From an uncultured Ectothiorhodospiraceae bacterium (GTDB taxonomy: Bacteria > Pseudomonadota > Gammaproteobacteria > Nitrococcales > Nitrococcaceae), in contig CAJXND010000021.1 of NCBI GenBank assembly GCA_913056385.1, forward strand, positions 1 through 32,417: 32,417 nt of DNA, given 5' to 3'. Of this stretch, positions 1 through 32,417 are shown piece after piece; positions within the stretch are counted from its first letter, which is position 1, and the number at the start of each line of letters is the position of its first letter. The position numbers were made by a program, and so were the translations under genes. Below the pieces are notes generated by a model, which ran no database searches, had not been told where the DNA came from, and saw only the letters and a program-made list of their open reading frames with translations.

Positions 1-480
1 CGGCTGCTGGATATCCACGAATACCTGCTGGAGAAGGGCTTTCGCGTCGAGGGCGTGGAGGGCGTTCAGTACATGTATCACGAGCCCTGCCACACGCCGA
101 TGAAAACCCGTCGTGGTGAGTCCGTTGCCTCGGAGTTGATGGGTCAGTCCGTTCCGCTCAACGACCGTTGCTGCGGGGAGGCGGGCACATTTGCGGTGGC
201 CCGGCCGGATATCGCCAGCCAGGTCCGTTTCCGTAAGGAAGAGGAGATCAATGGCGGCGTCGAGGCGCTCACCGGCGGGCCGGTGGCGGAGCCCGGCACG
301 ACGAAAATGCTCACCAGCTGCCCGGCCTGTCTCCAGGGGCTGTCGCGCTACCGCGAGGACACCGGCGTGGAGGCGGACTATATCGTCACGGAAATGGCCC
401 GGCAGCTGCTCGGCGAGGACTGGTCGAGCCGCTTCGTGGAAAAGGCGCGTGATGGCGGGGTGGAGCGGGTGCTGCTCTAG
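1..480 (+). CDS. C-terminal part of a CCG-domain Fe-S/FAD oxidoreductase (5' end outside window)
   Basis: The reading frame is open from base 1 and ends at a TAG at 478-480, so only the last 159 codons are present. The visible part carries the cysteine-rich CCG domain of heterodisulfide reductase and glycolate/lactate oxidase Fe-S subunits: HEPCH, then DRCCGEAG, then SCPACLQG. In that family these cysteines bind an iron-sulfur cofactor and pass electrons from a flavin dehydrogenase to an acceptor. The protein could be the tail of a large FAD-linked oxidase (GlcD/D-lactate dehydrogenase type with C-terminal Fe-S domains) or a separate GlcF-like subunit; the missing N-terminus prevents a decision. 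The internal ATG at 73 is not a credible start, because conserved sequence continues upstream of it. Confidence 0.8.
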   Translation, partial: RLLDIHEYLLEKGFRVEGVEGVQYMYHEPCHTPMKTRRGESVASELMGQSVPLNDRCCGEAGTFAVARPDIASQVRFRKEEEINGGVEALTGGPVAEPGTTKMLTSCPACLQGLSRYREDTGVEADYIVTEMARQLLGEDWSSRFVEKARDGGVERVLL

Positions 481-569
481 CGGTCTGCCCCCCGCTTGTC
501 CCAGATCAGCTTTCTTTCCGTGTCAATGGGTTAGCTTGAACCTGATGTAGGACGAAAGAAGGAAAGGAC

Positions 570-1793
570 ATGGCGACCAAGGGGAGCGAGCGTAGCCGTA
601 ATGCGATCGGTAACGGCGATGTACCGCCGGATCTGAGCGAAGCCGGAATCCGCGAGTACGAGGCCCGGCAAGCCGGCGAAGGAGCCCTGAAGACCACCGA
701 ATACGCGCTGCGTGATATCGCCTCGAATGCCGCCGATACCGCCCGCGAGGCGCGCGGTGGCAAGGGACGGCGGGCCCGCGAGGCCAAGCAGTCGCTCTCC
801 CGGCTTGCCGAGGATATCTCGGCCATCGTCGAGGAGGCCTCACCCGACGACCTGGTGGTGCTGCGCAAGGCCTTGATGCAGGAAGAGGTCGCGCGCAAGA
901 CCGGCAGCCGCATGTCCGATGAGGAGCTGGCCGACAACTGGCGTGAGGGTGGCTATCCCTACAAGTACCGGCTCAAGCGCAAGACCTACGAAAAGCAGAA
1001 GTACGATCTGCAGCGCGAGCTGCTCAAGCTCCAGCGCTGGGTCAAGGAGACGGGCAGCCGCGTCGTCATTCTCTTCGAGGGCCGCGATGCCGCCGGCAAG
1101 GGCGGCACCATCAAGCGGTTCATGGAGCACCTCAACCCCCGCGGCGCCCGCGTGGTGGCCCTGGACAAGCCCACCGAGATCGAGAAGGGTCAGTGGTACT
1201 TCCAGCGCTACGTCCAGCATCTGCCCACCGCCGGCGAGATCGTGCTGTTCGACCGCTCCTGGTACAACCGGGCCGGGGTCGAGCGGGTCATGGGCTTCTG
1301 CGATGATCACGAGTACGCCGAGTTCATCCGCCAGGCGCCGGAGTTCGAGCGCAATCTGGTCCGCTCCGGCATCACGCTGATCAAGTTCTGGTTCTCGGTG
1401 AGCCGGGATGAGCAGCGGCGCCGATTCAAGGCCCGCGAGGCGCACCCGCTCAAGCAGTGGAAGCTCAGTCCCATCGACATGCAGTCCCTCGACAAGTGGG
1501 AGGACTACACCACGGCGAAGGAGCAGATGTTCTTCTACACGGACACCTCCGAGGCCCCGTGGATGGTCATCAAGTCGGACTGCAAGAAGCGAGCACGGCT
1601 CAACGCCATGCGCTATTTCCTGCATCATCTTCCCTACAACGGCAAGGACATTCCCCGCATCGGCAATGTCGATCCGCTGATCGTTGGAAGGGCCAACGTA
1701 CTTAATGATGGTGACGAGGAACTTCCCATCGCGGGTGCTGACGGAACAAAGGCAGGGGTGCCGACGCTCTCGGCACTGAAGCGATCCGGTTAG
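570..1793 (+). CDS. ppk2: Polyphosphate kinase 2 (PPK2 family)
   Basis: Transfers phosphate between polyphosphate and nucleotides; PPK2 enzymes usually make GTP or ATP from polyP and NDP. The 407-residue product has the P-loop GRDAAGKGG at about 171-179, the basic segment after it, the DKPTEIEKGQWYFQRY stretch (about 199-214), and the Walker B/lid motif LFDRSWYNRAG (about 226-236), all characteristic of PPK2. About 110 residues precede the core; they are charged, rich in Ala/Glu/Arg and probably helical, longer than in minimal single-domain PPK2s. The ATG at 570 follows a purine-rich ribosome binding site (GAAGGAAAGG). An ATP-grasp gene follows after 33 nt, separated by a perfect hairpin, so the two are probably co-transcribed. 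Subclass (ADP, GDP or AMP substrate) cannot be told by eye. Confidence 0.93.
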   Translation: MATKGSERSRNAIGNGDVPPDLSEAGIREYEARQAGEGALKTTEYALRDIASNAADTAREARGGKGRRAREAKQSLSRLAEDISAIVEEASPDDLVVLRKALMQEEVARKTGSRMSDEELADNWREGGYPYKYRLKRKTYEKQKYDLQRELLKLQRWVKETGSRVVILFEGRDAAGKGGTIKRFMEHLNPRGARVVALDKPTEIEKGQWYFQRYVQHLPTAGEIVLFDRSWYNRAGVERVMGFCDDHEYAEFIRQAPEFERNLVRSGITLIKFWFSVSRDEQRRRFKAREAHPLKQWKLSPIDMQSLDKWEDYTTAKEQMFFYTDTSEAPWMVIKSDCKKRARLNAMRYFLHHLPYNGKDIPRIGNVDPLIVGRANVLNDGDEELPIAGADGTKAGVPTLSALKRSG

Positions 1794-1797
1794 CAGA

Positions 1798-1818
1798 CGG
1801 CCCGGAGGAATCGGGCCG
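1798..1818 (+). other. Intercistronic hairpin between ppk2 and the ATP-grasp gene
   Basis: A perfect 7-bp inverted repeat, CGGCCCG (1798-1804) and CGGGCCG (1812-1818), encloses a 7-nt loop GAGGAAT. It starts 4 nt after the ppk2 stop and lies just before the GGGGAGG ribosome binding site of the next gene. There is no T tract, so it is not a typical intrinsic terminator. A role in mRNA processing, or in setting the ratio of the two products, is inference. Confidence 0.5.
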
Positions 1819-1826
1819 GGGAGGCG

Positions 1827-3134
1827 ATGTTGGATGGATCCCGCAATGTCTTCATCTATGGGCTTGATGACTTCCACCGGGAACAGCTCGCCACCATCCA
1901 GGACGCCGGTGGGCTGAGCTTTCACCAGCTCCTCGAGCATGACGAGGCGATCCACCCGGAAACCTTCCCGGTGGATCGCATGCTCGAGAAGAGCGAGCGC
2001 ATCCTCGATGACTTCTCGGGCACCGTCGATGCGGTCTGCACCTACTGGGACTTCCCCACCAGCACGATGGTGCCGATCCTGCGCGAGCGCCGGGCACTCC
2101 CCGGCGCGGGGCTCGTGCCGGTCCTCAAGCTCGAGCACAAGTACTGGGCCAGGCTGGAGCAGCAGGCGGCGGTGCCGGCGCTCACACCGCCGTTCGACTG
2201 GGTGGATCCGTTTGCCGACGATCCCGCCGAGGACCTGGGCATTGATTTCCCTTTCTGGCTGAAGCCGATCAAGGCGCATTCCTCCTATCTGGGTTTCCGC
2301 ATCCATAATCACAGAGAGTTCCGGGATGCGATCCGGCAGATCCGCGAGGGGATCCACCAGTTCGGCGACCCCTTCAACGCCATCCTCGAGAAGGCCGACC
2401 TCCCGGACGAGGTGGCCCCGATCGGCGGCTACCACTGCATCGCGGAGGGCATCATCAGCGCCGGGCAGCAGTGCACGCTCGAGGGCTATGTCCGCGGTGG
2501 CGAAGTCACCGTCTACGGGGTGGTGGACTCCATTCGCGAGGGCCGGCATCGCTCCAGCTTCAACCGCTACCAGTATCCATCGCGACTGCCGCGTCGCGTG
2601 CAACGGCGCATGATCGATGCCGCGACCCGGGTCATGACCCGAACCGGCTACGACGATGCCCCGTTCAACATGGAGTTCTTCTGGAATCGGAGCGCCGATC
2701 GGCTGGCGTTACTGGAGGTGAATGCGCGCTGCTCCAAGTCGCACTCGCCGATCTTCCACATGGTGGATGGGGCCTCCCACTTCCAGGTGATGGTCAACCT
2801 GGGGCTGGGGCGGGCGCCGGCGTTCCCGCATCGCCAGGGCGATTATCGAATGGCGGCGAAGTTCATGCTCCGGGTGTTTCAGCCCGGTCGGATCACCCGT
2901 ATCCCTTCACAAGCGGATCTCGAGCGTTTGCAGACCCGCTTCCCCGAGTCCTGTGTCCGGGTGCTGGTCGAGGCCGGCCAGAATCTCTCCACGCTGCGCT
3001 TCCAGGACAGCTACAGCTACGAACTCGCCGAGGTTTTCCTGGGCGGACATGACCAGGCGGATCTGCTGGCCCGCTCCCGTGAGGCCCAGGAGATCCTGGG
3101 GTTCGAGGTCGATCATGCGGAGCGCGCGGCCTGA
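1827..3134 (+). CDS. ATP-grasp domain protein of unknown substrate
   Basis: A 435-residue protein with features of the ATP-grasp fold, whose members use ATP to activate a carboxylate and join it to an amine, thiol or hydroxyl. An N-terminal pre-ATP-grasp-like region (about 5-110) is followed by an ATP-binding lysine segment FWLKPIKAHSSYLGF (about 143-157), a second-lobe strand TLEGYVRGGEVTVYG (about 217-231), and the Mg-binding end FNMEFFW...LLEVNAR (about 280-301), where Glu and Asn are the expected metal ligands. A further 130 residues follow. I do not recognise the family below fold level. The GGGGAGG ribosome binding site is unusually close to the ATG (2 nt). The 3' end overlaps the convergent photolyase-like gene by 22 bp. 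Its position after ppk2 suggests use of nucleotide made from polyphosphate, but that is inference. Confidence 0.8.
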   Translation: MLDGSRNVFIYGLDDFHREQLATIQDAGGLSFHQLLEHDEAIHPETFPVDRMLEKSERILDDFSGTVDAVCTYWDFPTSTMVPILRERRALPGAGLVPVLKLEHKYWARLEQQAAVPALTPPFDWVDPFADDPAEDLGIDFPFWLKPIKAHSSYLGFRIHNHREFRDAIRQIREGIHQFGDPFNAILEKADLPDEVAPIGGYHCIAEGIISAGQQCTLEGYVRGGEVTVYGVVDSIREGRHRSSFNRYQYPSRLPRRVQRRMIDAATRVMTRTGYDDAPFNMEFFWNRSADRLALLEVNARCSKSHSPIFHMVDGASHFQVMVNLGLGRAPAFPHRQGDYRMAAKFMLRVFQPGRITRIPSQADLERLQTRFPESCVRVLVEAGQNLSTLRFQDSYSYELAEVFLGGHDQADLLARSREAQEILGFEVDHAERAA

Positions 3135-4345
3135 CGCTCGACGATCAGCGGCCGAGCCGCCTTCCAGAAGCGGAAAAACCCGTGGGTGGCCGCCGGCCAG
3201 TGCAGTGAATCCCATTCCCGAAGCACAGGCTGACGGCGGATACCGGCAGCCTCGAGCACCTGATCGAGCATCGCCATGGCATCCGCCGTGGGCCCGGTGG
3301 GGACCCAGGGCGTGACCAGATGATCGACGCCAGCGGCCAGCGCCGCGTCACGAATCGTCTCGGCATCGGCAGGGCGGGTCAGCTCGAGGGGGCCGGCCTG
3401 TCGGGCGCCGGGATTGCGGGCGAGGGCGTCATCGAGACCGGCCCGGGCAAAGGCCCGGACCCGGTCAGGGACAGGCTCGATGCTTCGCCATCCGGTGGTC
3501 TGCACGGCCATGACCAGCGGCCAGTCGTGACGGCCCAGCAGGGTCTCCGGCAACTGGTCCTCCTCGGTGATCAGCAGGCCGGTGGTCGGCGTCAGCCGCC
3601 AGTCCACCGGCATCGGCGACGGCTCCACCGGCGGGCGTTCCACCCCCTCCGGTGGCGAGACCTGGGTATTGAGCTGATCGCCCGGGTTGAAGCGGCCGTT
3701 GGTGTACTTGTTGATGTTCGATGACCGGGCGATATAGGCCTTGCCCGGCGTGTGCAGCCCGGCCACCCAGCGCCACGAGAGCGTGTTGGAGGCGGGGTCG
3801 CCGTCGAGGAGATGGCGCAGGAAAAAATCCGCGCCCAGCGCCCAGGGCAGCTCGAGGGTAAAGACCCAGATACTGGCGAACCACATGCGGGCATGGTTGT
3901 GCAGATACCCGGTCTCGCGGAGTTCGTGCACCCAGGCGTCGAACGCCTCGATGCCCGTCCCGCCGTCGAGTGCCCGATCGATATCCGCGGCCAGTCGGCG
4001 GTCCCTGGACTGCTGCGTCCGGGCCTCTTCGCAGGCGGCATGGTAGTCGTGCCAGTGGATCGGACGACGTTCGAGGAAGCCCTTCCAGTAGGTCCGCCAA
4101 CAGACTTCCTGGATGAATTTCTCCGCCCCATCCAGTCCGTGACGGTCGATGGCCGCCTCGACCACCGTTTCCTCGAGCAACAGTCGCTGGCGCAGCCAGG
4201 GCGAGAGCCCCGAGACGCGGTTGCCACCCGCGGGCCCGAAGTCGTGATTGCGCCAGCGGGCATAGTCCCCGCCGGCATGGGGAAGGAATGCGGTGAGCCG
4301 GTCCAGGCCGGCCGCATGGGTTGCCTCGGGCTGCGCTAGAAACAT
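3113..4345 (-). CDS. Photolyase/cryptochrome-family flavoprotein with apparently permuted domain order
   Basis: Photolyases are flavoproteins that repair UV pyrimidine dimers using light. In this 410-residue product the FAD-binding helical domain comes first (about 12-228): RVSGLSPWLRQR (43-54), FIQEVCWRTYWKGF (77-90), TGYLHNHARMWFAS (145-158), DPASN (183-187, the usual flavin-contacting Asn), WRWVAG (191-196) and YIARSSNINKY. The alpha/beta antenna-type domain, normally N-terminal, appears at the C-terminus (about 252-400). It contains DHLVTPWVPTGPTADAM and ends in REWDSLHWPAATHGFFRFWKAARPL, which resembles the end of a normal antenna domain. The start ATG overlaps the stop of the upstream methyltransferase gene by 10 nt, giving a two-gene DNA-repair operon. 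Whether it repairs DNA or acts as a light sensor cannot be told. Confidence 0.85.
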   Translation of the reverse strand: MFLAQPEATHAAGLDRLTAFLPHAGGDYARWRNHDFGPAGGNRVSGLSPWLRQRLLLEETVVEAAIDRHGLDGAEKFIQEVCWRTYWKGFLERRPIHWHDYHAACEEARTQQSRDRRLAADIDRALDGGTGIEAFDAWVHELRETGYLHNHARMWFASIWVFTLELPWALGADFFLRHLLDGDPASNTLSWRWVAGLHTPGKAYIARSSNINKYTNGRFNPGDQLNTQVSPPEGVERPPVEPSPMPVDWRLTPTTGLLITEEDQLPETLLGRHDWPLVMAVQTTGWRSIEPVPDRVRAFARAGLDDALARNPGARQAGPLELTRPADAETIRDAALAAGVDHLVTPWVPTGPTADAMAMLDQVLEAAGIRRQPVLREWDSLHWPAATHGFFRFWKAARPLIVERQAARSA

Positions 4346-4899
4346 ATCGGGTGGCTCCCGTGGTCGCTTTCCCAGTGAATGAGACGACGTTTGCGCAACG
4401 CCCCGCCGATGTAGTTGCCCTGGCGGCCGTCGCGTCGGATGACCCGGTGACAGGGCAGCAGAACCGGCAGCGGGTTGGCCGCCACGGCACTGGCGACCGC
4501 CCGCACGGCCCGGGGGCGGCCGACCACCGCGGCGAGGTCACTGTAACTGACGCACTCGCCGGGGGCGATGCGCGCCAGGGATCGCCAGACGGCGAGCTGG
4601 AATTCAGTGCCGACGAGCGCGAGCCGCGGGGTGGAATGGAGGCCCCAGGGGGCGGGCAGCCCATCCGGGGACGCCGCCGGCTCGTCCGCCGGACAGGGCC
4701 CCTGAAAACGCGCCATGACGAGCATGTCGGCGTTCCCGACCAGCAGCAGCGTGCCCCAGGGCCCGTGCCACAGGGCGCGATTCGGTACCGCCGGACGGGC
4801 CGTGGTGGCGACAATCTGCAGGGCTTGATGGATGACGGGCTGCTCCCGGTGACGGCTCCACGTTATCCTATCGGCTGATCGACCTGCGTTAAACGACAA
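4336..4899 (-). CDS. ogt: Methylated-DNA--protein-cysteine methyltransferase (Ogt/MGMT family)
   Basis: Removes alkyl groups from O6-alkylguanine by suicidal transfer to an active-site cysteine. The C-terminal domain is clear: FQLAVWRSLARIAPGE, then SYSDLAAVVGRPRAVRAVA (the helix-turn-helix and Arg-finger region), then the active site PCHRVIRRDG, and NYIGGALRKRRLIHWE. The start is uncertain. The frame stays open to 5037, but that would run deep into the divergent M42 gene. In the plausible zone there is no ATG or GTG: options are TTG at 4899 (used here, 187 residues), a CTG at 4821 that would fit the family length better, or a late ATG at 4689 or thereabouts that would cut into the N-terminal domain. 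The stop overlaps the photolyase start by 10 nt, so both repair genes are likely translated together. Confidence 0.85.
   Translation of the reverse strand: MSFNAGRSADRITWSRHREQPVIHQALQIVATTARPAVPNRALWHGPWGTLLLVGNADMLVMARFQGPCPADEPAASPDGLPAPWGLHSTPRLALVGTEFQLAVWRSLARIAPGECVSYSDLAAVVGRPRAVRAVASAVAANPLPVLLPCHRVIRRDGRQGNYIGGALRKRRLIHWESDHGSHPICF
4864..4870. promoter_or_regulatory. Candidate two-way -10 element between ogt and the M42 gene
   Basis: TATCCTA reads as a -10-like hexamer on both strands (TATCCT on plus, TAGGAT on minus). It lies 43 nt before the M42 ATG on the plus strand, which has its own GGGAG ribosome binding site, and faces ogt on the minus strand. No good -35 is visible on either side. 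Confidence 0.35.
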
Positions 4900-4912
4900 C
4901 AGGGAGCCTGAT

Positions 4913-6166
4913 ATGGCCGATAACGCCAAGCCCTGGACTGCCTCCATGCCGGATGCCCAGTTCCAGCTCATGCACGACATTCTGGCCGCCCCCAGCCCCA
5001 TCGGTCTGGAAGCGGCGATGACCGAAGGGGTGCTCAAGCCTTATTTCGAGGGGTTTGCCCCCGAGGGCTGGACCGTGCGGAACTTCAAGGGGCATGCCGG
5101 TGTGGTGCTGGATACCCATCCCGGGCGTGATGATCTGTTCACGGTCATGGTGATCGGCCACGCCGACAAGATCCGCATGCAGGTGCGCAGCATCGGTGAG
5201 GACGGCAAGGTCTGGATCAACAGCGATTCCTTCCTGCCCACTACGCTGCTCGGCCACGAAGTGAGCATCTTCAGCGAGGATCCCGCGGCACCGGGCGAGT
5301 ATCGTCGTCTCGATGGTGGCACTGTGGAGGCGCTGGGGGCGATCCATTTCGCCGATCCCAAGCTGCGTGCCGGCGAGAAGGGCGTGCGCAAGGAGCAGCT
5401 CTACGTCGAGCTGCAGATCCACGGCAAGGACAAGAAAAAGCAGATTGAGGCGCTCGGTATCCGACCGGGGGACAGCATCCTCATGAACCGGCCGATCCGC
5501 CACGGCTTCGGACCGGATACCTTCTACGGCGCCTATCTCGACAACGGCCTCGGCTGCTTCGTGGCCGCGGAGTCGGCGCGCCTGATCGCCGAGTCGGGGG
5601 GTGCGAAGAACATCCGCATGCTCTTCGCCGCGGCCACCTACGAGGAGATCGGCCGCTTCGGCAGTCGTGTGCTGGTCGGGGAGATGCGCCCCGACGCCCT
5701 CATCGGCGTGGACGTCAATCACGACTATGTGGCGGCCCCGGGTATTGGCGATCGACGCATGGCCCCCATCGAGATGGGTAAGGGCTTTACCATGAGCGTC
5801 GGCGCCATCGTGAGCGAGCAACTCAACCGCCGCATCGAGCAGGTGGCCCAGGACAATGACATCCCCATGCAGCGTGACGTGGTCGGTGCGGACACCGGCA
5901 CCGACGGCATGGCGGGTGTGCTCGGCAATGTCGACTGTGCGGCGACCTCGGTGGGCATGCCCATCCGCAACATGCACACCATCTCCGAGAGCGCCTGCAC
6001 CCTGGATGTGCTGGCCTGCACGTACGCGGTGGCCGAGGCCCTCAAGGCCATGGATGCCGAAGAGAAGCAGACCGGAGCATTGGCAGAGGCGTTCCGCAGC
6101 CAGCATCCGCGCCTTGACCAGGCCCGGTCGCTGGGTCATCAGGGCTCGGGCAGCGCCGAGGACTGA
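4913..6166 (+). CDS. M42-family metallo-aminopeptidase (TET-like)
   Basis: M42 peptidases are cobalt- or zinc-dependent aminopeptidases that form large hollow complexes and trim peptides in the cytoplasm. The 417-residue product has the expected metal and catalytic residues in order: GHADK (His83, Asp85), the bridging Asp in AYLDNGLGC (Asp210), the Glu pair in ATYEEIGRFGSRV (Glu244-Glu245), Asp267 in GVDVNHD, and His355 in MHTISES. The dimetal set therefore looks complete. The ATG at 4913 follows GGGAG at 7 nt. The last 40 or so residues are charged and less conserved-looking. It is a single gene, divergent from ogt and convergent with the NYN gene. Some M42 relatives are annotated as endoglucanases; that label has little support here. 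Confidence 0.9.
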   Translation: MADNAKPWTASMPDAQFQLMHDILAAPSPIGLEAAMTEGVLKPYFEGFAPEGWTVRNFKGHAGVVLDTHPGRDDLFTVMVIGHADKIRMQVRSIGEDGKVWINSDSFLPTTLLGHEVSIFSEDPAAPGEYRRLDGGTVEALGAIHFADPKLRAGEKGVRKEQLYVELQIHGKDKKKQIEALGIRPGDSILMNRPIRHGFGPDTFYGAYLDNGLGCFVAAESARLIAESGGAKNIRMLFAAATYEEIGRFGSRVLVGEMRPDALIGVDVNHDYVAAPGIGDRRMAPIEMGKGFTMSVGAIVSEQLNRRIEQVAQDNDIPMQRDVVGADTGTDGMAGVLGNVDCAATSVGMPIRNMHTISESACTLDVLACTYAVAEALKAMDAEEKQTGALAEAFRSQHPRLDQARSLGHQGSGSAED

Positions 6167-6189
6167 GATCGGCGCGCGCGGGCGGATCG

Positions 6190-6210
6190 CCGGCGGGCTC
6201 AGCCCGCTGG
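6190..6210. other. Hairpin in the convergent gap of the M42 and NYN genes
   Basis: CCGGCGGGC (6190-6198) and GCCCGCTGG (6202-6210) form a 9-bp stem with one G-T pair. The 3-nt loop is exactly the stop codon of the minus-strand NYN gene. There is no T tract on either side, so termination is only possible, not shown. Confidence 0.3.
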
Positions 6211-6807
6211 TGATCCATTCTCCTCGCCGGTCAGCGCCGGCAGATGGTCATCCAGCCAGAGGACCCGGTCGGAGCGGGCCTGCAGGTCGGTGGCCACGCC
6301 GGTGCTGAACACGGCGAGTTCGATCTGCTTGCCGTACTCCGATAGATGCTCGACGGCGTCCATCAGGTCACCGTCGCCTGAGGAGAGCACCAGACCGTCA
6401 TAGCGGTCGCGGTGGATCAGCGCCAGAGACGCCAGGCCCACGTCAACACCCATCTGCCGTTGATTGAAAAGCCGATGCCCGCCATTGCCCTGCGGGCAGT
6501 GCAGGTCCACCTTGGTGCCGCAGTCGCCGCACCAGGCGCTGCGAACCCGCTCGCTTTTCAGCCCGTAGAGTTTGACGATGAGGTTGGGGCCGTGGGGAAC
6601 GGCGGTCTGCAGCCAGTTGTGGAACCGATCGCGGCCGTCGTTGGGCTCGTCCTGGGCGGAATTGAGGAAATAGCCCCGCCAGAGCGGACCGAGTTCGCGC
6701 TCGATCAACTGGCGCAGGCGCAGGTAGTCGATCCGACGCTGACTGCCCAGCAGCGCGAGATTGTTCGCATGGATGTAACTTGCATCGATCAGCCAGAGTC
6801 TACGCAT
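6199..6807 (-). CDS. NYN-domain (PIN-like) putative RNase with a Cys/His insert
   Basis: NYN domains are PIN-like metal-dependent nuclease folds, mostly acting on RNA. From the ATG at 6807 the product is 202 residues, starting MRRLWLIDASYIHANN with the first acidic residue at Asp8; VDVGLASLAL (about 121-130, Asp122) and DGLVLSSGDGDLMDAVEHL (about 137-155) carry the other expected acidic residues. A longer frame begins at 6849, but it would overlap the divergent gene start, and the domain begins right after 6807. Between strands there is CGDC...HC...H (Cys93, Cys96, His103, Cys104, His111), which looks like a small metal-binding knuckle. The gene stands alone, divergent from the DUF4010 operon. 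Substrate unknown. Confidence 0.8.
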   Translation of the reverse strand: MRRLWLIDASYIHANNLALLGSQRRIDYLRLRQLIERELGPLWRGYFLNSAQDEPNDGRDRFHNWLQTAVPHGPNLIVKLYGLKSERVRSAWCGDCGTKVDLHCPQGNGGHRLFNQRQMGVDVGLASLALIHRDRYDGLVLSSGDGDLMDAVEHLSEYGKQIELAVFSTGVATDLQARSDRVLWLDDHLPALTGEENGSPAG

Positions 6808-6836
6808 GGGGGTCGTCCGCCTCGGGAACAAGCGGC

Positions 6837-6843
6837 TAGGGTA
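6837..6843. promoter_or_regulatory. Symmetric -10-like element shared by the NYN gene and the DUF4010 gene
   Basis: TAGGGTA gives TAGGGT on the plus strand and TACCCT on the minus strand. On the plus strand it ends 6 nt before the ATG of the DUF4010 gene, so transcription would begin at or next to the start codon. On the minus strand it would give the NYN gene a leader of about 24 nt. The -35 regions are poor. AGGG inside the element could instead serve as a ribosome binding site at 7 nt spacing. Confidence 0.4.
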
Positions 6844-6848
6844 ACGCA

Positions 6849-8117
6849 ATGGTGAACACCGAGCATTTGCTGGGCCTCGGAATCGCGCTCATGGTGGGTG
6901 CGGTGATCGGCCTGGAGCGCGGCTGGCGCCTGCGGGGGGCCGCTGAGGGGGAGCGCATTGCCGGCATCCGCACCTTCATGCTTATCGCGCTGGCCGGCGG
7001 CGTGGCGGGGCTGATCGGGGATCGCCTCGGTTACGCCATCGTGCCGGTTGCGCTGGCCGGCGTGGCCGGGCTGATCATTCTTGGATACCGGCGCATGGTA
7101 CGGGTCAGCGGTGACTACGGTATCACCACCGAGGTGGCGGCCATCCTCGCCTTTCTGCTTGGGGTGCTGGCCAGCCTCGACGAGCCGTTGCTGGCCATGG
7201 CCGGTGGCGTGGTCACGGCCGTGCTCCTCGGCTTCAAGCCCCGGCTGCATGCGCTGCTGCGCAGCATAGACGGCCCGGAGCTGCGTGCCATCCTCCAGCT
7301 CGCGCTGATCAGCGCGGTGATCCTGCCCTTTCTGCCGCAGAAGGGTTACGGGCCCTGGGATACGCTCAACCCGTATACGCTCTGGCTGATGGTGGTGCTG
7401 ATCAGTGCCATCGGCTTCGTCGGGCACTTCGCCGTCAGGCTGACGGGGGCCCGGCGCGGCATTCTCCTCACCGGTTTCTTCGCCGGCCTCGCCTCGTCGA
7501 CGGCGCTGACCCTGACCCTCTCGCGCGCCGCCCGCGGACAGGATGCCTACCAGCCGGTCTTCGCCGCCGCGGTGGTCATGGCCAGTACCACGATGTTTCC
7601 GCGGATCGTCGTCCTCGTCGGCGCGGTCCGCCCGGAGATACTGCCAGGCCTTTATGCCCCCGTGGCGGTCATCACGATGGTGGGGGGACTGGCCACACTG
7701 GCCCTTGTGCTGAATGCCCGGCGCGTGACCGGATCACCGATTCATCCGCCCATGCAGAAGCCTTTCGAGCTCACCACCGCCATCCGCTTCGCGATCCTGC
7801 TGGCGGTGGTCATGGTCGCCGCCGAGGGGCTGCGTCGCTACGCCGGTGATGCCGGCGTCTATGCCCTCTCGCTGGTCTCCGGGCTGACCGACGTCGATGC
7901 CATTACCCTCTCGCTGTCCCGGATGGCCGCGGACGGCATGCAGGCCGACGTGGCGCAGCGTGGCATTATCATCGCGGCGATGGCCAATACTGCGGTCAAA
8001 CTGGGTCTGGCCGCCGGTGTCGGTCGCGGCCGCATGGCGGTGCTGGTCGGGTCCGGTCTGGGGGCAGTGATCCTGGCGGGCGCCGCCTGGGTGGGAGTGA
8101 CGACGTTCTGGCAATGA
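6849..8117 (+). CDS. MgtC/SapB- and DUF4010-domain inner-membrane protein
   Basis: A 422-residue polytopic membrane protein. The N-terminal 140 residues resemble the MgtC/SapB membrane domain: GLGIALMVGAVIGLERGWR and the IAGIRTFMLIALAGGVAG segment with a conserved Arg. The rest matches the DUF4010 type, with about eight further hydrophobic segments, including the ILLTGFFAGLASSTALTLTLS and SLVSGLTDVDAITLSLSRMA signatures. The family is widespread; its biochemical role is not established, though MgtC relatives are linked to magnesium or acid stress. Its stop overlaps the next start (ATGA at 8114-8117), so it is translationally coupled to the FkbM gene. Start at 6849 is preceded by a -10-like hexamer at 6 nt and only a weak ribosome binding site. 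Confidence 0.88.
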   Translation: MVNTEHLLGLGIALMVGAVIGLERGWRLRGAAEGERIAGIRTFMLIALAGGVAGLIGDRLGYAIVPVALAGVAGLIILGYRRMVRVSGDYGITTEVAAILAFLLGVLASLDEPLLAMAGGVVTAVLLGFKPRLHALLRSIDGPELRAILQLALISAVILPFLPQKGYGPWDTLNPYTLWLMVVLISAIGFVGHFAVRLTGARRGILLTGFFAGLASSTALTLTLSRAARGQDAYQPVFAAAVVMASTTMFPRIVVLVGAVRPEILPGLYAPVAVITMVGGLATLALVLNARRVTGSPIHPPMQKPFELTTAIRFAILLAVVMVAAEGLRRYAGDAGVYALSLVSGLTDVDAITLSLSRMAADGMQADVAQRGIIIAAMANTAVKLGLAAGVGRGRMAVLVGSGLGAVILAGAAWVGVTTFWQ

Positions 8118-8872
8118 ATGCGCGACAGATTACGGGCCTGGCCCGCTCTTTGCTGATTTACGCTGCCCCCTGGCGGCAGCCCGGCCTGCGGCGCTTCTAC
8201 CGGGCCTTCGTGGTGCCCGGTGCGCCGGTTTTCGATATCGGGGCACACCTGGGGGATCGAAGCCTGGCGTTTGCCGCGCTCGGCGGCCAGGTGATCGCCC
8301 TGGAGCCGCAGCCCGGCCTGCGGCGTCTGCTGGCCTGGCGCCTGCGGCGCTATCCAGCGGCCCGGGTGCTCGCCGAGGCGGTGGGCGGATCCCGGGGCAC
8401 GGCGAGTCTGGCGCTGAGCGATCGACATCCCACGCTGGCCACCCTCAATCATCAGTGGCGGCAGGAAATCGGTCGGACCAACGCCGGGTTTGCCAGCGTG
8501 CGATGGGAGCGGGAGGTGGAGGTCGAGGTGGTGACGATGGATGATCTCATCGTGCGCTATGGTATCCCGGCCTTCTGCAAGATCGATGTCGAAGGCGCGG
8601 AGGAGGGCGTACTCGCCGGCCTCTCCCAGCCACTGCCGGCCCTGTCTTTCGAGTATGTCAGCGGCAGCGAGGGGCGGGCCCTGGCCTGCATCCAGCGCCT
8701 GCAGGCCCTGGGTGATTACCGATTCAACGCCACCATCGGCGAGCAACGCCGAATGGTCTCGGCGGCATGGCAGTCGGCCGAGTGGATGCATGACTGGTTG
8801 CTTGGCAATGCCGCCAGAGCCGGCTCGGGTGATGTCTATGCCCGTCAGCTCAACGGAGGTTCCGGACGATGA
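8114..8872 (+). CDS. FkbM-family SAM-dependent methyltransferase
   Basis: FkbM-type enzymes O-methylate sugars, lipids or secondary metabolites using S-adenosylmethionine. The 252-residue product has motif I VFDIGAHLGDRSLAFAALG (about 38-56) and an acidic end of strand 2, VIALEPQP (about 60-67). The family signature PAFCKIDVEGAEEGVLAGL lies at about 152-170. The first 30 residues are a basic helix with no clear signal peptide. It overlaps the upstream DUF4010 gene by 4 nt and the downstream small gene by 4 nt, forming a three-gene operon. The acceptor molecule is unknown; a membrane or envelope glycan or lipid is a guess from the two membrane-protein neighbours. Confidence 0.87.
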   Translation: MNARQITGLARSLLIYAAPWRQPGLRRFYRAFVVPGAPVFDIGAHLGDRSLAFAALGGQVIALEPQPGLRRLLAWRLRRYPAARVLAEAVGGSRGTASLALSDRHPTLATLNHQWRQEIGRTNAGFASVRWEREVEVEVVTMDDLIVRYGIPAFCKIDVEGAEEGVLAGLSQPLPALSFEYVSGSEGRALACIQRLQALGDYRFNATIGEQRRMVSAAWQSAEWMHDWLLGNAARAGSGDVYARQLNGGSGR

Positions 8873-9069
8873 TCAAACAGATCCTGCTCACCGCGGCGGT
8901 GGCACTGGTCGCCTTCCTGGTGATCCAGTCCCGCCGACGCGCGGCGTCCCGGCCGCCGGCGGCGGAGTCCAGCCGCCGGCGCTTCACGCCCCAGGCCATT
9001 GCCGGCTGGGTGCTGCTCGCCGTCATGATGACGGCGGCGGTGGTCACGGTGGTGCTGCAGGGCGCGTGA
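8869..9069 (+). CDS. Small two-helix membrane protein, unknown function
   Basis: A 66-residue protein with two hydrophobic segments (about 4-20 and 44-64) joined by a very basic linker containing SRRRAASRPP and SSRRRF. This suggests an inner-membrane hairpin with a cytoplasmic loop. The ATG overlaps the stop of the FkbM gene (ATGA at 8869-8872) and an internal GGAGG lies just upstream inside that gene, so translation is well supported despite the size. I do not recognise a family. Coupling to the methyltransferase suggests it anchors or regulates that enzyme, which is inference. Confidence 0.7.
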   Translation: MIKQILLTAAVALVAFLVIQSRRRAASRPPAAESSRRRFTPQAIAGWVLLAVMMTAAVVTVVLQGA

Positions 9070-9094
9070 GCCGCCCGGGCCGTGCGTCGCCGTA

Positions 9095-9502
9095 TCAGCC
9101 GCGGGCGGCCGCGATCCAGCCTGCCACCTGGGCCCGGGAGACGACCGCCCGACCGGCCTTGAGCGCCTCGGTGAGCGTATCCGGGTCGGCCGCCGCCAGA
9201 TCCGCGCGTGTCGCGATGCCCTGCGCGGCGAGTCGTTTCTGCATGGCCGGCCCGATCCCCTTGATCCCCTTGAGGTCACCGCCGGCCTCAGCGGCCGGCG
9301 CCGGAGGCTCTGCCGGCTCGCTCGGCTCGCTCGGCTCGGGGGCGGTCTCCGGGGCGGGCGTCGACGCCGGTGTTCCGGCGTCCCGTGTCGGCTCATGCCG
9401 CGGTGTCGGGGCCTCATGGCGGGCGGGCTGCTGATCGTTGCGCTGGCCGGGAAGCCACCAGAACGCCAGCTCCATCCAGCGTCGCATCAGATCATTCCAC
9501 AT
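9095..9502 (-). CDS. Helix-hairpin-helix protein with amphipathic N-terminus
   Basis: From the ATG at 9502 (AGGGAG 8 nt upstream) the product is 135 residues. A Trp-rich hydrophobic or amphipathic start, MWNDLMRRWMELAFWWLPGQ, is followed by an acidic Pro/Glu/Ala linker (about 30-75). The C-terminal domain is helix-hairpin-helix like: LKGIKGIGPAMQKRLAAQGI, then TRADLAAADP. Such domains bind DNA non-specifically or mediate protein contacts. A longer frame from 9583 runs into the upstream gene and lacks a better ribosome binding site. It begins 4 nt after the stop of the lytic transglycosylase gene, so the two are one operon. Function unknown; the N-terminus suggests attachment to a membrane or granule surface. 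Confidence 0.75.
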   Translation of the reverse strand: MWNDLMRRWMELAFWWLPGQRNDQQPARHEAPTPRHEPTRDAGTPASTPAPETAPEPSEPSEPAEPPAPAAEAGGDLKGIKGIGPAMQKRLAAQGIATRADLAAADPDTLTEALKAGRAVVSRAQVAGWIAAARG

Positions 9503-9506
9503 CGTT

Positions 9507-10703
9507 TCATCTCCCTGATTGGTTGATGCCAAGTTCCGCGAGGGTTTCCGGGTCGGGGTGGCCATCGTCGACCAGCCCCGCATCGGCCTGGAAGGCGCGT
9601 AGCGCGCGCCGGGTGTTCGTGCCGATGCGACCGTCCACGGCCCCGGCGTCGAATCCGCGCTGGTTCAGGGCCTCCTGTAGGGCGCTGACCGTCTCAATGC
9701 GCAGGGGTTCTTCCACGGGGGGCGGATTACTGAGGGGCGGGGCACCAATGAGTCGATCGGCCAGCAGGCCGACGGACAGTGCGTAGAACCGCGAGGGGTT
9801 CCAGCGCATGATCACGTCGAAATTCCGGTAGACGAGAAAGGCCGGCCCCTCGGCACCGGCCGGGATGAGCAGACGGGCATCGAGATCGGCCACCGGCAGC
9901 GGGCCGCCATCCGCCGCCCGCAGCCCGAGGTTCCGCCACTCCCCCAGCGACTGTTGCCGCTCCGCAAGGCCGTAGTCGAAGCCATCGGGGAGCTGGACTT
10001 CACGCCCCCATCGCTCACCCGGTTCCCAGCCCCGGGCGCGCAGGAAGGCGGCGGCGGAGACGGCGGCATCGGGCAGGCTGTTCCACAGATCCTTGCGGCC
10101 GTCGCCATCGGCATCGACGGCATGATCGCGATAGACGCTGGGCAGGAACTGGAAGTTGCCCAGTGCGCCGGCCCAGGAGCCCTGGAGCTGATCCGGCTCG
10201 AGCGTGCGCTCATCGACCAGATGCAGGGCGGCCAGGAGTTGTTCGCGGAAGAAGTCGCCGCGGCGGCGGTCGCAGGCGAGGGTGGCCAGTGACTGGACGG
10301 TCGGCATCCGGCCGGTATAGCGCCCGAAATTGGTCTCCAGCCCCCAGAAGGCGATCAGGTAGCGGCCGGGCACGCCGTAATCCCGGCGGACGCCCGCCAG
10401 TAGTTCGGCATGCTCGTCGAGCAGCGCACGGCCCGTGTCGATGCGTGCGTCGCTGACCCGGGCCGTCAGGTAGTCGTTGAGCGTGGCGGTGAATTCCGGC
10501 TGGCGGCGGTCGAGCTCGATCACCCGCTCACTCGGCGTGAGATCGGCCAGCAGCCGATCGGCGGTGGCGGGGTCGATGCCGCGGCTGATCGCCTCGCCGC
10601 GGATCCCGGTAACGCATTCGGCGAACCCGGCAGCAGCCGTGGCGGGAAAGAGGCCCGCGAGCAAAAGGCAGGCAGCGAGTTGTCGGATTTTGCATGCGGC
10701 CAT
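9507..10703 (-). CDS. MltB-type lytic murein transglycosylase with peptidoglycan-binding domain
   Basis: Cleaves the MurNAc-GlcNAc bond of peptidoglycan with formation of a 1,6-anhydro ring, in the periplasm. The product (398 residues from the ATG at 10703) starts with a signal peptide (basic start, LAACLLLAGLFPATAAAG). The GH103/SLT_2 domain follows: RYLIAFWGLETNFGRYTG contains the catalytic Glu (about 123), and GSWAGALGNFQFLPS is the second signature. A C-terminal PG_binding_1 domain (about 325-395) includes ALQEALNQRGFDAGAVDG and NTRRALRAFQ. An ATG at 10709 is also possible, but GGAGG is then only 3 nt away, against 9 nt for 10703. No lipobox cysteine is obvious, so it may be soluble or use other attachment. 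Confidence 0.9.
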   Translation of the reverse strand: MAACKIRQLAACLLLAGLFPATAAAGFAECVTGIRGEAISRGIDPATADRLLADLTPSERVIELDRRQPEFTATLNDYLTARVSDARIDTGRALLDEHAELLAGVRRDYGVPGRYLIAFWGLETNFGRYTGRMPTVQSLATLACDRRRGDFFREQLLAALHLVDERTLEPDQLQGSWAGALGNFQFLPSVYRDHAVDADGDGRKDLWNSLPDAAVSAAAFLRARGWEPGERWGREVQLPDGFDYGLAERQQSLGEWRNLGLRAADGGPLPVADLDARLLIPAGAEGPAFLVYRNFDVIMRWNPSRFYALSVGLLADRLIGAPPLSNPPPVEEPLRIETVSALQEALNQRGFDAGAVDGRIGTNTRRALRAFQADAGLVDDGHPDPETLAELGINQSGR

Positions 10704-10741
10704 CGGCATCGTCCTCCGATCCGCCGTTGTGACTCAATCGA

Positions 10742-10750
10742 TGTTACCCT
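10742..10750 (+). promoter_or_regulatory. Extended -10 promoter candidate for fxsA
   Basis: TGTTACCCT fits the extended -10 pattern (TG, one base, then TACCCT). It ends 32 nt before the GTG start of fxsA, which has its own GGAG site. A clear -35 is not visible, as is usual for extended -10 promoters. Confidence 0.4.
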
Positions 10751-10782
10751 TCCCACCTGTCGAATCCCAGCGTGGAGTGATC

Positions 10783-11244
10783 GTGCCACTTCTCCTTGTG
10801 CTTTTCGTGACGATCCCCCTGGCGGAGCTGTTCCTGCTCATCGAGGTCGGAGGGATCATCGGTGCATTGCCCACCATCGCGCTCTGTCTACTCACGGCCC
10901 TGATCGGGACGGCTCTGCTGCGACAGCAAGGGCTTCAGACGTTGGCGCGGGCGCGGCATAATCTCGACCGCGGCGCACTACCGGCGGTCGAGTTGCTCGA
11001 GGGGGTGGCGCTGATCCTCGGCGGGGCAATGCTGCTCACGCCCGGGCTCATCACCGATTTCCTCGGGTTTCTCTGCCTGATCCCCGTCACCCGCCACTGG
11101 CTCGTGCGGCTCGCGCTGGCCCGCATGGCCGTGCGCTATGGGCCGGCCGGCCCGGGGCCGGGGGATGGGTCAGGTCATCAGGGCGATCAGACGCATCATG
11201 TAATCGAGGGCGAATACGAGCGCCGCGACGACGATCGACGCTGA
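10783..11244 (+). CDS. fxsA: FxsA family membrane protein
   Basis: FxsA is a small cytoplasmic-membrane protein first known for suppressing phage T7 exclusion by the F plasmid PifA system. The family start PLLLVLFVTIPLAELFLLIEVG is directly after a GTG at 10783, with GGAG 5 nt upstream, so I choose this over longer in-frame starts. The 153-residue product has hydrophobic segments at about 2-22, 28-46 and 72-100, with the family signatures GTALLRQQG and AMLLTPGLITDFLGFLCLIP. The C-terminal 30 residues are polar and charged. In E. coli the gene lies next to aspA and groES; here its partner is an AEC transporter 15 nt downstream. Confidence 0.85.
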   Translation: MPLLLVLFVTIPLAELFLLIEVGGIIGALPTIALCLLTALIGTALLRQQGLQTLARARHNLDRGALPAVELLEGVALILGGAMLLTPGLITDFLGFLCLIPVTRHWLVRLALARMAVRYGPAGPGPGDGSGHQGDQTHHVIEGEYERRDDDRR

Positions 11245-11259
11245 GGCGAGGAGGCCACT

Positions 11260-12195
11260 CTGCTCGCTGTTCTGCAGATTCTCGCGCCGGTCGTCCTGGT
11301 CATACTGCTGGGCTGGTTGCTGGCCCGCACGGGCTTCATCTCGGCGCTTGCGTTTGGTGAGCTCAACCGGCTGACCTACTGGGTGGGGCTGCCTGCACTG
11401 CTGGTCGATCGGATCGGTGCGGCGACACCGGCGTTTGGCAGCGTCGCGGGAATCCTCGCCGTGATGATCGGTACGACAGTCGTTCTCGTCACGATCTCCG
11501 TGCTGGTGGGAACCATCGGCGGTCTGCCGGCCCGCTCCCGCGTCACCTTCATCCACGGGACGTTCCGCGGCAATCTCGCCTTCGTCGGCCTGCCGGTGGT
11601 GGTCTATTCATTCGCCGGCAGCGACGCCGCCGGCAGCGTCGAGTCGGCGGCGCTGATCGCGTTTGTTCCCCTGGTCATCCTCTACAACGTCATGGGCGTT
11701 GTGCTCTTGCAACTGCCGGGCCAGTCGCATCCACTCACGGCCATCAAGCGCGTGCTGCGGGGACTCGCGGGCAATCCGATCCTGATTGCCTCGCTGATCG
11801 GTATCGCGATCGCCCTGACCGGCTGGGAGTTCCCGGTCTTCATCGGCCGCACCCTCTCGGCCGTGGGTCAGATGGCCCTGCCGCTGGCATTGATGGGGAT
11901 CGGTGCAGGCCTGTACGCCACGCGACTCCGCGGGCAGCGTCGATGGGCCGTCACCGGCGCGCTGATGAAAACGGCAATGGCGCCACTGGTGGGTTTTCTG
12001 CTTGCCCTCTGGATCGGCCTGGGCACCGACGAGATGCGTCTGGCGCTCATCTTTCTGGCCTGCCCGACGGCCGCGGCGTCCTACGTACTGGTCCAGCAGA
12101 TGGACGGCGACAGTGCATTGGCCGCCGGCGTCATTGTGCTCAGTCACTTGTTCGCCTTGCCCGCCATGCTCGTGGTGCTGGCGCTCTCCGGCTGA
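11260..12195 (+). CDS. AEC (auxin efflux carrier) family transporter, probable CTG start
   Basis: AEC proteins are 10-helix secondary transporters; bacterial members move dicarboxylates or similar solutes, some with malonate or malate. The product has about ten hydrophobic segments with family-like stretches such as TFIHGTFRGNLAFVGLPVV and FLACPTAAASYVLVQQM. The first ATG/GTG/TTG codon in frame is TTG at 11317, which would remove the first transmembrane helix. Upstream, the frame encodes LLAVLQILAPVVLVILLGW, a typical first helix, beginning at a CTG at 11260 with GAGGAGG 6 nt before it. That gives 311 residues, the usual AEC length. The 3' end overlaps the convergent RND gene by 52 bp. Substrate unknown. 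Confidence 0.85.
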   Translation: MLAVLQILAPVVLVILLGWLLARTGFISALAFGELNRLTYWVGLPALLVDRIGAATPAFGSVAGILAVMIGTTVVLVTISVLVGTIGGLPARSRVTFIHGTFRGNLAFVGLPVVVYSFAGSDAAGSVESAALIAFVPLVILYNVMGVVLLQLPGQSHPLTAIKRVLRGLAGNPILIASLIGIAIALTGWEFPVFIGRTLSAVGQMALPLALMGIGAGLYATRLRGQRRWAVTGALMKTAMAPLVGFLLALWIGLGTDEMRLALIFLACPTAAASYVLVQQMDGDSALAAGVIVLSHLFALPAMLVVLALSG

Positions 12196-15100
12196 TCCAG
12201 CTGCCGCTCCAGCTCGGCCCTGGCGGCGGCCCGCGGTCGGCCAAAGCGGGCGAGTAGCAGATAGAGCGCCGGGGTGAGATAGAGCGTGAAGACCGCGGCA
12301 ATGCCGAGGCCACCGAAGACCACCCAGCCAATGGCGGCCCGGGACTCCGCACCGGCACCGCCGCCCAGGATCAACGGCAGGCCGCCCAGCACCGTGGCGA
12401 TCATCGTCATCGCCACCGGCCGAAGCCGCACCCGGGCGCTGCCAAGGGCGGCGTCGCGCAGGCTCTCGCCCTGATCACGCAACTGGTTGGCGAACTCCAC
12501 CAGCAGGATCCCGTTCTTTGCCATCAGGCCGATGAGCAGAATGAGCCCGATCTGCGAGTAGACGTTAATGCTGGTACCGCTCAGGGTGAGGGCGAAGACG
12601 GCGGCGGCCAGCCCGAAGGGTACGGTCCCCATGACGACCAGCGCGCTCATGATGCTCTCGAACTGGGCGGTGAGCACGAGGAGGACCACCAGCAGCGCGA
12701 GTGCGTAGGTGATGAATACCTCGCGTCGGGTCTCCTCCAGCGTCTCCGCTTCACCCATCGTGATCATGCTCACACCGGCGGGCAGTGTCTCGTCCGCCAG
12801 CGCCCTCAGGTCGGTAATGGCCGTCTGTAGGGGGTAGCCATCGTCGATGGCGAGATCGATATTGATCGCGCGGCGCTGGGCCTCGCGATCGAGTTCCGCG
12901 GCGACGCCTTCCTCACGCAGGGTGACGAGGCTCGACAGCGGCACCAGCGCGCCGCTCTCCGCGCGGATACGCAGGTTGCCGAGATCCTGCGGGTCGTCCA
13001 CCAGCCCGCTTTGCGCCTCAACCCGCAGGGGAACGGCCTGATCGGCGATATTCAGATCAACCACCTCCAGGCCACTGATCATGGCCTCCAGGGTCTCTGC
13101 CAGCCCCGAGACCGGCACGCCCAGGGCCTCGGCCCGCTGGCGGTCGATGTCCACCCGCAGCTGCGGTTGCGTCGGAGAGTAGGAGATCCGGGCACTGCCG
13201 AGCCCCGGCAATCCCTTCTCGATCTCGCGGCTGAATGCACGGGCGGCGTTGTAGATCCCGGCATAGTCGTTGCCTAGCAGTGCGATCTCCAGCCCGCTGC
13301 CCACGCCCCTCAGGCCCAGACTATTGGGGCTGCCCACCCGGATGTTCACGCCGGGGATATCGGCGAGGGCGGCACGGACGTCGGCGGCGATGGCCTGCTG
13401 GCCCCGCTCGCGCTCGGCCCAGGGCGTGAGCGGGGCGACGATCAGGACCCGGTTGGGATCCCAGCGCCCGGCAATGGTGAACAGGCGGGCGATCTCGCCA
13501 CGCTCCACCAGAGGCTGGAGGCGGGCCTGCATGCGCCAGGCCTGATCCTGGCTGTACTTGACGCCGGCTCCGTCGGGTCCATTGCCGACAATAAAGAGCA
13601 ATCCGCGATCCTCTTGGGGGAGGAGTTCCTGGTCGATCCGGGTGAACTGCGCCGTGGCCAGGCCGAGGACCAGCAGGGCCATGCCGGCGGTGAGCCACGG
13701 ATGGGCGATGAGCTGGCCGAGGCTGCGCTGGTAGCCGCCGGCGATGATTTCGCCGAGCCGGGACAGTCGCCGGTTGATCGGACCGCGCTCGATGGGATTG
13801 CGCAGGATGCGGGCGGCCAGCGCCGGGACCAGCGACAGGGCCACGAAGGAGGAAATCCCCACGGCCACGGCGAGGACCACGCCGAATTCCCGAAACAGCC
13901 GCCCGGCGGTGCTCGGCAGCAGCGAGATGGGCACGAAGACCGAGATCAGCACCACGGTGGTGGCCACCACGGCGAAGAACACCTGGTGGGTACCGAGCAG
14001 CGCCGCGGCACTGGCGCCGAGCCCCAGGCGTCGGCGCCGCTGGATGTTCTCCAGGACCACGATGGCATCATCCACCACCAGTCCGGTCGCCAGCACCAGG
14101 GCGAGCAGGGTGAGCAGATTAACGGAGAAGCCCAGCGCCCAGATCGCCGCCACCGTGCCGGTGAGCGCCAGCGGGATGGTGATGGCGGGGATGAGCGTGG
14201 CCCGGACCGAGCCGATGAAAAGCCAGATCGCGGCGATGACGATGAGCGTGGCGGCGGCCAGGGTGATCAGCACTTCGATGATGGCGCCGCGGATGAAAAG
14301 GGCGTCATCCGATGTCTTGACCAGCGAGACATCGTCGAAGCGGTCGTTGAGCTCAACCAGCTCCCGGTCCACCGCGGCGCTGATCTCCAGCGTATTCGAC
14401 TGCGCCTGGCGGATGATGCCCATGCCGAGGATCGGCTCGCCGTTGAGCTGGACCTGGCTGCGGGCATCCGCCGGGGCCATGATGACGTTGGCGACATCGC
14501 CCACGCGCAGCCCCGGTGCCAGGCTCAGTGCGGCGATCCGCTCCGGCGCGGCCACTGCCGCATCGGCCCGCACCCGAAGCTCAAGCGCCGAGCTGCGGAA
14601 GCTGCCGGCCGGAATGTCGAGATCGGCGTCCTCCAGCCGTTCGACCACATCACCGACATCCAGTCCATGAGCGGCCAGACGCAGCGGATCCACCGCCACG
14701 CGCAGCTGTTGCTGGCGGTCACCATAGATCCTGACGTCGGCTACCCCGGGAATGGACACAAGCGCGGGGACGATGTCGGTCTCGACCCGTCGGGTGAGGG
14801 CCTGGAGACTGAGTCCGGGTGCGCTCGCCGCCACCCGCACCACGGGGCTCGCATCCTGGTCGGCCTTGATGATGTTGACCTGGTCGACGTTGTCGGGAAG
14901 CCCGCGCTCGACACGGCTGACCGCCTCACGGACATCGGCGGCGGCCGCATCCAGGTCGACATCGGCGCTGAACTCCACCACCACGCGGGTGCTGCTCTCC
15001 TCGCTGGACGCGCTGATCGAGCGCACGCCCGAGACTCGTGCCACGGCGCCCTCGATCTCGCGGGTCACCTCGGCATCCATGGTCTCCGGTGCCGCGCCGG

Positions 15101-15269
15101 GATACTGGGCGGTGACAGTGACCCGCGGTCGGTCGACATCCGGCAGCTCCCGGACCTCGACACCGAGGAGGGCGGCGATCCCGGCGATGGCGATGAGCAG
15201 GTTGATCACCGCCACCAGAACGGGCCGCCGGATGCCGAGGGCCGGGAGTCCGCGCGGCGCGTGGCTCAT
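12144..15269 (-). CDS. RND-family efflux pump permease (HAE1/AcrB type)
   Basis: Inner-membrane proton-driven exporter of drugs or other toxic compounds. The 1041-residue product has the AcrB-like plan: a first transmembrane helix near residues 15-35, a large periplasmic loop, helices 2-6 with the proton-relay motif GLVVDDAIVVLEN (about 392-404; the two Asp are the expected translocation residues), a second periplasmic loop, and helices 8-12 with GLMAKNGILLVEFANQLRD (the relay Lys is in AKNG). GTVPFGLAAAVFAL and the RPVAMTMIATVLGGLPL segments also fit. The start overlaps the stop of the adaptor gene upstream (15266-15269). No outer-membrane channel gene is present nearby, so a shared TolC-like protein is likely used. 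Substrates cannot be told. Confidence 0.95.
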   Translation of the reverse strand: MSHAPRGLPALGIRRPVLVAVINLLIAIAGIAALLGVEVRELPDVDRPRVTVTAQYPGAAPETMDAEVTREIEGAVARVSGVRSISASSEESSTRVVVEFSADVDLDAAAADVREAVSRVERGLPDNVDQVNIIKADQDASPVVRVAASAPGLSLQALTRRVETDIVPALVSIPGVADVRIYGDRQQQLRVAVDPLRLAAHGLDVGDVVERLEDADLDIPAGSFRSSALELRVRADAAVAAPERIAALSLAPGLRVGDVANVIMAPADARSQVQLNGEPILGMGIIRQAQSNTLEISAAVDRELVELNDRFDDVSLVKTSDDALFIRGAIIEVLITLAAATLIVIAAIWLFIGSVRATLIPAITIPLALTGTVAAIWALGFSVNLLTLLALVLATGLVVDDAIVVLENIQRRRRLGLGASAAALLGTHQVFFAVVATTVVLISVFVPISLLPSTAGRLFREFGVVLAVAVGISSFVALSLVPALAARILRNPIERGPINRRLSRLGEIIAGGYQRSLGQLIAHPWLTAGMALLVLGLATAQFTRIDQELLPQEDRGLLFIVGNGPDGAGVKYSQDQAWRMQARLQPLVERGEIARLFTIAGRWDPNRVLIVAPLTPWAERERGQQAIAADVRAALADIPGVNIRVGSPNSLGLRGVGSGLEIALLGNDYAGIYNAARAFSREIEKGLPGLGSARISYSPTQPQLRVDIDRQRAEALGVPVSGLAETLEAMISGLEVVDLNIADQAVPLRVEAQSGLVDDPQDLGNLRIRAESGALVPLSSLVTLREEGVAAELDREAQRRAINIDLAIDDGYPLQTAITDLRALADETLPAGVSMITMGEAETLEETRREVFITYALALLVVLLVLTAQFESIMSALVVMGTVPFGLAAAVFALTLSGTSINVYSQIGLILLIGLMAKNGILLVEFANQLRDQGESLRDAALGSARVRLRPVAMTMIATVLGGLPLILGGGAGAESRAAIGWVVFGGLGIAAVFTLYLTPALYLLLARFGRPRAAARAELERQLDQPESASTTSMAGKANK

Positions 15270-16333
15270 GGGCGGTCCGCCGCGGATACGGCATCCACGG
15301 GCGGGTAGGTGTCCAGGTCGGCGACGTCGATACGCCGCACCTCAATGCCCGGCCGCATGCGCTGGGCGCCCTCGCTGACCACCTGGTCACCGGGCTCGAG
15401 CGGCCCGTCAACCAGGACCCGATCGCCGTCCCGTGCCACCAGATTCACGCTCGTCCGCTCGGCCCGGCCATCCCGGATCAGCCAGACATAGGCGCCATCA
15501 TCACCCCATTGCAGGGCGGTGGCCGGGATGCCCGAGTGTTCCGGACCGGGCAGGGTAACGTCGACCCGAAAACGCATGCCCGGTCTCAGCCGGTCGGCCG
15601 GATTGGGGACCTCCGCCTCGAGTGCGAATGTCCCGGTGTCCGTGTCAATGCGGCTGTCAACGCGCCGGATCACACCCTCCACCGGCTGACGGAGATTCGA
15701 CCAGGGTCGCATCTCCACCGGGTCCCCACGGGAGAGATCGCCGAAATACCGCTCGGCGAGGCGGAACCGCACGCGCAGGCTGTCGCGGTCATCAATCGTG
15801 GTGACCGCGGTGTTTTCATCGACGCGGGCCCCGGGCTCGATGTCGGTCAGCCCCGTGTGGCCGTCGAAAGGCGCGCGCAGCTCGCGATCCGCCAGATCGA
15901 TCCGGGCGCGTTCCAGATCGAGACGGGCCAGCTCCGCCTCGCGTCGTGCCGAATCGATTGTGGTGGGTGGCACGGCGCCGGAGCCGATGGTTCGTTCGTA
16001 ACGATCCAGGAGTTTTCGGGCATCGGCCAGTTCCACCCGGGCGCTGGCCAGCGCATTGCGCTCGCTCTCGGATTCCAGGGCCAGCAACAGATCACCGGCC
16101 GAGACGCGCTCATCGGCCTCGATGTTGACCGTCTCGACGCGACCCGCGGCATGGGTGAAGAGTGTGACCGAGCGCTCAGCGCGGGATTCGCCCACTGCCT
16201 CGACCCGTTCCTCGATCGCCGCCGTCGCCACCGGGGCGAGCACGACCGGCGCGCCGTCCGGCTGGCCGGAGGCGTGGAGGGGGAGCAGGGCAGCGAGGGC
16301 CAGGAGGCCGGCGCAGGTATACCGGGCGAACAT
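15266..16333 (-). CDS. RND efflux periplasmic adaptor (membrane fusion protein)
   Basis: Links the RND permease to an outer-membrane channel. The 355-residue product has a signal peptide (CAGLLALAALLPLHASG, about 7-23), a barrel-sandwich (lipoyl-like) half TLFTHAAGRVETVNIEADERVSAGDLLLAL (given as positions about 57-86), a coiled-coil hairpin (about 90-150) and the second half LRAPFDGHTGLTDIEPGARV. The beta-barrel and membrane-proximal domains follow. A Cys lies in the signal region, but not in a convincing lipobox. The 4-nt overlap with the permease gene shows co-translation. A TATGCT hexamer ends 6 nt before the ATG with no ribosome binding site, suggesting a leaderless message. Confidence 0.92.
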   Translation of the reverse strand: MFARYTCAGLLALAALLPLHASGQPDGAPVVLAPVATAAIEERVEAVGESRAERSVTLFTHAAGRVETVNIEADERVSAGDLLLALESESERNALASARVELADARKLLDRYERTIGSGAVPPTTIDSARREAELARLDLERARIDLADRELRAPFDGHTGLTDIEPGARVDENTAVTTIDDRDSLRVRFRLAERYFGDLSRGDPVEMRPWSNLRQPVEGVIRRVDSRIDTDTGTFALEAEVPNPADRLRPGMRFRVDVTLPGPEHSGIPATALQWGDDGAYVWLIRDGRAERTSVNLVARDGDRVLVDGPLEPGDQVVSEGAQRMRPGIEVRRIDVADLDTYPPVDAVSAADRP

Positions 16334-16339
16334 TGGCCC

Positions 16340-16368
16340 AGCATACCTGCCACAGCTATCAATATCAG
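16340..16368 (-). promoter_or_regulatory. Candidate promoter of the RND operon
   Basis: On the minus strand CTGATA (16368-16363) and TATGCT (16345-16340) are 17 nt apart and end 6 nt before the adaptor ATG at 16333. The -35 overlaps the stop codon of the DUF2189 gene. Transcription would start at about the A of the ATG. Confidence 0.45.
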
Positions 16369-17141
16369 GGGTTGACCGTCAGCTCCCGGTAGGCATGCCA
16401 GCTGGCATGGGCAACCAACGGCATGGCGACGATCAGGCCGATGAACGCGCTCAACATGCCGAGGGTGACCAGCACAACGATCAGGGCGGCCCAGAGGAGC
16501 ATCACGCCCGGGTTGGCCAGCGTTGCCTTGACGCTGGTGATCGCCGCCGTCACGGGATCGATCGGTCCAGTAATGAGCATGGGCAGGGCGATGGCGCTGA
16601 TCGCGAATACACCGGCGGCCAGTACGGCACCGATGGTGAGGTAGATCGCGATGAAGGCGGGGTCGGCGGCGGCGAGCAGCACATCGGTCCAGCCGCCCTC
16701 GGTGACCGGCAGTGAGGCGCCGTGGAACAGCGCGAAGAGAATCGCCGAGATCCGCTCCCATGACAGCAGCACAAAGGCGAGGAGTACGCCGAACAGTCCG
16801 ATGGACCAGGGGTTGCTCCGCCAGATGGTGGCCGAATCCCGGACCGTGGCAGGCTGACCCGCCTCGCGGCACTGGCTCAGCCGGTAGAGCCCCATGCCGA
16901 GGAACGGGCCGGCGAGGAAGAACCCCGAAACCGCCGCGGAGAGCAGGTGCGGGCGGCTGGTCGTCAGGGTGACCAGGGCATAGCCGACCACGGCAAAGAC
17001 CACACCGTAGCCGAGGCTCGCCAGTGGCATCGCGACCATATCGCGCAGGCCGGCGGCAAGCCAGCGAAACGGCGCGCCGGCGCCAACATGGCGGACCTCG
17101 ATGGGTTGGGGTTGAGACGCGGTAGTGGTGGCTGACTGCAT
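16365..17141 (-). CDS. DUF2189-family polytopic membrane protein
   Basis: A 258-residue membrane protein with about six hydrophobic segments after a polar 25-residue start. The DUF2189-like features are the opening RWLAAGLRDMVAMPLASLGYG, SGFFLAGPFLGMGLYRLSQ, and the end IVAMPLVAHASWHAYRELT. The function of the family is not established. GGGAGGAG lies 7 nt before the ATG. The upstream region holds a perfect TTGAT-N4-ATCAA box centred 39.5 nt before the ATG, and a repeat that can pair with sequence covering the ribosome binding site. Oxygen- or nitric-oxide-dependent control by an FNR/CRP-family regulator is therefore likely, which hints at a role under low oxygen. Confidence 0.85.
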   Translation of the reverse strand: MQSATTTASQPQPIEVRHVGAGAPFRWLAAGLRDMVAMPLASLGYGVVFAVVGYALVTLTTSRPHLLSAAVSGFFLAGPFLGMGLYRLSQCREAGQPATVRDSATIWRSNPWSIGLFGVLLAFVLLSWERISAILFALFHGASLPVTEGGWTDVLLAAADPAFIAIYLTIGAVLAAGVFAISAIALPMLITGPIDPVTAAITSVKATLANPGVMLLWAALIVVLVTLGMLSAFIGLIVAMPLVAHASWHAYRELTVNP

Positions 17142-17173
17142 GATGGACTCCTCCCGACGGCATCTGATCTTTT

Positions 17174-17187
17174 TTGATTTTTATCAA
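17174..17187. promoter_or_regulatory. Perfect FNR/ANR-type box upstream of the DUF2189 gene
   Basis: TTGATTTTTATCAA is TTGAT-N4-ATCAA, identical to the FNR/ANR consensus. Its centre is 39.5 nt before the DUF2189 ATG. It lies in the only strongly AT-rich stretch of the region (17161-17200). The sole gene it can serve by position is the minus-strand DUF2189 gene, since the phasin gene points toward it and ends before it. Whether it activates or represses depends on the transcription start, which I could not place. Confidence 0.7.
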
Positions 17188-17197
17188 TTATTAACGC

Positions 17198-17233
17198 AAA
17201 AAGGCCGTCGGGAATACCCCGACGGCCTTTTTT
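17198..17233 (-). terminator. Rho-independent terminator of the phasin gene
   Basis: A perfect 10-bp stem, GGCCGTCGGG (17203-17212) with CCCGACGGCC (17218-17227), has a 5-nt loop and is flanked by A5 on the left and T6 on the right. Read on the minus strand it is a stem followed by a U tract, 22 nt after the phasin stop. It could also stop transcription on the plus strand. Confidence 0.9.
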
Positions 17234-17254
17234 CCGATCCGGACCGGGCCGGAT

Positions 17255-17623
17255 TTACTTCGTCTGGGCGGTCGCCGCCTCGGAGGCCGTCTTGACGTTG
17301 CTCTCGACGAGCTTGCGCGCCTCGTTGACGAAGTCCTGGTTCATGGCGACAACCTTCTCGGCATCACCCTTCACCCGCTCGCTCATCTCCTTGGCCACCT
17401 TCTGCTGCTCCTCGGCATAGGCCTTGAGGGCCTCGGTGTCCTTGATCTCGAGCGCGGCACGGGCCTGCTTCATGCCGATGTCGGTGTAGGTCTTCGCCGC
17501 TTCCATCTGGGCGTCGATCATCTTCTCGGCATAATCCATGGCCAGCTTGGCGTAGTCACGGGTCGGGCCCATGAGCATCTTCTCGGCCTGCTCGTTAACC
17601 TTGCTGAAAGTCTCGTTCGTCAT
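17255..17623 (-). CDS. Phasin family protein (PHA granule-associated)
   Basis: Phasins are small amphipathic helical proteins that coat polyhydroxyalkanoate granules. From the ATG at 17623 (GGAGG 9 nt upstream) the product is 122 residues. It is almost wholly helical with Ala, Glu, Lys and Met repeats, lacks Cys and Trp, and matches the Phasin_2-like pattern: KVNEQAEKMLMGPTRDYAKL, MEAAKTYTDIGMKQARAAL, VAKEMSERVKGDAEKVV. A longer frame from 17692 covers the promoter and is rejected. The gene has a strong sigma70-type promoter with two operator-like repeats and its own terminator, consistent with a highly expressed, tightly controlled single gene. No PHA synthase gene is in the window. Confidence 0.9.
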   Translation of the reverse strand: MTNETFSKVNEQAEKMLMGPTRDYAKLAMDYAEKMIDAQMEAAKTYTDIGMKQARAALEIKDTEALKAYAEEQQKVAKEMSERVKGDAEKVVAMNQDFVNEARKLVESNVKTASEAATAQTK

Positions 17624-17674
17624 GGCGTCATTCCTCCGTTCATCGTGTCGATCCAAGACGCAGTGACGTCTTGT

Positions 17675-17710
17675 TGCGGTGCAATATATCAAGCATTTTG
17701 GTGCGATGCA
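17675..17710. promoter_or_regulatory. Two TGC-N3-GCA operator-like repeats on the phasin promoter
   Basis: TGCGGTGCA (17675-17683, extended to TTGC-GGT-GCAA at 17674-17684) and TGCGATGCA (17702-17710) are both perfect TGC-N3-GCA inverted repeats with centres 27 bp apart. One covers the start region and edge of the -10, the other covers the -35. The layout suits repression by a PhaR-type regulator, whose known sites include TGC/GCA inverted repeats; the assignment is inference. Confidence 0.5.
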
Positions 17711-17711
17711 A
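17683..17711 (-). promoter_or_regulatory. Sigma70-type promoter of the phasin gene
   Basis: On the minus strand TTGCAT (17711-17706) and TATATT (17688-17683) are separated by exactly 17 nt. Transcription would start near 17676, giving a leader of about 53 nt. This is one of the two best-scoring promoters by eye in the window. Confidence 0.7.
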
Positions 17712-17735
17712 CAAAAATCCTCTGCGCCCGCTTTT

Positions 17736-17744
17736 TGTTATCCT
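17736..17744 (+). promoter_or_regulatory. Extended -10 promoter candidate for the MscS-type channel
   Basis: TGTTATCCT fits TG-N-TATCCT. It lies 61 nt before the ATG at 17806, back to back with the phasin promoter. No convincing -35 is visible. Confidence 0.4.
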
Positions 17745-17805
17745 GCCGCGGTTTACGGCATCTGATGATCAGCCGAACGACTGAATTCAACCGAGAGGAC
17801 GAGGC

Positions 17806-19785
17806 ATGACGGAAAACCAGTGGCCCGAGATCGCCGGGCAGCTCGATCAGTGGCGCAGCGCACTGTTCGAGTGGCTGTCGCGGCTCGCCGGGGAACTCCC
17901 GGCCCTGCCAGCGATGCTCGCACCGCTGGCGGATCCCGTTCAGGCACTGGCCGCCCTCAGGCTTCTCGCCCTGATTATCCTCGTCCTCGGCCTCCAGCGC
18001 GCCCTGCGTGGTCGGGGGGGCCCGCTGATCGATCGGCTGGCAATCTGGCAGGGCACCGGCGGGGCAGGGTTCGGGCCGCTGCGCGGAGCGACGGTGATTG
18101 TCGCGGCCATCGGGATTCACGCGGTCAAGATCGCCGTCACTGCCGCCGTCGCCTACGGCGCGGTGCTGGTGGGTCTGGTCCCGGCACCGGCCTGGTCGAC
18201 GGCGGCCAGCCAGTTCGCGCTGGCCTTCGTGATCGCCGAGATCGGCAGGCTCGCGCTCAATGCCTTCCTCGAGCCGCGCGCCGGCTCCGCGCGGGTCCTG
18301 CCGATGGACGATGCCATGGCAACGCAGTGGGAATCCCGCCTGTCCGGGCTGATCCGTGCCGGTGCCTACGGTCTGGTCTTTGCGGTGCCGGGTATCGCCC
18401 TGCAAGCCCCGGCGCTTGCCGAGCTCGCTCAACTGGTGGTCGTCGTCATCGTCCTGCTGGGTGTCCTCAAGGCCATCCGGGATGCCCGGGCACCGGTCCG
18501 CGCCTGGCTCCTCGCCCAGGGCCATCATCGCGGGGGGCTTTTCCTCCGGCCCATGACACGGGTGCTCGCGCCGGTCTGGCATGTCCTTGCCGGGCTCTAC
18601 AGCATCGCGATGGCGTTTCTGCTGGTGGCGACACCGGCCTCAGTGCTGCAGTTCACCGTTGCGGCCAGCGCCATGAGCGTTGTTATCCTCCTCATTGCCG
18701 GATTCCTGGGACACTGGTTGAGCAGCCTCGCCCAGGTGGGCCGCTATCTCCCCGCCACGGTCCGCACGCGCATGCCGATGCTGCAGGCACGGCTCAATCA
18801 TTGGCTGCCAAAACTGCTCGGCGCGGTTCATCTTCTGCTGGCGGTGGTTGCGCTTGCCCTGATCGCGGACGCCTGGCAACTCATCGATCTGGGAACGTGG
18901 CTTGAGAGCAACGCCGGCGAGACCGTCATGGGCGCGGTGGGTGCACTACTTGGCATCAGCGTGCTTGCCACCGGTGTCTGGATTCTGGCCGCCAGCTGGA
19001 TCGAGGATCGGCTCAACCCGGATACCGGCAGCGGGGCGCCGGGGGCGCGGGAGAAGACCCTGCTTGCGCTGTTCCGCAGCGCTGTCGCCATCGCCATCGT
19101 GACACTGGCCGGCATGGTGGCGCTTGCTGAAATCGGCATCAACATCGGTCCGCTGATCGCCGGCGCCGGCGTGATCGGCCTGGCCGTCGGCTTCGGCGCC
19201 CAGAAGCTCGTCCAGGACATCATCACCGGTGTCTTCATCCAGCTCGAGGATGCCATCCATACCGATGACTTCATCACCGCGGCGGGAATCAGCGGGACCG
19301 TGGAACGGCTCAGCATCCGCTCCGTCGGCCTGCGCGATCTCTCCGGGACGTTGCATATCGTGCCGTTCTCCTCGGTGGATACCGTGTCGAACTACACCCG
19401 CGATTTCGGCTACCACCTCGGGGTCTACGAGGTGGCCTATCGCGAGAATATCGGCGACGTGGTCGAGCATCTCCAGCTCGCGTACGAGCGACTCACCGGG
19501 GATGGCGATATCGCACCGGAGGTGACGGGGCCGCTCGAGGTGGATGGTGTCACGGCGCTGGCGGAGAGCTCGGTGAAAGTACGGGTCCGCATCCGCACCA
19601 CCGCCGGCATGCAGTGGGCCGTGGGCCGGTCGTACAACCGTTATGTCAAGGAAGTCTTCGACAAGGCGGGCATCTCCATACCGTTCCCGCACATGACGCT
19701 TTATTTCGGGGAGGACAAGGCCGGTAACGCGCCGCCGGCCCATGTTGCCCTGACGCATGAGAGCAAACCGACGAAGGAGGCCTGA
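17806..19785 (+). CDS. Large MscS-family mechanosensitive channel
   Basis: MscS-type channels open under membrane tension and release solutes during osmotic downshock. The 659-residue product has many N-terminal transmembrane segments (about ten between residues 45 and 440), then the MscS core. The pore helix region INIGPLIAGAGVIGLAVGFG (about 446-465) is followed by GAQKLVQDIITGVFIQLED and the beta domain with GTVERLSIRSVGLRD and HIVPFSSVDTVSNYTRD. The C-terminal alpha/beta part ends near PFPHMTLYFGE. The length and extra helices are closer to E. coli YbiO-type proteins than to MscS itself. The ATG at 17806 has GAGGACGAGG upstream. A CocE-type hydrolase follows after 5 nt, probably in the same operon. 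Confidence 0.92.
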   Translation: MTENQWPEIAGQLDQWRSALFEWLSRLAGELPALPAMLAPLADPVQALAALRLLALIILVLGLQRALRGRGGPLIDRLAIWQGTGGAGFGPLRGATVIVAAIGIHAVKIAVTAAVAYGAVLVGLVPAPAWSTAASQFALAFVIAEIGRLALNAFLEPRAGSARVLPMDDAMATQWESRLSGLIRAGAYGLVFAVPGIALQAPALAELAQLVVVVIVLLGVLKAIRDARAPVRAWLLAQGHHRGGLFLRPMTRVLAPVWHVLAGLYSIAMAFLLVATPASVLQFTVAASAMSVVILLIAGFLGHWLSSLAQVGRYLPATVRTRMPMLQARLNHWLPKLLGAVHLLLAVVALALIADAWQLIDLGTWLESNAGETVMGAVGALLGISVLATGVWILAASWIEDRLNPDTGSGAPGAREKTLLALFRSAVAIAIVTLAGMVALAEIGINIGPLIAGAGVIGLAVGFGAQKLVQDIITGVFIQLEDAIHTDDFITAAGISGTVERLSIRSVGLRDLSGTLHIVPFSSVDTVSNYTRDFGYHLGVYEVAYRENIGDVVEHLQLAYERLTGDGDIAPEVTGPLEVDGVTALAESSVKVRVRIRTTAGMQWAVGRSYNRYVKEVFDKAGISIPFPHMTLYFGEDKAGNAPPAHVALTHESKPTKEA

Positions 19786-19790
19786 GAGCA

Positions 19791-21782
19791 GTGCGCATTG
19801 AAGAGGACGTCCGCATCCCGATGGCCGATGGCGTCGAGCTTTCGGCCAGGATATGGCGACCCGACGATGCCGGCGAGAAGCCGGTGCCGGCCATTCTCGA
19901 GTACATCCCCTATCGAAAACGGGATCATACGAGGGCCCGCGATGAGACCCTGCACCGCTGGTTCGCCGAACATGGCTACGCCGGCGTCCGGGTCGACCTG
20001 CGCGGCAGTGGCGAGTCGGAGGGGGTGCTGACCGACGAGTACTGCCAGCAGGAGCTGGACGACGGCTACGCGGTCATCGAGTGGCTGGCCCGGCAGGACT
20101 GGTGCGATGGCGGTGTCGGCATGATCGGCATCTCCTGGGGCGGATTCAACGGCCTGCAGATCGCGGCCATGCAGCCCCCGGCGCTGAAGGCCGTGGTGAC
20201 GGTCTGTTCCACCGACGATCGCTATGCCGATGACGTCCACTACATGGGCGGCTGCCTGCTCGGCGACAATCTGTCCTGGGCGTCGGTCATGTTCGCCTAT
20301 AACAGCATGCCACCCGATCCGGTCCTCCGGGGCGAGCACTGGCGCACGCTCTGGCATCAGCGCCTGGAGGCGAACGAGCCCTGGATCATTGAATGGCTCG
20401 AGCATCAGCGTCGTGACGACTACTGGCGGCATGGGTCCGTCTGCGAGGACTACAGCGCCATCCAGTGCCCCGTCATGGCGGTGAGCGGCTGGGCTGATGG
20501 CTATACCGATGCCGTCTTCCGCCTGCTCAGGAACCTCAACGTCCAGCGCCAGGGGCTGGTCGGTCCCTGGAGCCACAAGTATCCCCACCAGGGCGTGCCC
20601 GGGCCCGCCATCGCCTTCCAGCAGGAGACCAAGCGCTGGTGGGATCAGTGGCTCAAGGGCGAGGAGACCGGGATCATGAATGAGCCCATGCTGCGCGCCT
20701 GGGTCCAGGAGGCGGCCGAGCCGGCCACCCGCTACCGGCATCGCCCCGGTCGCTGGGTGGGGGAGGCGGAGTGGCCTTCGCCTACGGTATCGCAGCAGAC
20801 ACTCTACCCGGCGAGGGGCAGTCACCTGCATCATGAGCCGATGTCTGCGGAAGAGGCGCCCTTCATTCTCCAGTCACCCCTCAGCCTGGGCCTGTTCGCC
20901 GGCAAATGGTGCAGTTACGCCGCGGGGCCGGATCTGCCCTACGACCAGCGCGAGGAGGATGGCGGTGCGCTGGTGTTCGAGACCGATCCGCTCGAGGCGC
21001 CGCTGGAATTGCTGGGCGCGCCGATCCTGCGGCTGCGTTTCCGGGTCGATCGCCCGGTGGCTCAGGTGGCCGCCCGGCTCTCCGATGTCGCCATCGACGG
21101 CAAGGCGACGCGCGTCACGTACGGAGTCCTCAACCTCAATCACCATGCAGGCCATGATCAGCCCCGAGAGCTGGTGCCCGGCGAGGAGTACGAGGTCAGG
21201 CTCGAACTCAACGACCTAGGGCATCGGTTTACCGCTGGCCATCGGCTGCGCCTCTCGCTGTCGACCTCCTACTGGCCGCTCGCGTGGCCTTCGCCGGAGC
21301 CGGTCTGCCTGCAGGTCATCGGCGCGGGAACCGCCCTGGATCTTCCAGTGCGGACCCCCACCGAGCTGGATGCGGAGGTCGCGTTTGCCGCACCGGACTA
21401 CGACGAGCCCGTGGACGTGGTGCAGAAGCGGGCCCCCGAGCACCGATGGCGGGTTCATCGCGACCTCGAGACGTCGGCCTCGGAGCTGGAGGTCATCATG
21501 GATGAGGGCGCCAAGGCCATTGAGGATGTCGACCTGGTGATGCGGGACCGGACCTGGGAGTCCTATCGCTCGGTGGGCGATGATTTCGGGAGCATCGAGG
21601 GCGAGGTGGTCGCCCATCGGAGCCTTCGCCGCGATGACTGGCACGTCCAGACCCGGACGCGCACGCTGCTGCGGGCGGATACCGAGGCCTTCCATGTCTC
21701 CGCCGAACTGGATGCCTGGGAGGACGGCGAGCGGGTCTTCTCCCGCAACTGGCAGCGGCGCATCCCGCGCCGGTGTGTCTAG
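19791..21782 (+). CDS. CocE/NonD-family hydrolase (X-Pro dipeptidyl-peptidase fold)
   Basis: An alpha/beta hydrolase that cleaves an ester or amide (family members include cocaine esterase, glutaryl-7-ACA acylase and X-Pro peptidase). The 663-residue product has the nucleophile motif GISWGGFNG (Ser115), the acid in SGWADGYTD (about Asp236) and His262 in GPWSHKYPH, so the triad looks complete. The C-terminal jelly-roll domain (about 350-535) includes DPLEAPLELLGAPILRLRF and HRFTAGHRLRLSLS. About 120 more residues follow it, an extra domain not needed for the core fold. The GTG at 19791 has AAGGAGG 10 nt upstream. No signal peptide, so it is cytoplasmic. The link to the upstream channel is unexplained. 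The stop overlaps trmO by 4 nt on the other strand. Confidence 0.9.
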   Translation: MRIEEDVRIPMADGVELSARIWRPDDAGEKPVPAILEYIPYRKRDHTRARDETLHRWFAEHGYAGVRVDLRGSGESEGVLTDEYCQQELDDGYAVIEWLARQDWCDGGVGMIGISWGGFNGLQIAAMQPPALKAVVTVCSTDDRYADDVHYMGGCLLGDNLSWASVMFAYNSMPPDPVLRGEHWRTLWHQRLEANEPWIIEWLEHQRRDDYWRHGSVCEDYSAIQCPVMAVSGWADGYTDAVFRLLRNLNVQRQGLVGPWSHKYPHQGVPGPAIAFQQETKRWWDQWLKGEETGIMNEPMLRAWVQEAAEPATRYRHRPGRWVGEAEWPSPTVSQQTLYPARGSHLHHEPMSAEEAPFILQSPLSLGLFAGKWCSYAAGPDLPYDQREEDGGALVFETDPLEAPLELLGAPILRLRFRVDRPVAQVAARLSDVAIDGKATRVTYGVLNLNHHAGHDQPRELVPGEEYEVRLELNDLGHRFTAGHRLRLSLSTSYWPLAWPSPEPVCLQVIGAGTALDLPVRTPTELDAEVAFAAPDYDEPVDVVQKRAPEHRWRVHRDLETSASELEVIMDEGAKAIEDVDLVMRDRTWESYRSVGDDFGSIEGEVVAHRSLRRDDWHVQTRTRTLLRADTEAFHVSAELDAWEDGERVFSRNWQRRIPRRCV

Positions 21783-22486
21783 GGCGTGTCCCGATCCTCG
21801 CCGGTCGCCGGTGCCACTGCGGTGATGCGCGCGGTCGTGCCGTCGGCCTCCCAGGTTACCTCGTGGCCGAGCAGGCGCATGCCATACCGCGCTTCGCCGC
21901 CGCCGCGCTGGTAGGCCGGGCGGGGATCGGCGGCCACGGTCTGCTCGATCAGGGCGGCGACCTGCGGTGAGGCGTCCGTGAGCGCGGCGCGGGCCGCCGG
22001 ACTCCAGCTGACGGCGATGGTCTCCGGCGGGCCCTCGAACCCGACCGGCGGGCGGGCATCGGGAATCGCCTCGATGGCGGGCATGTAGGGCTTGATGTCA
22101 TAGACCGGCGTGCCGTCCAGGAGGTCCTGGCCACTGATGGCGAGGCCGCGGGTCGGTTCGTCGATCAGTCCCTCGAGGCGGACCAGCGAGAGACCCAGCC
22201 CATTGGGTCGGAAGGGCGAACGGGTGGCAAACACCCCGTAGCGCTGGTTGCCCCCCAGTCGGGGCGGGCGCACGGTGGGCCGCCATTCGCTGTTGTCGAT
22301 GGCATGGAAGCCGAAGATGAGCCAGACGTGGCTACAGCCCCGCAGCCCGCGCAGTGCATCGGGATCGTCATAGGGCGGGTTGAGCAGGACCTCGGCCGTG
22401 GCCGCCGGTACGAGGCCGGGCTGCCGGGGGATTCCGAACCGGGCCTCGAAGTCGCTGCGGATGGTGGCAATCGGCTCGATATCCAT
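21779..22486 (-). CDS. trmO: tRNA (N6-threonylcarbamoyladenosine37-N6)-methyltransferase TrmO
   Basis: TrmO methylates t6A at position 37 of tRNA-Thr (m6t6A), using S-adenosylmethionine, and has an unusual beta-barrel (UPF0066/TsaA) fold. The 235-residue product begins MDIEPIATIRSDFEARFGIP and has the signatures PYDDPDALRGLRGCSHVWLI, FATRSPFRPNGLGLSLVRLEG and GQDLLDGTPVYDIKPYMP. A C-terminal extension with EARYGMRLLGHEVTW matches the E. coli-type length. The frame stays open far upstream (to 23407), but that part is antisense to cysM, and the family start is at 22486. The start has no ribosome binding site and TATAAT ends 6 nt before it. Confidence 0.92.
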   Translation of the reverse strand: MDIEPIATIRSDFEARFGIPRQPGLVPAATAEVLLNPPYDDPDALRGLRGCSHVWLIFGFHAIDNSEWRPTVRPPRLGGNQRYGVFATRSPFRPNGLGLSLVRLEGLIDEPTRGLAISGQDLLDGTPVYDIKPYMPAIEAIPDARPPVGFEGPPETIAVSWSPAARAALTDASPQVAALIEQTVAADPRPAYQRGGGEARYGMRLLGHEVTWEADGTTARITAVAPATGEDRDTP

Positions 22487-22492
22487 ACCGCG

Positions 22493-22510
22493 ATTATACT
22501 GCGTTACAAT
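22493..22510. promoter_or_regulatory. Overlapping divergent -10 elements of trmO and cysM
   Basis: The whole trmO-cysM gap is 30 nt. It contains a perfect TATAAT on the minus strand (22498-22493), ending 6 nt before the trmO ATG. On the plus strand TATACT (22495-22500) shares four bases with it, and TACAAT (22505-22510) ends 6 nt before the cysM ATG. -35 elements would lie inside the opposite gene and are weak. Confidence 0.5.
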
Positions 22511-22516
22511 TTTGAC

Positions 22517-23410
22517 ATGGCATATCCAACGGTTGATCAATGCGTCGGTAACACGCCCCTGGTAAGGCTCCAGCGACTGGCGGATACCGGGTCCAACACG
22601 GTGTTGCTCAAGCTCGAGGGCAACAACCCGGCCGGCTCGGTCAAGGACCGGCCGGCCATGAACATGATCACGCAGGCCGAGGCCCGCGGAGAGATCAGCC
22701 CCGGTGACACGCTCATCGAGGCGACCAGCGGCAATACCGGTATCGCACTCGCCATGGCAGCTGCGGTGAAGGGCTACCGTATGGTGCTGATCATGCCGGC
22801 CAACATGACCATGGAGCGGCGGGCCTCCATGCGCGCCTACGGGGCGGAGCTGGTGCTGGTGAGCAAGGAAGAGGGCATGGAAGGTGCCCGCGATCTGGCC
22901 ATGCGCATGCAGGCCGAGGGCCGAGGGCGCGTGCTGGATCAGTTCGCCAATCCGGACAACTGGGGCGCCCACTATCGCGGGACGGGTCCCGAGGTCTGGC
23001 GCGACACGGCGGGCGAGGTGACGCACTTCGTCGCCTCCATGGGCACCACCGGTACCATCATGGGTGTCTCCCGCTATCTCAAGGAGCAGAACCCGGCGAT
23101 CCGGATAATCGGCGCTCAGCCTCGCGAGGGCGCCAGTATCCCTGGCATCCGCAAGTGGCCCGAGGCCTATCTGCCGACGATCTATGAACCCGGACGGGTC
23201 GATCGGGTCGTCGAGGTCGCCCAGGACGAGGCCGAGGACATGACCCGCCGGCTTGCGGCCGAGGAGGGCATCTTTGCCGGTATCTCCAGTGGCGGCACGC
23301 TCTGGGCGGCACTGCAGATCGCCAGCGAGGTCGAGAACGCCACGATCGTGAGCATTGTCTGCGACCGCGGCGATCGCTACCTGTCGAGCGGCGTGTTCCC
23401 CGATCAATGA
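22517..23410 (+). CDS. cysM: Cysteine synthase B (O-acetylserine sulfhydrylase B)
   Basis: PLP enzyme making cysteine from O-acetylserine and sulfide or, in CysM, thiosulfate. The 297-residue product has PAGSVKDRP with the PLP lysine (about Lys43), the phosphate/substrate loop EATSGNTG (about 68-75) and the glycine-rich PLP phosphate loop SMGTTGTIMG (about 175-184). GAQPREGASIPGIRKWPEAYLP is given by its position, about 196-217; together with the short length it favours CysM over CysK. The ATG at 22517 has no Shine-Dalgarno; TACAAT lies 6 nt upstream. Its stop overlaps the start of the exonuclease gene (23407-23410). Confidence 0.93.
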   Translation: MAYPTVDQCVGNTPLVRLQRLADTGSNTVLLKLEGNNPAGSVKDRPAMNMITQAEARGEISPGDTLIEATSGNTGIALAMAAAVKGYRMVLIMPANMTMERRASMRAYGAELVLVSKEEGMEGARDLAMRMQAEGRGRVLDQFANPDNWGAHYRGTGPEVWRDTAGEVTHFVASMGTTGTIMGVSRYLKEQNPAIRIIGAQPREGASIPGIRKWPEAYLPTIYEPGRVDRVVEVAQDEAEDMTRRLAAEEGIFAGISSGGTLWAALQIASEVENATIVSIVCDRGDRYLSSGVFPDQ

Positions 23411-24177
23411 ACGTCTTTGCCTTCGACATCGAGACCGTTCCCGATGTGGCGGGTGGCCGGCGTCTCCATGGTCTGGACGGCCTGGACGAACATGACGCCA
23501 CCGAGGCGCTGCTGGCGATGCGTCGCGAGGAGACGGGCTCGGACTTCCTGCGCCTGCCTCTGCACCGGGTGGTCGTGATCTCGGTCGCCGCCTGTATCGG
23601 CGATCGCTTCACGGTCTTCTCCCTGGGGGATGGCGGCGATGACGAGGCGGAGCTGATCGAGCGGTTTTTCGACGGCATCGAGCGCTACGTGCCGACACTG
23701 GTGAGCTGGAACGGGAGCGGTTTCGATCTGCCGGTGCTGCATTATCGGGCGCTCATCCATGGCCTGAGCGCGCCGCGGTACTGGGAGAACGGGGATCAGG
23801 ACCGGAGCTTTCGCTTCAACAACTACCAGAACCGCTTCCACGACCGGCATACCGACCTGATGGATGTCCTCGCCGGCTATTCGGGCCGGGCCGTCGCACC
23901 ACTGGATCAGGTGGCGACGCTCTGCGGCCTCCCGGGCAAGCTGGGCATGAGCGGCGCCGCGGTCCGCCAGGAGATGGAGGCGGGCAATTTCCCGGGGGTC
24001 CGCGATTACTGTGAACATGACGTGCTGAATACCTACCTGCTCTGGCTACGGTTCCGCCTCATGCGCGGTGACCTGGATACGGCGGGCCACGAGCGCGAGT
24101 GCGAGCGCGTCCGTGAGGCCCTGGCCGAGGCCGGCAAGCCGCACCTCGATCAGTTCCTCGCGGCCTGGACGGGCTGA
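23407..24177 (+). CDS. Predicted 3'-5' exonuclease (PolB exonuclease-like, DEDD fold)
   Basis: A DnaQ-like DEDD exonuclease related to the proofreading domain of family B polymerases. The 256-residue product opens with FAFDIETVPDVAGGRRL, where Asp7 and Glu9 are the first metal ligands. PTLVSWNGSGFDLPVLHYRAL (about 97-117) holds the second Asp, and DYCEHDVLNTYLLWLRFRL (about 200-218) the last acidic residue. HTDLMDVLAGY lies between. There is no polymerase domain, so it is a stand-alone member of the PF10108-type family. It overlaps cysM by 4 nt (ATGA) and is followed 4 nt later by rlmD, so it sits in the middle of the cysM-exo-rlmD-nudF operon. Substrate unknown. Confidence 0.87.
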   Translation: MNVFAFDIETVPDVAGGRRLHGLDGLDEHDATEALLAMRREETGSDFLRLPLHRVVVISVAACIGDRFTVFSLGDGGDDEAELIERFFDGIERYVPTLVSWNGSGFDLPVLHYRALIHGLSAPRYWENGDQDRSFRFNNYQNRFHDRHTDLMDVLAGYSGRAVAPLDQVATLCGLPGKLGMSGAAVRQEMEAGNFPGVRDYCEHDVLNTYLLWLRFRLMRGDLDTAGHERECERVREALAEAGKPHLDQFLAAWTG

Positions 24178-24181
24178 CGGC

Positions 24182-25513
24182 ATGGGAGGGCGACGGGGCC
24201 GGCGCCTGCCCAAGGCGCCCGTGGAGATCGAGATCGATCGGCTGAGCCATGAGGGCCGCGGTATCGGCCAGCACGACGATCGCACGGCGTTCATCCAGGG
24301 GGCGCTGCCGGGCGAGACGGTGCGTGCCGAAATCCGCCGGCGGCGTCGGCGCCAGGAGGAAGGGCAGGCCCTTGAGGTGACCGGCGGGCGATCGGCCGAC
24401 CGCGTTGATCCCCCCTGTCCGCATTTCGGCATCTGCGGGGGTTGCAGCCTCCAGCACATGGACACCACGGCGCAGGTCCGGCACAAGGAAAACACCCTGG
24501 CCGAGCTGCTCACGCATGTCGGCGGTGTCTCGCCCGATCGCTGGCTGGTGCCGCTGACCGGACCCACGGCGGGCTATCGGCGGCGGGCGCGACTGGGGGT
24601 GAAGTATGTGCCACGTAAGGGTGACCGGGTTCTGGTGGGATTCCGGGAGCGCTTCAGCCCGTTCGTGGCCGATATCGACAGCTGCCATGTGCTGGATCAG
24701 CGGGTCGGAGCCCTGCTGCCGGCACTCGCCGAGCTGATCCGCGGGCTCAGCATCCCCGATCGGATCGCGCAGATCGAGGTGGCCGCCGGCGATGCCGAGG
24801 TGGGGCTGGTTTTCCGTAATCTGCGGCCCCTCGAGTCCACCGATCGGACCGCCCTCATCGACTTCGGCGATCGCCACGGCGTGCTGATCTTCGAGCAGCC
24901 GGGCAATGAATCCACGGTGGCACCGGTGGGCCATGCGGCATCACGGCTGCACTACCGGCTGCCGGACTTCGATCTCGACTTCGCCTTTGCGCCCACCGAC
25001 TTCACTCAGGTCAACGCTGACATGAACCGCCAGATGGTTGGCCAGGCGGTGGAATTGTTGGCCGTTGAGCCGCATAGCCGGGTACTGGATCTTTTCTGCG
25101 GGCTGGGCAATTTCACGCTGCCCCTGGCCCGGCAGGCCGCCGAGGTGGTCGGGCTGGAGGGGGCGGAGTCGCTGGTTGAGCGGGGCCGGGAGAATGCCAT
25201 GGCCAATGGGGTCGGTAATGTCCGCTTCGCGGCTGCGGATCTCACCGCGCTGGAGCCCACCGCGGAATCGCTGGGCGGGGTGATTGACCGTGTGCTGCTG
25301 GATCCACCGCGTTCCGGTGCCCTCGAAGTGCTGCCCGCCATCGCGCGGCTGCGGCCCGGGCGCATCGTCTATGTCTCCTGTGGACCCTCGACACTGGCGC
25401 GGGATGCCGGTCAACTGGTCCACGAGCATGGTTACCGGCTGGCCGCCGCCGGGATCATGGATATGTTCCCCCACACGGGGCATGCCGAGGCCATGGCACT
25501 TTTCACTCGATGA
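24182..25513 (+). CDS. rlmD: 23S rRNA (uracil-1939-C5)-methyltransferase RlmD
   Basis: Methylates U1939 of 23S rRNA. From the ATG at 24182 the product is 443 residues. The N-terminal TRAM domain (about 13-68) includes RLSHEGRGIG and FIQGALPGETV. The Fe-S cluster ligands are PCPHFGICGGC (Cys79, Cys85, Cys88) and DSCHV (Cys168). The Rossmann domain has VLDLFCGLGNFTLPLA (motif I), LLDPPRSGA (motif IV) and VYVSCGPSTLARD with the catalytic cysteine. The C-terminus DMFPHTGHAEAMALFTR is typical of the family. An upstream frame start (24068) lies inside the exonuclease gene and is rejected. The ribosome binding site is poor, consistent with coupling to the upstream gene. Confidence 0.94.
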   Translation: MGGRRGRRLPKAPVEIEIDRLSHEGRGIGQHDDRTAFIQGALPGETVRAEIRRRRRRQEEGQALEVTGGRSADRVDPPCPHFGICGGCSLQHMDTTAQVRHKENTLAELLTHVGGVSPDRWLVPLTGPTAGYRRRARLGVKYVPRKGDRVLVGFRERFSPFVADIDSCHVLDQRVGALLPALAELIRGLSIPDRIAQIEVAAGDAEVGLVFRNLRPLESTDRTALIDFGDRHGVLIFEQPGNESTVAPVGHAASRLHYRLPDFDLDFAFAPTDFTQVNADMNRQMVGQAVELLAVEPHSRVLDLFCGLGNFTLPLARQAAEVVGLEGAESLVERGRENAMANGVGNVRFAAADLTALEPTAESLGGVIDRVLLDPPRSGALEVLPAIARLRPGRIVYVSCGPSTLARDAGQLVHEHGYRLAAAGIMDMFPHTGHAEAMALFTR

Positions 25514-25537
25514 CGCAAAGCAAGGGGAGGATCCGTC

Positions 25538-27518
<1,981 letters not shown>

Positions 27519-27535
27519 TTACAAGAACCGGAGAG

Positions 27536-28936
<1,401 letters not shown>

Positions 28937-28945
28937 AGCCTCATG

Positions 28946-28988
28946 GACGGGTGGGCGGTCAGCCGGCTGGGCCGGCCGCCCGCCCGTC
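28946..28988. terminator. GC-rich hairpin between convergent fumC and the reductase gene
   Basis: GACGGGTGGGCGG (28946-28958) pairs with CCGCCCGCCCGTC (28976-28988) in a 13-bp stem with one T-G pair and a 17-nt loop that itself contains the palindrome AGCCGGCT. It begins 10 nt after the fumC stop and covers the end of the minus-strand reductase. There is no T tract, so it is only a candidate fumC terminator. Confidence 0.4.
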
Positions 28989-29816
28989 GTGACAGCGGTC
29001 GTAGCGGGCGAAACTCTGGCTGCAGTCCTCGGGGGCGTTGGTATCGAGATAAAGGGACGTCAGGCGGAAATCGCCGGGACGGGCCAGCAGGCCCCCTTCG
29101 CAGAGGCTCGTGAACGGCCCGCCACCGATCACGCGGTGCACCGTGGTCAGGAACAGCGCATCCAGCAGATCCGCCGCGATGAGGGTATGCAGGGCGTACG
29201 GGCCGATCACGGCGTAGAGTCGGCGGTAGTCCAGCGCCATCAGCGCGGCGGCGAGCGCCGTGCCGCCGGGTCGTGCCACCCCGGGCAGCCCGAGAACCTC
29301 GATGCCGGCCCGTTCGTGGGCCTGCACCCGTCTATCGTCGGCGTTCTCGCCGGTCAGTACCAGGATGCGGCGGCCCTGTTCCAGCAGCCGCACCGGGACG
29401 GCGAAATCGAGGCTGGTGCTCAGCACCGCGACATCCGGCTGCGGCGCCAGTCCCGATCGCGCCCGGAAGGCCCGGATATCGGCAAAATCGTCGCCTGATC
29501 CGATCGGTAGCATGTCCTGCGCCGTGCCGGCGTCCAGTTCACGCAGGTAACGTCCGGAACTCAGCAGAAGATCGGCATGGCCGGCAAGCTCCTGGAAAAG
29601 CCGCCAGTCGCGGGGATTGGCGATCCGGTCGGGCACATGCTGGCGCCCGGCGGCATCCGGCAGGCTGATGCGGCCATCGAGGCTGCTCACATAGTTGGCA
29701 TAGATGAAGGGGCGGTCGCCGGTCCCGGCCGCGGGCAGCTCGGTGTCGAGGTAGAGGCCGCGCAGGGGGCGTTGCCCACCGGCGTCGGGAAAGCAGGGGA
29801 TGACCGGTTGCTCCAT
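28959..29816 (-). CDS. RibD C-terminal-domain (pyrimidine reductase-like) protein
   Basis: A stand-alone homologue of the riboflavin-pathway reductase domain, which uses NADPH in a dihydrofolate-reductase-like fold. The product (285 residues from ATG 29816) has RPFIYANYVSSLDGRISLPD (about 36-55), the expected N-terminal strand and substrate loop. It continues with NPRDWRLFQELAGHADLLLSSGRYLRELD, at about 66-94, and with a nucleotide-site region GIEVLGLPG and RRLYAVIGPYALHTLIAADLLD. No deaminase domain is attached, so it is not RibD itself. A longer frame from 29870 crosses the uvrC start and is rejected. No ribosome binding site is visible; TATCGT lies 8 nt before the ATG. The true substrate is unknown. 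Confidence 0.82.
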   Translation of the reverse strand: MEQPVIPCFPDAGGQRPLRGLYLDTELPAAGTGDRPFIYANYVSSLDGRISLPDAAGRQHVPDRIANPRDWRLFQELAGHADLLLSSGRYLRELDAGTAQDMLPIGSGDDFADIRAFRARSGLAPQPDVAVLSTSLDFAVPVRLLEQGRRILVLTGENADDRRVQAHERAGIEVLGLPGVARPGGTALAAALMALDYRRLYAVIGPYALHTLIAADLLDALFLTTVHRVIGGGPFTSLCEGGLLARPGDFRLTSLYLDTNAPEDCSQSFARYDRCHDGRAAGPAG

Positions 29817-29851
29817 GGCGGCGCACGATACGGCAAAGCCTTCCGGCGCGC

Positions 29852-29857
29852 TAGAAT
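29852..29857 (+). promoter_or_regulatory. -10 element of uvrC placed for a leaderless transcript
   Basis: TAGAAT ends exactly 6 nt before the uvrC ATG at 29864. The intervening bases GGGGCC do not form a useful ribosome binding site at that distance. No good -35 is visible. Confidence 0.5.
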
Positions 29858-29863
29858 GGGGCC

Positions 29864-31684
29864 ATGACACAAAGCCGTCGTTTCGATCCGGATCCGGTGC
29901 TCAAGAGCCTGCCGACAGGACCGGGTGTCTATCGCATGTTCGATGATACCGGCACGGTCATCTATGTCGGCAAGGCGCGCAACCTCAAGCGCCGGGTGAG
30001 CAGCTATTTCCGCAGGGGCGCCCACAATGCCAAGACCCAGGCGCTGGTGAGCCAGGTCGCGGACCTGCAGGTGACGGTCACGCACACCGAGGCCGAGGCG
30101 CTGATTCTCGAGAACAACCTCATCAAGGAGCACCGGCCGAGATACAACGTCCTGCTCCGCGACGACAAGAGCTACCCGTATATCCATCTCTCGACGCAGC
30201 AGGATTTCCCGCGGCTGTCATTCCATCGCGGTCAGCGCCGGGGGGAGGGGCGCTATTTCGGTCCGTTCCCGTCATCCGGCGCGGTACGCGAGACGCTCAA
30301 TCACCTGCAGAAGGTATTCCCCGTGCGCCAGTGCCGGGACAGCTTCTACCGGCATCGCTCGCGGCCCTGCCTGCAGTACCAGATCGGTCGCTGCACGGCG
30401 CCCTGTGTGGGTTATATCAGCGAGGCGGATTACGCGAAGGATGTCCGCCATGTCGAGATGTTTCTCTCCGGGCAGAGCAACGAGGTGGTCGATGAGCTGG
30501 TGGGCCGCATGGAGGCGGCCGCCGAGGCGCTCGACTTCGAGCAGGCGGCCCGGCTCCGGGACCGCATCACCAGCCTGCGCCGAATCCAGGAGCGTCAGTA
30601 CGTCTCCGGTGCCCGCGGGGATGTGGATGTCATTGCCTGCCGGCTGCGGGAGAACCTGGCCTGTGTCCAGGTGTTCGTGATCCGTGACGGCCAGAACCTG
30701 GGCAATCAGACCTATTTCCCGCGCACACCCCCGGAGACCACGCCGGAAGAAATCCTCTACGCCTTCATCGCCCGCCACTATCTCGGCGAGACGCCGCCGG
30801 GGGAATTGCTGGTCAGCCATGAACTGGCCGACGGGGAGCTCCTGGAGGAGGCGCTTGGGCATGATGCGGGCCACCGGGTGCGGATCGCCTCGCGTCTGCG
30901 GGGCGATCGACGCCGCTGGATGGAGATGGCCGAGCGCAACGCCGAGCATGCCCTCAGTGCGCGGATGGACAGCGAGGCCATCATGGAGCGGCGCTTCGAG
31001 GATCTGCAGGGGGCGCTCGCGCTGGACGAAATCCCGGAACGCATCGAGTGCTTTGACATCAGCCATACCCGGGGCGAGGCCACGGTGGCGTCCTGTGTGG
31101 TGTTCGGGCGGGAAGGGGCCATCAAGGACGACTACCGCCGGTTCAACATCGAGGGCATTACCGGGGGAGACGACTACGCGGCCATGCACCAGGCCCTGGA
31201 ACGGCGCTTCCGGCGTCTCCGGGAGGAGGAGGGGACAGCGCCGGATCTTCTGCTCATCGACGGTGGCGAGGGCCAGCTTCGTCAGGCCGAGGGCGTGCTG
31301 GATGATCTGCAGATCGAGGGTGTTATCCCGTTGGGCATTGCCAAGGGCCCCAGGCGTCGCCCGGGGGAGGAGGTGCTGTTGATGGCCGGTCGTCCGGACA
31401 GCATCCGCCTGGCCCCGGCGTCACCGGCACTGCATCTGCTGCAGCAGGTGCGCGATGAGGCGCATCGTTTTGCCATCACGGGGCATCGCAGCCGGCGCGG
31501 CAAGTCCCGCAACCAGTCCAGCCTGGAGGAAATCGCGGGGCTGGGTCCGAAACGCAGGCAGGCGCTGATGAAACAGTTCGGCGGCCTCAAGGGCATCAAA
31601 CGGGCCGGCGTCGAGGATCTGTCACGGGTTCCCGGCATCAGCGCGGCACTCGCCGAGCGCATTCACGGGCATCTCAACGGTTGA
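29864..31684 (+). CDS. uvrC: UvrABC excinuclease subunit C
   Basis: Makes both incisions around a DNA lesion in nucleotide excision repair with UvrA and UvrB. The 606-residue product has the GIY-YIG nuclease (about 16-95: GPGVYRMFDDTGTVIYVGKA, NLKRRVSSYF), the Cys-rich segment RPCLQYQIGRCTAPCVGYIS, the UvrB-binding UVR motif (about 203-238: EALDFEQAARLRDRI), the RNase H-like second nuclease (ECFDISHTRGEATVASCVVF; DLLLIDGGEGQL) and the C-terminal helix-hairpin-helix pair (about 550-605). Length and order are those of a full UvrC. pgsA follows after 25 nt and a tRNA-Gly after that, as in E. coli. Confidence 0.97.
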   Translation: MTQSRRFDPDPVLKSLPTGPGVYRMFDDTGTVIYVGKARNLKRRVSSYFRRGAHNAKTQALVSQVADLQVTVTHTEAEALILENNLIKEHRPRYNVLLRDDKSYPYIHLSTQQDFPRLSFHRGQRRGEGRYFGPFPSSGAVRETLNHLQKVFPVRQCRDSFYRHRSRPCLQYQIGRCTAPCVGYISEADYAKDVRHVEMFLSGQSNEVVDELVGRMEAAAEALDFEQAARLRDRITSLRRIQERQYVSGARGDVDVIACRLRENLACVQVFVIRDGQNLGNQTYFPRTPPETTPEEILYAFIARHYLGETPPGELLVSHELADGELLEEALGHDAGHRVRIASRLRGDRRRWMEMAERNAEHALSARMDSEAIMERRFEDLQGALALDEIPERIECFDISHTRGEATVASCVVFGREGAIKDDYRRFNIEGITGGDDYAAMHQALERRFRRLREEEGTAPDLLLIDGGEGQLRQAEGVLDDLQIEGVIPLGIAKGPRRRPGEEVLLMAGRPDSIRLAPASPALHLLQQVRDEAHRFAITGHRSRRGKSRNQSSLEEIAGLGPKRRQALMKQFGGLKGIKRAGVEDLSRVPGISAALAERIHGHLNG

Positions 31685-31693
31685 CCCACGGCG

Positions 31694-31702
31694 TGATAGG
31701 CT
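31694..31702 (+). promoter_or_regulatory. Extended -10-like sequence before pgsA
   Basis: TGATAGGCT fits TG-N-TAGGCT and ends 7 nt before the pgsA ATG. It lies in the 25-nt gap after uvrC. Only AGG at 9 nt could act as a ribosome binding site. An independent leaderless pgsA message is possible, alongside read-through from uvrC. Confidence 0.3.
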
Positions 31703-31709
31703 CAAAGCC

Positions 31710-32297
31710 ATGGAAATGACGCTGCCGAACATCCTGACCTGGCTGAGGATCCTGATGATCCCGGTCCTGGGGCTGCTCTTTCTGCTGCCCGCGCCCTGGG
31801 CGAATGCCGCGGCGGCGATTGTGTTCGCGCTGGCAAGCTTCACCGACTGGCTGGACGGCTTCCTCGCGCGGCGCTGGAACCAGGTCTCACCGTTCGGGGC
31901 GTTCCTTGATCCGGTGGCCGACAAGCTGATCGTGGCGATTGCCCTGATCATCGTCGTGGTGGAGGCGCCGACGGCACTGACCGCGGTTCCGGCGGCGATC
32001 ATCATCGGTCGGGAGATCGCGGTCTCGGCCCTGCGGGAGTGGATGGCCGAGCTCGGCCAGCGGGCCAGTGTGGCGGTCGGCATGGCCGGTAAGGTCAAGA
32101 CCGCCGCCCAGATGGTGGCCATTGTGCTCCTTCTCTACCGCCACGAGATTGCCGGTATTCCAAGCTGGCCGGTTGGCCTGGTGCTGCTCTACATCGCCGC
32201 GGGGCTGACGCTCTACTCTATGGTGCTCTACCTTGGCGCCGCGATGCGCACGCTGGACGGCATGGATGAATCGGGCAATGATGGCGAATCGGGGTAG
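31710..32297 (+). CDS. pgsA: CDP-diacylglycerol--glycerol-3-phosphate 3-phosphatidyltransferase
   Basis: First committed step of phosphatidylglycerol and cardiolipin synthesis, in the inner membrane. The 195-residue product has the CDP-alcohol phosphatidyltransferase motif D-x2-DG-x2-AR-x8-G-x3-D-x3-D, seen as DWLDGFLARR (about 50-59) continuing to GAFLDPVADK (about 66-75). It starts MEMTLPNILTWLRILMIPVLG, the usual PgsA opening, and has about five hydrophobic segments. The C-terminal 15 residues are acidic. It lies between uvrC and tRNA-Gly, the same order as in E. coli. Confidence 0.95.
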   Translation: MEMTLPNILTWLRILMIPVLGLLFLLPAPWANAAAAIVFALASFTDWLDGFLARRWNQVSPFGAFLDPVADKLIVAIALIIVVVEAPTALTAVPAAIIIGREIAVSALREWMAELGQRASVAVGMAGKVKTAAQMVAIVLLLYRHEIAGIPSWPVGLVLLYIAAGLTLYSMVLYLGAAMRTLDGMDESGNDGESG

Positions 32298-32303
32298 GCA
32301 GGG

Positions 32304-32331
32304 TTGACAGGAAAGCGGCTCTCACTAGAAT
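32304..32331 (+). promoter_or_regulatory. Strong sigma70 promoter of the tRNA-Gly unit, with GC-rich discriminator
   Basis: TTGACA (32304-32309, perfect -35) and TAGAAT (32326-32331) are 16 nt apart. The bases that follow, GGTGGGCCG, form a GC-rich discriminator of the kind found at stable-RNA promoters under stringent (ppGpp) control. Transcription would start near 32338, about 7 nt before the mature tRNA. Confidence 0.8.
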
Positions 32332-32344
32332 GGTGGGCCGTGAC

Positions 32345-32417
<73 letters not shown>

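Follow-up and report, generated by a model that had tools for sequence, protein, structure and literature searches.

The NewPHL class of photolyases was reportedly described by Emmerich et al. in 2020, and its C-terminal domain is said to seal the FAD site. In the available excerpt of one account, the NewPHLs have an inverted domain topology, repair CPD in ssDNA and include A8LJA9 of D. shibae among their members (PMC13274461), and a Trp dyad is stated for the D. shibae NewPHL in the available part of another (PMC8948257). Phr7 of Prochlorococcus, for which Emmerich 2020 is cited, is described as carrying an N-terminal FAD domain and a C-terminal Z-domain (PMC9426592, excerpt). The same excerpt describes Phr6 as an Fe-S protein with the FAD domain first and the photolyase domain last, and Phr4 and Phr5 as the reversed order split into two open reading frames (ORFs), with Fe-S cysteines in all Phr4 and Phr6 (PMC9426592).

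In the window (i.e., the whole stretch of 32,417 nucleotides of DNA that was analysed), the photolyase ORF occupies the interval given to it by the initial annotation, running on the (-) strand from an ATG at 4345-4343 to a TGA at 3115-3113 and encoding 410 amino acids (Table 1). A scan of GTDB genomes identified at least 576 relatives of this protein. Each match among the best 80 spans from residue 1-20 to residue 392-410; given that these 80 loci were kept as the best matches, full-length matches are favoured in that sample. Judged by record title, they come mostly from Alphaproteobacteria, with some from Gammaproteobacteria and one each from Frigoribacterium and Eremiobacterota. In the window's own family, matches were found in 21 of 23 genomes. 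Full-length homologues are present in all 14 genomes of the genus, its own genome included (in G017 the homologue is split over contig ends), and in two further genera of the family (G002 and G008); the remaining five matching genomes gave partial matches only, inside the FAD domain. The frame has no internal stop, and the gene is not an artefact of one genome. The family alignment contains 90 rows from 95 extracted (L083, L001, L086, L040 and L030 were omitted by hand), with the window protein standing in for L081 and the contig-end pieces L093 and L102 lying outside the extracted set. The AlphaFold model of the whole protein with these 90 rows had a mean pLDDT of 96.5 and a pTM of 0.94.

Table 1. 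Features of the photolyase locus and of its upstream gene, in window coordinates.
Feature	Position	Strand	Basis
NewPHL-type photolyase gene, 410 aa, FAD domain followed by predicted antenna-homologous domain	3113..4345	(-)	ORF, family, AlphaFold model
N-terminal photolyase FAD/catalytic domain, residues 2-236, shortened at its end	3638..4342	(-)	PF03441, structural match, alignment
W168 to W191, Trp dyad retained from class I triad	3773..3844	(-)	90/90 rows; alignments
Linker, residues 237-253, from FAD-domain end to start of antenna-like domain	3587..3637	(-)	model: neither helix nor strand
C-terminal alpha/beta domain (NewPHL Z-domain), residues 254-410, putative remote antenna homologue	3116..3586	(-)	hhalign, VIA, model
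Overlap of ogt stop and photolyase ATG, 10 bp	4336..4345	(-)	sequence
O6-methylguanine-DNA methyltransferase DNA-binding domain, upstream gene (stop 4336)	4366..4605	(-)	PF01035 94.5 bits, TIGR00589 96.1 bits

The FAD-domain landmarks of photolyases were found where they had been placed before, in the N-terminal half. PF03441 matched residues 77-208 with 81.8 bits (cut-off 27), with profile positions 1-129 of 203 aligned and positions 130-203 unmatched, and phmmer aligned residues 10-196 to residues 210-395 of 1owl, the class I photolyase of Anacystis (E 1.4e-14). Residues 2-236 of the model superpose on the FAD domains of photolyases (1iqr, Z 17.6, rmsd 2.9, 218 residues aligned). The standard class I order, PF00875 followed by PF03441, was not found in the window protein, as PF00875 had no match at E ≤ 10 and the FAD domain begins at residue 2. 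The partial match to PF03441 and the lack of one to PF00875 together indicate that the catalytic domain is N-terminal and without its normal last part, and that the region following it carries no family designation of its own. PF04244, the N-terminal domain of the FeS-BCP (prokaryotic 6-4) photolyases, had no match in the window protein either, and the DASH cryptochrome model TIGR02765 matched the FAD part only, with 65.6 bits versus a cut-off of 317 bits. PF04273 (BLH_phosphatase) scored 21.6 bits versus a cut-off of 26.1 over the 40 residues 329-368, and 24.1 bits with the C-terminal domain alone; 15 of the 90 members matched it at E ≤ 1 (best E 1.6e-5). As a below-threshold match confined to one short stretch, it was rejected as the window protein's family.

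The relation of the C-terminal domain to the antenna domain became apparent at the level of profiles. PF00875 was weakly matched by 8 of the 90 family members (best E 0.0039). When the 90 C-terminal domains were aligned by hhalign with 24 class I antenna domains, a probability of 48.9 and an E of 1.8e-4 were obtained. The alignment is colinear, with domain columns 47-158 on antenna columns 43-159, the closing helix inside and the first strand outside. In this alignment, the part between the TPWVPTGPTADAM segment and the closing FFRFWKAARPL, the latter already likened from the letters to the end of a normal antenna domain, lies in register with the end of the antenna domain. For class I, the antenna set consisted of the 24 of 55 loci that passed a frame and motif filter, all 26 same-genus loci being lost, and the FeS-BCP antenna set of 11 of 17 loci. 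In an all-against-all profile run, five decoys, which were four neighbour-gene families and the class I FAD domain, gave E 0.08-0.56 with the C-terminal domain, and the yardstick comparison of the class I antenna with the FeS-BCP antenna gave E 1.1e-4. The C-terminal profile showed no signal with the FeS-BCP antenna (E 0.066), which counts against homology. A profile search of the domain against PDB sequences had its best match in BdcA-type proteins (E 0.007), with no photolyase among its 18 matches.

Modelled alone, residues 245-410 had a pLDDT of 96.1 and formed strands alternating with helices. Foldseek returned no PDB match to the C-terminal domain at E ≤ 0.001; its first rank was an Argonaute (probability 0.93), and ranks 2-4 were the photolyases 1owm, 1qnf and 1owl (0.99-1.00). 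With VIA-align 2, 1iqr came first (Z 8.4, rmsd 4.0, 142 of 166 residues aligned), followed by Cam1 (Z 8.1, 121 aligned); the highest Z among universal stress proteins was 7.5. Photolyases or cryptochromes made up 30 among the 50 matches listed. The aligned length among these listed matches was 142-156 in 28 of the 30 photolyase/cryptochrome rows versus 104-130 in 18 of the 20 others. The aligned range ends with the last helix of the antenna domain in seven of the 30 rows (e.g., residues 8-161 on 5-169 of 1np7 and 6-162 on 38-206 of 2ijg), extends beyond the target's antenna domain in 21, in which the last helix is therefore matched elsewhere, and stops short of the antenna-domain end in two. 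It should be noted that a Z near 8 is modest according to the tool's own note, so that the structural match is not the sole basis of the case for homology.

Further evidence came from Deinococcus. The plasmid proteins L204, L207 and L208 have the FAD domain first and the antenna domain second, and L203 has the same order with its halves in two overlapping ORFs. A four-row alignment of their C-terminal parts matched the class I antenna with E 2.5e-9 and the domain of the window family with E 9.3e-5. Four Fe-S-type cysteines are present in L203 and L204, the two sequences inspected. Taken together, the profiles, the structural matches and these Fe-S-type intermediates support homology of the window protein's C-terminal domain with the antenna domain, from which it has diverged strongly.

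It could instead be an unrelated Rossmann-like domain, e.g., of the universal-stress-protein kind, that was fused to a bare FAD domain, with no true swap. Such a fusion would suit the scores of Cam1 and the universal stress proteins, which come near those of the photolyases, the absence of a PF00875 match in the window protein and of a Foldseek match within the E threshold, the lack of signal with the FeS-BCP antenna and a decoy set made up of neighbour genes and the FAD domain. We consider it unlikely, given that the photolyases and cryptochromes dominate the structural matches listed and 28 of them align over a greater length than most others, that in seven rows the match is limited to the antenna domain and runs up to its last helix, that the E value with the class I antenna is about that between two antenna families and the decoys are far weaker, and that the Fe-S-type relatives, whose own C-terminal antenna domain is readily recognized, also match the window family. 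The reversed order proposed by the initial annotation, with PF03441 at the N-terminus and an antenna-like profile and fold at the C-terminus, is thus supported by the sequence profiles and the predicted fold. The annotation had also held that the C-terminal region should match PF00875 and superpose on the antenna fold; the Pfam match failed for the single sequence, but profile alignment and structural comparison both related the domain to the antenna.

Comparison with D. shibae addressed the class of the protein. Genome G195 was taken as D. shibae DFL12, as a piece of pDSHI01 was recovered from it with identical coordinates and 100% identity in a search of 394 genomes; this piece is also 100% identical in other genomes, such as G521 and G318, at other coordinates. 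G195 contains one full-length homologue of the window protein (L200), with 48% identity over residues 9-406, and its other two matches are partial and belong to standard-order proteins with PF00875 first. In an FAD-domain tree of 42 hand-chosen rows, all 13 NewPHL rows, including the window protein and the D. shibae homologue, formed one clade with 100/99 support, and the Deinococcus proteins branched apart from it. Like NewPHLs, the window protein has an N-terminal FAD domain, a C-terminal Z-domain, a Trp dyad and no Fe-S cysteine set. It differs from the D. shibae homologue in being gammaproteobacterial (Spiribacter-like), in sequence, and in the overlap of its gene with ogt. We are therefore highly confident in predicting that it is a NewPHL-class photolyase, an inverted-order FAD enzyme that would split CPDs in ssDNA with blue or UV-A light. 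The direct support for this prediction comes from the domain order, the predicted fold, the conserved catalytic and FAD-pocket positions, the Trp dyad and the kinship with the D. shibae homologue. The suspicion voiced earlier that the subfamily might be known was correct: by its topology and its well-supported clade with the presumed D. shibae member, the window protein is already covered by the published class, and its reversed architecture is not new. What the present analysis provides is a confirmation, from sequence alone, of a permuted photolyase architecture of many proteobacteria, to which a genus with an ogt-paired copy is added.

The order of FAD domain first and antenna domain second is shared by the window protein with Phr6, with Phr4 plus Phr5 and with Deinococcus L203, L204, L207 and L208. 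The related FAD domains and the identical reversed order of Phr6 in the available excerpt (PMC9426592) might be taken to place the window protein among the Fe-S short photolyase-like proteins (Phr4/Phr6 kind) and outside the NewPHLs. Unlike the window protein, the Fe-S reversed photolyases have Fe-S-type cysteines and an antenna domain that is far better conserved, and L203 and phr4/phr5, unlike the window gene, are split into two ORFs. The window protein contains only two cysteines, C82 (Cys in 19 of 90 rows) and C105 (7 of 90), neither of them widely conserved; another column with Cys in 58 of 90 rows has Ala in the window protein, and no four-Cys Fe-S set was found in the 90-row family alignment. 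With the four-Cys set of the Deinococcus proteins and their separate branching, membership of the Phr4/Phr6 kind is exceedingly unlikely. The short photolyase-like proteins (SPL; reportedly Xu et al. 2021) lack the alpha/beta domain; set against their description in the available parts of the sources (PMC9649867; PMC9178010), an equivalent domain is located at the opposite terminus in the window protein.

How the NewPHL order arose is a separate matter. All 19 reversed-order rows as one clade were neither rejected nor established in the FAD-domain tree (AU p 0.44), and the tree accordingly gives no preference between one circular permutation and separate fusion in the other order. When a Deinococcus protein was searched against 395 relatives of genome G125, 186 of the 395 genomes matched; the matches listed lie inside the first 273 residues of the query, and there was thus no further reversed-order protein among them. 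We tentatively propose, with somewhat less than even confidence, that the Z-domain truly descends from the antenna domain and that the NewPHLs, the Fe-S reversed proteins (the Phr6 kind and those of Deinococcus) and a Bacteroidota form may share one ancient reversal, possibly via an intermediate with the halves in two separate genes, as in phr4/phr5 or L203. If there was such a single reversal, reversed enzymes did not predate the two-domain plan, and the view of short photolyases, which lack the alpha/beta domain, as ancestral would need revision. The link of the Z-domain to the antenna through the Fe-S-type reversed relatives bears on whether one- or two-domain photolyases came first, and we regard it as a weightier outcome than class membership. 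No description of such a photolyase architecture as a circular permutation was apparent among the papers listed in a literature search.

The residues S45, L47, S48, E80, W83, R84, H149, N150, R153, M154, W168, D181, D183, A185, N187, W191 and W193 are invariant in all 90 rows of the family alignment, and all of them but W168 align with positions presumed to make the FAD and CPD contacts in class I enzymes. Comparison with class I identified W191 as the proximal and W168 as the middle electron-transfer tryptophan, so that the dyad stated for the D. shibae NewPHL is found throughout the window family. The position of the distal (third) Trp is occupied by D115 in the 1owl alignment, and Trp is missing from the six most frequent residues of this column in the family alignment, although the alignment of this loop is uncertain. 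N187 aligns to N386 of 1owl, and its column is presumably the N395 position of CraCRY. This FAD-facing Asn is described as kept in NewPHL in the available excerpt of PMC12083526. The window protein has in common with class I CPD photolyases (1owl, 1iqr and 1dnp) the FAD pocket, the CPD-contacting positions, two of the three electron-transfer tryptophans and both domains. The class I enzymes, which carry an antenna chromophore, are unlike it in their opposite domain order, full-length FAD domain and third Trp.

The likeliest function of the window protein would be light-dependent CPD repair in ssDNA. By kinship, the protein is expected to bind FAD, to photoreduce it through W168 and W191, to repair CPD and to prefer ssDNA, the last of these being carried over from the NewPHL class. 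By analogy with the class I enzymes and the NewPHL class, W168 and W191 would reduce the FAD beforehand; light would then excite FADH-, which could pass an electron to a CPD that has flipped into a pocket presumably formed by E80, W83, N150, M154 and W193, and the electron would split the CPD before returning to the flavin. The shortened catalytic domain would leave the FAD pocket open at its end, and the C-terminal domain, although presumably descended from the antenna domain, probably serves mainly to close it there and may have no antenna chromophore.

The window's own genome contains three further PF03441 genes (C5, C32 and C38), with PF00875 in front of each, and one PF04244 gene (C1, FeS-BCP-like); all four PF03441 genes of this genome score below the DASH cut-off. 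With these other photolyase-family genes at hand, the window protein could have lost repair and act as a cryptochrome-like blue-light receptor. We find this highly unlikely, as the positions presumed to make the CPD and FAD contacts of class I enzymes are the same in all 90 rows and the gene is paired in the genus with a direct-reversal repair gene. The NewPHL class, moreover, repairs CPD according to the available excerpt (PMC13274461). As to the repair gene, its 10-bp overlap with the photolyase gene suggests that the two are likely one transcription and translation unit. The ogt gene adjoins the photolyase gene in 15 of the 110 loci, and all 14 genomes of the genus are represented among these 15. 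It was not found beside L092 and L096, from two other genera of the family, or in any of the 79 loci from elsewhere (L002-L080, up to 4 kb per side). The pairing with an O6-alkylguanine methyltransferase, taken in the initial annotation as a sign of a repair role, is therefore constant within the genus but does not extend to those two genera or to the loci elsewhere.

Over the same 79 loci, the widest neighbour clusters were the photolyase itself and frames overlapping it, followed by a ClpP-like gene (28 of 79) and a ClpX-like gene (27 of 79). Both names were given by eye from the residues and are presumptive, and these neighbours are read as chromosomal synteny. Among plasmid records, eight covered at least 80% of the query, six of them named FAD-binding domain-containing protein and two without annotation.

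In the AlphaFold models of the photolyase (m57fd89f03ca2, mc3bb069a736b), chain Ff of PDB entries 7pub/7pua, a protein of Trypanosoma mitoribosome assembly intermediates, matched the FAD-domain part with a Z of 15.5 and the C-terminal domain with a Z of 6.8. Because both parts were matched, chain Ff looks like a photolyase-fold protein in these model-based comparisons. The C-terminal domain was also matched by PF04273 (BLH_phosphatase), below the cut-off in the window protein; this match was present in 15 of the 90 family members.

Two overlapping ORFs on plasmid NZ_CP097153.1 of Deinococcus sp. QL22 constitute one split reversed-order photolyase, of which the first ORF encodes an Fe-S-type FAD domain and the second an antenna-like domain of 173 aa annotated as "hypothetical protein." This arrangement resembles the phr4/phr5 pair of Synechococcus (PMC9426592). 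Two Bacteroidota proteins encoded on Persicobacter plasmids (L206 and L209), which are without annotation, also have the FAD domain first, followed by a C-terminal extension that terminates in an FFA(Y/F)WKK motif, and they formed a separate long branch in the tree of FAD domains (42 rows).

The small source genome (G000) additionally contained two 583-codon frames for a standard-order photolyase-family protein, on contigs C32 and C38. The two are alike, not identical, and may be paralogues or a trace of contamination.

The end of the ATP-grasp protein gene overlaps the 3' end of the photolyase gene on the opposite strand; an ATP-grasp homologue was detected at 8 of the 110 loci, each belonging to the genus of the window. 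The nucleotide excision repair gene uvrC lies ~25 kb away from the photolyase gene.

Coordinates of the features discussed
Feature	Location	Strand	Residues
PF04273 match	window 3242-3361	-	329-368
ATP-grasp protein gene	window 1827-3134	+	
uvrC	window 29864-31684	+	
Standard-order frame	G000:C32:17705-19111		
Standard-order frame	G000:C38:15435-16841		
Deinococcus split photolyase	L203:2384-3675
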